DNA of 64,000 nucleotides. Origin: Actinomadura sp. BRA 177. Lineage in GTDB: Bacteria; Actinomycetota; Actinomycetes; Streptosporangiales; Streptosporangiaceae. Both the position numbers and the translations under genes were made by a program. The notes beneath the pieces were generated by a model. It searched no databases. It was not told the origin of the DNA and saw only the letters and a program-made list of their open reading frames with translations. The stretch covers positions 1-64,000 of the forward strand of contig NZ_JABXFD010000295.1 in NCBI RefSeq assembly GCF_013372625.1, given 5' to 3'. Below, piece by piece: positions 1 through 64,000 of the stretch (position 1 is its first letter; the number at the start of each line of letters is the position of its first letter).

Positions 1-64
1 CCACACACCCCACCCATACGGCGCCCCCGGAGGTGCACGGCTTCCCTGGGACACAGCCGCCTGC

Positions 65-1003
65 TCACACCGCCCCCCCGCGCATGCGGCCGTCGCGGAG
101 GCGCCGCGCCGTGGTCGAGGCGCGCGTCCCGCGTAGGCGTCGCCGGCGCCCAGGCCGCCGCGTCACCGCGCGCGCCGTGTCAGCGCGCCACTGTGGCCCC
201 GCGTCGCTGCCCCCCCGCCGCGGCGCCGCCGCGGCGCGGGGGTGGCGGGGCGGGGCCGCGGCGCGGGCGAGGTCCTGCGCCCAGGCCCGGTAGCCGGCGG
301 ACGACGGGTGGAAGCCGTCGGAGGCGAACAGCCCGCGGTCGCGCGCCATCGCCTCGTCCATGGGAGCGTGGACCGCCCCGCCCGCCTCGGCCGCCGCCCG
401 CATCAGCCGGTCCATGGTCCGCGCGCGGGCGCCGAGGACGTACCGGAGCGGCTGCGGGAGCGCGGGGAACCGGTGCACCGGCGGCATGCCCGCCACCAGC
501 ACCGCGGCGTGCGCGTACCGGCCGCGCAGCGCGCCGACCAGCTCGGTCACGTCGGCGGCCCAGCGGCGCAGCGGGCGCCGCCGGATCAGGTCGTTGATCC
601 CCGCGGTGACGACCACGAGGTCCGGCGCGGAGCCGCCGGTGATCTCGGTCATTCCGGCGATCTCGGTGATCCGGCGGGCCGTCGCGCCGTTCTCACCGGT
701 GACCGACCACGCCACGCTGCGCCGGGTGCGTTCGCGCAGCGCCTCGGCGAGGAAGCCCGGCAGCGCCTCGGCGTGCCGGGACGCCCCGACGCCGACCGCG
801 GTGGACTCCCCGATCACGACGACGCGGAACGCGGGACCCGCGCCGGGATTCGCGCCCCGCAGAAAGCCGTGCTCGTCCCCGCCCGCCGGATCGAGCCGCG
901 GTGTCCGGCGCACCGTCCGCCAGGCCTGGACGGCCAGCACGGGAGCCAGCGGGATCAGCATCACCGACTGGGGGACGCGGGCGAACGCGAATGGTCTCTT
1001 CAT
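65..1003 (-). CDS. SGNH/GDSL hydrolase with Arg-rich tail
   Basis: An SGNH-fold hydrolase, a family of esterases, lipases and acyl hydrolases; the substrate is unknown. The 312-residue product has an N-terminal hydrophobic stretch (about residues 12-28) that may anchor or export it. Block I is VVVIGESTAVGVG (Ser nucleophile), block III is GIND, and block V is SDGFHPS (catalytic Asp and His). The domain should end near residue 235. The last 75 residues are almost only Arg, Ala, Gly and Pro and look like an out-of-frame extension, so the natural end may lie near position 250-300. It follows the SGNH gene at 1043-1669 after 39 bases, probably in one operon. The family call is safe; the C-terminus is not. 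Confidence 0.8.
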   Translation of the reverse strand: MKRPFAFARVPQSVMLIPLAPVLAVQAWRTVRRTPRLDPAGGDEHGFLRGANPGAGPAFRVVVIGESTAVGVGASRHAEALPGFLAEALRERTRRSVAWSVTGENGATARRITEIAGMTEITGGSAPDLVVVTAGINDLIRRRPLRRWAADVTELVGALRGRYAHAAVLVAGMPPVHRFPALPQPLRYVLGARARTMDRLMRAAAEAGGAVHAPMDEAMARDRGLFASDGFHPSSAGYRAWAQDLARAAAPPRHPRAAAAPRRGGSDAGPQWRADTARAVTRRPGRRRRLRGTRASTTARRLRDGRMRGGAV

Positions 1004-1042
1004 CTGTTTCCCACACTGCTGGTTCGGCCCCCGAGGCTCAGC

Positions 1043-1669
1043 TCAGCTCACCCGCTCCCCGAGCAGGCTGCGCGCTATCTCCGCGATCACCTCCGCCACA
1101 TATGCGTGCCCTCTCGGGTTCAGGTGGATTCCGTCGGAACTCCACATCGCAGGGTCAGCGACTTTCGCAACTGTTTCACGTTCCGGGAACGCCATTCCGA
1201 AGTCGCGGGAGGCGCGGTCGAGCTCCACGTTGAAGTCGTGAATGCGCTGGACGGTCCGTTTCTTGCGGAACTGCGAGATCGGGGACACCTCGAGCAGCGG
1301 CGGGCGCGGCACCGGGATCGCCAGCACCACCGCGCCCTGCCCGCGGGCCCAGCCGAACAGCTCGTCGAGCCGGCGCGCGGCGGCGGCCGGCTCGAAGCCG
1401 CGCAGCGCGTCGTTCATGCCGCAGCCGAGCACCACCAGGGCCGGCTGCAGCCGCCGGACGGCCGGCAACTGGTCGCGGACCACGTCCTCGACCGTCGCGC
1501 CCGGATCGGAGGTGTTCAGCATGGACTCACGCGGAACGCCCAGGTGAGCGGCCAGCCGACCGGCCCAGCCGAGCCATCCGCCGGCCGGGTCCGGGTCGTC
1601 CTGGCCCTCGGCCACGCTGTCGCCGAGGACGAGCATCACGGGCCCGTCCCCGGGGTCGCCGCCCATCAC
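1043..1669 (-). CDS. SGNH/GDSL hydrolase
   Basis: A compact 208-residue SGNH hydrolase without a signal peptide, so probably cytoplasmic. Block I is LVLGDSVAEG near residue 14, block III is GCGMND, and block V is SSDGIHLNPRGH; these give the Ser, Asn and Asp-His residues of the family. The GTG start at 1669 and an ATG at 1666 both overlap the stop codon of the upstream acyl carrier protein gene, so the two are translationally coupled. An SGNH enzyme coupled to a carrier protein suggests it works on an acyl group held on that carrier, as thioesterase or acyltransferase. That role is inferred from context only. Confidence 0.82.
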   Translation of the reverse strand: MMGGDPGDGPVMLVLGDSVAEGQDDPDPAGGWLGWAGRLAAHLGVPRESMLNTSDPGATVEDVVRDQLPAVRRLQPALVVLGCGMNDALRGFEPAAAARRLDELFGWARGQGAVVLAIPVPRPPLLEVSPISQFRKKRTVQRIHDFNVELDRASRDFGMAFPERETVAKVADPAMWSSDGIHLNPRGHAYVAEVIAEIARSLLGERVS

Positions 1670-1923
1670 GCGAGGAGTTGGAGCAGGTAGTCGGTGAGGT
1701 CGGTCACCGTCTCGCGCCGCCGGGCCTCGGCCACGTCGACCTCGACCTGGAGGTGGTCCTCGATGTCGCTGATGATGCTGATGGCGTAGACCGAGTCCAC
1801 TCCGTAGCGGGCGAGTTCGACCGACGGATCGATGTTCTCCGGGGGCCTGTCGAGGTAGAAGGCGATCCTGTCAAGAAGCCACGATTGCAGCTCGTCGTGG
1901 GAAATTGTTTCCGATGTGGTCAC
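1666..1923 (-). CDS. acyl carrier protein
   Basis: A small acidic carrier protein of 85 residues. The phosphopantetheine attachment Ser lies in YGVDSVYAISI, followed by the usual helix III region and a C-terminal VTDLTDYLLQLL. I chose the GTG at 1923 because AAGGAGGA sits at 1929-1936, six bases upstream; a longer version starting at 1959 would bury this ribosome binding site. It is the first gene of a minus-strand operon with two SGNH hydrolases. No ketosynthase or adenylation gene is visible in the window, so its loading enzyme must lie elsewhere. It differs from a housekeeping AcpP in its neighbours. Confidence 0.85.
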   Translation of the reverse strand: MTTSETISHDELQSWLLDRIAFYLDRPPENIDPSVELARYGVDSVYAISIISDIEDHLQVEVDVAEARRRETVTDLTDYLLQLLA

Positions 1924-1962
1924 CGCACTCCTCCTTATGTCAGAGGATCGTCGAATCAATGG

Positions 1963-1974
1963 CGATAGCTATCG
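1963..1974. promoter_or_regulatory. perfect 12-bp palindrome upstream of the carrier protein gene
   Basis: CGATAGCTATCG is a perfect palindrome 40 bases upstream of the GTG start at 1923, in an AT-richer stretch that probably holds the promoter. It could be an operator for the carrier-protein/SGNH operon. No regulator is encoded beside it. Confidence 0.35.
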
Positions 1975-2376
1975 GGTGACGAGCAACACGCAAGATACAA
2001 CCAAAAGCATGATGTGTCCCAGACCCGCATGTGAACGATCGGACACGGCCATGTCTCTGTTTCGTAAATTAAGTCAGTGCGGCGGTAAAAACGGCACTCG
2101 ACCTACTGGCCGGTAACCCTGCCGTTAAGGGGCCCAGCGGGCGGTGCCCGGAAAACGCTGTCCCCGTCCGTCCCAGCCGTCCGCTTCTCCCCCGCGCGGC
2201 GCACCACGGCACGCCACCTGCGTCGTTCCCCAGCAGGCGCGCGGCGGCGGAGCGCCGGCCGGGCGCGGCGCACCCGGCACGTTCCATGAGAATTTCGGAC
2301 AACCGCCCAGACTCCCCCAACGAGGTCGAGGAGCGGACGCCTTGCCCCGGAGACAGGATCACCTGTCCCCGTCGTG
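1975..2376. other. gene-poor spacer
   Basis: About 400 bases between the sulfotransferase gene and the carrier-protein operon. The part from about 1975 to 2100 is clearly AT-richer than the genes around it and probably holds the minus-strand promoter. The part from 2110 to 2376 is GC-rich. Open frames here lack a ribosome binding site and recognisable protein features, so I call no gene. Confidence 0.4.
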
Positions 2377-3414
2377 TCAGTCCTCAGACCGTCCGGTCAG
2401 CGGCACCGGTCCGGTCAGCCGGGACACGACGGGGTTGGGCTCGCGGCTCCGCGCGAGCCGGTCCAGCGCCGCGTGCGCGTGCCGCGACCGCCAGCGGTGC
2501 GCCGCGAGCCGGTGGAACCTCGCGAGCTGCGCGGCGGCGGGACGCGGCACGTCGGTCAGCCCGTAGCCGTGGTGGAGCAGCCGGCTCGCGAGGACGTGCT
2601 CGACCAGGTCGGCCTCCCCGTCCTCCATGCGGTCCCGCCACGCGCCGACGTTGCGGCTGTTCGGCGCCTCGTGGGTGCGCAGATGCCACTCGCGCTCGGA
2701 CGGCACCGTCCGCCGGGCGTGCTTGTACGCCTTGGTCATCTCGGCGTCGTACTCCTCGCCGAGGAACGCGCACAGCTTCACCAGCTCGTCCTCCGGCTCG
2801 GCGACGAGGTCCTCGTAGCGGAACTCGTAGAAGGTGCCCGGGCCGAGGCGGGCGCCGAGCCGCCGGCCGGTGTCGACCGCCTCCCGCCAGGTCAGCGCGG
2901 CGGCGTGCAGGTCGCCCTTGAACCACGGCATCCGCATCAGCGAGCTCACCGCGTCCCGGCCGTCCCGGACGAGATGGACGAACTGCGCGTCCGGGAACAT
3001 CCGCTGGAGCATCGGTACCCGGCGGAAGTAGCTCGGCCGCTTGTCGCCCCACCGCGGCTTGCCGTGCGACCGCGCGTAGGTGCGGAAGACCGCCGCCACC
3101 GCCGACCCGAGCGTCGGCGGCCCGTGCACGATCTCCTCGATCACGTCGGCGGCGTCCAGTTCGAGGACCTTGAACTTGGTGTCCTTGCCGCGGGTGATCC
3201 ATTCGGCGAGCGCCCGCCGGTTCTCCGCGCGCTCCAGATCGCCGAAGTCGTGCCGGTTCTCGTAGGAGACGTGCACGAACCGCGTCTCGGACGGGAAGGC
3301 GATGCGCGGGTGCGAGTGCAGCATCTGCTGGAGCAGCGTCGTCCCGGATCGCGGGCACCCGAGGACGAAGATCGGCCTGCAGGACTCCGTGGCCATGGCG
3401 GCGGGCGAGGTCAT
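2377..3414 (-). CDS. sulfotransferase family protein
   Basis: A PAPS-dependent sulfotransferase of about 345 residues. The 5'-phosphosulfate loop is FVLGCPRSGTTLLQQ near the N-terminus, and the 3'-phosphate motif is FVHLVRDGRDAVSSL in the middle. The C-terminal part carries the conserved EFRYEDLVAEPE segment typical of bacterial Sulfotransfer_3 enzymes. No signal peptide is seen, so it should act in the cytoplasm on a small molecule, lipid or glycan. The start could be ATG 3414 or ATG 3396; neither has a good ribosome binding site. It lies upstream of the carrier-protein/SGNH genes on the same strand but 450 bases away, so co-transcription is uncertain. Confidence 0.82.
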   Translation of the reverse strand: MTSPAAMATESCRPIFVLGCPRSGTTLLQQMLHSHPRIAFPSETRFVHVSYENRHDFGDLERAENRRALAEWITRGKDTKFKVLELDAADVIEEIVHGPPTLGSAVAAVFRTYARSHGKPRWGDKRPSYFRRVPMLQRMFPDAQFVHLVRDGRDAVSSLMRMPWFKGDLHAAALTWREAVDTGRRLGARLGPGTFYEFRYEDLVAEPEDELVKLCAFLGEEYDAEMTKAYKHARRTVPSEREWHLRTHEAPNSRNVGAWRDRMEDGEADLVEHVLASRLLHHGYGLTDVPRPAAAQLARFHRLAAHRWRSRHAHAALDRLARSREPNPVVSRLTGPVPLTGRSED

Positions 3415-3586
3415 GGCGCGCGACGGTAGTGACCGCTCCTGAGCCGAACCTGGAGCGAACCTCAACGCAACCTGAACGTCCGCGCGGGCACCGGGAAGAT
3501 CACCGCTTTTGCGGTGAATGGCGAGGTCAACGGCCTATGCCCGGCGATCCGACGCTTAAAGACTTCCCTTAGGACGAGAAATAAGC

Positions 3587-3592
3587 TAAAGT
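3587..3592 (+). promoter_or_regulatory. candidate -10 element
   Basis: TAAAGT fits the actinobacterial TANNNT -10 pattern. It lies in an AT-rich patch about 24 bases before the hairpin that precedes the small ORF at 3658. A start near 3600 would place the whole hairpin in the 5' leader. Confidence 0.4.
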
Positions 3593-3615
3593 AACTACCG
3601 GTGTGCCGGGAAGTC

Positions 3616-3646
3616 TGGTCGGCGAGACAGGATCTGTCTCCGACCA
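3616..3646 (+). promoter_or_regulatory. leader hairpin abutting a Shine-Dalgarno sequence
   Basis: TGGTCGG (3616-3622) pairs with CCGACCA (3640-3646), and AGACAG (3625-3630) pairs with CTGTCT (3634-3639). The loop is GAT and a two-base bulge separates the two stems. The 3' arm runs directly into the AGGAGGG ribosome binding site (3646-3652) of the ORF at 3658. The placement suggests translational control or mRNA protection; no ligand-binding fold is recognised. Confidence 0.55.
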
Positions 3647-3657
3647 GGAGGGTATTC

Positions 3658-3774
3658 ATGACTCCCCGGCACTTTCTCATTGCGCCGGCTCCGCCGCGCC
3701 GGGCCCGCCCCCAGGACGCCAGGCCGTACGACCTGAGCCACATCACCTGGGCGCACGCCTTCCCAGATAGCTGA
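3658..3774 (+). CDS. 38-residue small protein or peptide precursor
   Basis: A short ORF with a near-consensus AGGAGGG five bases before ATG. Its codon use has the GC-rich third positions of real genes here. The product is basic and Pro/Arg-rich in the first half, while the C-terminal 16 residues are PYDLSHITWAHAFPDS, with aromatics, His and Asp. There is no membrane segment and no Cys. A leader-plus-core layout is compatible with a ribosomally made peptide precursor, but no modification enzyme is adjacent. A regulatory upstream ORF for the yqiJ-like gene 100 bases downstream is the other possibility. I do not recognise a family. Confidence 0.5.
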   Translation: MTPRHFLIAPAPPRRARPQDARPYDLSHITWAHAFPDS

Positions 3775-3877
3775 GACCGCCCCTCTTCCTCGCTCAGCGA
3801 GTCCTTTCCCAGTACCGGGCCGCCGTTCCGGCCGCCCGGGCGGTCAATGACGTCTCAATGCGGAAGCGTGCATTTCC

Positions 3878-4579
3878 ATGGGTGAATTCTTCGACGCCGC
3901 CTTCGGTTTTCCCACTGCTCTTTTCAGCTTCTCCCTCCTGGTCGTCGCCGGGTACTGGACGCTCGTCCTGCTCGGCGGCCCGGGCGTCGACTTCCTCGGC
4001 GCCGGCACCGATGCCGACACGGGGGCCGGTGCCGGCGCCGGGGACGGCTCCGCTGCCGAGGACGGGGACGGGCTCGTCGCCGAACGGCTCGCCATGCTCG
4101 GCCTCGGCGGCGTCCCTGCCACGGTCGTCCTCTCCCTGCTGATCGCGATCGCCTGGTTCGTGAGCCTGGCGGCCTCGGCGCTGACCGGCGGCGTCGCCCC
4201 GCGGATCCTCGGCATGGGCGCGGCGCTGGTGCTGGCCTGGCTCGGCACGCGCCTCGCGGTGCTGCCGCTGCGCCGCGTCTTCCAGGACCAGGTCGCGGCG
4301 TCGCTGCGCGACTTCGTCGGGCTGCCGTGCGTCATCCGCACCGGACGCGTCGGCCCCGACTTCGGCCAGGCGGAGGTCACCGCGTCCGACGGATCGTCCG
4401 CGATCGTCCAGGTGCGGCAGCCGGCGATGGACGTCCCCGTGGCGGGCACGGCGGCGGACGGCACGGGCCTGACCGCCGGCAGCACCGCACTGATCTTCGA
4501 CTTCGATCCGGACGGCCGGTTCTTCTGGGTCATGCCGCACGACACGGCGTCCGACCTGGCGCGCCGTCCCGCCCATTGA
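3878..4579 (+). CDS. YqiJ-like OB-fold membrane protein
   Basis: A 233-residue membrane protein of the YqiJ type, which accompanies YqiK-class flotillins and resembles NfeD partners. It has a hydrophobic segment at about residues 10-35, a low-complexity acidic Gly/Ala loop at about 42-62, two more membrane segments at about 75-125, and a soluble C-terminal beta-rich domain starting near LRDFVGLPCVIRTGRVGP that fits an OB fold. The family is thought to help organise flotillin-rich membrane regions. The flotillin gene starts 38 bases downstream, so they form one operon. Confidence 0.75.
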   Translation: MGEFFDAAFGFPTALFSFSLLVVAGYWTLVLLGGPGVDFLGAGTDADTGAGAGAGDGSAAEDGDGLVAERLAMLGLGGVPATVVLSLLIAIAWFVSLAASALTGGVAPRILGMGAALVLAWLGTRLAVLPLRRVFQDQVAASLRDFVGLPCVIRTGRVGPDFGQAEVTASDGSSAIVQVRQPAMDVPVAGTAADGTGLTAGSTALIFDFDPDGRFFWVMPHDTASDLARRPAH

Positions 4580-4617
4580 CCCCCGCGACCTCGTCCCCCC
4601 AGTAGAGAGGGATCCCG

Positions 4618-6636
4618 TTGGACACCATCACGATTGGAGCCGGTGTGCTCCTCGCGCTCGCCCTGCTCATCGCCCTCGGCCTCGTGCTGATGGTGACCCG
4701 GCTGTTCCGCAAGGTCGACCAGGGCCGCGCGCTGATCATCTCCAAGCTCAAGAAGGTCGATGTCACCTTCACCGGCGCGATCGTCCTGCCGGTGCTGCAC
4801 AAGGCCGAGCTGATGGACATCTCGGTCAAGACGATAGAGATCGAACGGACCGGCCGGGACGGGCTGATCTGCAAGGACAACATCCGCGCCGACATCCGCA
4901 TCACGTTCTTCGTCCGCGTCAACAAGACCGTCGAGGACGTCATCAAGGTGGCGCAGGCGATCGGCACCGAGCGCGCCAGCAGCCAGGACACGCTGCAGGA
5001 ACTGTTCGCGGCCAAGTTCTCCGAGGCGCTGAAGACCGTCGGCAAGCACCTCGACTTCGCCGACCTCTACACCCGCCGCAACGAGTTCCGCGACCACATC
5101 ATCCAGGTGATCGGCACGGACCTGAACGGCTACAGCCTGGAGGACGCGGCGATCGACTACCTGGAGCAGACGTCGCTGCTCTCCCTGGACAAGACCAACA
5201 TCCTGGACGCCCAGGGCATCCGGAAGATCACCGAGCTGACCGCGATCGAGCACGTCCGCACCAACGAGTACACCCGCAACGAGGAGAAGGAGATCACCCG
5301 GCAGAACGTGGAGGCGCGCGAGGCGATCCTGGAGCTGGAGCGCCGCCAGGCCGACGCCGAGATCCGCCAGGAGCGCGAGATCGAGACCGTCCGGGCCCGC
5401 GAGCTGGCGGAGACCGAGCGGGTCAAGGCCGAGGAGCGGCTCCGCTCGCAGACCGCGCACATCCGCACCGACGAGCAGCTCGGCGTCCAGCACGAGAACA
5501 AGGACCGCGAGGTCTCCGTCGCCGCGAAGAACAGGGAGCGCGTCCTCGCGATCGAGAGCGAGCGCATCGAGAAGGACCGCCTCCTCGAAGTGATCGCCCG
5601 CGACCGCGAGACGGAACTGACCCGGATCGCCGCCGACAAGGAGGTCGAGGCGGAGAAGCGGGAGATCGCGAACGTCGTCCGGGAGCGGATCGCGGTCGAG
5701 CGCACCGTGGCCGAGCAGGAGGAGGCCATCAAGCGGCTGCGCACCGTCGAGGAGGCCGAGCGCGCCCGCCAGTCGGTGATCATCCACGCGGAGGCCGAGG
5801 CGCAGGAGAACCTGGTCAAGGACATCAAGGCCGCCGAGGCGGCCGAGGCCGCCGCCGCGCACCGCGCCCGCGAGTCGCTCACGATGGCGCAGGCCCGGCA
5901 GGAGGCCGCCGAGCTGGACGCGCAGGCCAAGATCCGCCTCGCCGAGGGGCTGCGCGCCGAGGCCGCCGCGTCCGGCCTCGCCGAGGTCCAGGTCCGCGAG
6001 CGCGGCGCCGAGGCCATCGAGAAGGTCGGCCGCGCCGAGGCCATCGCCGCGCAGGAGATGGCGGTCGCGGAGGCCGCCCGGATCCGGGAGAGCCTGCGCG
6101 CCGAGGCGGAGGGCCTGCACGAGAAGGCCGGCGCGATGGCCGCGCTGGACGAGGCGTCCCGCCAGCACGAGGAGTACCGGCTGCGCCTGGAGGCGGAGAA
6201 GGACGTCCGCCTCGCGGGCATCGAGGTGCAGCGCCAGGTCGCCGAGGCCCAGGCCACCGTCCTCGCGGCCGGCCTGGAGAAGGCCGACATCGACATCGTC
6301 GGCGGCGACTCCGTCTTCTTCGACCGCCTCGTCGGCTCGATCGCGCTCGGCAAGAGCGTGGACGGCTTCGTCGAGAACTCGTCCGTCACCCAGTCGCTGG
6401 CCGGCCCCTGGCTGGACGGCACATCGTCCTTCACCGACGACGTGTCCCGCCTACTCGGCTCTCTCGACACCGGCGGCGTCCGGGACCTGACCCTGTCAGC
6501 ACTCCTCCTGCGCCTGATCAAGTCCGGCACCCCGGAGTCGGCCGGCCTCCAGGACCTCCTGGACACCGCCCGCCGCCTGGGCGTGGCCGACGCCCCCCTG
6601 TCCGAATTCAACGGAACCGCAGTAACGACCAGCTGA
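4618..6636 (+). CDS. flotillin family protein (YqiK-like)
   Basis: A 672-residue flotillin. An N-terminal membrane helix (about residues 5-26) is followed by an SPFH/band-7 domain (about 30-210). Next comes a long charged coiled coil of Glu/Ala/Arg heptads (about 215-560, with many EAE and RAE repeats), and then a globular tail with DIDIVGGDSVFFDRLVGSI. Flotillins oligomerise on the inner face of the membrane and scaffold microdomains. The start codon is TTG 4618, with GAGAGGG upstream; no ATG lies nearby. It follows the YqiJ-like gene as in E. coli yqiJ-yqiK. The length is in the usual YqiK range. Confidence 0.88.
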   Translation: MDTITIGAGVLLALALLIALGLVLMVTRLFRKVDQGRALIISKLKKVDVTFTGAIVLPVLHKAELMDISVKTIEIERTGRDGLICKDNIRADIRITFFVRVNKTVEDVIKVAQAIGTERASSQDTLQELFAAKFSEALKTVGKHLDFADLYTRRNEFRDHIIQVIGTDLNGYSLEDAAIDYLEQTSLLSLDKTNILDAQGIRKITELTAIEHVRTNEYTRNEEKEITRQNVEAREAILELERRQADAEIRQEREIETVRARELAETERVKAEERLRSQTAHIRTDEQLGVQHENKDREVSVAAKNRERVLAIESERIEKDRLLEVIARDRETELTRIAADKEVEAEKREIANVVRERIAVERTVAEQEEAIKRLRTVEEAERARQSVIIHAEAEAQENLVKDIKAAEAAEAAAAHRARESLTMAQARQEAAELDAQAKIRLAEGLRAEAAASGLAEVQVRERGAEAIEKVGRAEAIAAQEMAVAEAARIRESLRAEAEGLHEKAGAMAALDEASRQHEEYRLRLEAEKDVRLAGIEVQRQVAEAQATVLAAGLEKADIDIVGGDSVFFDRLVGSIALGKSVDGFVENSSVTQSLAGPWLDGTSSFTDDVSRLLGSLDTGGVRDLTLSALLLRLIKSGTPESAGLQDLLDTARRLGVADAPLSEFNGTAVTTS

Positions 6637-6644
6637 CCAAAGAC

Positions 6645-6692
6645 CTGCGGCGGGTCGCCGCTGGGGGCCGCCAGCCCACCGACCCGCCGCAG
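6645..6692 (+). terminator. terminator hairpin after flotillin gene
   Basis: CTGCGGCGGGTCG (6645-6657) pairs perfectly with CGACCCGCCGCAG (6680-6692), a 13-bp stem with a 22-base loop. It starts nine bases after the flotillin stop. There is no T-run, which is common for actinobacterial terminators. Confidence 0.6.
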
Positions 6693-6793
6693 CCCACCCC
6701 GCCGACGAGACCAACGCACAAGAAGGACCATGGCACGAACCCGGCCACGGCAGAGCGAGACGACCGCACCAGCACGACGAGAACGCGGCCTGA

Positions 6794-6884
6794 ACGGCAA
6801 CGCACAACCGCGCCACAGCGCGGACCTGACGCTGGCGCGAGCACCGCGAGCGGGACGGCAACGCACAACCGGGCCACGGCGCGG
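6794..6884. repeat. two copies of a ~30-bp imperfect repeat
   Basis: ACGGCAACGCACAACCG opens two near-identical 30-base units at 6794-6823 and 6855-6884, 61 bases apart, each continuing as CGCCAC or GGCCAC and then GCGCGG. A weaker third match is seen near 6730. They lie in the non-coding stretch between the flotillin gene and the helicase remnant, which otherwise shows no gene. Confidence 0.6.
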
Positions 6885-6886
6885 GC

Positions 6887-7132
6887 TTGGGGGCGCCGGC
6901 GGCCGCCGCCGGCGCCACCCCGGAGGCCCTCGACTCCCAGGTAGTCGTCCTCACCGCCGAAGAGGCGAAGGGCCTGGAATTCGACTCCGTCATCGTCGTC
7001 GACCCGTCCGGCATCCTGACCGAATCCCCCAAGGGCGGCCAAGACCTCTACGTAGCCCTAACCCGCCCCACCCGCCGCCTAACCCTCATCCACAACAACG
7101 ACCTCCCACCCCTCCTAGCGTCCCTGAAGTAG
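6887..7132 (+). pseudogene. C-terminal remnant of a UvrD/HelD-like helicase
   Basis: About 65 in-frame residues match the end of superfamily 1 helicases: LTAEEAKGLEFDSVIVVDP resembles motif V, and LYVALTRPTRRLTLIHN resembles motif VI with the arginine finger region. Everything before this (ATPase core, motifs I-IV) is absent, and no upstream frame continues it. It is therefore the tail of a gene that was once hundreds of residues long, probably of the HelD/HelR RNA-polymerase recycling type. It overlaps the end of the convergent regulator gene by 18 bases. Expression as a short protein cannot be excluded. Confidence 0.7.
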
Positions 7133-7855
7133 GGCGGCGAGGGTCTGGGTGAGTTCGGTCTTGATGATCTGGCCGGCGGCCTCGGGGGCGCCGGTGCGGA
7201 TGGCTTCGATGAGGGCCGCGTGGGCGGCGCGGCCGTGGGCCGTGTCGGAGGTGCGGACGTCGACCAGGGTCACCAGGTCGAGGAGGCCGTCGCGCAGGAC
7301 GGGGACGAACTCGGCGAACAGGTCGGCGAGGATGGGGTTGTGCGCGGCGGCGACGACGGCGGTGTGCAGGGCTATGTCGGCGTCGATGAACGGCTCGATG
7401 GCGGGGCCGGCGAAGGCGGTGTCGCGGGCGGCGAGGGCGGCGGCGAGGGCGGCGGCGAGGGCGGTCAGGTCGGTGTCGGTGCGGCGCTCGGCGGCCAGTT
7501 CGGCGGCGCGGACCTCCAGCATCATGCGGATCTCGTAGACGTCGGCGACGGAGGCGCGGCGGAGGCGGGCGGGCCAGTCCTCGTCCGGTTCCGTGGCGAT
7601 GACGAACACGCCGGCGCCCTGGCGGGCCTGGACGAGACCGGCGCCGGCCAGCGCGCGCAGGGCCTCGCGGACGGTCGAGCGGCCCACGCCCAGTTCGCGG
7701 GCGAGGGTCGTCTCACCGGGGAGTTTCGTCCCGACCGGCCAGGAGCCGTCGGCGATCTGGTCGCGGAGCCGCTGGGTGGCCTGCTCGACGAGCGGGCTGG
7801 GCCGGAGAGGGCCGAGCCGAGCTTGCCCTTTGGACGACGGTGGGCCGGGGGACAT
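7115..7855 (-). CDS. FadR/GntR family transcriptional regulator
   Basis: A 246-residue regulator with an N-terminal GntR winged helix (about residues 20-90; KLPGETTLARELGVGRSTVREALRALAGAGLV is split across the recognition helices) and a C-terminal all-helical FCD domain (about 100-235). FCD domains bind small organic acids, often with a metal held by Asp and His residues; IDADIALHTAVV and AAHNPIL fit those positions. It is divergent from the leuA leader, with about 45 bases between, so it could act there, but its target is not shown by the sequence. Confidence 0.88.
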   Translation of the reverse strand: MSPGPPSSKGQARLGPLRPSPLVEQATQRLRDQIADGSWPVGTKLPGETTLARELGVGRSTVREALRALAGAGLVQARQGAGVFVIATEPDEDWPARLRRASVADVYEIRMMLEVRAAELAAERRTDTDLTALAAALAAALAARDTAFAGPAIEPFIDADIALHTAVVAAAHNPILADLFAEFVPVLRDGLLDLVTLVDVRTSDTAHGRAAHAALIEAIRTGAPEAAGQIIKTELTQTLAALLQGR

Positions 7856-7899
7856 GAGCCGAAGATATCAGCTTGTCTGAGGAGCTGAGGTGTGGTTGG

Positions 7900-7953
7900 G
7901 TGGCGGGCGTGTCGTGGCGGGTTCTTCTTCTCGGTCGCCGCGGCGGGGCCTGA
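7900..7953 (+). CDS. leucine leader peptide of leuA
   Basis: A 17-codon reading frame (GTG 7900 to TGA 7951-7953; a second GTG lies at 7909) encodes MAGVSWRVLLLGRRGGA. Three consecutive Leu codons (CTT CTT CTC, 7924-7932) sit just before RNA that can form alternative stems. The first two are codons that are rare in this GC-rich genome, which would sharpen ribosome stalling. It lies upstream of a leucine biosynthesis gene on the same strand. Leader-peptide attenuation of leuA is known in actinobacteria. Which of the two GTG codons is used is unsure, as neither has a strong ribosome binding site. Confidence 0.7.
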   Translation: MAGVSWRVLLLGRRGGA

Positions 7954-7998
7954 TCCGGACCGGCACCCCGCCGCGGGGTCCGGTGCTGCCGGTCGTCC
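7938..7998 (+). promoter_or_regulatory. leuA transcription attenuator
   Basis: CCGCGGCGGGG (7938-7948), inside the leader peptide frame, is the exact complement of CCCCGCCGCGG (7966-7976). The second element can instead fold as CCCCG/CGGGG (7966-7970 with 7974-7978), extended by GACCGGCA (7958-7965) pairing with TGCCGGTC (7987-7994). A ribosome that finishes the leader covers the first element and frees the terminator-like hairpin. Stalling at the Leu codons would favour the alternative pairing. There is no T-run, as is usual in this phylum. Confidence 0.7.
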
Positions 7999-8021
7999 GG
8001 CGATCGTGAGGACAAGCCCCC

Positions 8022-9764
8022 ATGAACTTCCCTACCCTGCGCACCCCGTCCGGTCCGGTGGCCGGGCCCTTCTGGAATCCGCAGCGCGGCAGTTCCATGC
8101 CGTTCCACCGGTACCAGTCGGTTCACGACCGTGTTCCGTCGCCCGTCCCCGAGGTCGAGCGCACCTGGCCGTCCCGGCGCGTCGAGGCGGCGCCGCTGTG
8201 GGTGCCCGTCGACCTGCGGGACGGCAACCAGGCGCTGGCCGAGCCCATGGACACCGCGCGGAAGCGCCGCATGTTCGACCTCTTCGTGACGATGGGCTTC
8301 AAGGAGATCGAGGTCGGCTATCCGTCGGCGAGTCAGACCGACTTCGACTTCGTCCGGCACCTGGCGGAGGCGGGTGTGCCGGACGACGTGACGCCCGTGG
8401 TGTTCACGCCGGCGCGGCGCGAACTGATCGAGCGGACGTTCGCGTCGATCGAAGGGCTGCCGAAGGCGGTCGTCCACCTCTACACGGCGACGGGGCCGGT
8501 GTGGCGCGACGTCGTGCTCGGGTCCGACCGGGACGGCGTGAAGCGGCTGATTCTGGACGGGGCCGCTGACGTCGCACGGCGTGCATGGGCCGGGGTGCGG
8601 TTCAAGTTCTCGCCCGAGACGTTCAACTTCACCGAGCCCGACTACGCGCTGGAGGTGTGCGACGCGGTCACCGAGGTGTGGGACGCCTCCCCCGACCGTC
8701 CGGTGATCCTGAACCTGCCGGCCACCGTGGAGATCGCCACGCCGAACGTGTACGCCGACCAGATCGAGTACATGCACCGGCAGCTGGCCCGGCGGGACGC
8801 GGTCATCCTGTCCGTGCATCCGCACAACGATCGCGGGACGGGCGTCGCCTGCGCCGAGCTGGCGGTGCTCGCGGGCGCGCAGCGGGTTGAGGGGTGCCTG
8901 TTCGGGAACGGTGAGCGGACCGGCAACGTCGACCTCGTCACGCTGGCGCTGAACCTGCACGCGCAGGGCGTCGACCCGATGATCGACTTCTCGGACATCG
9001 ATGAGATCCGCCGGACGGTCGAGTACTGCAACCGGCTGTCCGTCCACGAGCGGCATCCGTACGGCGGCGACCTGGTCTATACGGCCTTTTCCGGGACGCA
9101 TCAGGACGCGATCGGCAAGGGCATGGCCCGGCATGCCCACCGCGCCGAGGAGACGGGGGCGCCGCCGGAGGAGCTGCCGTGGGACGTCCCGTATCTGCCG
9201 ATCGATCCCGCCGACGTGGGGCGCGGGTACGAGGCGGTCATCCGCGTCAACAGCCAGTCCGGTAAGGGCGGTATCTCCTATCTGCTGCGCACCGGGTACG
9301 GGCTCGACCTGCCGCGCCGCCTGCAGATCGAGTTCTCCAGGGTCGTGCAGGAGGCGACGGACGGCAGCGGCGAGGAGATCACGGCGGCCGAGCTGTGGGA
9401 CCTGTTCCGCGCCGAGTACCTCGACGCGTCCGGTCCGGTCTCGGTGGCAGGTTGGCGGACGTCCAGCACGGGCCCGCATGACTTCACCGGCGTCGTCCGC
9501 GTGGACGGCGACGGGCGCGAGCACATCGGCTCGGGCAACGGGCCCATCGACGCGCTCGCCGGCGCCCTGTCGTCCGCCGGGATCAAGGTGGACGTCCTGC
9601 AGTTCGTGGAGCACTCCACCGAGCCGGGCCCTGACGCCGTGGCCGTCGCCTACGCCGAATGTCGCGTCGACGGGGTCGCGTCGTGGGGCGCGGGCCGTGA
9701 CACGTCCGTGCAGACGGCGTCGGTGGAGGCCGTTCTGGCGGCGGTGAACCGCGCGAAGCGCTAG
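8022..9764 (+). CDS. leuA: 2-isopropylmalate synthase
   Basis: Catalyses the first committed step of leucine synthesis, condensing acetyl-CoA with 2-oxoisovalerate. The 580-residue length is that of actinobacterial LeuA. The TIM-barrel begins with DLRDGNQAL (residues 64-72; Arg and Asp of the active site), carries the metal ligands HPHND near residue 265, and has [10 protein letters not shown]. The C-terminal regulatory domain (about 440-580) should bind leucine for feedback inhibition. GAGGAC precedes the ATG. It stands alone and is preceded by a leucine leader peptide and attenuator. Confidence 0.96.
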
Positions 9765-9988
9765 TCGCGGCGGCGGCCGAGGGAGCGGCGCCAGGACAGG
9801 CCCGTGCCGGGGATCCGGAACGTCACCTGGCGGCGCCCGTCCGCCGAGCGGGTGTAGCGGGCGCCGCGCGCGCCGACGCTGTGCCCGACGCCCTTCTTGG
9901 ACAGGTTGATGCGGAACGGTCCCATGCGGATTGCTTTTCGATAGCTCCAACCCATGCGGAGGGGGATGCCCGGACGATCTCCGTACAT
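9761..9988 (-). CDS. DUF4236 small protein
   Basis: A 75-residue basic protein. [27 protein letters not shown] and the following [24 protein letters not shown] form the DUF4236 core, found both alone and at the N-terminus of larger proteins; the function is unknown. The ATG at 9988 has a strong GGGGGAGGGGG directly upstream, so I keep it over the internal ATG at 9955. It ends four bases inside the convergent leuA gene. Confidence 0.75.
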
Positions 9989-10165
9989 CCCCCTCCCCCG
10001 TCACGGACGGGCCGAGATCATGATTTCGGTCAGACCGGGGGACGCAAGGGCAGGAGGTGACCAAATCCGGTCCGAGTTCGTCGTGCACCGCTCTTTACCC
10101 GGCGTCCGGGGACGAGGAGCGTGTGCCTCCGTAGAGATCATTTTCTCAGCTCCCGGAGGTGCGGG

Positions 10166-12142
10166 TTGGCCAGGCGATCCCTGAGACGAACCCGGCGGAC
10201 GATGACGGTGGCCGCGCTCACGAGCGCCGCGCTCGCCGGTGCGGGCGGCGGCGCGACGGCGCTGGCCCAGCCGTCCCCGAAGATCGTGGTGAAGGACGGC
10301 GTGACCCAGCCCGTCTTCTCCTACAAGGACGCGATCCGCGAGCACGTCTACGTCGAGTCGAGCGTGGACAGCGACCGGGACGGGAAGAAGGACCGCGTCA
10401 ACGTCGACATCATCCGGCCCAAGGAGACCGAGCACGGCCTCAAGGTGCCGGTGATCATGGACGAGAGCCCGTACTACGACAACGCCGGGCGCGGTAACGA
10501 GAGCGAGCGCAAGACCTACGACGCCGACGGGAACCCGGTGAAGTTCCCGCTGTTCTACGACAACTACTTCGTCCCGCGCGGGTACGCGTTCCTCGCCGTG
10601 GACATGGTCGGGACGACCCGGTCCGACGGCTGCCCGGTCAGCGGCGGGCCCACCGACGTCCTCGGCGGCAAGGCCGTGGTCGACTGGCTCAACGGCCGAG
10701 CGAAGGCGTACAAACCGGACGGCACCCCGGTGAAGGCCACCTGGACGACCGGCCGCACCGGCATGATCGGCAAGTCCTACGACGGGACGCTCGCCAACGG
10801 CGTCGCCGCGACCGGCGTCAAGGGCCTGGAGACGATCGTCCCGATCTCGGCGATCAGCAGCTGGTACGACTACAGCCGCATGAACGGCGTGAAGTACTGG
10901 ACGGACGAGCAGCCGTGGCTCGCGAGCTACGTCGACACCGACCCGCCCGAGAAATGCGCCGCCGTCAACGCCGACCTGGACGAGGGCGAGGACGACGCGA
11001 CCGGCAACTACAACGCCTACTGGAAGACCGCCGACTACCGGCACGGCACGATCGCCCGCGCGTCCCGCGTCCGCGCCAGCATCTTCGCGGCGCACGGCGT
11101 CAACGACCTCAACGTCAAGGACAACCAGTTCGCCGAGTGGTGGACGGCCCTCGCGAAGCACGGTGTCCAGCGCAAGGTGTGGCTGTCGCAGCGCGGCCAC
11201 GTCGACCCGTTCGACGTCCGCCGCGACGCGTGGGTGGACACCCTGCACCGCTGGTTCGACCACGAGCTGCAGAAGATCCCCAACGGCATCATGCGGGAGC
11301 CGCGCGCCGACATCGAGATCGGTCCCGACCAGTGGATCACCCAGCGGGACTGGCCGTCCCGGGACGCCCGCGACATCGTCCTGCGCCCCGGCCCGGACGG
11401 CACCCTCGGCCTGAAGCGGGCCCCGCACGGCACGACGGCGACGTTCACCGACGCCCCCGGCCCACGCGGCGGCGGCTACTCCGAGGGCGCGATGGTCTCC
11501 GACCCGACGACCGCCCAGCCGTACCGGACCGCGTTCGTCTCCAGCCCGCTCCCCCGCACCGGACGCCTCTCCGGCACCCCCGACGCCCGCCTGCGGATCA
11601 AGCTCGACAAGCCCACGTCCAACCTGACCGCCCTCCTCGTCGACTACGGCGAGGACACCCGCGTGAACTACCTCGGCTCCGGCGCCGGCATCCGCACCCT
11701 CGGCACCGAGGACTGCCACGGTGAGAGCACGCCCGCCGACGACGCCTGCTACCGGCAGACCGAGGTCACCACGGTCACGTCCCCGGTCAACGTGGTCGCC
11801 CGCGGCTGGCTCGACGCGCAGAACGCCCGCTCCCTGAGCCACCCGAGGCCGCTGAAGCCGGGCCGCTACTACACGGTCAACTGGGAGACGCTCAGCCAGG
11901 AGTACCTGCTGAAGAAGGGCCACCGCCTGGCGCTCGTCCTCGCCGGCACCGACGCCGACTACAACACCGAGACCCCCACCGGCGCCCAGGTCACCCTGGA
12001 CCTGCGCGGCACCTCGATCACCCTCCCGGTGACCGCCGCCGAGGACGACCCGACCACCATGATCGCCCCGCCCCAGCGCACCACCCCGTGGCGCGGCCCG
12101 ACAGACGTCACCCTCCCCGTCCAGCAACGCAACCTCTACTGA
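10166..12142 (+). CDS. exported X-Pro dipeptidyl-peptidase (S15 family)
   Basis: An alpha/beta-hydrolase peptidase that releases X-Pro dipeptides. I place the start at TTG 10166, six bases after GGAGG. This gives a signal peptide with an Arg-rich n-region (ARRSLRRTRR), a hydrophobic core, and an ALAQP cleavage-like site, so the enzyme is secreted, possibly by the Tat route. The catalytic Ser is in GKSYDGT, the Asp in HGVNDLNV and the His in QRGHVDP. A C-terminal jelly-roll domain typical of PepX-type enzymes follows. About 658 residues, near family size. It stands alone and ends at a strong hairpin. Confidence 0.88.
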   Translation: MARRSLRRTRRTMTVAALTSAALAGAGGGATALAQPSPKIVVKDGVTQPVFSYKDAIREHVYVESSVDSDRDGKKDRVNVDIIRPKETEHGLKVPVIMDESPYYDNAGRGNESERKTYDADGNPVKFPLFYDNYFVPRGYAFLAVDMVGTTRSDGCPVSGGPTDVLGGKAVVDWLNGRAKAYKPDGTPVKATWTTGRTGMIGKSYDGTLANGVAATGVKGLETIVPISAISSWYDYSRMNGVKYWTDEQPWLASYVDTDPPEKCAAVNADLDEGEDDATGNYNAYWKTADYRHGTIARASRVRASIFAAHGVNDLNVKDNQFAEWWTALAKHGVQRKVWLSQRGHVDPFDVRRDAWVDTLHRWFDHELQKIPNGIMREPRADIEIGPDQWITQRDWPSRDARDIVLRPGPDGTLGLKRAPHGTTATFTDAPGPRGGGYSEGAMVSDPTTAQPYRTAFVSSPLPRTGRLSGTPDARLRIKLDKPTSNLTALLVDYGEDTRVNYLGSGAGIRTLGTEDCHGESTPADDACYRQTEVTTVTSPVNVVARGWLDAQNARSLSHPRPLKPGRYYTVNWETLSQEYLLKKGHRLALVLAGTDADYNTETPTGAQVTLDLRGTSITLPVTAAEDDPTTMIAPPQRTTPWRGPTDVTLPVQQRNLY

Positions 12143-12149
12143 CCGAACG

Positions 12150-12177
12150 GCCCGCCGCCCACCCCAGGGCGGCGGGC
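12150..12177 (+). terminator. terminator hairpin after the S15 peptidase
   Basis: GCCCGCCGCCC (12150-12160) pairs perfectly with GGGCGGCGGGC (12167-12177) across a six-base loop, eight bases after the stop codon. Confidence 0.7.
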
Positions 12178-12261
12178 AACAGGGTCTCAAGAAGTCCGTC
12201 ACTTCACGGTCACACTTTGTATCTGAAACCTCCCGCACCGAACCCCGCTCTACGCCAGGAT

Positions 12262-12282
12262 GTGAGTCTCGCTTAGACTCAC
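12262..12282 (+). promoter_or_regulatory. operator palindrome overlapping the -10 of the HicA-like cassette
   Basis: GTGAGTCT (12262-12269) and AGACTCAC (12275-12282) form a perfect 8-bp inverted repeat with a five-base spacer. TAGACT (12274-12279) inside it fits a TANNNT -10 element. The site lies 13 bases before the ATG at 12296, a position suited to autorepression, as in toxin-antitoxin operons. Confidence 0.65.
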
Positions 12283-12295
12283 GAACGGAGTGGGA

Positions 12296-12505
12296 ATGTC
12301 GCCGAACCTCGGCAAGGAGCTGAGGGAGATCCGCAAGGAGGCTGAGCAGCAAGGCTGGACAGTGATCCGAGGCAAGCGGTACTGGAAGCTGCGGTGCCCC
12401 TGCGAGGAGAAGCACAAGAAGTCCATGAGCCCGACTCCCTCGAATCCGAACTACGTCAAGAACCTGCTCGGCGAGCTGCGCCGGGCCACGTGCTGGAAGG
12501 GGTGA
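12296..12505 (+). CDS. HicA-like small basic protein
   Basis: A 69-residue basic protein with an N-terminal helix (LGKELREIRKEAEQQGW) followed by short strands TVIRGKRYWKLRCPC, HKKSMSPTPSNPNYVKNLLGELRR. The helix, the GW turn, the positively charged strand and the small size resemble the dsRNA-binding-like fold of HicA mRNA interferases. The usual catalytic GSHxxY is not clear, as Lys replaces the GSH context. ATG 12296 follows CGGAG by five bases. It is coupled to the next gene and preceded by an operator, so a toxin-antitoxin role is possible but unproven. Confidence 0.6.
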   Translation: MSPNLGKELREIRKEAEQQGWTVIRGKRYWKLRCPCEEKHKKSMSPTPSNPNYVKNLLGELRRATCWKG

Positions 12506-12510
12506 GCCGG

Positions 12511-12858
12511 ATGACCTTCTACCTCCATGCTGATCTCACCTTCGTCTGCGTGGACCCGACCCGCGACACGGACGATGAGTTCGACACCTTCACGGACGCG
12601 GTCACCGATGCGCTCTACGACCTTGCCGAGGTCGACGACGGCATCATCGACCCGGACATCACAGTGAAGATCACCGACCGGTGGGCCAGCATCCACATGG
12701 GCATCACGGCCGACACCGAGGCGGACGCGGTACGCCTCTTTTCCGCCAACGTCCGCGCCGCACTGCACGCCGCCGGGTGCGGCACCCCGGACTGGCCGAT
12801 CTACAAGCCGACCACCCCGGTACCTCAGGTCCAAGCGGCCGGATTCACCCGCGCTTGA
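12511..12858 (+). CDS. acidic partner of the HicA-like protein
   Basis: A 115-residue acidic protein starting at ATG 12511, with GGAAGGGG eight bases upstream; a GTG at 12502 would overlap the previous stop. Strand-forming FYLHADLTFVCV, a helix DEFDTFTDAVTDALYDL, then ITVKITDRWASIHMGI and a second helix EADAVRLFSANVRAALHAAG suggest a two-repeat alpha/beta fold. I do not recognise a named family. The opposite charge of the two products and their tight spacing fit a bound pair, for example a toxin and its antitoxin. Confidence 0.6.
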   Translation: MTFYLHADLTFVCVDPTRDTDDEFDTFTDAVTDALYDLAEVDDGIIDPDITVKITDRWASIHMGITADTEADAVRLFSANVRAALHAAGCGTPDWPIYKPTTPVPQVQAAGFTRA

Positions 12859-13139
12859 TCTCACACGCATCCGCCCCACCCACCTCGCGGTGGGGCGGCC
12901 GGCAACCATGACCACCTTTGTCCAGGTTGTCGGGGTGCTGGTCATGGGAGAGCAGTACCGCGTCGACCGGGCCGGTCTCGTCCGGGCCGAGGACGGCGCC
13001 GGCGGTCTTGGTGAGCTTGCGGGAGCCGATCGGGTAGTCGCCGGGCGCGTCGAACGTCGGGTCGAGGACGAGCCGCGCGCCTCCGATCTCCAGGATCGCG
13101 GTCGGGCCGCCGAGGTACCGGACGTTCAGCGAGGACATG
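12845..13139 (-). pseudogene. truncated MBL-fold metallo-hydrolase
   Basis: The N-terminus reads like a UlaG/YtnP-type metallo-beta-lactamase-fold hydrolase: LNVRYLGGPTAILEIGGARLVLDPTFDAPG, then DAVLLSHDQHPDNLD carrying the metal-binding HxxxxDN motif near residue 65-75. It then departs into unrelated residues and stops after about 97 codons, whereas such proteins usually run well over 200. The second half, with the later His and Asp ligands, is missing, so it is a broken gene. The break falls at the end of the HicA-like cassette, suggesting that the cassette's arrival or a deletion removed the rest. Confidence 0.7.
12871..12898. terminator. terminator hairpin between convergent units
   Basis: CCGCCCCAC (12871-12879) pairs perfectly with GTGGGGCGG (12890-12898) over a ten-base loop, just after the cassette's stop and inside the truncated metallo-hydrolase frame on the other strand. 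Confidence 0.55.
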
Positions 13140-13239
13140 GCGCCGCCTTCGAGTCGATCACCTGACGTCCTCGTAATCGCGGCATGCCACCGGAAATTCC
13201 CGGGCCGGGTGGTCAGCCCCGTCGGGGGGCGCTTCTCTG

Positions 13240-14322
13240 TCAGTGGTTGTCGGTGTCCTTGCTGGGCTGGACGCGTTTGGGCTCGCCCGGCATCTTCGGG
13301 TAGTTCGGCGGGTAGGGCATGTCGCCGAGGCCGTGGTCCTTCTCGTCGCGGTCGGCCATGTCGAGGAGCGGCTCCAGGGAGAAGGACTCGTCGTCGATGG
13401 ACGCGTGGAGGTCGCCCAGTTCGGCGAAGCGGGCAGGCATCGTGGCGATGGTGAAGTCGTGCGGGTCGACGTCGGGCAGCTCGTCCCAGGTCACGGGCGC
13501 GGAGACCGGGGCGTGCGGGGCCGGGCGGACGCTGTAGGCCGAGGCGATGGTGCGGTCGCGGGCGTTCTGGTTGAAGTCGATGAAGATCTGCTCGCCCCTC
13601 TCCTCCTTCCACCATCGGGTCGTGACCTCGGCCGGGTTGCGGCGTTCTACCTCGCGGGCGAAGGCCAGGGCGGCGCGGCGGACCTCGGTGAACGTCCAGC
13701 GGGGCTCGATGCGGACGTAGATGTGCACGCCGGCCTTCCCGGACGTCTTGACGTAGCCGGTGTAGCCCAGCTCGGAAAGCAGTTCGCGGGCCGGGCCGAG
13801 CGCCACCCGGACGGCGTCGGAGAAGTCGGTGCCGGGCTGCGGATCGAAGTCGATGCGCAGCTCGTCCGGGTGGTCGACGTCGCCCTTGCGGACGGGCCAC
13901 GGGTGGAACGTGAGCGTGCCGAGGTTCGCGGCCCAGGCGATCACGGCGGGTTCGGTCGGGCAGACCTCGTCGGCGAAGCGGCCGCTGGGGAAGGCGATCC
14001 GGGCGGTCTGCACCCAGTCGGGCGCGCCCTTCGGGATGCGCTTCTGGTAGAACGCGTCGGACTTGCCGGCGCCCATGCCCGCCTGGCCGCGCGCGTAGTC
14101 TTCGCGGGTGGCCATCTTGGCGCCCTCGAAGACACCGGCGGGCCAGCGCTCCAGCGTCGTCGGGCGGTTGCGGGTCGCGCGCAGGATGCCGTCCCCGACG
14201 GCCAGGTAGTACTCCACCAGCTGCCGCTTGGTGTAGCCGTGCTCCGGAAAGTAGACCTTGTCGGGATTGGTCACCTTGACGAGCCGATCCCCGACCGGGA
14301 TCTCGATGAAGGGCGAGGCCAT
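13240..14322 (-). CDS. LigD-type primase-polymerase (NHEJ polymerase domain)
   Basis: A stand-alone archaeo-eukaryotic primase-like polymerase related to the polymerase domain of LigD. These enzymes add nucleotides, often ribonucleotides, at DNA ends during non-homologous end joining. About 360 residues. The catalytic acidic pair is RIDFDPQPG (Asp158, Asp160), the nucleotide-binding His is in KTSGKAGVHIYV (about residue 199), and RWWKEERGEQIFIDFNQNARDRTIASAYSVR is diagnostic. ATG 14322 begins MASPFIEIPVGDR, the usual N-terminus; longer frames run into the divergent msrB gene. No ku or ligase gene is adjacent. Confidence 0.9.
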   Translation of the reverse strand: MASPFIEIPVGDRLVKVTNPDKVYFPEHGYTKRQLVEYYLAVGDGILRATRNRPTTLERWPAGVFEGAKMATREDYARGQAGMGAGKSDAFYQKRIPKGAPDWVQTARIAFPSGRFADEVCPTEPAVIAWAANLGTLTFHPWPVRKGDVDHPDELRIDFDPQPGTDFSDAVRVALGPARELLSELGYTGYVKTSGKAGVHIYVRIEPRWTFTEVRRAALAFAREVERRNPAEVTTRWWKEERGEQIFIDFNQNARDRTIASAYSVRPAPHAPVSAPVTWDELPDVDPHDFTIATMPARFAELGDLHASIDDESFSLEPLLDMADRDEKDHGLGDMPYPPNYPKMPGEPKRVQPSKDTDNH

Positions 14323-14375
14323 GTACTGCACGTTAACCCACGTGCACGACAGTCCTCGGGGACGTCCGCGCCGGG

Positions 14376-14381
14376 TATTTT
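14376..14381 (+). promoter_or_regulatory. candidate -10 of a leaderless msrB transcript
   Basis: TATTTT fits TANNNT and ends seven bases before the msrB ATG at 14389. That is the spacing expected if transcription starts at the A of the start codon. Confidence 0.4.
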
Positions 14382-14388
14382 CGGAGGC

Positions 14389-14790
14389 ATGGAGAAGATC
14401 CGCAAGAGCGAGGACGAGTGGCGGGCGCAGCTGAGCCCCGAGGAGTTCCAGGTGCTGCGCGAGGCCGGCACCGAGAAGCCCTTCACCGGCGAGTACACCG
14501 ACACCAAGACCGTCGGCGTGTACCGGTGCCGCGCCTGCGGGACGGAGCTGTTCCGGTCGGACACCAAGTTCGAGAGCCACTGCGGCTGGCCGTCGTTCTA
14601 CGAGCCGTCCGAGTCCGAGAAGGTCACGCTGATCGAGGACAACTCGCTCGGCATGGTCCGGACGGAGGTCCGCTGCGCGGTGTGCGACTCGCACCTGGGC
14701 CACGTGTTCCACGGTGAGGGCTACGACACCCCGACCGACGACCGCTACTGCATCAACTCGATCTCCCTCACCCTCGAACCCGCCGAGTAG
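14389..14790 (+). CDS. msrB: peptide-methionine (R)-S-oxide reductase
   Basis: Reduces the R-sulfoxide of methionine in oxidised proteins. The 133-residue product has the two zinc CxxC pairs (Cys47/Cys50 and Cys96/Cys99), the catalytic Cys121 in RYCINSISL, and Cys65 in SHCGWPSFY that may serve recycling. The length is typical of a stand-alone MsrB. The only Shine-Dalgarno-like sequence, GGAGG, is a single base before the ATG, too close to work, which fits a leaderless message. It is divergent from the LigD-like gene. Confidence 0.95.
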   Translation: MEKIRKSEDEWRAQLSPEEFQVLREAGTEKPFTGEYTDTKTVGVYRCRACGTELFRSDTKFESHCGWPSFYEPSESEKVTLIEDNSLGMVRTEVRCAVCDSHLGHVFHGEGYDTPTDDRYCINSISLTLEPAE

Positions 14791-14799
14791 CGCAACCGC

Positions 14800-14835
14800 C
14801 CCGCGCCGCGCAAGGGCCGGGCGGCTCGGCGCGGG
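14800..14835 (+). terminator. possible msrB terminator
   Basis: CCCGCGCCG (14800-14808) can pair with CGGCGCGGG (14827-14835), ten bases after the stop; the loop is long and there is no T-run. Confidence 0.4.
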
Positions 14836-14959
14836 CTCCGGGAGGAGGGGGAGAGTGGAGGCTCCGCCGGTCCGGCCGCGCTGAGCAAGACGTCTCAGCC
14901 TTGGAGCGCAGCAACCTGTCGGACACGGGCTATGACGACAGCAGCGGCGGGTCCGGGTA

Positions 14960-15556
14960 CTAGCGGGTCTCGCCGACTTCGCAGTCGTCCTTGTCGCTCT
15001 GCTTGTTGGCGAGGACGACGCTGCCGTTGTCGTCGCTCTTGCCGTGGACGAAGACGCGGGGCTCGTCGTCGCCGCCGTCCTCCAGGAACTGGGTCGTCCA
15101 TTTGCAGAGGTCGACGGCGGGCTTGGAGTTCTCGTCGTCCTCGCCCAGGTCGGTGTAGACGCGCACGAACTGGCCGCTGCGGCGGACGTCGGTGACGTGC
15201 TCGACGACCTTGCCGTCCGGGTCCTTGGTCTTGAAGTACGGCACGGCGTCGGGGATCTCGTCGGGGTCGCCGGTGACGGATTCCAGCTTCTCGTGCGGGG
15301 ACGGGGAGGTGGCCGTGTGGGCGGCGACGGCGTGCGGCGCCTGCCCCGAGCCGCCGGTCAGCGTCAGCGCGGTGACCGTGACGATCGCCGCCAGCCCCGC
15401 GACCGCGGCGCCGGCCGCGGTCAGCCGGCGCCGGCGGGACGCCCGTACCGCCGTGACCAGGCGGTTCCAGCGGATCGCGAGCTCGGACGGCGGTCGCGCG
15501 TGCCGTCCCCGGGACGGCCGGTCGGCGGACTCGGCAGACTTGGTCACGGACGGCAC
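14960..15556 (-). CDS. single-pass membrane protein, unknown
   Basis: A protein of up to 198 residues (GTG 15556, or GTG 15547). A basic cytoplasmic head (SRRRRL) is followed by one membrane helix (about residues 46-68) and an extracytoplasmic acidic domain. The domain has two Cys (DLCKW and KDDCEVG) that could form a disulfide, and a strand-rich VRVYTDLGEDDEN...RVFVHGKS pattern. I recognise no family. It may follow hemQ on the same strand but 32 bases apart. Confidence 0.6.
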   Translation of the reverse strand: MPSVTKSAESADRPSRGRHARPPSELAIRWNRLVTAVRASRRRRLTAAGAAVAGLAAIVTVTALTLTGGSGQAPHAVAAHTATSPSPHEKLESVTGDPDEIPDAVPYFKTKDPDGKVVEHVTDVRRSGQFVRVYTDLGEDDENSKPAVDLCKWTTQFLEDGGDDEPRVFVHGKSDDNGSVVLANKQSDKDDCEVGETR

Positions 15557-15588
15557 CCTACTGCCGATCCGCCCCGCCCCTGGCCGGA

Positions 15589-16287
15589 TCAGGCCAGATT
15601 CGCGACGAGTTCGGCGACCGGCTTGCGGCGGCCGGTGTAGAACGGCACCTCAAGGCGGGTGTGCAGCCGCGCCTTCGCGCCGCGCAGGTGGCGCATCAGG
15701 TCGACGATGCGGTGCAGCTCGTCGGCCTCGAACGCCAGCATCCACTCGTAGTCGCCGAGCGCGAACGACGACACGGTGTTGGCCCGGACGTCGGGGTAGT
15801 CGCGCGCCATCTTGCCGTGCTCGGCGAGCATCGCGCGGCGCTCCTCGTCCGGCAGCAGGTACCACTCGTAGGACCGGACGAACGGGTACACGCACACGTA
15901 GTTGCGCGGGTGCTCGTCGGCGAGGAACGCGGGGATGTGGCTCTTGTTGAACTCGGCCGGGCGGTGCAGCGCCATCTGCGACCACACCGGCTCGCTGGCG
16001 CGGCCCATCGCCGTCCGGCGGAACCGGGTGTAGACCTCCTGCAGGTCGTCGGACGTGGGCGCGTGCCACCAGAACATGAAGTCGGCGTCCGCGCGCAGGC
16101 CGGCGACGTCGTAGGAGCCGCGGGTGGTGACGTCCTTCTGCGCGGCCTGGTCGAGGAGGTCCTGCACCTCGGCGGCGTCCTGCTCGCCGAGCGTGCCGGG
16201 CTTCGCGACGCGGAAGACCGACCACATCGTGTAGCGGATGACGTTATTGAGTTCGCGTGCCTTCGGCTTGCCCGCCGGCTCGGTCAT
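15589..16287 (-). CDS. hemQ: coproheme decarboxylase HemQ
   Basis: The last enzyme of the coproporphyrin-dependent haem pathway of Gram-positive bacteria, turning coproheme into protohaem with peroxide. The 232-residue chlorite-dismutase-fold protein has the proximal haem ligand in NKSHIPAF (His117) and the catalytic Tyr in [13 protein letters not shown] (about Tyr134). The distal Arg of true chlorite dismutases is not evident, as expected for HemQ. AAGGAG precedes ATG 16287. It overlaps the upstream hemY-type gene by 44 bases, so the two steps are translationally linked. Confidence 0.93.
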
Positions 16288-17716
16288 GTTCAGCTCCTTC
16301 TCGACTGCGCAGATGGTCCAGCACCCGGGTCGCCGCCGCGCGCGCCGAGGCGATGCACGCGGGGATGCCGAGGCCGTCGTAGGCGGCGCCGGCGACGGCG
16401 AGGCCCGGTGTCCCGGCGACCGCGGCCCGGACCTTGGCCACGCGGTCGGCGTGGCCCACGTTGTACTGCGGGAGGCCGCCGCCCCACCGGGTCACCCGGC
16501 TCTCGGCGGGCAGCTCGGTGACGCCGCAGGTCGCGGCGAGCTCGGCCATGGCGGTGGCGACCAGCTCGTCGTCGGTCTTCTGGAGCGTGTGCTCCTCCCT
16601 GAACCGGCCGATGGAGCAGCGCACCGCGATGACGCCGGGGTCGCGGTCACGCAGGTGAGGCCATTTTACCGAGCTGAACGTGACGGCCTTGACGCCCCGT
16701 CCGCCGCCGTCGGGGTCGCTCTCCACGCCGGGGACGAGGTAGCCGCTGCCCGCCGGCAGGCGCGGGAACGCGGTGGCGCGGTAGGCGAGCGTGATGATCG
16801 CCATGCTGGCGTACTCGATGCCGGCCAGCTCCCGGGCGGCGGCGGGCACGTCCTCCTTGAGCAGGCGGGAGGCGGGGGCGGCCGGCACCGCGATCAGCAC
16901 GGCGTCGGCGTCCAGGTACTCGGGGTCGCGGGTCGGGCCGATGGTGAGCCGCCAGCCGTCCGGCGTGCGGTGCAGCTCGCGGACCATCGCACCGGTCCGG
17001 ACCGTCCCGCCGGCGGCGGTGACGTCGTCGGCGACCAGGTGCGGGAGGGTGCCGAGCCCGTCCGGGAGCGTGGCGAACACGGGGCCGGGGTCCTTGGGCG
17101 CGGCGGCCCGGATGCCCTGCACGGCGTTGATCAGCGAGCGGTGGCCGCGCGCGGCGGCGGCGACGGCGGGCAGCGTCGAGTCGAACGACAGCAGCTCGAC
17201 CCGGCCCGCGTACACGCCGCCGAGCAGCGGCTCGACGAGCCGGTCGACGACCTCGCGGCCGACGCGGGCGCCGATGAAGTCGGCGACGGACACGTCCCCG
17301 CCGCGCGGCGTCTCCGGCAGGACGAGGTCGAGCGGGACGCGCGCGAGGCCGGCCGGTGACAGCACCTGCGACGCGGCCAGGGCTTTCAGGTCGGACGGGA
17401 CGCCCATGACCTGCCCGGACGGGATGGTGCGGAGCGCGCCCCGGCTGAAGATCCCCGAGGAGGTGGTGCCGGGGTTCACCAGGTCGGCGGAGCGGCCGAG
17501 GTCGCGGACGAGGTCCATGCCCTCGGGCCGGCGGGCGAGCATCGACTCGGCGCCCTCGTCCACCGGGACGCCGGCGATCTCGCTGACCCGCAGCTTGCCG
17601 CCGATCCGCGGGGAGCCTTCGAGCACCGTCACCCGCACGCCGTCCCGGGCGAGCACGCGGGCGGCGGCGAGGCCCGCGATGCCGCCCCCGACGACAACGG
17701 CATGGGAGGTGGTCAT
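16244..17716 (-). CDS. hemY: coproporphyrinogen III oxidase (HemY/HemG type)
   Basis: An FAD enzyme that oxidises coproporphyrinogen III to coproporphyrin III in the Gram-positive haem pathway; it is often still annotated as protoporphyrinogen oxidase. From ATG 17716 the product has 490 residues and opens with the dinucleotide-binding motif [17 protein letters not shown] and the following [26 protein letters not shown] and the C-terminal [25 protein letters not shown] are family hallmarks. GGAGGG lies just before the ATG. A longer frame to 17890 has no support. It is coupled to hemQ. Confidence 0.92.
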
Positions 17717-17868
17717 GCCCTCCAGCCTTCCAGACGTCCCGCCGGATCGCGCACCGGGGCGGCCGGAGCGGCGAGCATCACACCGGCCGGCACCGGACGC
17801 GTCCCGGCGCCGTTTTTGTCGCGGATGTGACAAGAGCCCGAGCACCATGCCAGTGGATACTGGCGGAC

Positions 17869-18969
17869 ATGACCTCCTGGAAGGCTCCACTCGCCGCCGC
17901 CGCGGCGCTCCTGCTGGCCGCCGGGCTCGCGTCCCCGGCCTCCGCCGCGACGCGCGGCGACTTCAGGCCGGTGCCGCTGCCGTTCTTCTGGCCGAACAAC
18001 TACCTCTACGACGTCGACGCCGCCTCCCCCGACAGCGTCTGGATCACCGGGACCCAGGGCGCGCAGTTCATCATCACCGGCCCGACCACCGGCATCACCA
18101 TCCCGGGCAATCCGGTCGTGCGCCGCTGGAAGGACAATGCCTGGGTGGAGTACGACCTCCAGAACGCCTCCCGCCACGCCACCATCACCGACGTGGACGC
18201 GGTCGGCCCCGAGGACGTGTGGATCAACGGGGAGAAGACGCACGATTCGGGCCTGCGAACCCCCTACGTGGCGCACTTCACCGGTTCGAGCTTCACCCAG
18301 GTGGAGCTGCCGGAGAGCTCGTGGGAGGGTGCCAGTCTGCGGGCCGCCGCGTCAGGGGTCTGGCTCACCACCGCCGACGACTTCTACCGGCGGACGGGCG
18401 ACACCTGGACCCACATCGCCACAAAACCCGACGTCTACGAGCACCGCTCCTACATCCGGGCGGACGACGATATCTGGGTGATCGGAGCGGCCTCCATGCT
18501 GGAGACGGACCTCCTGGCCCGGCACTGGGACGGGCAGTCCTGGCACAGCGTCCCGATGGAGCAGCCGGCCGCGCCGGCCCCCACCATCACGGACGTCCTC
18601 GCCCTCTCCCCCACCGACGCCTGGGCCATCGGCTACAGCTGGTCGACGACCCCGGACACCCCCGTCATGACGCACTGGGACGGCACCGCCTGGACGAACG
18701 TCGCCCTCCCTGCCGGCTTCAACGAGCTCACCAAGATCGTCCAGGGCGCGGACGGGACGCTGTGGGCCCTCGGGCACCTGATCGACGAGCCCGCCAAGCC
18801 CGGCCTGCTCCGCTACAGCGGCGGGACGTGGGAGAAGGTGCCGACCACCGCCGTGCCGAACCGGAGCAACGTCTACGCGAGCGCGCTGGCCGTCGTCCCC
18901 GGCACCGGCGCCCTGTGGACGCTCGGGTCCGTGAACATCGGCGGCCCGGTCGTGCTCACCGACGGCTGA
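17869..18969 (+). CDS. secreted beta-propeller-like protein
   Basis: A 366-residue exported protein. A signal peptide (residues 1-27, ending ASPASAA) is followed by recurring blades of about 50 residues with the patterns DSVWITG, EDVWING, DDIWVIG, TDAWAIG, GTLWALG and W-D-G-x-x-W. These resemble the WxG-type propeller repeats seen in many actinomycete secreted proteins of unknown role. No catalytic motif is seen. The start at ATG 17869 gives the clean signal peptide; it is divergent from hemY. Confidence 0.7.
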   Translation: MTSWKAPLAAAAALLLAAGLASPASAATRGDFRPVPLPFFWPNNYLYDVDAASPDSVWITGTQGAQFIITGPTTGITIPGNPVVRRWKDNAWVEYDLQNASRHATITDVDAVGPEDVWINGEKTHDSGLRTPYVAHFTGSSFTQVELPESSWEGASLRAAASGVWLTTADDFYRRTGDTWTHIATKPDVYEHRSYIRADDDIWVIGAASMLETDLLARHWDGQSWHSVPMEQPAAPAPTITDVLALSPTDAWAIGYSWSTTPDTPVMTHWDGTAWTNVALPAGFNELTKIVQGADGTLWALGHLIDEPAKPGLLRYSGGTWEKVPTTAVPNRSNVYASALAVVPGTGALWTLGSVNIGGPVVLTDG

Positions 18970-19041
18970 GGAACCCGGCTTCGTGGCCCTTTCGTGATTC
19001 GTCCCACGGAACGGTGACCTGCATCACCTCGTCCAAGCCGC

Positions 19042-19992
19042 ATGCGGATCGTCAGGAACGTCACATGTGCGCTGGTCGTCCTGCTGCTGGCCGGGGTCCT
19101 GGCCGCGTGCGGCGGCGGTGACCACTCGTCCAGCTCGTCGGAGGCCGTGGACCGGGGCGGCGCGCCCGCCCCGGCGGCGACCCGGAACGAGGCGGGCCCG
19201 GCACGGAACAACGCCGGCGGGAAGACCGAGAAGGGGGCGCAGGCGCCGCTGCCGACCGGGCGCGAGGTCGTCCACACGGCGCGCCTCCGGGTCCGGGCCG
19301 GGGACGTGGAGGCCGCCGCCACCAAGGCCAAGCAGCTGGTGACCTCGGCCGGCGGCTACGTCGAGCGCGAGTCGAGCTCCAGCGACCCGGCCCGGTCGGA
19401 GATCGCGCTGAAGGTCCCGTCCGACCGCTACACCGACGTGCTGAACGGGCTCAGCACCCAGCTCGGCACCAAGATCTCGCTCTCCCAGGAGGCCGAGGAC
19501 GTCACCGGCGAGGTCGCCGACGTCGACGCCCGCGTCCGGTCGGCGAAGGCCACGCTGGAGTCGTTCCGCAAGCTGCTCGACCGCGCGAACTCCGTCGGCG
19601 AGGTCATCAGCGTCGAGCAGGAGATCGCCCAGCGCGAGTCCGACCTTGAGGCGCTGCAGGCGCGGCAGAAGTCGCTGCAGCACCGCACCCAGTACGCGAC
19701 CGTGACCGTGACGCTGGTGACCAAGACGGCGGCGCCCAAGGAGGACGACGACCGCGGCGGGTTCATCGGCGGGCTCCAGGACGGCTGGAACGCGTTCACC
19801 GCGTTCATCGGCGGCGTCGCCACCGTGCTGGGCTGGCTGCTGCCGTTCCTCGTCCTCGCCGCCGCGATCGGCTGGCCGCTGCTCGCCTTCCGCCGACGCC
19901 TGCGCGACCGGTTCGGCGGCGGCCGCAAGCCGGAGCCGACGCCGGAGCCGGAGAAGGCCGCCGCCGGATCCTCCCAGCAGCCGCCCGCCTAG
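19042..19992 (+). CDS. DUF4349 lipoprotein
   Basis: A 316-residue lipoprotein. The lipobox LAAC follows a signal sequence, a Ser/Gly/Ala-rich linker comes next, and the DUF4349 domain (about residues 70-230) includes SAGGYVERESSSSDPARSEIALKVP, EDVTGEVADVDARVRSAKATLESFRKLL and a predicted coiled coil ISVEQEIAQRESDLEALQARQKSLQ. A C-terminal membrane helix (about 255-280) and a basic tail make it both lipid-anchored and membrane-spanning. The function of DUF4349 is unknown. It ends four bases inside convergent hemE. Confidence 0.85.
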   Translation: MRIVRNVTCALVVLLLAGVLAACGGGDHSSSSSEAVDRGGAPAPAATRNEAGPARNNAGGKTEKGAQAPLPTGREVVHTARLRVRAGDVEAAATKAKQLVTSAGGYVERESSSSDPARSEIALKVPSDRYTDVLNGLSTQLGTKISLSQEAEDVTGEVADVDARVRSAKATLESFRKLLDRANSVGEVISVEQEIAQRESDLEALQARQKSLQHRTQYATVTVTLVTKTAAPKEDDDRGGFIGGLQDGWNAFTAFIGGVATVLGWLLPFLVLAAAIGWPLLAFRRRLRDRFGGGRKPEPTPEPEKAAAGSSQQPPA

Positions 19993-21083
19993 TCGTTCTG
20001 CTCGCTGCTCGCCTCGTGGACGAGGTCCGCGAGGCGGGCCAGCACGTCCGGATTCGTGGACGGCAGGACGCCGTGGCCCAGGTTGAAGATGTGGCCCTCG
20101 GCGGTGCGGCCCCGGGCGAGCACGTCGCGGGCACGGCGCTCCACGGTCTCCCACGGCGCGAACAGGATCGCCGGGTCGAGGTTGCCCTGCAGGGCCTTGC
20201 CCGGCTCGACGCGGCTGACGGCCTCGTCCAGCGGGACCCGCCAGTCGACGCCGACGACGTCCGCCCCGGCCTCGCCCATCGGGCCGAGCAGCTCGCCCGT
20301 CCCGACGCCGAAGTGGATCCGCGGCACGCCCAGCGGCTCGACCTCGGCGAAGATGCGGCGGGTGTGCGGCAGCACCGACTCGCGGTAGTCCTGCGCGGCG
20401 ACCGCGCCGACCCACGAGTCGAAGACCTGCACGGCGCTCGCCCCCGCCGCGACCTGCAACTTCAGGAACGCGATCGTGAGGTCGGAGAGCCGGTTCATCA
20501 GGCTCGCCCACAGCTCCGGCTCGCCGTACATCATGGCCTTGGTGCGCTCGTGGTTCTTGGACGGGCCGCCCTCGATCAGGTACGAGGCGAGGGTGAACGG
20601 GCCGCCCGCGAAGCCGATCAGCGGCGTCGCCCCCAGCTCGCCGACCAGCCCCTGGACGGCCTCGGTCACGTACGGGACGTCGTCGGGGACGAGCGGCCGC
20701 AGCGTGTCGAGATCATCGGCCGACCGGATCGGGTCGGCGATGACCGGCCCGACGCCCGGCTTGATGTCGAGATCGATGCCGATCGCCTTCAGCGGCACCA
20801 TGATGTCGCTGAAGAAGATCGCCGCGTCCACCGCGTACCGGCGCACCGGCTGCATCGTGATCTCCACGATCATGTCGGGGCGGGTGCACGACTCCAGCAT
20901 CGCGACGCCCTCGCGGACGCGCAGGTACTCCGGCAGCGAACGGCCGGCCTGGCGCATGAACCACACGGGCGTGTGCGGCACCGGCCGCCGGCGGCAGGCC
21001 AGCAGGAAGGGGCTCTCGGCGAGGGCGCCGTTGTCAGGCGTGTTCGGAGAGTGGTCGTCCGAACGGGCAGCGTCAGCGGTCAC
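19989..21083 (-). CDS. hemE: uroporphyrinogen decarboxylase
   Basis: Decarboxylates the four acetate side chains of uroporphyrinogen III to coproporphyrinogen III. From GTG 21083 it has 364 residues, the usual size plus a short N-terminal extension. PVWFMRQAGRSLPEYL carries the active-site Arg residues, FSDIMVPLKAIGIDLDIKPGVGPV the substrate Asp region, and GFAGGPFTLASYLIEGG the family signature. The frame is open to 21335 but the extra residues match nothing in the family. It feeds the hemY-hemQ branch located 3 kb away. Confidence 0.94.
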   Translation of the reverse strand: MTADAARSDDHSPNTPDNGALAESPFLLACRRRPVPHTPVWFMRQAGRSLPEYLRVREGVAMLESCTRPDMIVEITMQPVRRYAVDAAIFFSDIMVPLKAIGIDLDIKPGVGPVIADPIRSADDLDTLRPLVPDDVPYVTEAVQGLVGELGATPLIGFAGGPFTLASYLIEGGPSKNHERTKAMMYGEPELWASLMNRLSDLTIAFLKLQVAAGASAVQVFDSWVGAVAAQDYRESVLPHTRRIFAEVEPLGVPRIHFGVGTGELLGPMGEAGADVVGVDWRVPLDEAVSRVEPGKALQGNLDPAILFAPWETVERRARDVLARGRTAEGHIFNLGHGVLPSTNPDVLARLADLVHEASSEQND

Positions 21084-21231
21084 GTTGTGATGGTCCCACG
21101 AACCGCCGGTGGGATAGCACCGGGTCGGCCGCCGAGCCGAAACGAACTTCCGGACACGCCGAGCGAAGTCCCGCATTCTGTCACCGGCGCGTGCGAACGT
21201 GACTCGTGTCATAGCCGAGGGAGGTTCCCCC

Positions 21232-21441
21232 TTGTACTGCTCCACCTGCGGTGATGAACGTGAGTTCGAGCAGCCGCCGTGTTCCGACGGGCACGGAGCG
21301 GAGTGTCCCGAGCGGGCCTGCGTCGAGTGCGGCATGGCGGTCCTGGTGGGCCTGCCGCCGGTGACCGCCGCGGCCCGCGAGACCGGCCCGCAGCCCGTTC
21401 AGGCGCCGCGCCGCGCCGCCACCGTGCGAGCCGTGGCCTGA
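21232..21441 (+). CDS. small Cys-rich zinc-ribbon-like protein
   Basis: A 69-residue protein starting at TTG 21232, seven bases after GAGGGAGG. The N-terminal half has CSTCGDEREFEQPPC and CPERACVEC, five or six Cys in CxxC-like spacing that would bind zinc. The tail, rich in Ala and Pro, looks disordered. A GTG at 21199 would be in frame but bypasses the strong ribosome binding site. It is divergent from hemE. The function is unknown. Confidence 0.65.
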   Translation: MYCSTCGDEREFEQPPCSDGHGAECPERACVECGMAVLVGLPPVTAAARETGPQPVQAPRRAATVRAVA

Positions 21442-21595
21442 CCGGCCCGGCCCCCGAAACGAAACCACCTGTGCCGTGCCTGTTTCCCCTCCGCATCCCC
21501 CCGTCGCCGCGCGCGGCGGCGCCCCGTCCCGGCAGCACCGACCCGAGCCGATCCCCGGCGCCCAGCCACTCACTCGCGACCAGGCCGGTCCACCC

Positions 21596-22162
21596 ATGAA
21601 CCCACCTGCCTTCCAGCGGGCCGTCGACACGCTGCGCTCGTTCCTCGACGGGCCCGCCCTGCGGCCGGAACTCGACCTGGAGGACATGCCCGCCCCGCAG
21701 CGCCTCGCGCCCTACGCGGCCGCCATGTCCGGCAGCGTCTACCGCGACGACGACACCGAGGTCGCCACCGGGCGGCTCATCGTCCTGTACGACCCGGAGG
21801 GCAGATCCGGCTGGACGAACGGGTTCCGCGTCGTCGCCTACATCCGCGCCGACCTGGAACCCGACATCGCCGCCGACGAGCTGATCGGCTCCGTCGCCTG
21901 GGACTGGCTGCTGGAGGCCCTGGAACCCGCCGGGTACGCGGGCGAGTCCGGGACGATCACCCGCGCGGTGTCGGAGAGCTTCGGCGACAAGCGCGGCGAG
22001 CCGTCCACCACCGAGCTGGAGCTGCGCGCCTCCTGGTCGCCGGCCGGGGACGACCTCGCCGGCCACGTCGCGGCCTGGTGCGAGCTGATGTGCACCACGG
22101 CGGGGCTGCCGCCGTCCGGCGTCGCCGCGCTGCCGGACCGGCCGGGCGGTGGAAGCGGTTGA
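21596..22162 (+). CDS. DUF3000 family protein
   Basis: A 188-residue cytoplasmic protein of the DUF3000 family, confined to actinobacteria and usually found, as here, directly before an RNase D-like gene. FQRAVDTLRSFLDGPALRPELDLEDMPAPQRLAPYAAAM and ATGRLIVLYDPEGRSGWTNGFRVVAYIRADLEPDIA are its conserved blocks. The function is unknown. Its stop is 19 bases before the RNase D start, so they share a message. Confidence 0.85.
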   Translation: MNPPAFQRAVDTLRSFLDGPALRPELDLEDMPAPQRLAPYAAAMSGSVYRDDDTEVATGRLIVLYDPEGRSGWTNGFRVVAYIRADLEPDIAADELIGSVAWDWLLEALEPAGYAGESGTITRAVSESFGDKRGEPSTTELELRASWSPAGDDLAGHVAAWCELMCTTAGLPPSGVAALPDRPGGGSG

Positions 22163-22181
22163 AAGACGTACGGTAGGTGAC

Positions 22182-23576
22182 GTGAGCACAGCGTCCGAGA
22201 CCGAGGCGGCGGGGGAGAACACGGAAACAGTGGGAGTGTCCGAAACGCGCGCCACCGGCCCCCAAGGGGAGACCGGTGCGGAGGAGACGGCCGTCGAACG
22301 TCCTGGGACCGTTCCCGAACAGCTGGGGACGGGCCCGGAAAGCGCGGAGGCCGATACCGGCCCCCCGGCCGTTCCCCTGCTGGAACCGCGCGAGGGCGTC
22401 CCGTCCGTGATCGCCTCGGCCGCCGCGCTGGACCGCGTCGTCGCGGCGTTCGCCGCCGGCACCGGCCCGGTCGCGGTCGACGCCGAGCGCGCCTCCGGCT
22501 ACCGGTACGGGCAGCGCGCCTACCTCATACAGCTGCGCCGCGAGGGCGCCGGCACGGCGCTGATCGACCCGACCGCCTGCCCCGACCTGTCCGCGCTGGA
22601 CGCCGCGCTCGCCGGCACCGAGATGGTGCTGCACGCCGCCAACCAGGACCTGCCGTGCCTGGCCGAGGTCGGGCTCGTCCCGCGCCGGCTGTTCGACACC
22701 GAGCTGGCGGGGCGGCTGCTCGGCTACCCGCGGGTCGGGCTCGGCTCCATGGTCGAGAACGTGCTGGGCTTCCTGCTGGAGAAGGGCTACTCGGCGGCCG
22801 ACTGGTCGACCCGTCCCCTCCCCGACGACTGGCTCCGCTACGCCGCGCTGGACGTCGAGCTCCTCGTCGAGCTGCGCGACTCCCTGCAGGAGGAGCTGGA
22901 GACCGCGGGCAAGCTGGAGTGGGCGCTGGAGGAGTTCGCCGCGATCCTGGCGACGCCGCCGAAGCCGCCGCGCCCCGACCCGTGGCGCCGCACGTCCGGC
23001 ATCCACCGGGTGCGGAACCGGCGCGCGCTCGCGACCGTCCGCGAGGTGTGGACGGCCCGCGACAAGATCGCCCGCGAGCGGGACCTGTCGCCCGGCCGTG
23101 TCCTGCAGGACGCCGCGATCATCGAGCTGGCGCAGAAGTCCCCGAAGACGCCCACCGAGCTGCAGGCCCTGCCCACGATGCGGGGTCGCGGCGCCCGCCG
23201 GCACCAGTCGGCGTGGCTGCGCGCCGTCGCCCGCGCCCGCGACCTGGCCGACCGGGCGCTCCCGGAGTCCAACCTGCCCGGCGACGGCCCGCCGCCCGCG
23301 CACCGCTGGGCCGACCGCGACCCCGAGGCCGCCAAGCGCCTCACCGCCGCCCGCGCCGTCGTCGCCGCGCTCGCCGACGAGCACTCGATGCCGTCGGAGA
23401 ACCTCGTCCAGCCCGACTCCGTCCGCCGCCTGGCCTGGACCCCGCCGGACGAGTCGTCGCCGTCCGCCATAGGAGCCACGCTCCGCGACCTCGGCGCCCG
23501 CAGCTGGCAGGTGCAACTGACCGCCCAGCCGATAGCGAAAGCCTTCCTCCGCCTGGAGACCAAAGGAGAACTCTGA
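22182..23576 (+). CDS. rnd: ribonuclease D-like 3'-5' exoribonuclease
   Basis: A DEDD-family exonuclease with one HRDC domain. After a low-complexity acidic leader (about residues 1-65), the catalytic domain has PVAVDAERASGYRYGQRAYLIQL (Asp and Glu of Exo I), VLHAANQDLPCLAEVG (Exo II Asp) and a later RYAALDVELLVELRD (Exo III Asp). The HRDC domain follows at about residues 275-350 (ATVREVWTARDKIARERDLSPGRVLQD). It probably matures tRNA or other stable RNAs. GTG 22182 is the chosen start; the ribosome binding site is weak. Confidence 0.88.
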   Translation: MSTASETEAAGENTETVGVSETRATGPQGETGAEETAVERPGTVPEQLGTGPESAEADTGPPAVPLLEPREGVPSVIASAAALDRVVAAFAAGTGPVAVDAERASGYRYGQRAYLIQLRREGAGTALIDPTACPDLSALDAALAGTEMVLHAANQDLPCLAEVGLVPRRLFDTELAGRLLGYPRVGLGSMVENVLGFLLEKGYSAADWSTRPLPDDWLRYAALDVELLVELRDSLQEELETAGKLEWALEEFAAILATPPKPPRPDPWRRTSGIHRVRNRRALATVREVWTARDKIARERDLSPGRVLQDAAIIELAQKSPKTPTELQALPTMRGRGARRHQSAWLRAVARARDLADRALPESNLPGDGPPPAHRWADRDPEAAKRLTAARAVVAALADEHSMPSENLVQPDSVRRLAWTPPDESSPSAIGATLRDLGARSWQVQLTAQPIAKAFLRLETKGEL

Positions 23577-23602
23577 GCCCTCCGGCGAGCGGCGACCGCG
23601 TG

Positions 23603-25258
23603 TCAGCGCCCGCTGTAGAAGTCGGCGTACTCCTCGCGCAGGGTCTTCTTGTCGAGCTTGCCGACGCTGGTCATGGGCAGATCGTCGACGACGAGGATCT
23701 CGTCGGGCAGCTGCCACTTGGCGAACGTGGCGGCCAGGTGGGTCCTGAGCTGGTCGAAGTCGATGTCGTGGCCGGGTTCGGGCACGACCAGGGCCACGGG
23801 GCGCTCCTGCCACCGGGGGTGCGGAGCCCCCACCACCGCGGCCCGGCGGACCGCGGGGTGGCCCGCCAGGGCGTTCTCCAGGTCGATGGAGGAGATCCAC
23901 TCCCCACCGGACTTGATCACGTCCTTGAGCCGGTCAGTGATCTTCAGGTATCCGTCGGTGGTGATCACCCCCATGTCGCCGCTGCGCCAGTAGCCGCGGT
24001 GGAACGCGTCGGCGCCGCCCGACTTCCAGTAGCTCTCGGTGATCCACGGGCCCCGGATGCAGATCTCCCCCACCGACGTCCCGTCGTGGGGCAGGAACGA
24101 GCCGCCGGCGCCCAGCAGCCGGATGTCCACCCCGGCCACGGGCAGCCCCTGGGAGCGCTTGAGGTCCCAGAACTCCTCCTCCCCCAGCCGCCCCTCCAGG
24201 GAGGGCTTGGGCCGGTTCGAGGTGACCAGCGGCGCGGTCTCGGTGGCGCCGTAGCCGTGGATGATCGAGGCGCCGGTCAGCTCGTGGTAGCCCTTGATCA
24301 GGCTCAGCGGCGGCTCGGTGGAACCTGAGATCATCCGTGCCCGGGACAGGTCCGGCGGCTCGGGCAGGGAGCGCAGGTACTCCAGCATCGGCGCGAAGAT
24401 CGCCGGTGCCCCGTTCGTCACCGTGATCTCGTAGTCCACCATCGCGCGGGCGAGCACCCCGATCTCCTCGGCGGTATAGCGCCCCGGCAGGACGACCCGA
24501 GCCCGCGCGTACACCGCCACCTGCGGCAGGCCCCAGCACTGGGCGTGGAACATCGGCGTCGTCAGCAGCACGTTGTCGTGATCGCCCACCGCCTGGTCGG
24601 CCGCCCACATCATCGTGTGCAGCACGATCCCCCGGTGGGAGTAGAACACCCCTTTGGGACGTCCCGTGGTGCCGGTGGTGTAGCACGCGCTGTAGGCCGA
24701 GGTCTCGTCGATCACCGGCCAGTCGAACTCCGCGTCCTGCCGGGCCAGCAACGCCTCGTGGTCCAAGGGGTCCGGCAGCGAGGTCTCGATCTCCGCCAGC
24801 GGCCGGTCGCTCATCACCACCCAGTGCCGCACCTGCGGGCATCGTGCCGCCAGTTCCTCGGCCTGGCCCAGCAGTGACTCGTCGACGCAGACCACCGTGG
24901 CGCCCGCGTGCTCGACCACGTACGCGAGGTCGTCGACGGCCAGCCGCAGGTTCATCTGCAACATCACGGCGCCGACTCCGGGGATCGCCCAGTACAGCTC
25001 GAAGTGCCGCAGGTGGTTCCAGTCCAGAACTCCGACCACGTCGCCCGGGCCCACGCCGATGCCGACCAGCGCGTGCGTCGTCCGTGCCACCCGATGCCAT
25101 GTCGCCGCGTACGACGTCGTGTGCCACGCACCGGCCGCATCCCGGAAGACGATCTCCTGCTCGGGGTGGGTCACCACCGCCTGGCGGAACAGGTTCGTGG
25201 TGTTCAGCTGGTAGCTGTCCCCATGCGTCGACGGATGACCGGTCACGAACTCAGACAA
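23603..25258 (-). CDS. fatty-acid-type acyl-CoA ligase
   Basis: An AMP-forming acyl-CoA synthetase of about 551 residues. The P-loop-like motif is YTTGTTGRPKGVFYSH, with GYGATETAP and the hinge/catalytic YLKITDRLKDVIKSGGEWIS; the C-terminal Lys is in MTSVGKLDKKTLREEY. It resembles medium-chain fatty acid ligases. The start TTG 25258 follows AGAAAGGTGG. It is transcribed away from the dioxygenase operon across a shared control region, so it is probably co-regulated. It could activate an alkyl chain freed from an aromatic ester, but the substrate is an inference. Confidence 0.88.
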   Translation of the reverse strand: MSEFVTGHPSTHGDSYQLNTTNLFRQAVVTHPEQEIVFRDAAGAWHTTSYAATWHRVARTTHALVGIGVGPGDVVGVLDWNHLRHFELYWAIPGVGAVMLQMNLRLAVDDLAYVVEHAGATVVCVDESLLGQAEELAARCPQVRHWVVMSDRPLAEIETSLPDPLDHEALLARQDAEFDWPVIDETSAYSACYTTGTTGRPKGVFYSHRGIVLHTMMWAADQAVGDHDNVLLTTPMFHAQCWGLPQVAVYARARVVLPGRYTAEEIGVLARAMVDYEITVTNGAPAIFAPMLEYLRSLPEPPDLSRARMISGSTEPPLSLIKGYHELTGASIIHGYGATETAPLVTSNRPKPSLEGRLGEEEFWDLKRSQGLPVAGVDIRLLGAGGSFLPHDGTSVGEICIRGPWITESYWKSGGADAFHRGYWRSGDMGVITTDGYLKITDRLKDVIKSGGEWISSIDLENALAGHPAVRRAAVVGAPHPRWQERPVALVVPEPGHDIDFDQLRTHLAATFAKWQLPDEILVVDDLPMTSVGKLDKKTLREEYADFYSGR

Positions 25259-25350
25259 GGTGCCACCTTTCTCCCCGACGCGCGCCGGGTCGGGAGCAGG
25301 GATCCACTGCCCTCCGGCAGCGAGTTCTCTTGATATCAGAAACGCGCTCC

Positions 25351-25379
25351 TTGACAAGGGAAGGACCTAAGACCAGAAT
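25351..25379 (+). promoter_or_regulatory. promoter of the ring-hydroxylating dioxygenase operon
   Basis: TTGACA (25351-25356) is a perfect -35; 17 bases later CAGAAT (25374-25379) matches the -10 consensus at four of six positions. It points to the dioxygenase start at 25409. Confidence 0.6.
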
Positions 25380-25389
25380 TCTTTTCTGG
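25373..25389. promoter_or_regulatory. operator inverted repeat over the dioxygenase -10
   Basis: CCAGAA (25373-25378) and TTCTGG (25384-25389) are a perfect 6-bp inverted repeat with a five-base spacer, overlapping the -10 hexamer. Extra CAGAAA half sites lie at about 25337 and 25394. A repressor bound here would block the dioxygenase promoter; the IclR regulator encoded at 39050 is the natural candidate. Confidence 0.55.
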
Positions 25390-25408
25390 CCTACAGAAAG
25401 AGGTCCCC

Positions 25409-26791
25409 GTGTTTGACCCGTCCGACGTCGTCGGCCATGTGCGCGACGGCATGCTGCCCGCGCACATCTACAACGACTCCGAGATCTTCGCCGCCGAGCG
25501 CGAGACGGTCTTCGCGCGCTCCTGGGTCTTCCTGGCGCACGAGTCGGAGATCCCCCAGGCCGGTGACTACGTGGTCCGCCGCGTCATGGAGAACTCCTTC
25601 ATCGTCAGCCGCGCCGCCGACGGAACGGTGCACGCCATGTTCAACATGTGCCTGCACCGGGGGATGCAGGTGTGCCGGGCCGAGCAGGGCAACGCCTCGC
25701 ACTTCCGCTGCCCCTACCACGGGTGGTCCTACCGCAATGACGGCCGGATCGTGGGCCTGCCCTTCCACCGGGAGGCGTACGGCGGCGAGGCCGGCTTCAG
25801 CAAGCGGGGGCAGCGGCTCCTCCCCGCACCGGCGATGGACACCGTCAACGGCCTGATCTTCGTCTCCCTGGACCCCGCGGCGCCGCCGCTGCGCGAGTAC
25901 CTCGGCGACTTCGCGTTCTACCTGGACTACTACACCCGGCAGAGCCCGAGCGGGGTCGAGGTGCGCGGACCCCAGCGGTGGCGGATCAAGGCCAACTGGA
26001 AGATCGGCGCGGAGAACTTCGCCGGGGACATGTACCACACCCCGCAGACCCACGCGAGCGTCGTGGAGATCGGGCTCTTCCGCGAGCCGAAGGCCGAGAA
26101 GCGCAAGGACGGGACGACCTACTGGGCCACCGGCGGCGGAGGCACCACCTACAAACTGCCCCCGGGGACGCTGGAGGAGCGCCTGCGCTACGTCGGCTAC
26201 CCCGACGAGATGATCGACCGGATGAAGCGGGTGTGGTCGGCCGAGCAACTCGACCTGATCGGGCGCGACGGTTTCATGGTCTCGGCGGCGTCGATCGTGC
26301 CGAACCTCAGCCTCGTGCACAACTGGCCAAGGGTGGCCGACTCCGACGACGTCCTCCCCTTCGTGTCGCTGCGCCAGTGGCAGCCGATCAGTGCGGACGA
26401 GACCGAGGTGCTCTCCTGGTTCCTGGTCGACAAGGAGGCCCCGGAGGACTTCAAGGCACTGTCCTACAAGGCCTACTTGATGTGCTTCGGCAGCAGCGGG
26501 ATGTTCGAGCAGGACGACGTGGAGAACTGGGTCTCACTGACCGCCACCGCCGCCGGCACCATGGCGCAGCGGCTTCTCCTCAACGGCCGCATGGGCCTGC
26601 TGCCCGACGGTTCGACCCTCGCCCCGCCCCTGGGCGGCGATGAGTGGGCGGGCCCGGGCGAGTCCCGGGTCGGGTACGGCGAGTACAACCAGCGCCACCT
26701 GATGAACCGCTGGGCCGACTTCATCGAGGCGGGGCCCCTCAAGGCGGCCGACGTCAGTGTCGGCACCGGAGGACGGGACGGTGCCAAGTGA
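25409..26791 (+). CDS. Rieske dioxygenase alpha subunit (phthalate 3,4-dioxygenase-like)
   Basis: The large subunit of a ring-hydroxylating oxygenase, 460 residues. The Rieske [2Fe-2S] ligands are Cys81/His83 and Cys101/His104 (CLH...CPYH). The catalytic iron facial triad starts in GDMYHTPQTH, where Asp207 precedes His210 and His215. GTG 25409 has AGAAAGAGG upstream. It heads the order alpha, beta, small ORF, SDR dehydrogenase, 3Fe-4S ferredoxin, reductase, class II aldolase. That order is typical of Gram-positive phthalate 3,4-dioxygenase operons (phtAa/padAa). The family is certain; phthalate as substrate is inferred from context. Confidence 0.88.
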   Translation: MFDPSDVVGHVRDGMLPAHIYNDSEIFAAERETVFARSWVFLAHESEIPQAGDYVVRRVMENSFIVSRAADGTVHAMFNMCLHRGMQVCRAEQGNASHFRCPYHGWSYRNDGRIVGLPFHREAYGGEAGFSKRGQRLLPAPAMDTVNGLIFVSLDPAAPPLREYLGDFAFYLDYYTRQSPSGVEVRGPQRWRIKANWKIGAENFAGDMYHTPQTHASVVEIGLFREPKAEKRKDGTTYWATGGGGTTYKLPPGTLEERLRYVGYPDEMIDRMKRVWSAEQLDLIGRDGFMVSAASIVPNLSLVHNWPRVADSDDVLPFVSLRQWQPISADETEVLSWFLVDKEAPEDFKALSYKAYLMCFGSSGMFEQDDVENWVSLTATAAGTMAQRLLLNGRMGLLPDGSTLAPPLGGDEWAGPGESRVGYGEYNQRHLMNRWADFIEAGPLKAADVSVGTGGRDGAK

Positions 26792-27375
26792 CCGCGCGCA
26801 TCCCCATCACCTCCGCCGACAGCCCCCTCGGCGCCCGGGCCACCCCGGCCGTCCCGGTGGGCGACCCGCTCCCGTTCTCCGATCCCGTGCACCTGGCCGC
26901 CCACCAGTGGCTGGTCGATGAGGCCTACCTGCTGGACCGGCAGGACCTTGAGCGATGGCTCGCCCGGATGACCGAGGACGTCCACTACTTCATGCCGATC
27001 CGGGTCACGACCTCCCAGGGCGCCGGCTACGACACCGCCCGGCGGATGGCGCACTTCGACGAGGACCTCTACTCCCTGGAGCGCCGGGTCGCCCGGCTGC
27101 GCACCGAGCACGCCTGGACCGAGGACCCGCCCTCACGGCTGCGCCACCACCTGTCCAACGTGCGCACCTTCGCGACCGACGTGCCCGGTGAGATCCTCGT
27201 GGAATCGGCGGTACTGCTCTTCCGCAGCCGTGGCGACGTCAACGAGCCGTCCCTGCTCTCGGCCGGGCGCAGCGACGTGCTGCGGAGCGTCGACGGCGCC
27301 TGGCGGCTCGCCCGCCGCCACATCACGGTCGACGAGTCGGTGCTCCGCACCCAGAACCTGGCGGTCTTCCTGTGA
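26788..27375 (+). CDS. ring-hydroxylating dioxygenase beta subunit
   Basis: The 195-residue small subunit with an NTF2-like fold that holds alpha-beta hexamers together. QWLVDEAYLLDRQDLERWLARMTEDVHYFMPIRVT and RLRHHLSNVRTFATD are the usual conserved blocks; the C-terminus has ARRHITVDESVLRTQNLAVFL. It overlaps the alpha gene at GTGA, so the two are made in equal amounts. Confidence 0.9.
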   Translation: MTARIPITSADSPLGARATPAVPVGDPLPFSDPVHLAAHQWLVDEAYLLDRQDLERWLARMTEDVHYFMPIRVTTSQGAGYDTARRMAHFDEDLYSLERRVARLRTEHAWTEDPPSRLRHHLSNVRTFATDVPGEILVESAVLLFRSRGDVNEPSLLSAGRSDVLRSVDGAWRLARRHITVDESVLRTQNLAVFL

Positions 27376-27743
27376 GCCCGCGCTGGGAGGGCGAGCTCGA
27401 GGACCAGGCCCGTGCCCGGAAGGCCGCGGCGGAACTGGCGGCCCTGCGAGCGGGGCGGGTCGGCGAGCCGCTGACCCTCGGCAACGAGTTCGCCGAGGCC
27501 CGGGTGAGCCTCGTCCAGACCCGCAACGGCGTGCGCCTCCTGGTCGAGGCGACCAGATCCGGGCAGTGGGTCACCCTGGACCCGCTGGAGCTGGAGGCCC
27601 TCACCTGGCAGGGGCCGGCGACGTTCTCCGCGATGGTCGGCCACCCGTTCTCCTCCCTGTTCCCCGAGCCGGACGACACGGGCCAGGACGACACGGGGCA
27701 GGACGACACGGGGCAGGACGACACGGGCGAGGCGGCCTCATGA
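27372..27743 (+). CDS. small protein of unknown function in the dioxygenase operon
   Basis: A 123-residue protein coupled at both ends by overlapping start and stop codons to the beta subunit and the SDR dehydrogenase genes. It begins with a charged helix (WEGELEDQARARKAAAELAALRAG), then a strand-rich part (ARVSLVQTRNGVRLLVEATRSGQWVTLDPLELEALTW) and FSAMVGHPFSSLF. It ends in four copies of Asp-Asp-Thr-Gly-Gln/Glu made by a 15-base tandem repeat. I recognise no family. Classical pht/pad operons lack a gene here. Its place suggests a dioxygenase assembly factor or an accessory subunit, which is inference. Confidence 0.65.
   Translation: MSPRWEGELEDQARARKAAAELAALRAGRVGEPLTLGNEFAEARVSLVQTRNGVRLLVEATRSGQWVTLDPLELEALTWQGPATFSAMVGHPFSSLFPEPDDTGQDDTGQDDTGQDDTGEAAS
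27671..27730 (+). repeat. four tandem 15-base units in a gene end
   Basis: The unit GGACGACACGGGGCA occurs four times in a row (27671-27685, 27686-27700, 27701-27715, 27716-27730), the first and last with one changed base. It encodes the DDTGQ repeats just before the next gene's start. Confidence 0.9.
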
Positions 27744-28525
27744 GCGCCCCCGTGCTCGATGGCCGACGAGCGCTGGTGGTCGGCGCCGGATCGGGCATCG
27801 GCCGTGCGGTGGCGGAGCGGTTCCTCGCCGAGGGAGCGGCGGTGGTGGCCGTGGAGCGTGATGAGGCCAAGTGCGAGGACTTGCGCGCGACGCTCCCCGG
27901 CATCGACGTCGTCCACGGCGACGCCTGCGAGGCCTCGGTCAACCGCGACGCGGTGGGCCGGTGCCGGGAACTCCACGACGGGCTGGACGTGCTGGTCCAC
28001 TGCGTCGGCATCTTCGACTTCTACCGTCCACTCGACGCCGTCGCCGAGGACGCCTTCGACGACGCCTTCGACGAGATGTTCTCGGTCAACGTCCGAGCGG
28101 CCATGCACGGCGTCCGCGCCGCCCTGCCCGAGCTGCGACGCAATCACGGGAGCATCGTGCTGACGGAGTCGACCTCCGCCTACCGGCCGGGACGGGGAGG
28201 CGCGCTCTACATCTCCACCAAGTTCGCGATCCGCGGACTGCGCATCGCACTGGCCCACGACCTCGCCCCCGAGGTCCGCGTCAACAGCGTCGCGCCCGGG
28301 GGCACCGTCGGCACCCGGCTGACCGGCGCGCGGTCCCTGGGGCTGGACCGGCAGCACCTGGACGGTCCCGATCGCGCCGCGAGCATCGCCGCCCGGGTCC
28401 CCTTGCGGGTGGCCCTCTCTGGCGAGGACCACGCCTGGAGCTACCTGTTCCTGGCGTCACCGATGTCCCGGGGAATGACGGGCACCGTCCTGCACAGCGA
28501 CGGCGGCGCCAGCGTCGACGGCTGA
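27740..28525 (+). CDS. SDR dihydrodiol dehydrogenase
   Basis: A short-chain dehydrogenase of 261 residues expected to rearomatise the cis-dihydrodiol made by the dioxygenase, producing a dihydroxy-aromatic acid and NADH. The cofactor motif is VVGAGSGIGRAVAERF; the acidic VERDE after strand 2 favours NAD+. The catalytic Ser is in TESTSAY and the YxxxK pair in YISTK. GGTVGTRLTGARSLGL and the size fit the BphB/HcaB class of cis-diol dehydrogenases. It starts at ATGA overlapping the small gene before it. Confidence 0.85.
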   Translation: MSAPVLDGRRALVVGAGSGIGRAVAERFLAEGAAVVAVERDEAKCEDLRATLPGIDVVHGDACEASVNRDAVGRCRELHDGLDVLVHCVGIFDFYRPLDAVAEDAFDDAFDEMFSVNVRAAMHGVRAALPELRRNHGSIVLTESTSAYRPGRGGALYISTKFAIRGLRIALAHDLAPEVRVNSVAPGGTVGTRLTGARSLGLDRQHLDGPDRAASIAARVPLRVALSGEDHAWSYLFLASPMSRGMTGTVLHSDGGASVDG

Positions 28526-28553
28526 CGACGACACGAGAAACCAGGAGACCCGA

Positions 28554-28751
28554 GTGCCCGCCCTGACAGTGAACACCGGAGCCTGCCAAGGCTACGCGAG
28601 CTGCGTGATCGCGGCTGACGACTACTTCGACATCGATGACGACGGCCTCGTCGTGCTGCTGGCCGCCGAGGTTCCGGAGGCCGACCGCGAGCGCGTCGAC
28701 CGCGCGGTCCGCAGCTGCCCCGCCGCCGCTCTCCGGCTTGAGGGAGCATGA
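28554..28751 (+). CDS. [3Fe-4S] ferredoxin
   Basis: A 65-residue ferredoxin passing electrons from the reductase to the Rieske centre. Cys11, Cys17 and Cys55 (CQGYASC and SCP) are the three ligands of a [3Fe-4S] cluster; the fourth Cys of a [4Fe-4S] type is replaced. Such a ferredoxin, rather than a Rieske or plant type, is typical of Gram-positive phthalate and PAH dioxygenases. GTG 28554 follows CAGGAGA. It overlaps the reductase gene. Confidence 0.9.
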   Translation: MPALTVNTGACQGYASCVIAADDYFDIDDDGLVVLLAAEVPEADRERVDRAVRSCPAAALRLEGA

Positions 28752-29983
28752 CCGGCGACCTGGTGATCGTCGGCGCGTCGGTGGCGGGGGTCACCCTGGC
28801 CCGGACCTTGCGTTCCGGCGGGTTCACCGGCCGCATCCGCCTGGTCGACCGGGAGGCGGAAGAGCCCTATGACAAGCCGCCGCTGTCCAAGGGACCGCCG
28901 GCGGAGCCCGTCCGGCTGCTCACCCGCCCGGAGGCGGGACGGCTCGGCCTGGAACTGCGACTCGGCGTCGGGGCGACCGGCCTGGACACCGCGGCCCGCC
29001 GCCTCGCACTGGCCGACGGGAGCAGCGTCGGCTACGGCACGCTGGTGATCGCCACCGGGGTGCGGGCGAGGCCGTCGCCCTGGACCGGGCCCGGCGTCCA
29101 CACGCTGCGAACGCTGGCCGACGCGCGCGCACTGCATGCCGGCCTCGCCCGCGGCGGCGACCTCGTGGTGATCGGCGCCGGCTTCATCGGGGCGGAGGTC
29201 GCCGGCACCGCGATCACCCTGGGATGCCGGGTCACGCTGGTGGATCCGCTGCCCAACCCTCCGGCCCGGGTCGTCGGCCGATGCGTGGGCGACCGGATCC
29301 TCTCCTGGCACGACCGGGCGAGCGTGCGCCTGCGGTTGGGCCGCGGCGTCCAGGCCCTGGAGCATCGCGCGGACGGGATCAGGGTCCGGCTCGACGACGG
29401 GGAGGTGCTCCGCGCCGATCACGTACTGGTGGGGATCGGCGCGGAGACCGACGTGGAATGGCTGGCCGGGTCGGGCCTCCACCTCGGGGACGGCATCGCC
29501 TGCGACCGGTACGGCCGCGCCCTGGGCGCCGACCACGTCTTCGCCGCCGGCGACATCGCCGGCTGGGCGACCGCGGACGGAGCCGCCGGCCGGCGGATCG
29601 AGCACTGGACCTCCGCCCAGGAGCAGGCCAGGTGCGTCGCGGCGACCCTGCTCGACCCCGCGCACCCGCAGGCCCTCGGTGAAGTGCCCATGGTGTGGAG
29701 CGACCAGCACGGCCGGACCATCCAGGTACTCGGTGCTGTGGACCCGGGCGTCGAGCCCCGGATCGTGGAGGACGAGGGCCGGCTGCTCGCCCTGTGGGGC
29801 GACGGACGCCTGGTCGGCGCGGTGTCGCTGGGGTGGCCGCGTGCCTCGCTGGCCGCTCGCCGGGCCATCGCGAGCGGCGCCTCGGTGACCGCGGTCCTCG
29901 ACGCGGTGGCACCCCGGAGGAGAACGACCCGCCAGGAGACAGCGCCACTCAAGACAGCGCCACTCAAGGAGGCCGCCCGATGA
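28748..29983 (+). CDS. ferredoxin reductase (FAD, NADH)
   Basis: A 411-residue reductase of the BphA4/HcaD class that feeds the ferredoxin. The FAD motif is LVIVGASVAGVTLARTL with YDKPPLSK; the NADH motif is LVVIGAGFIGAEVAGTA; the FAD-contacting HVFAAGDIAG is near residue 260. A C-terminal reductase domain follows (WSDQHGRTIQVLG). The last residues, TAPLKTAPLK, come from a 15-base tandem duplication. It overlaps the next gene at ATGA. Confidence 0.92.
   Translation: MTGDLVIVGASVAGVTLARTLRSGGFTGRIRLVDREAEEPYDKPPLSKGPPAEPVRLLTRPEAGRLGLELRLGVGATGLDTAARRLALADGSSVGYGTLVIATGVRARPSPWTGPGVHTLRTLADARALHAGLARGGDLVVIGAGFIGAEVAGTAITLGCRVTLVDPLPNPPARVVGRCVGDRILSWHDRASVRLRLGRGVQALEHRADGIRVRLDDGEVLRADHVLVGIGAETDVEWLAGSGLHLGDGIACDRYGRALGADHVFAAGDIAGWATADGAAGRRIEHWTSAQEQARCVAATLLDPAHPQALGEVPMVWSDQHGRTIQVLGAVDPGVEPRIVEDEGRLLALWGDGRLVGAVSLGWPRASLAARRAIASGASVTAVLDAVAPRRRTTRQETAPLKTAPLKEAAR
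29939..29968 (+). repeat. two tandem 15-base units in the reductase gene end
   Basis: ACAGCGCCACTCAAG occurs twice in a row (29939-29953 and 29954-29968), encoding TAPLK repeated, shortly before the next gene's start. Confidence 0.9.
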
Positions 29984-30729
29984 CGGCGAACGTCCACGAC
30001 AACGACCTTCAGGAGCTTCGGGACCAGCTGGCGCTGGGGTGCCGGGTGCTGGCCGCCCGTGAACTCTCGCCGGGGTTCCTCGGCCACATCAGCCTCCGCC
30101 TCGACGAGGAGCGGATCCTGGTGCGGTGCCGCGGCCCTCACGAGTCGGGCCTGGCCCACACCACGGCGCGGGACGTGCGAGTGGTGACCCTCGACGGTGA
30201 ACCCGGCCTTCCCGGTGAGCTGGACGGCTGGACCGTCCCCCACGAACTCCCCCTGCACGTCCAGATCCTGCGCCGGCGCCCCGACGTCCGGTGCGTCGTG
30301 CACGCGCACCCGCGCCGCACGGTCGCCGCCGACCTGGCCGGCCTGGTCCTGGAGCCGCTCGTGGGGGCCTACGACATCCCGGGGTCCGCCCTGGTGGCCG
30401 GCGGCGTCCCGGTGTACCCCCGCTCGGTGCTGGTGTGCAGCGACGCGCTGGGGGACAAGGTGGCCGAGCACCTCGGTGACCACGCAGCGGCGCTGCTGCG
30501 CGGACACGGGGTGGTGGTCACCGGCGACTCGGTCCCCGAGGCGGTGCTCCGCGCCGTCTCCATCGACGAGATCGCGCACCTCAGCCTGCTCGTCGCCGCC
30601 GCCGGGGGACGCCCCCGTCCCATCGACGAGGCCGACCGGGCCGAGCTTCCCGACCTCGGCGGAAGCATCAACCTGGACGTCGCCTGGCGCCATGAGCTCT
30701 CCCGGCTGCCCGCGACCCCCCGTACCTGA
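29980..30729 (+). CDS. class II aldolase-type decarboxylase (dihydroxyphthalate decarboxylase-like)
   Basis: A 249-residue member of the class II aldolase/adducin family. Metal ligands are in VVHAHPRRTVA and LLRGHGVVVTG. In Gram-positive phthalate operons a protein of this family (PhtC/PadC) removes CO2 from 3,4-dihydroxyphthalate to give protocatechuate. Its position as last gene after the reductase matches that order and is the main reason to favour a phthalate-type substrate for the whole operon. Other family members are sugar-phosphate aldolases, so the reaction is inferred. Confidence 0.75.
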   Translation: MTANVHDNDLQELRDQLALGCRVLAARELSPGFLGHISLRLDEERILVRCRGPHESGLAHTTARDVRVVTLDGEPGLPGELDGWTVPHELPLHVQILRRRPDVRCVVHAHPRRTVAADLAGLVLEPLVGAYDIPGSALVAGGVPVYPRSVLVCSDALGDKVAEHLGDHAAALLRGHGVVVTGDSVPEAVLRAVSIDEIAHLSLLVAAAGGRPRPIDEADRAELPDLGGSINLDVAWRHELSRLPATPRT

Positions 30730-30790
30730 TCCCCGACAGCCGGCCGGCCTCCCGCGGACTTCGCGCTGGTCACGCCGACTTTTCCAACTT

Positions 30791-30821
30791 ACAGAGTCTG
30801 TCTCTTCTATTTCTGTATAGT
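30791..30821 (+). promoter_or_regulatory. promoter region of the importer operon
   Basis: TATAGT (30816-30821) is a good -10. ACAGAGTCTGT (30791-30801), a perfect palindrome around one base, covers the place of the -35, which is otherwise poor. A regulator binding at this spot would be expected to activate. The region is clearly AT-richer than its surroundings. Confidence 0.5.
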
Positions 30822-30885
30822 CTGGTCTAATGTTTGTGGCCCGTGTCACCTGCGCGGATCCACCGACCGAGAAAGAAAAACCCCC

Positions 30886-32139
30886 ATGCTCAAGAAGTCA
30901 CTGACCGCGCTGGCGGTCGCGCCCCTGTTGACTCTGGCCGCATGTGGCGGCTCGGGCTCCGGCAAGGCCGAGACCGGCGCCGACGGCGTCACGATGGGCC
31001 CCGGCGTCACCGACGACGAGATCAGCGTGACCGTGATCAGCGACTTCTCCGGTCCCATCGCCCAGGGCGGCATCGCCGGCTCGCTCGGTGTCGAAGCCAA
31101 GATCGACCAGGTGAACCGCGAGGAGGGCGGCGTCTGCGGGCGCAAGGTCGTGGTCGACAAGCGCGACACCAAGTACGACCCGCAGATCACCACCCAGCAG
31201 TACCGCGCCGCGGCGCCCGACAACCTGATGGTGGCCCAGTTCGTGGGCACCGCCGGGCTGAACGCCGTCCGGACCAGCATCGAGCGGGACAACATGCCCA
31301 CGCTCTCGGCGTCCATCAACACCCAGACCCTCGACCTCCCCAACGTCTACGTCGCCATGCCGCCCTTCGAGGTCGAGCTCATCAACGGCCTGGTCTGGGC
31401 CGCCGAGGAGGCCGGCGCCTCGGCAACCAAGACCGTCAAGGTCGGGTTCGTGACGTCGGCGGACGAGACCGGCAAGGTCTACCTCGACGCGCTCAACCAC
31501 GCGGCGAAGGCCATCGAAGGCGTGGAGGTCGTCGCCGAGCCGACCTACACCAACGCCGACAAGGACTTCACGGCCCAGATCAACAGCCTCAAGGGCGCCG
31601 GCGCCGAGATCGTCATGCTGGGCGTCACCCCCGCCCAGACCGCCGGCATCATCGGCCAGTCGGCCCAGTTCGGCTACAAGCCGACCTTCGTGTCCAGCTC
31701 GGGTGCCTGGTCCGCCAGCCTCGGGAAGCCGCTGAAGGGCCTGCTGGACAACTACTACGTCTCCGGCGGCTACGGCACCCTCAACGACGACAACGCCGGC
31801 ATCCGGGCGCTGACCAAGGCCCGCGAGGCCTACGCTCCCGACGCGAAGCCGGACAACTTCGAGGTCGGCGGCTGGATCAACGGGACCGTCGTCGTGGCGG
31901 CGCTGCGCAAGGCGTGCGAGGCCAAGGCCCTCACCCGCGAGGGCGTCAAGAAGGCGATGGTCGACCTCGAGGTCCCCTTCGACGACATCCTTCCGCCGAT
32001 CAACCTCGGTGACGGCAACTCGATCGTGAGCTACCAGTCCCGCATCAACAAGATCGGGGCGGACGGCGTCCAGGAGCCGGTCGCCAAGTTCTTCGAGTCC
32101 GCGGCCGCGAAGTCCTGGGGCGAGACCAGGGGCAACTGA
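30886..32139 (+). CDS. ABC importer substrate-binding lipoprotein (LivK-like)
   Basis: A 417-residue periplasmic-binding-type lipoprotein (lipobox LAAC, Cys20) of the branched-chain amino acid class. TDDEISVTVISDFSGPIAQGG and the two-lobed Peripla_BP_6 pattern run through the protein. Many such proteins in catabolic clusters bind aromatic acids; in Rhodococcus a system of this class imports phthalate. It is first in the importer operon but is cut off from the permease genes by a strong hairpin, probably so that it is made in excess. Confidence 0.88.
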   Translation: MLKKSLTALAVAPLLTLAACGGSGSGKAETGADGVTMGPGVTDDEISVTVISDFSGPIAQGGIAGSLGVEAKIDQVNREEGGVCGRKVVVDKRDTKYDPQITTQQYRAAAPDNLMVAQFVGTAGLNAVRTSIERDNMPTLSASINTQTLDLPNVYVAMPPFEVELINGLVWAAEEAGASATKTVKVGFVTSADETGKVYLDALNHAAKAIEGVEVVAEPTYTNADKDFTAQINSLKGAGAEIVMLGVTPAQTAGIIGQSAQFGYKPTFVSSSGAWSASLGKPLKGLLDNYYVSGGYGTLNDDNAGIRALTKAREAYAPDAKPDNFEVGGWINGTVVVAALRKACEAKALTREGVKKAMVDLEVPFDDILPPINLGDGNSIVSYQSRINKIGADGVQEPVAKFFESAAAKSWGETRGN

Positions 32140-32146
32140 CGACCCG

Positions 32147-32178
32147 GGGCGTGCGGGCCCGATCGGGCCCGCACGCCC
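32147..32178 (+). terminator. 32-bp perfect palindrome between binding protein and permease genes
   Basis: GGGCGTGCGGGCCCGA (32147-32162) is followed directly by its exact reverse complement up to 32178. In RNA this gives a very stable hairpin eight bases after the stop. It may terminate part of the transcription or protect the upstream message from 3' decay. Confidence 0.75.
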
Positions 32179-32213
32179 GGCTCCCTTCCCACACCCCGAC
32201 CGAGGATTTCCAG

Positions 32214-33095
32214 ATGACCCTCTTCCTCCAGCTCGGTTTCCAGGGCGTCGCCCTGGGGCTGGTCTACGGGCTGATCGCGCTCGGGTTCGTGATCATGTTC
32301 AAGGGCTCCCACACCTTCAACTTCGCGCACGGCCAGTTCGTCGCCATCGGTGCCTACGCCGTGCTGATCCTGTTGCCCCGGATGCCCTACGTGCTCGCCT
32401 TCATCGGGGCCGTGGCCCTCACCGTCGGCCTCGCGCTGGTGGTGGAGCGGATGCTGATCCGCGGCCTGATCGGACGTTCGGTGACCGTCGTGGTCCTCGC
32501 CACTCTCGGCATCTCGACCATGCTGCACAACGCGATCCTCATGGTGTGGGGCGTCGGCAGCCATGACTCGGTGGGACCGATCGGCGCCGGCACCACCACG
32601 GTGGGCTCGGTCGTGCTGCCCAACAGCGCCCTGGCCACCGTGGTCGTCTCGGTCGTCGTCCTGGCCGCCGTCGCCCTGTTCTTCCAGCGGACGCGCTACG
32701 GGCTGGCGCTGCGCGCGACCGCGAGCAGTCAGGAGGCGGCCATGGCCCAGGGCATCGACGTGGGGCGGATGTTCGCGCTCTCCTGGGCCCTGGCGGCCTT
32801 CCTCGCGGTGACCGCGGCGGTCTTCCTCGCCTCGTTCCCCCGCGTGGTCTCCCCCGACCTCGGCGACCTCGCACTGATCGCGATCCCGGCGATCGTCATC
32901 GGCGGCATGGACTCACTGGTCGGGGCCGTCGTCGGCGGCCTGGTCGTGGGGCTCACCCAGGTCCTGGGCTCCGGCTACCTCAGCGACTTCGGCGGCGGAC
33001 GCCTGCACGACGTGCTGCCCTACGTCCTCATGCTCCTGGTCCTCCTGGTCCGGCCCTACGGCCTGTTCGGCAGCCGCAGCATCGAAAGGGTCTGA
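32214..33095 (+). CDS. ABC importer permease (LivH-like)
   Basis: A 293-residue inner-membrane permease with about eight hydrophobic segments. LGLVYGLIALGFVIMFKGSHTFNFAHGQFVAIGAYA and GLALRATASSQEAAMAQGIDVGRMFALSWALAAFLA are LivH hallmarks; the latter contacts the ATPase. ATG 32214 follows CGAGGA. It pairs with the LivM-like subunit. Confidence 0.92.
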   Translation: MTLFLQLGFQGVALGLVYGLIALGFVIMFKGSHTFNFAHGQFVAIGAYAVLILLPRMPYVLAFIGAVALTVGLALVVERMLIRGLIGRSVTVVVLATLGISTMLHNAILMVWGVGSHDSVGPIGAGTTTVGSVVLPNSALATVVVSVVVLAAVALFFQRTRYGLALRATASSQEAAMAQGIDVGRMFALSWALAAFLAVTAAVFLASFPRVVSPDLGDLALIAIPAIVIGGMDSLVGAVVGGLVVGLTQVLGSGYLSDFGGGRLHDVLPYVLMLLVLLVRPYGLFGSRSIERV

Positions 33096-33098
33096 GCC

Positions 33099-34229
33099 GT
33101 GTCAGTTCTCACCAGCCCGGCGGGCCCCCGCGACACCGAGACTCCCCGGCCGCGCCCGCAGGGCCTCCTCAACCGCGGACGCGCCGGCGTCTGCCTGTGG
33201 ATCGCCGCCATGCTCGTGCTGCCGCTGGTGGTCCGCTCCGAACTGTGGCTCGGCATCGGCATCCTCACCCTGATCGTCAGCGTCGGCGCCCTCGGCATGC
33301 AGGTGATCACCGGGCTGGCCGGCCAGATCTCGCTGGGCCACGCCTTCTTCATGGGCATCGGCGCCTACAGTTCGGCCTGGCTCGGCGCCGACCAGGGCCT
33401 GCCCTGGTGGCTCTGGCTGCCGGCGGCCGGCCTCGTGGCCGCCGCCGCGGGCGCCGTGGTCGCACCCGTCGCCGTCCGCATCCGCGGCCTCTACCTGGCC
33501 GTCGCCACCCTCGCGCTCGTCTTCATCGGCCTCTACGCGTGGGAGACGTGGACGGGTCTCAGCGGCGGCGTGAACGGCCGTCCGGCGGCACAGGTCCTCT
33601 TCGGCGACCAGGACCTCAGCCTGGGCATCATGGCCGGGGACCAGGTGATCCTCGACGCCTTCCAGGCCTGGTGGTACTTCGCACTGGCGATCCTGCTGGT
33701 GGTCATGCTCCTCACCCACAACCTCAAGCATTCGCGACTCGGCCGCGCCTTCATGGCGGTGCGGGACAAGGACGTCGCGGCCGCCGTGGTCGGTGTCCCG
33801 GTGACCTGGACCAAGACGATCGCCTTCGTCATCTCCTCCTTCTTCGCCGGCATCTCCGGGGCGCTGCTGGTGTCCTACATGGGCTACTTCACCCCCAGCC
33901 AGTGGCACCTGATGCTCTCGGTCGACTTCATCGCCATGATCGTGATCGGCGGCATGGGCACGGTGTCCGGGGCCCTGCTGGGGGCGCTGTTCGTGCGGGC
34001 GATGCCCGAGGTCGTGAACCAGACCTCGGCCTTCCTGCCCTTCGTCCGCAAGAGCGCGAGCACCGATGGCGGCATCACGGGACCGCTCCTCTCCGGATTC
34101 CTCTACGGATTGGTGATCGTGTTGATCCTGCTCTTCGAGCCCAACGGGATCCGGGCGCTCGCGCTCCGGGGCTGGCGACGACTGCGCGGGCCGCTGGGCG
34201 GCCCACGCGAAAGGCGGAAGACGTCATGA
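33099..34229 (+). CDS. ABC importer permease (LivM-like)
   Basis: The second permease, 376 residues with about ten membrane segments. GALGMQVITGLAGQISLGHAFFMGIGAYSSAWL and RLGRAFMAVRDKDVAAAVVGVPVTWTKTIAFVISSFFAGISGALL are typical of LivM. It starts at GTG 33099, three bases after the LivH stop, and overlaps the next gene at ATGA. Confidence 0.92.
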   Translation: MSVLTSPAGPRDTETPRPRPQGLLNRGRAGVCLWIAAMLVLPLVVRSELWLGIGILTLIVSVGALGMQVITGLAGQISLGHAFFMGIGAYSSAWLGADQGLPWWLWLPAAGLVAAAAGAVVAPVAVRIRGLYLAVATLALVFIGLYAWETWTGLSGGVNGRPAAQVLFGDQDLSLGIMAGDQVILDAFQAWWYFALAILLVVMLLTHNLKHSRLGRAFMAVRDKDVAAAVVGVPVTWTKTIAFVISSFFAGISGALLVSYMGYFTPSQWHLMLSVDFIAMIVIGGMGTVSGALLGALFVRAMPEVVNQTSAFLPFVRKSASTDGGITGPLLSGFLYGLVIVLILLFEPNGIRALALRGWRRLRGPLGGPRERRKTS

Positions 34230-35026
34230 GCCGCGACGCCTCGAACGCGTCCGATGATCCGCCGGCCCTGCTGGCCACGGCCGTCAGCGCCTGCTACGGC
34301 GCCGCCGAGGACGCCGTGACCGAGCTGACCCTGCGGGTCCCCCGGGGGCAGATAGTCAGCCTGCTCGGCCCCAACGGCGCGGGTAAGAGCACCACGATGC
34401 GGGCGGTGTCGGGCCTGCTCGGGCTGCACCGCGGACGCCTCACCGGCGGGCGGGTGGAGCTCTTCGGCAAGGACATGACCGGGTCCCGCGCGTCGCAGCG
34501 CGTCCGGGCCGGGCTCGCGCAGTGCCTGGAGGGCAGGATGGTCTTCCCCGGGCTCAGCGTCGCCGAGAACCTCGCCAGCGGGGGGCACGTGCGCCGCTAC
34601 CGCGGCGCCGCGCTCACCGCGGCCCGCGACGAGGTGCTCGCGCTGCTGCCGCGCCTGCGCGACCTGCTGGACCGCAAGGCGGGCTACCTGTCCGGCGGCG
34701 AGCAGCAGATGCTGGCGATCGCGCGGGCCTTGATGTCGCGGCCGAAGCTGCTGCTCATGGACGAGCCGAGCCTCGGGCTCGCGCCCCGGATCGTCGAGCA
34801 GGTGCGGGACATCATCGTGTCCATCAACGAGCGGGGCACCTCGATCCTGCTCGTCGAGCAGAACGCGCGCATGGCCCTGTCGATCTCCGGCTACGCCTAC
34901 CTCCTGGAGGGCGGGCGGGTCTACGCGGAGGGCACCCCGGCGGCGCTGGAGCAGGACACCGACATCGCGGCCGCCTACCTCGGTGCCGGCACGCCGTCCG
35001 GCACCCCGGAAGGAGCCGACTCGTGA
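34226..35026 (+). CDS. ABC importer ATPase (LivF-like)
   Basis: A 266-residue ATPase. Walker A is GPNGAGKST, the signature YLSGGEQQMLAIARAL, Walker B LLLMDEPSLGLAP and the switch region LLVEQNARMAL. The GLAP and LVEQN motifs mark the LivF subfamily. Unlike the usual livG-livF order, livF comes first here. It overlaps its neighbours on both sides. Confidence 0.92.
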   Translation: MSRDASNASDDPPALLATAVSACYGAAEDAVTELTLRVPRGQIVSLLGPNGAGKSTTMRAVSGLLGLHRGRLTGGRVELFGKDMTGSRASQRVRAGLAQCLEGRMVFPGLSVAENLASGGHVRRYRGAALTAARDEVLALLPRLRDLLDRKAGYLSGGEQQMLAIARALMSRPKLLLMDEPSLGLAPRIVEQVRDIIVSINERGTSILLVEQNARMALSISGYAYLLEGGRVYAEGTPAALEQDTDIAAAYLGAGTPSGTPEGADS

Positions 35027-35793
35027 GCCCCGCACTGATCGAGGTCGAGGACCTCACCCTGTCGTTCGCGGGCGTCCGCGCGCTGGACGGGGTCACCTTC
35101 AGCATCGACGAGGGCGAGTTCTTCGCCGTGATCGGGCCCAACGGAGCCGGCAAGTCCACGCTGTTCAACTGCGTCTCCGGCATCTACCGCCCGGGGGCGG
35201 GGAGCATCAGGTTCGACGGCAGGGAGATCCTGGGCAGCGCCCCCCACCGGATAGCGAAGGCCGGGATCGCCCGAACGTTCCAGAACGTCGACGTCTTCCC
35301 GGCCATGACGGTGCGGGAATGCCTGCTCCTAGCCAGGCACCAGCACCTTCGCTCCGGCCCGGTGGCCAGCATGATCCGCTGGGGGCGCAGCGCCCGCGAG
35401 GAGCGCGCGGCGCTGCGGCAGGTCACCGAAGTGGCCGAGCGTCTCGGCCTGGGCGACCTGCTGGGGCACCAGGTCGGCCCGCTGCCCCACGGCGTGCAGA
35501 AGCGGGTCGAGCTCGCGCGCTCGCTGTGCATGGAGCCCCGGCTGCTGCTGCTCGACGAGCCGGTGGCCGGGATGAACCACGAGGAGACCGCCAGGATGGC
35601 GGCGACCCTGAGCGAGGTGAACACCGACCTGGGCATCACCATGCTCCTGGTCGAACACGACATGTCGATGGTGATGGGGATCTCGGACCGGGTCTGCGTA
35701 CTCGACTTCGGGCGCCGCATCGCCCTCGACACCCCGGCCAACGTCGTCCGTGACGAGGCCGTCATCGACGCCTACCTGGGAGGAGCACTGTGA
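35023..35793 (+). CDS. ABC importer ATPase (LivG-like)
   Basis: A 256-residue ATPase. Walker A is GPNGAGKST and Walker B LLLLDEPVAGMNHEE, with LLVEHDMSMVMGISDRVCVLDFG, the LivG hallmark. The signature motif is LPHGVQKRVELARSL rather than LSGGQ, a substitution normal for LivG. The start GTG overlaps the livF stop. Confidence 0.92.
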   Translation: MSPALIEVEDLTLSFAGVRALDGVTFSIDEGEFFAVIGPNGAGKSTLFNCVSGIYRPGAGSIRFDGREILGSAPHRIAKAGIARTFQNVDVFPAMTVRECLLLARHQHLRSGPVASMIRWGRSAREERAALRQVTEVAERLGLGDLLGHQVGPLPHGVQKRVELARSLCMEPRLLLLDEPVAGMNHEETARMAATLSEVNTDLGITMLLVEHDMSMVMGISDRVCVLDFGRRIALDTPANVVRDEAVIDAYLGGAL

Positions 35794-36368
35794 GCACGGC
35801 GGACGTCACCGTCTACGGAATCGTCGGGAGCCTGCGCAAGCGGTCGTGGAACCGGCTGCTGCTGGAGTCGGCGGCACGCCTGGCACCGGAGGGGGTCACC
35901 GTCACCATCAGCGAACTGGTGGGGCAGCTCCCGCTCTTCAACGAGGACCTGCTCGGCCAGGAGCCGCCGGCGGTCTCCCGGATGCGCGCGGAGGTCGCCG
36001 CCGCGGACGCGCTGATGATCGCCACCCCGGAGTACAACGGCGGGGTGCCGGGCGTGCTGAAGAACGCCTTCGACTGGATCTCCCTCCCGCTGGGCGCCTC
36101 GGTCCTCCAGGGCAAGCCGGTCGCCCTGATCGGCACCTCGCCGGGACGGCTGGGCACCGCCCGGTGCCAGTTCGAGCTGCGGAACATGTTCGTCTTCTCC
36201 CAGTCCCCGGTGATGCCGGGACCCGAGGTGGTCATGCCGTTCGCACCCGAGTGCTTCGACGAGGCCGGGCACCTCAAGGACCCGGTGGCCACCGAGCGGC
36301 TCGGGGTCCTGTTCGGCAAGCTCCAAGCCCACGTGGCCGCGAGCCGGCTGGAGGTGGCGGTCCGATGA
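35790..36368 (+). CDS. NADPH-dependent FMN reductase
   Basis: A 192-residue flavodoxin-like reductase. GSLRKRSWNRLLLESA binds the FMN phosphate and TPEYNGGVPGVLKNAFDW the flavin ring; both are signatures of the FMN_red family. It may supply reduced flavin or reduce a quinone formed during aromatic breakdown. It is co-transcribed with the importer and the alpha/beta hydrolase through overlapping codons. Confidence 0.88.
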   Translation: MSTADVTVYGIVGSLRKRSWNRLLLESAARLAPEGVTVTISELVGQLPLFNEDLLGQEPPAVSRMRAEVAAADALMIATPEYNGGVPGVLKNAFDWISLPLGASVLQGKPVALIGTSPGRLGTARCQFELRNMFVFSQSPVMPGPEVVMPFAPECFDEAGHLKDPVATERLGVLFGKLQAHVAASRLEVAVR

Positions 36369-37492
36369 TCACCCGCACCTTCGTCTCCCGCCCCTCGACC
36401 GGTGCCCCGCGGGCGGGCGCCGGCGGGCATCCCTGCCAGGGCCTCTACCACGCGCCGGAGGGCGCCCGGCCGACGGTGGCGATGATCGCCACCCACTACC
36501 AGATCGACTTCGCCGAGCACTATCTCGCCGAGCTGATGGCCGAGCGCGGCATCGGCTTCCTGGGCTGGAACACCCGGTTCCGCGGCTACGAGTGGAACTT
36601 CCGGCTCGACCAGGCGCTGGTGGACATCGGCGTCGGCGTGCGCTGGCTGCGCGAGGAGGCCGGGGTCGACTCGGTCGTCCTGCTGGGCAACTCCGGGGGC
36701 GGCTCCCTGATGGCCGCCTACCAGGCCCAGGCCGTCGACCCCGCCCTGCGACCCCCGATCGACCACGATCCCGTCCCGGGCGTGGACGAGCTGCCCCCTG
36801 CGGACGGCTACGTGTCCCTGGCGGCGCACCTGGGCCGTCCCGACGTCCTCACCTCCTGGATGGACGCCGCGGTGGTCGACGAGTTCGACCCGGTGGCCAC
36901 CGACCCCTCGCTCGACCTGTTCAACCCGGAGAACGGCCCGCCGTACAGCGCCGAGTTCATCGAGCGCTACCGGCGGGCCCAGATCGACCGCAACCACCGG
37001 ATCACCGCGTGGGCGAAGGCGGAGCTGGCCCGGCTCACCGCGGCCGGCTACTACGACCGCCACTTCACCGTGCCCCGGACCTGGGCCGACCCGAGGATGG
37101 TCGACCCGTCCCTGGAGCCCACCGACCGGAGGCCGAACAGCTGCTACCGCGGCCCCGTCGAGGCCGCCAACCGGGGGGACCGCGGGATCGCCGGGGAGAC
37201 GACCGTGCGCAACTGGCTCAACATGTGGAGCCTGAGCGAGTCGCCCTGCCGCGGTGAGGGCAACCTGGCCAAGATCACGGTCCCGGCACTGGTCATCAAC
37301 CCGACAGCGGACACCGGTGTCTTCCCGAGTGACGCCGACCGGATCGCCGACGCCCTGGCCGGCGGGGACAAGACCCGTCACGACCACGCCGGAGACCACT
37401 ACTTCCTGGAGCCCGCGGCCGCCCGGGACGCGGTCGCCGACACGATCGCCGGCTGGCTCACCGCGCGCTTCGGGAACGAGAGCGCACGATGA
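36365..37492 (+). CDS. alpha/beta hydrolase, possible phthalate monoester hydrolase
   Basis: A 375-residue cytoplasmic alpha/beta hydrolase. The nucleophile elbow is LLGNSGGGSL, the acid is probably the Asp in NPTADTGVFPSDAD, and the His is in DHAGDHYFLEP. The fold has a long lid insertion (about residues 130-270). In Rhodococcus phthalate clusters an alpha/beta hydrolase (PatE type) cleaves phthalate monoesters and lies with an ABC importer. The same association here supports, but does not prove, that role. Confidence 0.75.
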   Translation: MITRTFVSRPSTGAPRAGAGGHPCQGLYHAPEGARPTVAMIATHYQIDFAEHYLAELMAERGIGFLGWNTRFRGYEWNFRLDQALVDIGVGVRWLREEAGVDSVVLLGNSGGGSLMAAYQAQAVDPALRPPIDHDPVPGVDELPPADGYVSLAAHLGRPDVLTSWMDAAVVDEFDPVATDPSLDLFNPENGPPYSAEFIERYRRAQIDRNHRITAWAKAELARLTAAGYYDRHFTVPRTWADPRMVDPSLEPTDRRPNSCYRGPVEAANRGDRGIAGETTVRNWLNMWSLSESPCRGEGNLAKITVPALVINPTADTGVFPSDADRIADALAGGDKTRHDHAGDHYFLEPAAARDAVADTIAGWLTARFGNESAR

Positions 37493-39069
37493 CGGCGTCC
37501 GCGGCGATCGACGGCGCCCGGGGCCAGCACTGGGTCGCCCACCTGGCCCGGCATGCCCATGCCCGGCCGGAGGTGACCGCACTACGGTGCGGCGAGGTCT
37601 CCCACACGTGGCGGCAGCTCGCGGACCGGGTACTGCGGATCAGCCGCGGGCTCGCCCGCCTGGGCATCGGTGCCGGCGACCGGGTCGCCTTCGTGATGGG
37701 CAACGGGGCCGAGTACGTCGAATCGCTCCTGGCGGTCAGCGCCGCCGGTGCGATCGGCGTGCCGGTGAACCCCCGGCTGGCCACCGCCGAGGTGGCCTTC
37801 ATCCTCGGTGACTGCGGCGCCTCGCTGGTGCTCACCGACGCCGCCTTCCACCGGCTGGCCGCCGACGCGGCCGAGGACGACGGCATCCGCGTGGTGGACG
37901 TCTCCGCGCAGGTGGGGCGGCCCTACGCCGACCTGCTCGACGGCCCCGCCATCGGCTCGCCGGTGGACGGGCTGGCGGCGATCACCGTGGACGAGTCCGC
38001 GCCGGCGCTGATCATGTACACCTCCGGCACGACCGGGCGCCCCAAGGGCGCGGTGCTCACCCACCGGAACCTGCTCGCCCAGAGCCAGACCAACCTGGTC
38101 GCCTTCCGCTTCGAGATGTACGACGAGGTCTATCTCTGCGCCTCGCCGATCTTCCACATCGGCGCCATCGGAGGGCTGGCTCCGGCCTTGCTCGTGGGCG
38201 CCCGCGTGGTCGTGATGCCCACCGGCGCCTTCGATGCCGGTGAGCACCTCGACACGATGGCCGAGCACCGGGTCACCTCCACCTTCCTGGTGCCCACCCA
38301 GTGGCAGGCCCTCGTGGCCGAGCAGCGGCGGCGGCCCCGCGACCTGTCGCGGCTGCGGGTCGCCGCGTGGGGGGCCGCCCCCGCCACCGACACGCTCCTG
38401 CGGGAGATGGGCGAAGTCTTCGGTGACGCCGACCTGCTCGCCCTCTTCGGCCAGACCGAGATGTCACCGGTCACGTGCGTGCTGGAGGGCAAGGACGCCC
38501 GGCGGAAGCTGGGCTCGGTGGGACGGCCGGCGGCGGGTGTGTGGGCGCGCGTGGTCGACACCGAGATGAACGACGTCCCCGCCGGGGGAATCGGCGAGAT
38601 CGTCTACCGGGGGCCGGGCCTGACGCCGGGCTACTGGAACCTGCCCGAGGCGACCGCCGAGGCCTTCGCCGGGGGCTGGTTCCACTCCGGTGACCTGGTC
38701 CGGGTCGATGACGAGGGATTCGTCTACGTGGTCGATCGCCTCAAGGACATGATCATCAGCGGCGGCGAGAACGTCTACTGCGCCGAAGTGGAGAACGTGC
38801 TCGCCGCGCACCCGGACATCGCCGAAGTGGCGGTGGTGGGCCGGCCGCACCTAAAATGGGGGGAGACTCCGGTCGCGGTGGTCTCGCCGGTTCCCGGACG
38901 GCCGACGCCGTCGATCGAGGAGTTGCGCGACTACGCCCGGCGTAAGCTTGCGCCGTACAAACTGCCGACCGGCGTCGAGGTGGTCGAGCGGCTTCCCCGC
39001 AACGCATCGGGGAAGGTACTCAAGTTCGAGTTGCGAGATGGAAGGACCGATGACCGCGTCCCCGGATAA
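37489..39069 (+). CDS. AMP-dependent acyl-CoA ligase
   Basis: A 526-residue adenylate-forming ligase. The core motif is IMYTSGTTGRPKGAVLTHRN, with LLALFGQTEMSP and VVDRLKDMIISGGENVYCAEVE; the C-terminal Lys is in PRNASGKVLKFELR. It belongs to the FadD-like group that activates medium-chain or aromatic acids. It overlaps the hydrolase gene by four bases, suggesting it acts on the acid or alcohol-derived product of that hydrolase. It is a second ligase besides that at 23603-25258. Confidence 0.88.
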   Translation: MTASAAIDGARGQHWVAHLARHAHARPEVTALRCGEVSHTWRQLADRVLRISRGLARLGIGAGDRVAFVMGNGAEYVESLLAVSAAGAIGVPVNPRLATAEVAFILGDCGASLVLTDAAFHRLAADAAEDDGIRVVDVSAQVGRPYADLLDGPAIGSPVDGLAAITVDESAPALIMYTSGTTGRPKGAVLTHRNLLAQSQTNLVAFRFEMYDEVYLCASPIFHIGAIGGLAPALLVGARVVVMPTGAFDAGEHLDTMAEHRVTSTFLVPTQWQALVAEQRRRPRDLSRLRVAAWGAAPATDTLLREMGEVFGDADLLALFGQTEMSPVTCVLEGKDARRKLGSVGRPAAGVWARVVDTEMNDVPAGGIGEIVYRGPGLTPGYWNLPEATAEAFAGGWFHSGDLVRVDDEGFVYVVDRLKDMIISGGENVYCAEVENVLAAHPDIAEVAVVGRPHLKWGETPVAVVSPVPGRPTPSIEELRDYARRKLAPYKLPTGVEVVERLPRNASGKVLKFELRDGRTDDRVPG

Positions 39070-39859
39070 GGTCCGCTGGGTGAACGACCCCTCCCCGGCC
39101 CAGCCTCGCAAGCCGCAGTACCCGATCGAGTCGGTCGACAACGCGCTGCGCATCCTGCTGCTGCTGGGCGAGCGCAAGAGCCTTCGCCTCACCGAGGTGA
39201 GCGAGTACCTCTCGGTCGCGTCGTCCACCGCCCACCGGGTGCTGGCCATGCTGCAGTACCGCGGGTTCGTCCGTCAGTCGAGCAGCTCACGGGCCTACGA
39301 GCCGGGTCCCGCGCTCACCGAGATCGCCTTCTCGGTGCTGCGGCAGATCGACGTCCGCGAACAGGTCCGTCCGCTGCTGGACGGCCTCGCCGCACACTAC
39401 GGGGAGACCGTCCACCTCGCCCGCCTCGACGGCTCGCTGGTGTCCTTCGTCGACGCCGTGGAGAGCGATCGAGCCGTGCGGGTCGGCTCGCGGATGGGCA
39501 AGACCCTCCCGGCCCACGCCTCGGCGTCCGGCAAGGTGCTGCTGTCGCTGCTGCCGGACGAGGCCGTGGTCGCGCTCTATCCGCGGGAGGAACTGGAGCC
39601 GCTCACCCCGCACACCCTGTCCACCCGGACCGCGCTCCTGGAGGACCTGGACCGCATCCGGAAGCGGGGCTATGCCAGCGGGCTGCAGGAGAGCGAGGAC
39701 GGCGTCATCGCGGTGGCCGTACCGCTCGGCACCTATGCCGGCGCCCGCTACGCGGTGAGCATCTCGGCGCCCAGTCACCGCCAGCAGGACTTCGCCGAGG
39801 TGGCCGTGGCCGAAGACCTGCTGCGCTTCGCCGAGCAGAGCCGCGGCTTCTTCTCCTGA
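39050..39859 (+). CDS. IclR family transcriptional regulator
   Basis: A regulator of about 269 residues. The N-terminal winged helix is YPIESVDNALRILLLLGERKSLRLTEVSEYLSVASSTAHRVLAMLQYRGFV, and the C-terminal IclR effector domain includes HYGETVHLARLDGSLVSFVDAVES and PAHASASGKVLLSLLPDE. IclR proteins often control aromatic degradation. It lies at the end of the importer/ligase operon, its start buried in the ligase gene; ATG 39050 follows GGAAGGA, and ATG 39038 is an alternative. Likely targets are the two control regions at 25373 and 30791. Confidence 0.9.
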   Translation: MTASPDKVRWVNDPSPAQPRKPQYPIESVDNALRILLLLGERKSLRLTEVSEYLSVASSTAHRVLAMLQYRGFVRQSSSSRAYEPGPALTEIAFSVLRQIDVREQVRPLLDGLAAHYGETVHLARLDGSLVSFVDAVESDRAVRVGSRMGKTLPAHASASGKVLLSLLPDEAVVALYPREELEPLTPHTLSTRTALLEDLDRIRKRGYASGLQESEDGVIAVAVPLGTYAGARYAVSISAPSHRQQDFAEVAVAEDLLRFAEQSRGFFS

Positions 39860-39878
39860 GCCTCGGCGAACGCGACTG

Positions 39879-39918
39879 ACCCGGTGCCGGTCGTGCGTCA
39901 CCCGATCCGGCACCGGGT
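39879..39918. terminator. bidirectional terminator
   Basis: ACCCGGTGCCGG (39879-39890) pairs perfectly with CCGGCACCGGGT (39907-39918) between the convergent IclR and NTF2-like genes. Confidence 0.65.
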
Positions 39919-39931
39919 TCGTCCTGGACGC

Positions 39932-40312
39932 TCAGGCCGCGAGGACGGCTTCGAGCTTGCTGCGATCGAAGTACTCCTCGATCCGCCGGATCCTGCCGTC
40001 CTCGACGTAGACGCGGAGGATCGCCGGGATCGAGGCCGACCGCCCGTTGAGCTCGACCTCGATGACGTGCTGGCGGAGAAAGCCGTCGTCGAGCGCGGTG
40101 TGCCGGGGCTGGGCGTAGCCGAACGTGTCGTACCGATCGGCGATGCCGCCCAGCGTCGCGAGGTTCTCCGCCTTGGACTGGTCGACGTCGTCGTAGTTGT
40201 GCCAGACGGTGACGTCGTCGTGGTAGAGGGCGGAGACGGCCTCGATGTCACCGGCTTCCACCAGTGCGAAGAACCTCTCGGCGTACTCCACCATCGGCTT
40301 TCCGCCGCTCAT
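39932..40312 (-). CDS. SnoaL/NTF2-like protein
   Basis: A 126-residue protein with the NTF2-like cone fold: helix AERFFALVEAGDIEAVSALYHDDVTVWHNYDD, then LRQHVIEVELNGRSASIPAILRVYVEDGRIRRIEEYFD. The family includes limonene epoxide hydrolases, ketosteroid isomerases and small-molecule binders, so the reaction cannot be named. Its start overlaps the VOC gene stop (ATGA), so the two proteins are made together. Confidence 0.8.
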   Translation of the reverse strand: MSGGKPMVEYAERFFALVEAGDIEAVSALYHDDVTVWHNYDDVDQSKAENLATLGGIADRYDTFGYAQPRHTALDDGFLRQHVIEVELNGRSASIPAILRVYVEDGRIRRIEEYFDRSKLEAVLAA

Positions 40313-40875
40313 GCGGACGCACCCTGGACGGCCGGGACCCCTTCGGCGGTCATCGGCGCCAGATTGACGTCGTCCTCGTTCAGTTCGCGCGTCCAGGCGG
40401 CGAACTCCAGCAGCACCCCGTCCGGGTCGAAGAAGTACATCGAACGGACGAAGACGCCCTCGTGGTACGTCTCCGCCACACCGCGCGGGCTGTCGTCGTG
40501 CTCGAGGACGGGACCGGTCTCGACGCCCTTGGCGTCGAGCTTGGCCTTGTACTCGTCGAACTTGTCGAGCGGGATCTTGAATGCGACGTGGTTCATCGAG
40601 GCGTGGGCCGTGGCGATGTCCCCCAGCCCCGGCAGCACCGCGGAGGAGGCGATGCCGGGGGCCCGCTTCGGCGCGTCGGGGAACCAGAAGAAGGCGAGGA
40701 ACTGGTCGCCGCCCATGTCGAAGAAGAAGTGCTGCCCGCCGTTGGGCAGATTGATCGTCTTCTTCAGCTTCATGCCGAGGACGTTGGTGTAGAAGTCGAC
40801 GGTGCGCTCCATGTCCTCGCAGACCAGCGCGAGGTGGCAGAGCCCCTGAAGCTCGAACTCGGGGTTGGCCTCCAT
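40309..40875 (-). CDS. VOC family protein, possible ring-cleavage dioxygenase
   Basis: A 188-residue vicinal-oxygen-chelate protein of two beta-alpha-beta-beta-beta modules. GLCHLALVCEDMERTVDFYTNVLGM and HASMNHVAFKIPLDKFDEY carry the likely His metal ligands, and FFDPDGVLLEFAAW the Glu. The layout allows an extradiol dioxygenase or isomerase. ATG 40875 follows AGGAGGG. It is transcribed with the NTF2-like gene from a promoter bearing the GntR-type site. Confidence 0.82.
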   Translation of the reverse strand: MEANPEFELQGLCHLALVCEDMERTVDFYTNVLGMKLKKTINLPNGGQHFFFDMGGDQFLAFFWFPDAPKRAPGIASSAVLPGLGDIATAHASMNHVAFKIPLDKFDEYKAKLDAKGVETGPVLEHDDSPRGVAETYHEGVFVRSMYFFDPDGVLLEFAAWTRELNEDDVNLAPMTAEGVPAVQGASA

Positions 40876-40950
40876 GGTGTCCCTCCTATCAGGTGATCCA
40901 CCGCCACGCTACCGGAAGCAGTTTCTGGACACCAGACTTTTCTCCAAAAG

Positions 40951-40965
40951 GTCTAAACAATTAGA
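40951..40965. promoter_or_regulatory. GntR-type operator upstream of the VOC gene
   Basis: TCTAA (40952-40956) and TTAGA (40961-40965) flank ACAA. The core GTCTAAACAATT differs by one base from GTCTAGACAATT at 41800 in the regulator/tartrate dehydratase control region. Confidence 0.6.
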
Positions 40966-41004
40966 TCCGGGGCCGTGTGCCCGCCTCCCGTCCCGCCGGC
41001 CCCG

Positions 41005-41730
41005 TCAACCGCGGCCGCGCTCCAGGTCCACGGCGTACTCGAACCGCTCGGCGGGGTGCACGGAGACCGTGATCTCGAAGGGGTGCCCCGCGCGGTCCAG
41101 GTAGCGCCGGGTCATCCGCAGCACCGGCGAACCCGCCGTGGTGCGCAGCAGGTCGACCATGGCGTCGGGGACCGTCGCCGCCCGCATCCGCTGCTCGATG
41201 GTGTGCACGGTGCGGCCGGTCGTCTGCTCGACCATGTCCGAGATCAACCGTTTGGGGTCCAGCACCTGGTCGCCCACGGCCTCCGCGATGTCGGGCTCAA
41301 GGTAGACGTCGGTACAGCACAACGGCCAGCCGTCGTCGGCGGGATCGATGCGCAGCATCCGGATCCTGGTCCAGCGCTGCCCGGGCCGGCAGCCCAGGAC
41401 CCGGGCGTCGGCCTCGTCGACCACCACATCGGCGATCGACAGGACCCGGCGGTGCGTCTCCACCGAGTACTGCATCAGCTCGCCCACCGAGTGCAGCGAC
41501 CGGGCGAAGACCGAGTGCGGCTTCAGCCGCTCGACGCGGGTGCCGCGCCGGGGCTTGCGGGAGACCAGTCCCAGCTCCTCCACGATGTCGAGCGCGGCCC
41601 GGATCGTGCCCCGGCTCACGTCGAACTCCGCCGCCAGGTCCACTTCGGGCGCCAACCGCCCGCCGACCGGCCAGCGTCCCGACTGGATCTGCCGGACCAG
41701 CTCCTCGGCGACTTCCTCGTAACGCCGCAC
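41005..41730 (-). CDS. GntR/HutC family transcriptional regulator
   Basis: About 241 residues from GTG 41730, which has GGGAGAGGG upstream; a TTG at 41796 would start inside the operator. The winged helix is YEEVAEELVRQIQSGRWPVGGRLAPEVDLAAEFDVSRGTIRAALDIVEELGLV. The C-terminal UTRA domain (about residues 85-235) contains SVFARSLHSVGELMQYSVETHRRVL and FEITVSVHPAERFEYAVDL. UTRA domains bind small metabolites. It is divergent from the tartrate dehydratase gene. Confidence 0.88.
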   Translation of the reverse strand: MRRYEEVAEELVRQIQSGRWPVGGRLAPEVDLAAEFDVSRGTIRAALDIVEELGLVSRKPRRGTRVERLKPHSVFARSLHSVGELMQYSVETHRRVLSIADVVVDEADARVLGCRPGQRWTRIRMLRIDPADDGWPLCCTDVYLEPDIAEAVGDQVLDPKRLISDMVEQTTGRTVHTIEQRMRAATVPDAMVDLLRTTAGSPVLRMTRRYLDRAGHPFEITVSVHPAERFEYAVDLERGRG

Positions 41731-41799
41731 GGCCCTCTCCCGTCGTCCGGTCCCCGGCTGGCCCGCACACGGGTGCCGTCCGAGGTGGTGGTTCAATTA

Positions 41800-41811
41800 G
41801 TCTAGACAATT
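41800..41811. promoter_or_regulatory. GntR-type operator between the regulator and tarD-like genes
   Basis: GTCTAGAC (41800-41807) is a perfect palindrome, extended to GTCTAGACAATT, within an AT-rich stretch 30 bases upstream of the dehydratase start and 70 bases upstream of the regulator start. Confidence 0.65.
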
Positions 41812-41840
41812 CAAACGGTCCGGATCATTGAGTTGGGGTC

Positions 41841-43016
41841 ATGCGCATCACCGACATCCGCGAGGCCGCGGTCCCCCTCCACGGGAACATCAAGAACGCC
41901 GTGGTCAACTTCGCCGCGCACACCGTCTCCCTGGTGGCCGTGCAGACCGACGTACGCCGGGACGGGAGGCCGCTCACCGGCATCGCCTTCAACTCGATCG
42001 GGCGCCATGCCCAAGGGGGCATCCTCCGCGACCGGATGATCCCCCGGCTGCTGGCCGCCGACCCCGACGACCTGCTCGACCCGTCGACCGGGCTGCTGTC
42101 CCCCGCCCGCGTGCTCCAGTGCGCCATGCGCGACGAGAAGCCCGGCGGCCACGGCGACCGCGCCGCGGCGGTCGGCGCCGTCGAACTCGCGGTGTGGGAC
42201 CTGCTGGCCAAGTACCACGACGAGCCCGCCCACGCCGTCATCGCCCGGGCCTTCGGCCGCCGCCCCGCGCTCACCGGCACGCCGGTCTACGCCGCGGGCG
42301 GCTACTACCATCCCGACGACTCCCTGGACCGGCTCCGCGGCGAGCTCGCCGGCTACGCGGACCAGGGCTACCGCATGGTCAAGATCAAGATCGGCGGCGC
42401 GCCGCTCCCCGACGACCTGGCCCGGGTCGAGGCCGCCATCGAGGTGATCGGCGGCGGGGACGGAGTGGCCGTCGACGCCAACGGACGCTTCGACCGGGAC
42501 CGGGCCCTGGCCTACGCCGCGGCGCTGTCCGGGCACGGCCTGCGCTGGTACGAGGAGGCGGCCGACCCGCTCGACTACGCCCTGAACCGGGAACTGGCAG
42601 AGGCCTATCCGGGGGCCATCGCCACCGGCGAGAACCTCTTCTCCGTCCAGGACGTGCGCAACCTGCTCGCCTACGGCGGAGTGCGGCCCGACCGGGACGT
42701 CTTCCAGATGGACGCCGGCCTCAGCTACGGGCTGACCGAGTACGCCCGCATGATCGAGGCCATGGAGGCGCACGGCGTCGACCGGTCCCAGGCGTTCCCC
42801 CACGGCGGGCACCTGATCAACCTGCACATCGTGGCCGGACTGGGGCTGGGCGGCTGCGAGGCGTATCCCGGGGTCTTCGAGCCCTTCGGCGGCTACAGCC
42901 CGGACTGCCGGCTCTCCGACGGCCTGATCCACCCCGGCCAGGCGCCCGGGTTCGGTCTGGAGGCCAAGCCCGGCCTCGCCGACGAGATCGCCAACCTCCG
43001 CAAGGACCTGGACTGA
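41841..43016 (+). CDS. tarD: D(-)-tartrate dehydratase
   Basis: A 391-residue enolase-superfamily enzyme closely resembling Bradyrhizobium TarD, which dehydrates D-tartrate to oxaloacetate. The whole N-terminus matches its style (FNSIGRHAQGG, EKPGGHGDRAAAVGAVELAVWD, VYAAGGYYHPDDSL). Catalytic Lys183 is in MVKIKIGGAP and His321 in FPHGGH. Metal ligands are Asp212 (VDANGRF), Glu238 (WYEEA) and Glu264 (TGENLF), each one residue from the published TarD positions as I recall them. The start at ATG 41841 overlaps no other gene. It is divergent from a GntR regulator and coupled to the next gene. Confidence 0.88.
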   Translation: MRITDIREAAVPLHGNIKNAVVNFAAHTVSLVAVQTDVRRDGRPLTGIAFNSIGRHAQGGILRDRMIPRLLAADPDDLLDPSTGLLSPARVLQCAMRDEKPGGHGDRAAAVGAVELAVWDLLAKYHDEPAHAVIARAFGRRPALTGTPVYAAGGYYHPDDSLDRLRGELAGYADQGYRMVKIKIGGAPLPDDLARVEAAIEVIGGGDGVAVDANGRFDRDRALAYAAALSGHGLRWYEEAADPLDYALNRELAEAYPGAIATGENLFSVQDVRNLLAYGGVRPDRDVFQMDAGLSYGLTEYARMIEAMEAHGVDRSQAFPHGGHLINLHIVAGLGLGGCEAYPGVFEPFGGYSPDCRLSDGLIHPGQAPGFGLEAKPGLADEIANLRKDLD

Positions 43017-43936
43017 TGAAGATCTGCGTCGTCGGCTGCGGAGCCATGGGCTCGGTGTACGCCGCGCGGCTGGGCCGCGCCGGCCACGAGGTGTCGGTGG
43101 TGGACGCGTGGCAGGCCCACGTCGAGGCCATCGCCCGGGACGGGCTGCACGTCAGCGGGCCCGACGGGGAGTTCCGCGCCGCGGTCGCGGCCCACACCGC
43201 CGCTCCCGCCGACCCCGTCGACCTCGTGGTGCTCGCCGTCAAGGCCGCCGACGTGCCCGCGGCCGCGGCCGGACTCGCACCGCTGCTGGGGCCGGGGACA
43301 ACCGTACTGACCATCCAGAACGGGCTCGGCTCGGCCGATGCCGTGGCCGACGCGGTAGGCGCCGAACGCCTGGCCATCGGTATCGCCAGCGGTTTCGGCG
43401 CCGGCCTGCGCGGACCGGGCCGGGTGCACCACAACGCGATGCGGGCCCTGAGGTTCGGCGCCCACAGCTCCCTGGCCCCCGCACGGGTCGAGGAGGTGGC
43501 CGCGGCCTGGCGAACGGCCGGGTTCGACGCGGCGGCCGTGGACGACATCATCGCGATGCAGTGGGAGAAGCTCATCTGCAACGTGGCCTACAGCGCCCCT
43601 TGCGCCCTGACCGGACTGACCGTCGGCGAGATCCGTGATCACCCCGAGCTGGCCCGGACGAGCCAGGCCGCGGCGGTCGAGGCCTGGGAGACCGCCCGGG
43701 CGCGCGGGGTGGCCATCGACGTCCCGGACCCCGTGGAACTGGTGCGCGAGTTCGCCGCCCGGATGCCCGGCGCCAAGCCGTCGGCACTGCTGGACCACGA
43801 GGCCCACCGGACCAGCGAGATCGATGTGATCAACGGCGCGGTCCCGCGGGAGGCGGCCAAGGTGGGCCGCACGGCACCGGTCAACCAGGCGCTGACCGCC
43901 CTCGCTCGCCACCGCGAGGCCGCCTGGCGGCGGTGA
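43016..43936 (+). CDS. 2-dehydropantoate 2-reductase-like (ApbA/PanE family)
   Basis: A 306-residue NADP-dependent reductase. The Rossmann motif is ICVVGCGAMGSVYAARLGRAGHEV. The ApbA C-terminal domain carries the catalytic Lys in MQWEKLICNVAYSAPCALTGLTVGEI and the substrate-binding SEIDVINGAVPREA. True PanE makes pantoate; members in catabolic clusters may reduce other 2-oxo acids. Here the start overlaps the tarD stop (TGATG), so it may act on the tartrate-derived 2-oxo acid or a related compound; this is an inference. Confidence 0.82.
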   Translation: MKICVVGCGAMGSVYAARLGRAGHEVSVVDAWQAHVEAIARDGLHVSGPDGEFRAAVAAHTAAPADPVDLVVLAVKAADVPAAAAGLAPLLGPGTTVLTIQNGLGSADAVADAVGAERLAIGIASGFGAGLRGPGRVHHNAMRALRFGAHSSLAPARVEEVAAAWRTAGFDAAAVDDIIAMQWEKLICNVAYSAPCALTGLTVGEIRDHPELARTSQAAAVEAWETARARGVAIDVPDPVELVREFAARMPGAKPSALLDHEAHRTSEIDVINGAVPREAAKVGRTAPVNQALTALARHREAAWRR

Positions 43937-44012
43937 CCCGCCCTCCCGGCCGGGCGTCCGCTTACATCTCCGGCGCCACTTGCCGGGGGCGGGTGCGGGG
44001 CCGCACACTTGC

Positions 44013-44031
44013 TTAGGTTAGCTTTGCCTAA
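44013..44031 (+). promoter_or_regulatory. iron box (IdeR/DmdR type)
   Basis: TTAGGTTAGCTTTGCCTAA matches the 19-bp iron-regulator consensus TTAGGTTAGGCTAACCTAA at 15 positions and lies 30 bases before the FTR1 start. It predicts repression when iron is ample. Confidence 0.85.
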
Positions 44032-44061
44032 AAGGCTTGTGTCATCCGGAGGAGTGCGGCG

Positions 44062-44922
44062 ATGCTACTGGGCAACTTCCTCATCGGACTGCGTGAGGGA
44101 CTTGAGGCCGCGCTGGTCGTCAGCATCCTGATCGCCTACCTGGTGAAGACCGGCAACCGCCGGGCCCTGCTCCCCGTCTGGACGGGTGTCGGCATCGCCA
44201 TCGTCCTCGCCTGCGGGTTCGGCGTCGCGCTGAGCGCCGCGTCCTCCGAGATGCAGTTCAAGACGCAGGAACTGTTCGGCGGCATCCTGTCGATCATCGC
44301 GGTGGGCCTCGTCACCTGGATGGTCTTCTGGATGCGCAAGACCGCCAGGTTCATGAAGGCCGAACTGGAGGGCAAGCTGGAGGGCGCGCTGAACGTCGGT
44401 CCGCTCGCCCTGGCCGCCGTCGCCTTCCTCGCCGTCGGGCGCGAGGGCCTGGAGACCGTGCTGTTCCTGTGGACGAACATCTCCAACTCGTCCGGCGGCT
44501 CCGCCGAGCCGATCATCGGCGCGTTCCTCGGCCTCGGCGTCGCCGTCGTGCTCGGCTACCTGCTCTACCGCGGCGGCCTCAAGATCAACCTGAAGCGGTT
44601 CTTCACCTGGACGGGCGCGGCGCTCATCGTCGTCGCCGCGGGCGTGTTCGGCTACGGCTTCCACGACCTGCAGGAGGCCGAGGTCTTCCCCGGCCTGAAC
44701 GCGGTCGCGCTGGAGCCGCACGTGTTCTTCGCCAAGTTCGGCGGCGCGGGCGACTGGATGCAGACGGTCTTCCAGGGCGTCCTGAACGTCACGCCGCAGA
44801 TCACCTGGCTGCAGCTGATCATGTGGGCGGCGTACCTGGTGCCGGTGATGTTCCTGTTCCTGCGGAACCCGTCGACGTCCAAGCCCGCCCCGGCCAAGGC
44901 CACGGAGCCGGTGGCGTCCTAG
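44062..44922 (+). CDS. efeU: FTR1 family high-affinity iron permease (EfeU-like)
   Basis: A 286-residue seven-helix permease. The two iron-handling REGLE motifs are seen at RLREGLEAALVVS (residues 10-14 region) and VGREGLETVLFLW. FTR1/EfeU takes up iron released by oxidation, usually with EfeO and EfeB; neither is adjacent here. GGAGG lies ten bases before ATG 44062. The iron box upstream supports control by IdeR/DmdR1. The gene converges on a small unknown gene with a four-base overlap. Confidence 0.9.
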   Translation: MLLGNFLIGLREGLEAALVVSILIAYLVKTGNRRALLPVWTGVGIAIVLACGFGVALSAASSEMQFKTQELFGGILSIIAVGLVTWMVFWMRKTARFMKAELEGKLEGALNVGPLALAAVAFLAVGREGLETVLFLWTNISNSSGGSAEPIIGAFLGLGVAVVLGYLLYRGGLKINLKRFFTWTGAALIVVAAGVFGYGFHDLQEAEVFPGLNAVALEPHVFFAKFGGAGDWMQTVFQGVLNVTPQITWLQLIMWAAYLVPVMFLFLRNPSTSKPAPAKATEPVAS

Positions 44923-45281
44923 AGGTCGGGCAGCGGGTCGCGGGGAAGGCTGTCGCGGGCGAAGATCTCGGCGTCGGCGGCGTTGACGACCGGGACGTAC
45001 TCGTCGTCCACCTCGAACACGGCGCCGGCGAACTCGAACGACGCTCCCGCGCCGGTCTCCACCGGCCCGATCCGGGTGCCGCGCGGGTAGCTGCCCCAGA
45101 TCGTCTTCGGGTTGCTGCTCCGCAGCGCCCCGGTGGAGATCACCGCGACCTGGTCGTCGGTGACGACGAAGATGAACCCGGCGCCGCCGCCGTAGGCCAT
45201 CGCGGGGAAGATGTAGCGGATCTCCCCGTCGATCCCGAGGAACTCCCTGCAGCGCTCGCGAAGCGGGCGTGGCACCGGCAT
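44919..45281 (-). CDS. small protein with PH-like fold, unknown
   Basis: A 120-residue cytoplasmic protein. After RERCREFLGIDGEIRYIFPAMAYGG comes a run of short strands (GFIFVVTDDQVAVISTG, TIWGSYPRGTRIGP, ASFEFAGAVFEVDDEYVPVVNAAD) resembling bacterial PH-like domains. ATG 45281 has GGGAGGTG upstream. A longer frame extends to 45620 but is not coding-like. The function is unknown. Confidence 0.6.
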   Translation of the reverse strand: MPVPRPLRERCREFLGIDGEIRYIFPAMAYGGGAGFIFVVTDDQVAVISTGALRSSNPKTIWGSYPRGTRIGPVETGAGASFEFAGAVFEVDDEYVPVVNAADAEIFARDSLPRDPLPDL

Positions 45282-45360
45282 GGCGGTTGAGGCACCTCCC
45301 CGGGGGCGGAACACGGCTGCCGTGACAATCATGCACCGCCCCGGCGGAGTGTGACCAGAG

Positions 45361-46548
45361 TCAGACCGACGCCAGCGCCGCCGTCGGCGGCAGCCGCGCC
45401 GCGCGCACCGCCGGATACAGCCCGGCGGCCGTCCCGATCGCCAGCGTCGCGGCGAGCGCGCCGCCGAGCGCCCACACCGGCACGACCGGCGGCCAGCCCT
45501 TCCACAGCGCGAACCCGGTGGTGACCGCCGCGCCGAGCACCGTCCCCGCCGCGCCGCCGAACGCCGACAGCAGCAGCGACTCGGCGAGGAACTGGACGCG
45601 CACCTGCCCGCGAGTCGCACCGAGCGAGCGGCGCAGCCCGATCTCGCGACGCCGCTCCAGCACCGAGATCACCATCGTGTTGGCGACACCGACCCCGCCG
45701 ACCAGCAGCGCGACCGCGCCGAGCCCGAGCAGCAGCCCGGTGAACGCGCCGGCGGCCGCGGCCTTGGCCTCCAGCGCGTCCGAAGGACGGCTGACCTCGA
45801 CCTCCTCGGAATGCTCGGGGCTGACCGTCCTCGCGAGGACGTCCCGGACGTCGTTCACGGACGCGTCGGTGGAGCGCTCGTAGACCGTGGTGGGGTGCCC
45901 GTCGAAATCGAGGTACCTTCGCGCCGCGTCCCAGCCGACAAGCGCTGAACGATCGATCTCCGGTGCCAGCTCGGCGGGACGCAGTACACCGAGGACGACG
46001 AACCACCGGCCGCCGATCCACACCTGGCCTTGGTGTAGGCCCAGCCGTTTCGCGGCCTCCGAACCGAGCACGACGCCGGGATAGCGTCCGGTGCCCGCGT
46101 TGAGCCAGTTGCCGCTCGCGGTCTCCACGTCCAGCGTGCCGAGCAGCTCTGTGGTGGCGGCCTGCACGGCGATGCCCTGCGTGACCTCCTCCGGGATCTT
46201 GTCGGTGCGGCGGACGGTCGCGTCCACCGCCCCGGTCGCACCGACTGCGGTGACCGGCCCGATCCGGCGCACCATCTCCGGCGCCGTCGCGGGCAGTTCC
46301 GCCTTGTCTCCGGACAGGGTGTCGCCGGGCCTCGCGGTCAGCAGGTTGGTGCCGAGGCTGTCGAGCCGCCGCAGCAGGTCCTCCTTGCTGGACGAGGAGA
46401 TCCCGATGACCGCGACCATCGTGGCGATCCCGATCGCAATGCCGAGCGCGGACAGTACGACCCTGGTGGGACGGGCTTTGAGCCCTCCCAGGCCGACGCG
46501 CAGCACATCGTTCGCGCCGAGCCGCGCGGGGGCGAGCGCAGGCTTCAT
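45361..46548 (-). CDS. MacB-type ABC transporter permease
   Basis: A 395-residue permease with one N-terminal membrane helix (about residues 30-52), a large extracytoplasmic MacB_PCD domain (about 60-265), and a C-terminal FtsX domain with three helices (about 275-385; [31 protein letters not shown]). It works with the ATPase gene whose stop overlaps its start and the adaptor further upstream to move a substrate, perhaps a lipid or peptide, out of the membrane. Confidence 0.9.
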
Positions 46549-47252
46549 CGTGTGCCCACCTCCGCGCGCTCGATCAGCCCGTCCCGTACCCGGACCCTTC
46601 TCGGCGCCCTATCGGCGACGTCCAGATCGTGCGTGATGATCGCGACGGTGGTGCCGGCGCGGTTCAGCTCGTCCAACAGGGCGAGCACCTCCGCGCCCGC
46701 CACGGAGTCGAGGTTGCCCGTGGGCTCATCGGCGAGCAGCAGATCAGGCTCCCCCACCACCGCCCGCGCGACCGCAACCCGCTGCTGCTCACCACCCGAC
46801 AACTGGTGCGGCCGGTGCCCGCTCCGGTTCCCGAGCCCGACCCGTTCGAGCGCGTCCCGCGCCCGCTCCCGCCGCTCCTTCAACCCAACGCCGCCGTACA
46901 GCAGCCCGTCAGCAACGTTATCGAGAGCGCTCACGCCCGCCGCCAAATGGAACTGCTGGAACACGAACCCGATGTGCCGCGCCCGCAACGCCGACAGCTC
47001 CCGATCACCAAGCCCGCCGACCTCGTGCCCGGCGACGCGCACGCTCCCTTCCGTGGGACGGTCAAGCGTCCCGATCATGTGCAGCAACGTCGACTTCCCC
47101 GACCCGGACGGCCCAACGATCGCGACCATCTCCCCCGGCGCGATCATCAGGTCAACACCCTTCAGCGCCGCGACCCCACCCGCGTACACCTTCGTCACCC
47201 CGGCCAGCTCAACGATGTTCTCGCCCGGTACGTCCATGCCCAGCGAGTTCAT
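46545..47252 (-). CDS. MacB/LolD-type ABC transporter ATPase
   Basis: A 235-residue ATPase. Walker A is GPSGSGKST, the signature [16 protein letters not shown], and Walker [14 protein letters not shown] followed by the His switch IITHDLDVA. The [11 protein letters not shown] wording is typical of the MacB/LolD group. Its start overlaps the adaptor stop and its stop overlaps the permease start. Confidence 0.93.
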
Positions 47253-48292
47253 TCGGCGGGCACCCCGACCTTCATGCCTTCCCGGACGCCGTTCCCGGTG
47301 ATCTCGACCCGTCCACCACCGAACGTCCCGACTTCCACAGGTAGGAGATGCCGTCCGCCGTCGACGACCTCGACCCCGAAGCCGCCTTCCCTCAGCGCCA
47401 GCAGCGCTTCCACGGGCACCGACAGGACGTCCTTCTTCCGCTCGCTCTCCAGCTCGACGCTGACCGGCGCCTCGTCCAGCCGTCCCGTCTCGGCGTTCCC
47501 GATCGAGATGTCGACACCGACCGTGGTCTTCTTGTCCTGCCCCGACCCGGTACTCTCCGCGACGCTGCTGACCTCGGAGATCTTCCCCTCGACAGACTTC
47601 CCGCCGGGCAACTCCACAGCGACCTTCGCGCCCTCCTCCGCGAGATCCTGCTTGTCGGCGTCGAGATCGACATGCACGACCCGCTTCGTCCCGGCCACCG
47701 TCAACACGGGCTGCCCTTGCCCGACGCGCTTCCCCTCGGGCGCCTTAACGTCCCTGACCCGCACGGCCCCACTGAGGAAGACGACCTGACTGGCATCAAC
47801 GGCACCGGTCTCCGCAAGCCCCCGATCGTCCTGCCACTCCATAACGGCCGCCACGGTGGCACCGGTGAACTCGTCATCCACGGTCATCCCGCCGTACCCG
47901 AGCGCCCGCAGGTTCTCCTCAAGCTGCCGGACGTCCTTACCGGACTCCCCACTCCTGAGCGTCCGGTACATGGGGCTGCCGCCGTACATCAACGTGACCG
48001 GCTTCCCCGCCACCTTGAGCAGCGTCTCACCCCGCTTGACGGTCGCCCCCCGCCCCGGCGCCCAGGTCACCACCCCAGAAGCGCCCGTCCACACCTCCCG
48101 GACGTCGCCGTAGGTGAGCCTCCCGTCCACGGTCTCGGTATCGACAAGATCACCCCGGCTCACCACAGCGGTACCCAGCGGCGCCTCATGCCCGGCCTCC
48201 GCCTCGCTGCCGCCCGCCGTCCAGGCCAGCGCACTCCCACCACCGACCACCACGACAAGCGCGACCCCGCCGGCGACCACGACCCGCCTCAC
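47249..48292 (-). CDS. efflux adaptor with peptidoglycan-binding domain
   Basis: A 347-residue HlyD/RND-type adaptor. From GTG 48292 it opens with a signal anchor ([23 protein letters not shown]). Next come a biotinyl-lipoyl-like part ([30 protein letters not shown]) that flanks an inserted peptidoglycan-binding domain ([24 protein letters not shown]...), then beta-barrel and membrane-proximal domains. This form lets a Gram-positive transporter touch the wall. The start overlaps the lipoprotein stop as GTGA. The frame runs further upstream, but in the lipoprotein's territory. Confidence 0.85.
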
Positions 48293-48804
48293 CGTCCGAA
48301 CCCCGGCAGATCGTCCTTGCACGCCTCCCGCGCCTTCTCCGCAGCGCCCCGATCGATGTCCCCACTCGGAAGCCTGAACTGCCCGTCCGGCCCCGGATCG
48401 GGAAGGTTCACCCCGTGCTCCCGCATGCACTGCGCGAACTTGACATACTGGTCGCGCACCTTGGGATCCTTCAGATCGGGCATCCTCCCGCCCGCCTGCA
48501 ACCACTGCTGGCACTTCTCCAGCGCCCCCTGCAGCTTCGTCCGATCGGCTCCCTTCCCGAGCCGCATGGCCTGCTGATCCCCACTACCAGGATCGGGAAC
48601 ATCAACCCCGTTCTCCCGCATGCACCGAGCGAACTGAAGCTGCGCATCCTCCGCCGAAACCGACGCACTGGCCGAAGCAGACGAGGAAGCCTTCGCACCC
48701 CCACCAGCCGAAGCGACCTCACTCCCACCGTCGTCGCCCCCACAAGCCGAGAGCCCCAAGGCCAGCGGCAAGGCCAGCCCGGCCACCCACACCCGATTCC
48801 CCAT
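48289..48804 (-). CDS. lipoprotein with two CMRENG repeats
   Basis: A 171-residue lipoprotein (lipobox LSAC). After a Ser/Ala-rich linker there are two copies of a short module, FARCMRENGVDVPDPG and FAQCMREHGVNLPDPG, each with a partner Cys later (EKCQQWL, EACKDDL), so two disulfides are likely. Lipoproteins of this type regularly head actinomycete adaptor/MacB operons. A GGGTTTAACCC element lies 57 bases upstream. Confidence 0.82.
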   Translation of the reverse strand: MGNRVWVAGLALPLALGLSACGGDDGGSEVASAGGGAKASSSASASASVSAEDAQLQFARCMRENGVDVPDPGSGDQQAMRLGKGADRTKLQGALEKCQQWLQAGGRMPDLKDPKVRDQYVKFAQCMREHGVNLPDPGPDGQFRLPSGDIDRGAAEKAREACKDDLPGFGR

Positions 48805-48860
48805 GTCGTCCTCTCCGCCAAGGCGACCTGCCTCGACGAGAAGCCATGAGACCGACCCCG

Positions 48861-48871
48861 GGGTTAAACCC
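48861..48871 (-). promoter_or_regulatory. GGGTTTAACCC element upstream of the efflux operon
   Basis: Read on the strand of the operon, GGGTTTAACCC lies 57 bases before the lipoprotein ATG. The same 11 bases precede the response regulator at 63040 in the same orientation. Confidence 0.6.
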
Positions 48872-48983
48872 GCATTAGCCGTGCTGGCTCTGTTGGATCC
48901 GGGGGATGTCGAGAGCGGGGTGTCGGGTCCGTCTTAGGGGTAGAGGCGGCCAGGGTGGCCGTGGCTAGTTGAGGAGGCTCAGC

Positions 48984-49424
48984 GTGGCGATTCAGCGGAT
49001 GGACAACGTTCTCATCGTCGTCGACGACCTTGAGGCGGTCATTGCGTTCTTCGTCGAACTCGGTATGGAGCTGGAGGGCAAAGGGCCGCTTGAAGGGCGT
49101 TGGGCGGAACGGGTCATCGGGCTTGAGGACGTCCGGCAGGACGTCGCCATGCTGCGGGTTCCGGACGGCCACGGGCGGATAGAGCTGGCGAAGTTCCACC
49201 GGCCGAGGGCCATCAGCCCCGAGCCGAAAGACGCACCGGCGAACACGCTGGGCATTCGTCGCGTCATGTTTGCAGTCGACGACATCGACGACGTCATCGC
49301 GCGCCTGCGCGCACACGGCGCCGAACTCGTGGGCGAGGTGGAGCAGTACGAGAACGTCTATCGCCTCTGCTACGTGCGCGGCCCCGAGGGCATCATCGTG
49401 GGCCTCGCTGAGCAGCTCAACTGA
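48984..49424 (+). CDS. VOC/glyoxalase-like protein
   Basis: A 146-residue vicinal-oxygen-chelate protein with two modules: MDNVLIVVDDLEAVIAFFVELGMELEGKGPLEG and GIRRVMFAVDDIDDVIARLRAHGAELVGEV ending in CYVRGPEGIIVGLAEQL. Usual roles are glyoxalase, antibiotic sequestration or ring cleavage; metal ligands are not all evident, so binding without catalysis is possible. GTG 48984 follows GAGGAGG by six bases. Confidence 0.8.
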   Translation: MAIQRMDNVLIVVDDLEAVIAFFVELGMELEGKGPLEGRWAERVIGLEDVRQDVAMLRVPDGHGRIELAKFHRPRAISPEPKDAPANTLGIRRVMFAVDDIDDVIARLRAHGAELVGEVEQYENVYRLCYVRGPEGIIVGLAEQLN

Positions 49425-49530
49425 AGGTCACCAAAGGGATCTCCGGCTTCCGCAGGTGGTGGGGGATGCACTCGGCAACTCACGGCCCGGCTGAATAGCT
49501 ACTTCCTGTGCCGCTTCGCGGGAAACAGCG

Positions 49531-49557
49531 GCCGAGCCCGTGTTTGACGGGCTCGGC
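49531..49557 (-). terminator. terminator hairpin after DUF397 gene
   Basis: GCCGAGCCCGT (49531-49541) pairs perfectly with ACGGGCTCGGC (49547-49557) around a five-base loop, 18 bases beyond the DUF397 stop on its strand. Confidence 0.7.
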
Positions 49558-49574
49558 TGAGGTCTCTTTCCAGG

Positions 49575-49763
49575 TTAGGCGGAGCGGATGGCCTGCATGA
49601 ACGTGGCCCACTCGTGGGAGGCGAATTCGAGGGTTGTGCCTGTGGCGCCCTGCTTGGTGTCGCGTACGCCGATGGTGCCCTGGGGGGAGCGGCCAACTTC
49701 GACACAGTCGGAATCCGGCACGCTGTGGGTTGACTTGCGCCAGCCGCTGTACTGCTGCTTCAC
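49575..49763 (-). CDS. DUF397 protein
   Basis: A 62-residue DUF397 protein: WRKSTHSVPDSDCVEVGRSPQGTIGVRDTKQG...LEFASHEWATFMQAIRS is the whole family pattern. Such proteins follow an XRE/DUF5753 regulator gene in many actinomycetes and are thought to act together with it, possibly as an antagonist, in development or secondary metabolism. The start GTG 49763 is one base past the regulator stop. Confidence 0.93.
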   Translation of the reverse strand: MKQQYSGWRKSTHSVPDSDCVEVGRSPQGTIGVRDTKQGATGTTLEFASHEWATFMQAIRSA

Positions 49764-49764
49764 G

Positions 49765-50640
49765 TTACGGGCCTGCCTGTTCGCTCAGCCGGTCGGCCGT
49801 GTCCGTCAGAAGAGAGAGGCTCTCCAGGGCGGGCAGTGCGGCCTGCCGGAGACGGTCATGTAGACGTTCATACACTGCCACCTGGTCTGGGGTGTTGTGA
49901 ACCAGACAGTTGCTGGTCTCCGCGACCACCAATTTCGGGTCCTCCGCGTCGGGGAATGTGTAGATGCTGTGCGCGGAGCCGGGAAGCCGTCCAGGTGGGA
50001 CGCGGGCATCCAGCGGTAGGACGCGGACGGTGAAGCGTGGTTCGTGGGTCACGAGCTGCACCATGTGTCGCAGTTGGGTGGCCATGACCTCCGGTGGTAC
50101 GGCCAGCCGCTTCAAGACAAACTCATCGATCACGATCTCCAGCGCGGGGCCACCCTGCCGGAAGATGTTCTGCTGTCTCCGCTGACGTGCCTCTACGCTC
50201 TTCTCGGGCACGTAGTTGGTCTCCGAGCCTTCGAGCCGGTCTAGCTCGATGAGTGCCCAGTGGTACTCGACACACTGTAGAAGTCCCGGAAGAGCAAGCT
50301 GGTTGTACTGGTGGATGGAGGCGGCTCCGGATTCAAGGTCGGAGTACATGCGCTGGCGGGCGCCCATGGCGTCGCCGTAGGAGTCCCACCAGCCGCGGTC
50401 GGAGGCGTCACAGGCGATCTTGAGGATCTCGTCGAACTTCTCGCCGGTGACGCCAAGGATTTTCATGATCTTGACGATGTCGCGGACGTCGGGGCGGCAG
50501 CGGGCGTTCTCCAGTTTGGACACCGTCATGCGGGAGCGGTAGATGCGGCCGGCCAACTCGTCGGCGGTCATGCCGCTCTGCTCCCGGAGGGTCCGCAGTT
50601 CGGTGGCGAGGCGGCGTCGGCGGACGAACGGGCTGGTCAC
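49765..50640 (-). CDS. XRE family regulator with DUF5753
   Basis: A 291-residue regulator. The N-terminal helix-turn-helix (about residues 8-70) is LATELRTLREQSGMTADELAGRIYRSRMTVSKLENARCRPD, followed by a DUF5753 domain with HQYNQLALPGLLQCVEYHWAL and RFTVRVLPLDARVPPG. GTG 50640 follows CAGGAGG. Together with the adjacent DUF397 gene it forms the widespread actinomycete pair related to the abaA/whiJ type. The operon is divergent from the TMEM175-like gene. Confidence 0.93.
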   Translation of the reverse strand: MTSPFVRRRRLATELRTLREQSGMTADELAGRIYRSRMTVSKLENARCRPDVRDIVKIMKILGVTGEKFDEILKIACDASDRGWWDSYGDAMGARQRMYSDLESGAASIHQYNQLALPGLLQCVEYHWALIELDRLEGSETNYVPEKSVEARQRRQQNIFRQGGPALEIVIDEFVLKRLAVPPEVMATQLRHMVQLVTHEPRFTVRVLPLDARVPPGRLPGSAHSIYTFPDAEDPKLVVAETSNCLVHNTPDQVAVYERLHDRLRQAALPALESLSLLTDTADRLSEQAGP

Positions 50641-50820
50641 CGGGAACCTCCTGGGGCGGGCCGGGGGCTGCGCTGACCCGGGGGGAGCCAGCGTGTCAAC
50701 TCTTTGTTATCACTTGATCTCCGAGCGTGTCCTCGATTGAGGTGCTCCCCGAACACGAAAGGTGAGATCTTCCCGTGCGGCTCGGTGGCGTTCCGGGTAT
50801 GAACGCTTGCCGTTGGAACA

Positions 50821-50850
50821 GTTCGTTCCGTTTACGTAAACGGGGCGAAC
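50821..50850. promoter_or_regulatory. 30-bp palindrome between XRE and TMEM175-like genes
   Basis: CCGTTTACGTAAACGG (50828-50843) is a perfect 16-bp palindrome. It is flanked symmetrically by GTTCG (50821-50825) and CGAAC (50846-50850); the TT/GG between would be G-U pairs in RNA. It could be an operator or a hairpin. Confidence 0.55.
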
Positions 50851-50902
50851 GTTCGGGCCGGGCGCCTACCGAGGTATCCAGCCGAGCCGGTAGGGACGTG
50901 GG

Positions 50903-50908
50903 TAGGAT
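50903..50908 (+). promoter_or_regulatory. candidate -10 of a leaderless transcript
   Basis: TAGGAT fits TANNNT and ends seven bases before ATG 50916; no Shine-Dalgarno sequence at a usable distance is seen. Confidence 0.45.
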
Positions 50909-50915
50909 CTTGGGA

Positions 50916-51530
50916 ATGTCGCGGGTGATCTCTCGGGAGCCGGATCGGCTGGTTTTGTTCACCGATGCGGTGGTGGCGATTGCGGTGACGCTGCTGGTGC
51001 TGCCGCTTGTCGATGTGGTGCCGGACGTGGTCGGGGAGCATGGGCGGTCGACCGAGGTATTTACCGGGCATCAGGCGCAGATCTGGAGTTTTCTGCTCAG
51101 TTTCGCGGTGATCTTGCGGCTGTGGTTCGCGCATCATCAACTGTTCCAGCACATTCGCGGCTACACGTTCACGTTGATGCTGTGGAACGCGGGGTGGCTG
51201 CTGGCGATCGTGGTTCTGCCGTTCTCCACGGAGATGGTCGGTGCCTACCCGTCGGACGACCGCTTCACCCTGCTGTTCTACATCGGGAACGTTCTCGCGG
51301 CGACCGCCTGCCAGACCGTGGTGACGGTCATCGCGTACCGCGATGCCGAGGTCGCGTCGGAGTCGGATCCGCCGGCGATCGAAGCGGTTCGGGGCGGCCT
51401 TTCCACCGTGGTGTTGCTCGCCTTGGGGCTTGCCGTGGTCGCGGTCTTTCCCAGTGCCTCCTACTTCGTGCTGCTGCTCCTTTTCCTGGAGCCGCTGGTC
51501 AGTCGGTTCTGGTCGCTCGTCGGAGTCTGA
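50916..51530 (+). CDS. TMEM175-family potassium channel-like protein
   Basis: A 204-residue protein with six hydrophobic segments. RLVLFTDAVVAIAVTLLVLPLV near the N-terminus is the family motif (R-x3-F-S/T-D), whose first helix lines the pore of bacterial TMEM175 channels. LRLWFAHHQLFQHI is the second conserved block. Members conduct potassium, and related proteins are often annotated as DUF1211. ATG 50916 is chosen; the longer frame upstream is not membrane-like. Confidence 0.87.
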   Translation: MSRVISREPDRLVLFTDAVVAIAVTLLVLPLVDVVPDVVGEHGRSTEVFTGHQAQIWSFLLSFAVILRLWFAHHQLFQHIRGYTFTLMLWNAGWLLAIVVLPFSTEMVGAYPSDDRFTLLFYIGNVLAATACQTVVTVIAYRDAEVASESDPPAIEAVRGGLSTVVLLALGLAVVAVFPSASYFVLLLLFLEPLVSRFWSLVGV

Positions 51531-51615
51531 TTCCTTCCTCGGGTGATAAAGCGGGGGCGGGGAGTGTGGGCTCACGGTGGATTACTCCGTGTGCGCGGTG
51601 CGTCATACTCCCGGC

Positions 51616-52431
51616 GTGTCCAGTGCTCCGCCGTTGAATGAGGACTTCCGGCTTGTCGAGGCGCTTCAGGCGCAGCGGCCGGGAGCGGTCGGGCATGTGT
51701 ACAACGTGTACGGGCCTGAGCTGGTCGAGTATGCGGAGGGGCTGCTCGGCGAGCATGAGCGGGCGGTCGAGGCCGTCCGGGAGGCGCTGCTCGCGTTGCG
51801 GGACGCGGAAGTACCGGACGCGGGGACGTTCCGGGATTGGCTTTATGAGCTGGTGCACGACCAGTGTCGTAGTGCGCCTGTGCGGAAGCGGGGGCGGCTG
51901 GTCGTGATCGGGGGCGCGGCTGCGGCCGTGGCGTTGACCGGCGGGATGCTCGTGTTGTTCGAGAGCACGGAGGCTGAGCCGAAGCCTTCAGCCACGCCTC
52001 CGGTGGCCATGGTCACTCCTGATGCGACGCCGACGCCGACGTCCACACCGACGCCCAAAGATGAGGTCGAGAAGCCCGCGAAGAAGGCCGCCAAGCCGAA
52101 GAAGTCGCGCGAGGAGCCCACCGGGCCTGGACGGTTGGCGGTGAATGACGGTGACTGCCACGGGGTGCGGGCGGCCGGGTTGCCCACACGGTGCTATCTC
52201 CGGCTGACGGCGGTGGGCGGCACGGTGAAGTGGTCGGTGTCGTCGGTACGGGATCGGGCCGGGCGGGTCAGTGCGGGTGGCAGCGGGACGCTGAAGGCTG
52301 GACGGTCAGCTTCGGTGGCGGTCACTGTGAGGCCGACGGTGTTGTGTTACGTGGGCGGGCGTGGGAGTGGGACGGTTTCGTTCACGCCCGGCGGTAGCGC
52401 GAGTGTGACCTATACGTGCTGGCGGCGGTAG
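51616..52431 (+). CDS. membrane protein with sigma-region-2-like head
   Basis: About 271 residues from GTG 51616. Residues about 5-85 resemble region 2 of ECF sigma factors (EDFRLVEALQAQRPGAVGHVYNVYGPELVEYAEGLLGEHERAVEAVREALL, then GTFRDWLYELVHDQCRS) but are not followed by region 4. A membrane helix (about 90-110) comes next, then a Pro/Thr linker and a Lys-rich stretch. A C-terminal outside domain with four Cys and Ig-like strands follows. The head may be a degenerate sigma domain used for binding at the membrane; the role is unknown. Confidence 0.7.
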   Translation: MSSAPPLNEDFRLVEALQAQRPGAVGHVYNVYGPELVEYAEGLLGEHERAVEAVREALLALRDAEVPDAGTFRDWLYELVHDQCRSAPVRKRGRLVVIGGAAAAVALTGGMLVLFESTEAEPKPSATPPVAMVTPDATPTPTSTPTPKDEVEKPAKKAAKPKKSREEPTGPGRLAVNDGDCHGVRAAGLPTRCYLRLTAVGGTVKWSVSSVRDRAGRVSAGGSGTLKAGRSASVAVTVRPTVLCYVGGRGSGTVSFTPGGSASVTYTCWRR

Positions 52432-52487
52432 CGGCTCTGTAGATTGTGGGGCGCCTTTCCCTGTTCGAGACCGTTAGGTGCGCCTTG

Positions 52488-53351
52488 ATGTCTTCCGATG
52501 GTGGTGCGCGCCGGCGCATCTGGGTCGCCGCGGGCGCGGTCAGTGGCATCGTGGTCGCCACGACGGCGGTCGGTGCCGTGGTGCTGAACGGGGACGGGGC
52601 AGATCCGGCTCGGCAGAGTGCCATGGCCGGCCCGGCGGAGGTCACGCTTCCGAATGTGAATTGGAAACTGTCCTGGCGTGACGAGTTCAATGGTCGTGGG
52701 CGACCCTCGAAGAATTGGACGCCGGTGCTCGGTGGCGGCACCAAAGGATGGTCGCACCGGGCGTTGCAGTATTACACGGCCGATAGTGCCGTGCAGGACG
52801 GCAACGGCAATCTGGTCGTGACTGCACGCAAGGCGGGTGCGTCCTCGACGGCACGGTGCTGGTACGGCAAGTGCAAGTACCTCTCCGGGCGCATCCAGAC
52901 GAAGGGCAAGGTCCACCAGGCCTACGGGCGCTTCGCCGTCCGCGCCAAAATCCCGACGGGCAAGGGCATCTGGCCGGCTTTCTGGATGCAGGGCGAGACG
53001 CGGCCCTACGGCGAGATCGACGTCGTGGAGGTCAAGGGGAGCCAGCCGAACCTGGTCCAGGGCTATGCGCACGCGCAGCGGCAAGTGGGCGGCGGGCAGT
53101 TGAAACTGCCGCAGTCGGTGTCGGCCGGGTACCACGTTTTCGGAGTCGACTGGACACCGGACCGCATTGTCTGGTGGGTCGACGGTCAGCCTTACGCGCA
53201 ATTGAAGGCCTACCGCGGCTGGCCGTTCGACAAGCCCTTCTTTCTGATCATCAACGTGCAGGTCGGCGGCAACTGGCCCGGCTCTCCGAACGCCCAGACC
53301 GCATTCCCCGCCCGGCTGGCGGTTGATTGGGTGCGCGTCTACCGAGGCTGA
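52488..53351 (+). CDS. GH16 family glycoside hydrolase
   Basis: About 287 residues: a signal anchor (about residues 8-34), then a GH16 jelly-roll. The catalytic ExDxxE is in GEIDVVEV, with both Glu residues and the Asp in place. WSHRALQYYTAD, SGRIQTKGKVHQAYGRFAVRAKIPTGKGIWPAFWM and FDKPFFLIINVQVGG are family blocks. Likely substrates are beta-1,3- or mixed-linkage glucans in the surroundings. ATG 52488 lacks a clear ribosome binding site. Confidence 0.9.
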   Translation: MSSDGGARRRIWVAAGAVSGIVVATTAVGAVVLNGDGADPARQSAMAGPAEVTLPNVNWKLSWRDEFNGRGRPSKNWTPVLGGGTKGWSHRALQYYTADSAVQDGNGNLVVTARKAGASSTARCWYGKCKYLSGRIQTKGKVHQAYGRFAVRAKIPTGKGIWPAFWMQGETRPYGEIDVVEVKGSQPNLVQGYAHAQRQVGGGQLKLPQSVSAGYHVFGVDWTPDRIVWWVDGQPYAQLKAYRGWPFDKPFFLIINVQVGGNWPGSPNAQTAFPARLAVDWVRVYRG

Positions 53352-53598
53352 CAGGCGGCCCCCCGGCGACCGAACGCCTCCGCCTGCCCACATGCCACTT
53401 CAGTGCGTACGCAGGCGATTACTTTCAGTGTCCATTCTTCGCGCGCGACTACCAGTTGTCCGTTTCTGATGGCAAGTTCCGTCTACACGATGTCTTGTTG
53501 TTGATTTAGTTCACAGCATGATAGAAGGTTCTCCGCATCAACCCCCCGCCATGTCGTTGAAGCCGTTGATCGGCTTCGTTATACGGGGATGGTGAGGA
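53352..53598. other. AT-richer spacer before the glycan operon
   Basis: This spacer is clearly AT-richer than the genes around it and probably carries the operon promoter. Near its end, GAAGCCG (53559-53565) and CGGCTTC (53571-53577) form a hairpin with loop TTGAT followed by GTTAT, which could end transcription from the GH16 gene or sit in the leader of the next gene. I see no credible gene in it. Confidence 0.5.
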
Positions 53599-54144
53599 GT
53601 GACGTCGTCTGTTCTTGGTGACCGGCCGGATTCGACGAGGCCGGATCCGCCGGCCAAGGGGGCCGCTGCGCACAGCGGACGGCGCCGGCCGTACATCGTG
53701 CTGCTGATCGTGTTGCTGGTGGTCACGGGGCTCGCCCAGACGGCTCCGGGCCGGGGTCTTCTGCGGTCGGCGGGGTTCACGGGGCCCACCGGGTCCTACA
53801 GCGAGCTGGCCTTCGGGTCACCGGCGGATCTGCCGCACGAGCTGTTCCCCGGCACCGCGCTGCCGCCGCTGCCGTTCATGGTCCACAACGTCACCGGCGG
53901 CACCCGGACCTACCACTGGACGGTCGAGCTCGACGGCTCCAAAAACGAGCACGGCTCCAAAAGCGAGCACCGGGTGGCCGAAGGGCAGGCCACGCTGCTC
54001 GACCAAGGCAGCATCATGATCACGCCGGAGGGCCGGGTCACCTGTGCCGGCGGCCCGGTGCGGGTGACCGTCCGGCTGGACCGGCAGTACTCCATCGGCT
54101 ACCACGCCACCTGCGCGTCCGGCGGCACGGGCAGGCAGGCATGA
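53599..54144 (+). CDS. membrane-anchored Ig-like protein, unknown
   Basis: A 181-residue protein with a cytoplasmic Pro-rich head, one membrane helix (about residues 31-50) and an outside domain that reads like one beta-sandwich (LPFMVHNVTGGTRTYHWTVELDG, GSIMITPEGRVTCAGGPVRVTVRLD, YSIGYHATCA) with two Cys. It resembles the soluble part of DUF1616 proteins that accompany polysaccharide genes. GTG 53599 heads the glycan operon and its stop overlaps the next start. Confidence 0.6.
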   Translation: MTSSVLGDRPDSTRPDPPAKGAAAHSGRRRPYIVLLIVLLVVTGLAQTAPGRGLLRSAGFTGPTGSYSELAFGSPADLPHELFPGTALPPLPFMVHNVTGGTRTYHWTVELDGSKNEHGSKSEHRVAEGQATLLDQGSIMITPEGRVTCAGGPVRVTVRLDRQYSIGYHATCASGGTGRQA

Positions 54145-55283
54145 GCGGCCGTCCCGTGGTGGCCCTGGTCACCGACACGGTGCACCCGTACAGCTTCGGC
54201 GGCCGGGAGATCCGCTACCACGAGCTGTCGCGGCAGCCGGCGCTGGACGCCGAGGTGCACATCTACACGATGCACTGGTGGGACGGTCCGCGCGTGGTCG
54301 GCGACGGGCCGGTGACGCTGCACGCCATCATGCGGAACCGGCCGCTGTACCGGGGGCGCCGGCGCTCGTTCCGGCAGGCGATCCGGTTCGCGCTGGCCTG
54401 CCTGGTGCTGCTGCGCGGCCGGTTCGACGTGCTGATGGTCGATCACATCCCGCAGTTCCAGCTATTCACGCTGCGGCTGGTGGCCACGCTGCGCGGCAAG
54501 CCGCTCATCGTCACCTGGCACGAGGTGTGGGGCCCGGAGTACTGGCACGACTACCTGGGCAGGGGCGGGCGGCTGGCCTGGTGGGTGGAGCGGTGGTCGA
54601 TGCGGATGCCCGACCACATTATCGCGGCCTCCCCGCAGACGGCCGAACGGCTGGCGCCGTATCTGGACGGCGGCACGTCCGTCCTGGTGGCGCCGAACGG
54701 GATCGACCTGACCGCGGTGCGCGGCGCCGCGCCGCACCCCTCGTCCACCGACCTCGTCGTCGTGAGCAGGCTGATGGTGCACAAGCGCCTGGACATGCTG
54801 CTGGACGCGGTGGCGCTGCTGCACGCCGCCGGTCAGCGCGTGACGTGCCGGATCATCGGTACCGGGCCGGAACGCGCGGCGCTGCACCGGCAGGCCGAAC
54901 GGCTGGGCATCGCGGACGCGATCGACTTCCGGCACGACGTGCGCGAGCAGAAGGACCTGTACTCGCTGGTCAAGGCCGGTCGCGTGTTCGCCTTCCCGTC
55001 CGAGCGGGAGGGCTTCGGGATCGCGGTGCTGGAGGCGCTGGCCTGCGGGGTGCCGGTGGTGACGACGTCCGCGCCGGACAATCTGGCGCGGCATCTGGTG
55101 ACCCGCTCCCAGCGCGGGCTGGTCTGCGATCACGACGCGGACGCGCTGGCCATGGCGATCGCCACCGCGCTCGCGGCGCAGGACGACCTGGACGGCCAGG
55201 ATCCCTGGCTCGGCGATCCGTGGGTCGGGGACTATTCGTGGGACGCGATCGCGGCGCAGATCTCCCGGCGGTTCTGGCCATGA
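54141..55283 (+). CDS. GT4 family glycosyltransferase
   Basis: A 380-residue GT-B enzyme using an activated sugar. The N-domain begins VVALVTDTVHPYSFGGREIRYHEL with the glycine-rich acceptor loop. The C-domain has VVVSRLMVHKRLDMLLDAV and the donor-site PSEREGFGIAVLEALACGVPVV with its E-x7-E. No membrane helix is seen. It overlaps both neighbours, showing tight coupling in the operon. Confidence 0.9.
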   Translation: MSGRPVVALVTDTVHPYSFGGREIRYHELSRQPALDAEVHIYTMHWWDGPRVVGDGPVTLHAIMRNRPLYRGRRRSFRQAIRFALACLVLLRGRFDVLMVDHIPQFQLFTLRLVATLRGKPLIVTWHEVWGPEYWHDYLGRGGRLAWWVERWSMRMPDHIIAASPQTAERLAPYLDGGTSVLVAPNGIDLTAVRGAAPHPSSTDLVVVSRLMVHKRLDMLLDAVALLHAAGQRVTCRIIGTGPERAALHRQAERLGIADAIDFRHDVREQKDLYSLVKAGRVFAFPSEREGFGIAVLEALACGVPVVTTSAPDNLARHLVTRSQRGLVCDHDADALAMAIATALAAQDDLDGQDPWLGDPWVGDYSWDAIAAQISRRFWP

Positions 55284-56428
55284 GAATCCTGTTCGCCAGT
55301 CCGTATCCGCCGGCGCGGGACGGCATCGGCACCTACACGCAGATACTGGGCGGGGCGTTGCGTGCGGCGGGGCACGAGGTCGCGGTCGTGGCGGTGCGCG
55401 CCGACCAGGGCGCGGGACGCGAGGTCATCGGCGCGCTCGGCCCCTGGGGCGCGACGGATCGGCTGCGGTCGGCGGTCGCGGATTTCGACCCCGATCTGGT
55501 CCACGTGCAGTTCGCCGTTCCGGCGTTCGGCGCGCGCACACCGGCGCTCGTGCGCTGGCTGGCGGAGCTGGCCCGCATCCCGGTGCCGATCGTCACCACG
55601 CTGCACGAGCCGTCCCGCGACACGGCGCTGCTGCACGGCCCCGGACGCGCGCTGTACCGGCGCATCGCCCGCCTCAGCGACCACCTCATCGTCCACACCA
55701 AGGGCGCGCTGGACACGCTCACCGGGCCGCTTGCGGTGAGCCACGCCGAGGTGATCCCGCATTTCTCCACCCCGCCGCCGGAGCCGGTCAGCACCGCGGA
55801 CGAGCTACGAGAGCGGTTCGGCCTCGGCGCGGCCCGGCTTCTGCTGGCCTTCGGATACATCCACGTGGACAAGGGGCTGAACGACCTGGTGCAAGCGTTG
55901 GTGCTGATGCACCGCCGTGACTCCAGGACGCTGCGGGACGTCCGGCTCGTGGTGGCCGGCGCCGTGCGTCCCCGGAGCGGGCCGTTCCGTGTGTTCGAAG
56001 CGAGGGACCGGCTGCATCTGGCGCTGGTCCGGCGGTCGGCGAAGCGCGGCGGTGTGGCCGACCGGCTGGTCTTCACCGGGTTCGTCCCCGGCGACGACAT
56101 CGCCGCCTGGTTCGACGCGGCCGAGACCGTCGTGCTCCCCTACCGCAAGGCCGAGCAGAGCGGCGTCGCCAACCTGGCAAGGGCGTACGGCGTGCCGGTC
56201 ATCGCGACGACCGCGGGCGGGCTCGGCGAACTGTTCGCCGGATCGCCGGGCACAGTGTCGCCGCGCTCCCCTGAGCGGCTGGCGGAAACTCTGGCCGCCT
56301 TTCTCGCCACGGAGCCCGGCATCACCGTCCCGCAAGGGCCTCAGGACGCGGAACTCGGCACGGTCGCCGCCGCGACCACGGCCGTCTACCGCACAGCCGT
56401 CGCGGGCCCGAGGGGAAGGTCCCTATGA
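55280..56428 (+). CDS. GT4 family glycosyltransferase
   Basis: A 382-residue GT-B enzyme. It starts ILFASPYPPARDGIGTYTQILGGALRAAGHEV, has VTTLHEPSRDTALLHG in the N-domain, and ends in LPYRKAEQSGVANLARAYGVPVIATTAGGLGEL, where the usual E-x7-E donor motif is EQSGVANLA-like and only partly conserved. It is coupled to the GT4 gene before and the GT2 gene after it. Confidence 0.88.
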   Translation: MRILFASPYPPARDGIGTYTQILGGALRAAGHEVAVVAVRADQGAGREVIGALGPWGATDRLRSAVADFDPDLVHVQFAVPAFGARTPALVRWLAELARIPVPIVTTLHEPSRDTALLHGPGRALYRRIARLSDHLIVHTKGALDTLTGPLAVSHAEVIPHFSTPPPEPVSTADELRERFGLGAARLLLAFGYIHVDKGLNDLVQALVLMHRRDSRTLRDVRLVVAGAVRPRSGPFRVFEARDRLHLALVRRSAKRGGVADRLVFTGFVPGDDIAAWFDAAETVVLPYRKAEQSGVANLARAYGVPVIATTAGGLGELFAGSPGTVSPRSPERLAETLAAFLATEPGITVPQGPQDAELGTVAAATTAVYRTAVAGPRGRSL

Positions 56429-57456
56429 GCGTCATCCTCACCGTGGTCATCTGCTCACTCAACGGCGCCGGCCGCATCGGCCAAGCCCTGGACGCCCTGG
56501 ACGCGCAGACCATCCGCGACGATCTGGAGATCCTGGTCGTCGACGACGGCTCCACCGACGGCACCGGCGACGTGGCGCGCAAACGCGGCCTCACCGTCAT
56601 CTGGCACGAGCCCAACCGGGGATTGTCGGCCGCCCGCAACACGGGCATGCGCGCCGCGACCGCACCGATCATGGCGTTCATCGACGACGACTGCCGGCCC
56701 GTCCCGCAATGGGCGGAGCTGCTGGTGGCGGGCTACGGAGACGACGGGACGGGAAGGGACGTCACCGGAGTCGGCGGACCCGTGGTGCCCGTCACCGGGT
56801 CAGGCTTCATGGCCCGCTACGTCGAGCGCAACAACCGGCACGAACCTCTCGAACTGGAGCTGACCACCAGCCAGGCGCTGCCCTACCGCTTCCTGCTGTA
56901 CCTGCGGAACCAGTGGTCGTCCCGGCCGCCCAAACCGCGCCGCGACGTCTACTCCTTCACCGGCGGCAACATGTCGTTCCGGCGGGACGCCCTGCTGGAG
57001 GTGGGCGGATTCGACGAGCGGTTCCGGTTCGGGTCGGAAGAAGAAGACCTGTCGCGGCGACTGCGGCGGGCAGGCCGCGACCGGCTGGTGTTCCTGCCCG
57101 AGGCGTGCCTGTCGCACCGTTTCGAACCGACGCTGCGCAGCGTCCTGCGCCGCAACGTCGCCTACGGCCGCGGCAACGCGTTGCAGTACCGCAAATGGCC
57201 GGGCGTTCGTCCGACCCTGTTCCCCTGGCCGGTGCTCGTCGCGATGCTGCTGGCCGCCTCGATCTGGTTCTGGCCGCTCGCGGTGGCCGCAGCCGTGTCG
57301 CCGTTGCTGCTCTACCCCGGCGGCCTCAAGAACGGTGTGCTGCGAAGGACACCTGAAGCATTCCTCGACCCCTACCTCCAGCTCACGCAAGAAGCGTGCG
57401 AGAACGTCGGCTTCGTCCGCGGAGCCTGGACGTTCCGCAGGCTGGAGCGCGCGTGA
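56425..57456 (+). CDS. GT2 family glycosyltransferase with membrane helices
   Basis: A 343-residue GT-A enzyme. VVICSLNGAGRIGQALDALDAQ starts the fold, VVDDGSTDGTGD binds UDP or another nucleotide, FIDDDCRPVP holds the DxD metal site, and GSEEEDLSRRLRRAG the catalytic acid. Hydrophobic segments near residues 268-300 tether it to the membrane. Start and stop overlap the neighbouring genes. Confidence 0.9.
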   Translation: MSVILTVVICSLNGAGRIGQALDALDAQTIRDDLEILVVDDGSTDGTGDVARKRGLTVIWHEPNRGLSAARNTGMRAATAPIMAFIDDDCRPVPQWAELLVAGYGDDGTGRDVTGVGGPVVPVTGSGFMARYVERNNRHEPLELELTTSQALPYRFLLYLRNQWSSRPPKPRRDVYSFTGGNMSFRRDALLEVGGFDERFRFGSEEEDLSRRLRRAGRDRLVFLPEACLSHRFEPTLRSVLRRNVAYGRGNALQYRKWPGVRPTLFPWPVLVAMLLAASIWFWPLAVAAAVSPLLLYPGGLKNGVLRRTPEAFLDPYLQLTQEACENVGFVRGAWTFRRLERA

Positions 57457-59762
57457 TCAATGCACGTCCCCCGACGAACACGCGGGGATCACGGTCCACA
57501 CCGGGCACCGTGGAATGGCTCATCTTCCGCCGGGTGGTGTACTACGGGGCCGCGCTGACCCTGATGACGCTGCTGTCGCTGCTGCAGGACCTGTGGATGG
57601 CGCAACTCGCGCTCATCCCCATGCTGCTGACCGTCCCCGGGCTGCTGCTGCTCAACGCGCTGCGCGTGCCCGGGACGGCAGTTGCGCTGTTCCCGCTCTA
57701 CGTCCCGGCGTGCTCGCTGGTGGTGCTGATGGGGTCCGGCCTGGCGGTCAACCTCGGCGGGGCGGCGCTCGGGATGGAGCATCCGCTGCGTCCCGTCCCG
57801 CTGCTGATCGGCCTGCAGCTGTGCTGCCTGCTGATGCTGCTGGCCGGCACGACCGCGCCGCTGAGCACGGCCATTCCCCGTCCCGCGCTGCCGTCCGTCC
57901 GGTGGCTGACGCTGTCGATGCTGCTGCCGCTGATGGCGGCCGCCGGCGCGCTGCGGCTGAACCACGGGCACGGCGAGGTGCTGGCCATCGCGGCGCTGGT
58001 CGCCTGCGGGGCGGTGCTCGCCGGCACCGCGCTGACGGCCAACCGGCTGGACGTCGGACGCGTCTCGGTGCTGCTGTTCGCGGTGTCGCTGGCGATGATG
58101 TGGGCCTACTCGCTGCGCAGCGACCTCGTCTACGGGTTCGACATCTCCACCGAGTACGCGGTCGCCACCGCGACCATCCGGGACGGCGTGTGGGAGATGC
58201 ACCCGCATCCGGACGCCTACGGCGCGATGCTGAGCATCACCGTCCTGCCCGCGCAGCTGCACGAGCTGACCGGCATCAGCCTCGTGGTGATCCTCAAGCT
58301 GGCCTACCCAGCGGCGTTCGCGATGTTCGTGGTGGGGATCTACAACATCGCCGAACGCTTCCTGCCGCGCCGCTGGGCCACCCTCGCCGCCGGCTACGTG
58401 CTGGTGCAGGGCGGGGTGTCCCAGCAGCTTCCGGCGCTCGCCCGGCAGGAGATCGCGCTGCTGCTGTTCCTCGCGCTGTGCGCGGCGCTGCTGGAGATCG
58501 GGATGCCCCGGCCGCCGCGCCTGACGCTGGTGGTCCTGTTCGGCCCCGCCCTGGTGGTGTCGCACTACTCCACCGCCTACTTCGCGCTGCTGATGCTGGG
58601 CGGCGCCGTCTGCGTGCAGATCCTGCTCGGCGTCACCCGGCGCACCGCCGCAGTCCGCTGGACGGTCGCCGCCGCGCTGCTCACCAGCGTCGCCGGTGCC
58701 GTGCTCTGGTACGGGCCGATCACCCAGTCGGCGTCCAACATGGGGCAGCTGCGCACCGCGCTCAGCTCGGACGGGCTGCAGCTGCTGCCGCGCGGCCAGG
58801 GCAAGGGCCTGATCGCCGCCTACCTGTCCGGCGGAGAAGGCGGCACCATGCCCACCTCCGAGTACGCGGAGAAGGTCCGCGCCGCCTACGCCGACCGGTC
58901 CTACATCCGGCCGCCGGGCGATGCCGGCGATCCCCGCTACGAACTGCGCGACAACGGCCTACCCGAACGCGAACCGCGTGTTCCGCTCGTCGGGCCGATG
59001 CTGAACCTGGCGGTCCTGGCGTTCGCCCAGCTGGGCAACCTGCTCGCCGTGGCCGCCGCGGCGCTGATGGTGTTCCAGCGGCGGTCCCCCGGGCTGACCC
59101 GGCAGGTCGGGCTGCTGGCCCTGCCCGCGCTGGGCGCGCTGGTCCTGTTCCGCCTGTCCGGCACGCTCGCCACGGTCTACAACCAAGGCCGGGCCCAGAT
59201 CCAGGCACTCACCCTGGTGTCGGTGGCGCTGTTCTGGATGCTGCACCAGATCGCGCCGCGACTGCGCAGGCACCTCCCCCGGACGTCCGGACGGCGACTC
59301 GACCTGCTCGTGTGGGCTGCCGTCGGCGGCGCCGTGCTCACGATCTTCGTCAAGTCCAGCGACCTCTCCACGGTCGCGCTCGGCGGTACCCCCAGCGCTC
59401 ATCTGGCCGACCGCGGCGAGGACTACGAGCGCTTCTACGAGCACCGCGCCGAGCTCGCGTCCGCCGCCTGGCTCGGCTACCAGGTCGCCGGAAACCGGGA
59501 CCTGGTCTACTCCGACCGGTACGGCCAGATCCGGCTGTTCACCCAGTTGGGCGCGGGCCGCCCCGGCATGATCACCGACCTCGCCCCGGCGGCGCTGAAC
59601 CACGAGGCGTGGATCTACGCCACCCGCGTCAACGTCGTCCAAGGCCGGGCGCGCTCCTCCATCGACGGCCGCATGGCCACCTACGCCTTCCCCACCGACT
59701 TCATCAGGAAGAACTACGACCTGGTGTACACGAACGGAGAGTCCGAGGTGTACCACCGATGA
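57453..59762 (+). CDS. large polytopic GT-C-like membrane protein
   Basis: A 769-residue protein (GTG 57453 overlapping the previous stop) with about 14 membrane segments in the first 590 residues and a soluble C-terminal part. The loop SDLVYGFDISTEYAVATATIRDGVW has acidic residues where GT-C transferases, which use polyprenol-linked sugars, keep their catalytic Asp/Glu. The outside loop around TSEYAEKVRAAY and the tail LNHEAWIYATRVNVVQG lack a known family. It resembles DUF2206-type proteins. It may be the polymerase or ligase of the glycan. Confidence 0.7.
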   Translation: MINARPPTNTRGSRSTPGTVEWLIFRRVVYYGAALTLMTLLSLLQDLWMAQLALIPMLLTVPGLLLLNALRVPGTAVALFPLYVPACSLVVLMGSGLAVNLGGAALGMEHPLRPVPLLIGLQLCCLLMLLAGTTAPLSTAIPRPALPSVRWLTLSMLLPLMAAAGALRLNHGHGEVLAIAALVACGAVLAGTALTANRLDVGRVSVLLFAVSLAMMWAYSLRSDLVYGFDISTEYAVATATIRDGVWEMHPHPDAYGAMLSITVLPAQLHELTGISLVVILKLAYPAAFAMFVVGIYNIAERFLPRRWATLAAGYVLVQGGVSQQLPALARQEIALLLFLALCAALLEIGMPRPPRLTLVVLFGPALVVSHYSTAYFALLMLGGAVCVQILLGVTRRTAAVRWTVAAALLTSVAGAVLWYGPITQSASNMGQLRTALSSDGLQLLPRGQGKGLIAAYLSGGEGGTMPTSEYAEKVRAAYADRSYIRPPGDAGDPRYELRDNGLPEREPRVPLVGPMLNLAVLAFAQLGNLLAVAAAALMVFQRRSPGLTRQVGLLALPALGALVLFRLSGTLATVYNQGRAQIQALTLVSVALFWMLHQIAPRLRRHLPRTSGRRLDLLVWAAVGGAVLTIFVKSSDLSTVALGGTPSAHLADRGEDYERFYEHRAELASAAWLGYQVAGNRDLVYSDRYGQIRLFTQLGAGRPGMITDLAPAALNHEAWIYATRVNVVQGRARSSIDGRMATYAFPTDFIRKNYDLVYTNGESEVYHR

Positions 59763-60685
59763 TCTCGATCGTCGTCATCAGCAAGGACGAGCCCGAACTC
59801 GACGCCACCCTCACCGCGGTGCCCGCCATGCACGCCGGGGAGCCGGTGGAGGTCCTGGTGGTGGACGCGTCCGGCGGCCACCTCGACCACCTGGCCGCCG
59901 CCCACCCCCGGGTGCGCTGGCAGGCGTTCGAGCCGCCGCCCGGCGTGCGCGTGTCCATTCCGCACCAGCGCAACGCCGGCGTCCGGGCCGCGTCGGGCGA
60001 TGTCGTGGTGTTCACCGACGCCGGCTGCCGCCCGGAGCCGGGCTGGCTGCCCGCGCTGCTGGCACCCCTGCGCAAGGAGGACGAGGACATCGTGGCGGGT
60101 GTCGCCACCGGTCCCCGAGACCGTCCCGGGCTCTACGACCGGGACGCGGTGCGGCCCGCGATGTACTTGGACGAATGCCCGACCATCAACCTGGCCTTCC
60201 GGCGCAGCCTGTTCGATGCCGTCGACGGGTTCGACGAAGCCTTCGAATACGGCTCGGACGTGGACTTCTCCTGGCGCGTCCTCGACGCCGGATACCGGAT
60301 CCGCAGCGCACCGGACGCCGTCGTCGTGCACGACTGGGGCGGCCGGCGCCGGCAGGTCCGCCGGTCCTATGCCTATGGGAAGGCACGGGCGCGTCTCTAC
60401 CTCAAGCACCGTTCCCGGTTGCCGCGTCTGCCGACCACCGAACCGATGGTCGTCGCCTACCCCATCTACCTTCTCGGCTTGCCCGTGGCGCTGCTGGCGT
60501 CGGTGGCGGCGGGCGTTTCGACGGCCGTTCCGCAGTGGACGATCCTCGTCCTGCCCGGCTATCTCGCGTTGCTGGCCGTACCCGCCTGGCGCAACCGGCG
60601 CAACGGCAGCGCACGAGTGGTCCTGGACCACCTCGTCTACGGGGCCGGTGTGCTCGCCGAGCTGACCCGGCGGCGTCGCCGATGA
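59759..60685 (+). CDS. GT2 family glycosyltransferase
   Basis: A 308-residue GT-A enzyme. It starts SIVVISKDEPELDATLTAV, binds donor near VLVVDASGG, has the metal site in FTDAGCRPEPGW (DxG in place of DxD), and the acid in FDEAFEYGSDVDFSWRVLDAGY. Two hydrophobic segments near residues 245-285 follow. It overlaps both neighbouring genes. Confidence 0.88.
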   Translation: MISIVVISKDEPELDATLTAVPAMHAGEPVEVLVVDASGGHLDHLAAAHPRVRWQAFEPPPGVRVSIPHQRNAGVRAASGDVVVFTDAGCRPEPGWLPALLAPLRKEDEDIVAGVATGPRDRPGLYDRDAVRPAMYLDECPTINLAFRRSLFDAVDGFDEAFEYGSDVDFSWRVLDAGYRIRSAPDAVVVHDWGGRRRQVRRSYAYGKARARLYLKHRSRLPRLPTTEPMVVAYPIYLLGLPVALLASVAAGVSTAVPQWTILVLPGYLALLAVPAWRNRRNGSARVVLDHLVYGAGVLAELTRRRRR

Positions 60686-62997
60686 AGATCCTCGTCATCC
60701 CCCGGGACGGCAACCCCTACCAGGAACTGCTCTACGGCCGACTCCGGCGGCACGGGGCGCGCGTCCGCTACGCCGCGCAGCTGACTCCCTCGCACACGCT
60801 GAACCTGCTGCTGCTCCCGCTGGAGCTGACTGCGGCACGGCTCACCGGCACCCGGCTGGTCCATCTGCACTGGGTGTTCGGCTTCGTCCTGCCCGGCGGG
60901 CGGCGCGCCCGGCGCGCCGCCCAGTGCTGGTTCGCCCTGGTCATCGCGGTCATCCGGCTGCTGGGCATGCGGCTGGTGTGGACGGCGCACAACGTCCTGC
61001 CGCACGAACCGGTGTTCGCCGACGACCGGGCCGCGCGGCGGCGCCTGGTGCGCGCCAGCGACCTCGTCATCGCCCACTCCCTGCCCGCGCTGGACGGGCT
61101 CGCCGCCATCGGCGCTAACCCGCGCCGCGTCGCCGTCATCCCGCACGGCCCGTTTCCCGCACCGCCGCTGCCGCCGCCCGGGGCTCACGGCCGATTCCTC
61201 TTCCTCGGCATGATCGCCGAGTACAAGGGAGTGGAGGACCTGCTCGCCGCGTTCGCCGCCCTGCCGCCGCACGTCCGCGCCACCCTGACGGTGGCCGGCG
61301 CCTGCCCCGACCCGGACCTCGCCGCCCGGCTGCGCGTCCTCGCCGGCCAGGCCGGCGACCGGGTCACCCTGCGGCTGGAGCGGATACCGGACGAGGAACT
61401 GGCCGGCCTGTACGCCGCCGCCGACGTCGTCGCCCTGCCGTTCCGGCGCGTCACCACCAGCGGCAGCGCCCTGCTCGCCCTCGGTCACGGACGGCCGCTG
61501 CTCATCCCCGACGATCCCGCGCTGGGCGGGCTGCCCGCCGCCGCCGTCCACCGCTACGACGGCGGCGTCCCGGCGCTGACCTCCGCGATCACCGAACTGG
61601 CCGGGGCCGGCGCGGCCGCACTGCACGCGATGTCGGCCGCCGCCCTCGACCACGTCCGCGCCGACAGCTGGGAGAAGATCGGCGAGGCGACCTTCGAGGA
61701 GCTGGCGAACCTGCGACCCCCGCGCCGCTTCCTGCCGGCGCCGCTGCGCGGCCCGGTGCAGCGCATCGCCACCGACGCCCTCTACCGCGGTTCGGCCCTG
61801 CTGCTGGCCAACACCGTCGGGCTGGCCGGCCTCGGCTTCCTGTTCTGGGCGCTGGCCGCCCGTAGCTACCCCGCGTCGGCCGTCGGCTGGCTCGCCGGTG
61901 TCACCGCAGGTGTCAACCTGCTCGCCACGGTCGCCTCCCTCGGCCTGCCCAACACCATGATCCGCCACCTGTCGGCGGCCGCCGACCCGCGCGCCCTGGC
62001 CCGCGCGGCGGTCACGGCCGTCACCGTCATCGGCGGCACCCTGGCGCTGGCGTGCCTGGTCCTGCTCACCCCGCTGCTGCCCGGCGGCGGGCCCGACCTC
62101 GGCGGAGACGTCCGCTCGATCCTGCTGGTGATCCTCCTGGTGGTCAGCACCGCCGCGGGCGGAACGCTGGACGCCGGCCTCATCGCCACGCGCGCCACCG
62201 GCGCGCTGCTGGCCAAGAACCTGGCGGGCGGCACCGCCAAGGTCGCCGCGCTCCTCGCCCTCACCCCGTTCGGACTGCCGGGCCTGATCGTCGCCTACGG
62301 CACCGGGACCGTGCTGGCCACCTCCCTCGGCGGGGCCGTCCTCCTGCGCCGGCTGCCCCGCGGCCCACGGCGCCGCAACCCGTTCCGCACCCTGCGCCGG
62401 CACGTGTCGTTCTCCAGCGGAAGCTACCTCGGCACCGTGTTCGGGATCCTGCCCAGCACGGTCGTCCCGCTGCAGGTGCTCACCCTCGCCGGCAGCAGGC
62501 AGACCGCCTGGTTCTCCGTCGCCTTCCAGCTCGCCGCCTTCCTCAACTTCATTCCGTCCACCGCCGCACAGGTCACCTTCGCCGAGGCCCAGCGCGCCGC
62601 CCTGCGCACGCAACTCCGCAAAGCCGTCAAGGCCGTTTACGCCCTGCTGCTTCCGGCGACGCTGCTGATGGTGCTCGCCGCCCCGCTCCTGCTCAGGATG
62701 TTCGGTCCCGAATACGCGGAGTCGGCGACGACCTGCCTGCGCCTCATCGCGGCCGCCACCGTGCTCTCGGCGGGCGTGTATCTCGTGGACGCCGCCCTCA
62801 TCGCCCGCGACCGCACCGGCTCCTACATCCTCATGAACGGCGTCAACGCCGCCCTCGTCCTCACCTGCTGCGCGCTGGCCCTCCCGCACGGCCTCACCGC
62901 CGGAGTCCTCGGCTGGATCGCCGCCCAGGGCCTCTCCCTCCTCTTCGGCGCCCTTCTCATCGCCGTCAACTTCGGCCTGCGCTCCCCGGCGCGTTGA
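60682..62997 (+). CDS. fusion of a glycosyltransferase and a Wzx-like flippase
   Basis: A single 771-residue reading frame. Residues 1 to about 355 are a GT-B transferase: MKILVIPRDGNPYQELLYGRL, HLHWVFGF, VWTAHNVLPHEP, RFLFLGMIAEYKGVEDLLAAF and VVALPFRRVTTSGSALLALGHGRPLLIP. Residues about 370-771 carry some twelve membrane helices of the polysaccharide-exporter (MATE/Wzx) type, with LPNTMIRHLSAA, SFSSGSYLGTVFGILPSTVVPL and FGPEYAESATTCLRLIAAA. The fusion would hand the finished lipid-linked sugar straight to the flippase. It is the last gene of the operon. Confidence 0.85.
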   Translation: MKILVIPRDGNPYQELLYGRLRRHGARVRYAAQLTPSHTLNLLLLPLELTAARLTGTRLVHLHWVFGFVLPGGRRARRAAQCWFALVIAVIRLLGMRLVWTAHNVLPHEPVFADDRAARRRLVRASDLVIAHSLPALDGLAAIGANPRRVAVIPHGPFPAPPLPPPGAHGRFLFLGMIAEYKGVEDLLAAFAALPPHVRATLTVAGACPDPDLAARLRVLAGQAGDRVTLRLERIPDEELAGLYAAADVVALPFRRVTTSGSALLALGHGRPLLIPDDPALGGLPAAAVHRYDGGVPALTSAITELAGAGAAALHAMSAAALDHVRADSWEKIGEATFEELANLRPPRRFLPAPLRGPVQRIATDALYRGSALLLANTVGLAGLGFLFWALAARSYPASAVGWLAGVTAGVNLLATVASLGLPNTMIRHLSAAADPRALARAAVTAVTVIGGTLALACLVLLTPLLPGGGPDLGGDVRSILLVILLVVSTAAGGTLDAGLIATRATGALLAKNLAGGTAKVAALLALTPFGLPGLIVAYGTGTVLATSLGGAVLLRRLPRGPRRRNPFRTLRRHVSFSSGSYLGTVFGILPSTVVPLQVLTLAGSRQTAWFSVAFQLAAFLNFIPSTAAQVTFAEAQRAALRTQLRKAVKAVYALLLPATLLMVLAAPLLLRMFGPEYAESATTCLRLIAAATVLSAGVYLVDAALIARDRTGSYILMNGVNAALVLTCCALALPHGLTAGVLGWIAAQGLSLLFGALLIAVNFGLRSPAR

Positions 62998-63006
62998 TGC
63001 TTATCG

Positions 63007-63017
63007 GGGTTTAACCC
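63007..63017 (+). promoter_or_regulatory. GGGTTTAACCC element upstream of the two-component genes
   Basis: GGGTTTAACCC ends 22 bases before ATG 63040. It is identical, in the same orientation relative to transcription, to the element upstream of the efflux operon at 48861-48871. Confidence 0.6.
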
Positions 63018-63039
63018 TCTGGGCGGGATGCTCGGGGGC

Positions 63040-63701
63040 ATGCGTGTTCTGGTTGTTGAGGACGAGCGGGTGCTTGCGGACGCCATTGCCGAAGGGCTGC
63101 GGGACGAGGCCATGGCCGTGGACGTGGTCTACGACGGCGATGAGGCGTTGGAGTTGGCCTCTTACAACGAGTACGACGTCGTCGTCCTTGACCGGGACTG
63201 CCCACGGTGCATGGGGACGATGTGTGCCGCGAATTGGTGGGGCGACGCAGTCCTGGGCGGATTCTGATGCTTACCGCCGCCTCGGAGGTTGATGACCGGG
63301 TGGACGGGTTGTCGCTTGGGGCCGACGACTATCTCCCTAAGCCGTTCGTGTTCAGTGAGCTGGTCGCGAGGGTGCGGGCCCTCGCGCGGAGGTCGGGGGC
63401 GCCTGTGCCGCCGGTGCTGGAGCGCAGGGGGATTCGGCTCGATCCGTATCGGCGGAAGGTTGCGCGGGACGGGCACGAGGTGCGGCTGACCAAGAAGGAG
63501 TTCGCCGTACTGGAGGAGCTGATGCGGGCCGAGGGTGGCGTGGTCAGTGCTGAACGGCTGCTGGAGCGGGCGTGGGACGAGAACATCGATCCGTTCAGCA
63601 ACATCGTCCGGGTGACGATGGCGACCCTGCGAAGGAAGCTCGGGCAGCCGCCGGTTATCGAGACGGTGACGGGGTCCGGTTATCGGCTGGAGGCGTTGTG
63701 A
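63040..63701 (+). pseudogene. OmpR-family response regulator with a one-base deletion
   Basis: The first part (63040 to about 63198) encodes a receiver start, MRVLVVEDERVLADAIAEGLRDEAMAVDVVYDGDEALELASYNEYDVVVLDRD. The rest (from about 63200, in another frame) continues HGDDVCRELV, LMLTAASEVDDRVDGLSLGADDYLPKPF and a complete OmpR winged helix to 63701. Adding one C after GGAC near 63199 would restore LDRDLPTVHGDD, the normal sequence around the phospho-acceptor Asp. As read, the protein stops at 63267. A sequencing error is as likely as a real mutation. The stop overlaps the kinase start. Confidence 0.8.
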
Positions 63702-64000
63702 AGAGGCTGAGTGTTCGGACGCGGCTGACGCTGGTTTACGGGTCGCTGTTCCTCGTCACGTCGGCGGTGCTGGTCGCGGTCACCTATCTGCTGACCGTCC
63801 GGACAATGGACAACCGGTTCTCGGCGCGCGACATCGACCCGGAGGCGCTCGCGCGGCTGCGGGCCATGGCGCTCGACGGCGACATGAGCCAGCTGATGGC
63901 GTTGAAGGCCGACGCCGACCGGCAGTTGGCGCAGCAGAAGCACGACGTCCTGGCGCAGCTGCTGCAGAGTTCGCTGGTGACGATGCTGGTGCTCGGCGTC
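63698..64000 (+). CDS. sensor histidine kinase (partial, N-terminus)
   Basis: The first 101 residues of a membrane histidine kinase, cut by the window end. LSVRTRLTLVYGSLFLVTSAVLVAVTYLLTV is the first membrane helix, followed by an outside sensor region of about 65 residues with a coiled-coil tendency (LKADADRQLAQQKHDVLAQLL); the second helix is starting at the window edge. GTG 63698 overlaps the regulator's stop as GTGA. HAMP, DHp and ATPase domains lie beyond the window. Confidence 0.85.
   Translation, partial: MKRLSVRTRLTLVYGSLFLVTSAVLVAVTYLLTVRTMDNRFSARDIDPEALARLRAMALDGDMSQLMALKADADRQLAQQKHDVLAQLLQSSLVTMLVLGV

Follow-up and report, generated by a model that had tools for sequence, protein, structure and literature searches.

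Wzx-type flippases and glycosyltransferases of family GT4 are the closest described counterparts of the protein analyzed here. The EX7E motif is common in GT4 enzymes, though not universal. The export of mainly finished lipid-linked sugars is usually put down to recognition by the flippase. Some flippases of the MOP superfamily discriminate terminal sugars (PMC6436433), TacF monitors substrate completion (PMC13385700), and WzxE has functional arginine pairs in its lumen (PMC11706664). A text search of the literature, which left most subscription journals outside, returned no description of a glycosyltransferase-flippase fusion; this is weak evidence for novelty. Both parts of the fusion reported below belong to known families. 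The join itself is genuine and represents an optional rearrangement within a well-known route of polysaccharide export.

The analyzed window comprises 64,000 nucleotides from the soil actinomycete Actinomadura sp. BRA 177. Within it, the fused gene is the last of a seven-gene operon with short overlaps between neighboring genes (Table 1). The original prediction of a single uninterrupted frame of 771 residues encoding a glycosyltransferase and a flippase was borne out: the frame contains no internal stop codon and is conserved intact in 14 genomes. The domain identities held as well, since GT4 Pfam domains and Polysacc_synt were found and both halves are complete. PF13692 was detected at residues 171-277 (37.9 bits), PF13439 at residues 81-156 (29.9 bits) and PF00534 at residues 171-255. 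Polysacc_synt (PF01943) covered residues 369-633 with 28.9 bits, barely above its curated cut-off of 28.2. All NCBIfam matches of the fused protein were far below their cut-offs. The domain layout agreed with the predicted boundaries of 1-355 and 370-771, but the exact ends did not, as the glycosyltransferase ends near residue 345 and the flippase starts near residue 366.

Table 1. Features of the fused gene, its operon and the gene pair of a more distant relative (positions refer to the window unless a sequence is named).
Feature	Positions	Strand	Evidence or remark
GH16 glycoside hydrolase, immediately upstream of the operon	52446..53351	+	Pfam PF00722; synteny in relatives
Small protein, apparently with a single N-terminal membrane helix, without Pfam match	53599..54144	+	Syntenic
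GT4 glycosyltransferase	54141..55283	+	Pfam PF00534; synteny
GT4 glycosyltransferase	55280..56428	+	Pfam PF13692, PF13439; synteny
GT2 glycosyltransferase	56425..57456	+	Pfam PF00535; synteny
Large polytopic DUF2206 protein	57396..59762	+	Pfam PF09971; synteny
GT2 glycosyltransferase, overlaps the fused-gene start by 4 bases, conserved neighbor	59759..60685	+	Pfam PF00535; synteny
Whole fused gene	60682..62997	+	ATG at 60682, TGA at 62995-62997; 771 residues
GT-B/GT4 glycosyltransferase half, residues ~1-345	60682..61716	+	Pfam, structural match, invariant motifs
Linker, residues ~346-365	61717..61776	+	Varies among relatives; low confidence in the model, probably flexible
Wzx/MOP-type flippase half, residues ~366-771, 12 predicted helices	61777..62994	+	Pfam, WzxE match, positive-inside pattern
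Hexapeptide acetyltransferase gene, genome G405	L098 10192-10767	-	Between glycosyltransferase and flippase genes

The genome assembly is a draft in 735 contigs, and a sequencing or assembly error, against which the prediction itself had warned, might have joined two separate genes. We found no support for such an error. The same join is present in 14 separate, independent assemblies, near-complete ones among them, which rules out this explanation and leaves it a negligible probability.

In order to characterize the N-terminal half, a predicted structure model was compared with solved structures. Residues 1-348 matched the GT4 enzymes MshA, BshA, HepE and PimB'. Both a GT-B fold and GT4 profile matches were obtained for this half. 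The motifs TAHN, LPH, PHG, YKG and TTSGSA are invariant in fused and split relatives. EX7E was not found at its GT4 region; all fused and split relatives examined contain PFRxxTTSGSAxLAL there. The fused protein thus shares the fold over residues 1-348 and the Pfam GT4 domains with MshA, BshA, HepE and PimB' but differs from them by TTSGSA instead of EX7E and by the attached membrane transporter. Because the invariant TTSGSA stands in place of EX7E, the donor and even the activity of this half are uncertain. We therefore call the N-terminal half GT4-like; the replaced motif makes canonical GT4 chemistry less certain but does not weaken the fold assignment.

The C-terminal half (residues 365-767 of the predicted model) was matched best by WzxE with a Z score of 32.2 and 3.6 Å over 386 residues; MATE proteins came next, and MurJ scored lower. 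Since MATE proteins and MurJ also match, the fold alone cannot distinguish Wzx from these transporters, although WzxE ranks first. When hydropathy was averaged over 11 fused relatives, the flippase half exhibited eleven peaks, and the count of twelve helices was obtained by splitting residues ~515-560 by eye into helices 5 and 6. Under this twelve-helix reading basic residues favor the cytosolic loops, and by the positive-inside rule both ends lie inside the cell. Consequently, the glycosyltransferase half is expected in the cytosol, on the side of substrate uptake. Twelve predicted helices, two cytosolic ends and a WzxE-like fold are the features of a MOP-type transporter. The charged residues R428, R504, R557, E635 and R687 of this half are the same in all 13 relatives compared. 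With WzxE and the Wzx/PST family of the MOP superfamily the flippase half shares the fold, twelve helices, cytosolic ends and PF01943, likewise a basic C-terminal tail and a location among glycosyltransferase genes. In contrast to these proteins, the fused protein carries an additional N-terminal glycosyltransferase, and its transport activity is a prediction. The weak Pfam score (28.9 versus 28.2 bits) counts against the assignment as a flippase, though the structural match is strong. The split flippase of Actinocorallia, described below, scored 30.7 bits to PF01943.

The remaining operon genes encode mainly further glycosyltransferases (Table 1). The DUF2206 protein is possibly a GT-C enzyme or a polymerase; its predicted model had a pLDDT of 35 and was unusable. 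No initiating phosphoglycosyltransferase is encoded in the seven-gene operon, and three PF02397 matches were located on other contigs of the same genome. The flippase is present, but no Wzy Pfam match was obtained among the seven operon proteins. The GH16 glycanase gene is syntenic in Actinomadura, Nonomuraea and Actinocorallia, and two copies of it surround the operon in the latter two genera.

In our view the protein is best explained as an enzyme tethered to a transporter, two domains of one chain that serve a Wzx-dependent pathway for a surface or extracellular polysaccharide; we assign this a probability of about 0.65. The other glycosyltransferases of the operon would build a lipid-linked oligosaccharide, the cytosolic GT4 domain would add a sugar to it, and the fused Wzx-type flippase would carry the resulting lipid-linked molecule to the other side of the membrane. 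As a flexible tether, the join would fix enzyme and transporter at a ratio of 1:1 and hold them close. It would stand in for the usual two neighboring genes, and the chemistry would not need it. We infer here the substrate, the action of both domains on one molecule, the position of the sugar in the unit and any kinetic benefit. This assignment to a polysaccharide pathway gains from the retention of the fusion beside the operon glycosyltransferases in a conserved order. The lack of an initiating phosphoglycosyltransferase and of a recognized Wzy in the operon counts against it.

The structure of the whole fused protein was predicted from a shallow alignment of seven sequences (mean pLDDT 78, pTM 0.49). 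The model of the joint, which had been proposed as a check, resolved two compact domains but not their relative placement, as indicated by the pTM and by pLDDT values below 50 for residues 347-356 and 358-364. Across 11 fused genes the linker keeps the reading frame and contains no stop codon. Its length and sequence differ among them, as would suit a flexible tether. An internal translation start in the fused gene could additionally yield a free flippase. Some relatives do contain an in-frame GTG or ATG in the linker, close to GGAG-like stretches; however, no codon position is conserved among the 11 fused genes, and two relatives have no start codon at all in the linker stretch examined. An internal start was rejected on these grounds and is very improbable.

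The fused form occurs in 5 of 65 genomes of Actinomadura, a genus to which A. hibisca and A. macrotermitis belong. The group g74 contributes 9 carriers among 54 genomes; it was taken as Nonomuraea because the 783-residue fused protein of one of its members (G252) has exactly the sequence of a frame of Nonomuraea gerenzanensis. The replicon NZ_LT559118.1 (L106; 11.85 Mb) of N. gerenzanensis is labelled plasmid I and looks like a chromosome. A local profile scan detected both halves within a single frame in each of the 14 carriers. With 14 sampled carriers, few relatives have the fused form, in line with the prediction that separate genes are the norm. The gene order of the operon is the same in the Actinomadura and Nonomuraea carriers wherever long flanks were read, and in three carriers with short flanks the two upstream neighbors of the fusion are the same. 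The fused proteins share 69-76% identity within Actinomadura and ~60% between Actinomadura and Nonomuraea.

Split relatives also exist, but homologues are not always split, the case that the original prediction had named as speaking against it: the two parts are fused in 14 genomes and split in Actinocorallia and in G405. In Actinocorallia sp. API 0066 the halves are encoded by two genes in different frames with a one-base overlap of stop and start codon (TGATG), where the A of the TGA of the first gene begins the ATG of the second. This pair (L034/L054) consists of homologous operon partners in the same order, which are 57% and 55% identical to the respective halves of the fused protein, but it comprises two genes instead of one, and the remainder of the operon is rearranged. 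In the more distant genome G405, from the same class, the operon order is kept, but the glycosyltransferase and flippase genes are separated by one for a hexapeptide acetyltransferase. This acetyltransferase gene suggests that the sugar unit is acylated there. Since the same operon also occurs with separate glycosyltransferase and flippase genes, covalent coupling is no general requirement of the pathway.

In a tree of concatenated operon proteins Actinomadura and Actinocorallia grouped with 98% support, with g74 outside. A tree forcing all fused forms into one clade was disfavored (AU p = 0.031, a modest value), and single-gene trees differed in detail from the concatenated tree. A single origin of the fusion without reversal is accordingly disfavored with modest support. 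Together, the 98% grouping and the AU result make more than one change of configuration probable. On the sequence comparison we favor, with modest support, either one fusion followed by fission or two fusions.

These relatives also bear on two other explanations. In the first, the fusion would be neutral: a stop codon was lost between overlapping genes, leaving two independently working proteins without any benefit. The Actinocorallia layout is only a small frame change away from the fused one, both layouts occur and more than one change of configuration is favored, and the linker is unconserved, all of which would be expected in this case. Nevertheless, the join has been kept in 14 of 14 carriers of two genera despite divergence to 69-76% and ~60% identity, and we consider neutrality unlikely. 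In the second, put forward in the original prediction, coupling would be obligate: the glycosyltransferase would attach the terminal sugar at the entrance of the flippase and hand the finished unit straight over, so that only finished units were exported. The topology puts the enzyme on the membrane side of the flippase entrance, the split genes of Actinocorallia are still adjacent and overlapping, and coupling of completion to export has precedents in flippases (PMC6436433; TacF, PMC13385700). Against it stand the split forms of this operon, one of them with an intervening gene, the variable linker of low model confidence, the domain placement, which the model does not fix, and the lack of anything that identifies the sugar added by this glycosyltransferase. 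Obligate coupling is improbable to a similar degree.

A further possibility, which we hold to be doubtful, is a covalent relay: a glycosyltransferase that acts late would pass its product directly to the flippase it is attached to, and the specificity of export would then arise partly from tethering instead of flippase recognition. Whether tethering matters can be compared cleanly here, as fused and split versions of one pair occur naturally in the same operon. The fusion also points to the glycosyltransferase of the pathway which likely works beside the flippase.

Other long flippase-bearing frames were inspected in a partial survey. Fourteen frames of 619-1010 residues were chosen among the matches listed in a survey of 246 genomes of the phylum, with Pfam searches for two of them and for the frame in L088; by eye none of the fourteen contained a recognizable glycosyltransferase. 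A frame of 1010 residues in L142 (871-3900, minus strand) combines Polysacc_synt at residues 38-308 with Wzy_C at residues 754-905 and may be a Wzx-Wzy fusion. As in the present fusion, a Polysacc_synt flippase is joined to a protein of a polysaccharide pathway, but the partner is a Wzy_C domain in L142 and a glycosyltransferase here. A flippase frame in L144 (1759-4011, minus strand) carries a tail of ~240 residues with a P-loop-like GADGSGKST sequence and without Pfam match. The frame in L088 (1477-4212, plus strand) starts with a flippase-like N-terminal part, which scored below the Pfam cut-off; the C-terminal remainder of the same frame is long and hydrophobic.
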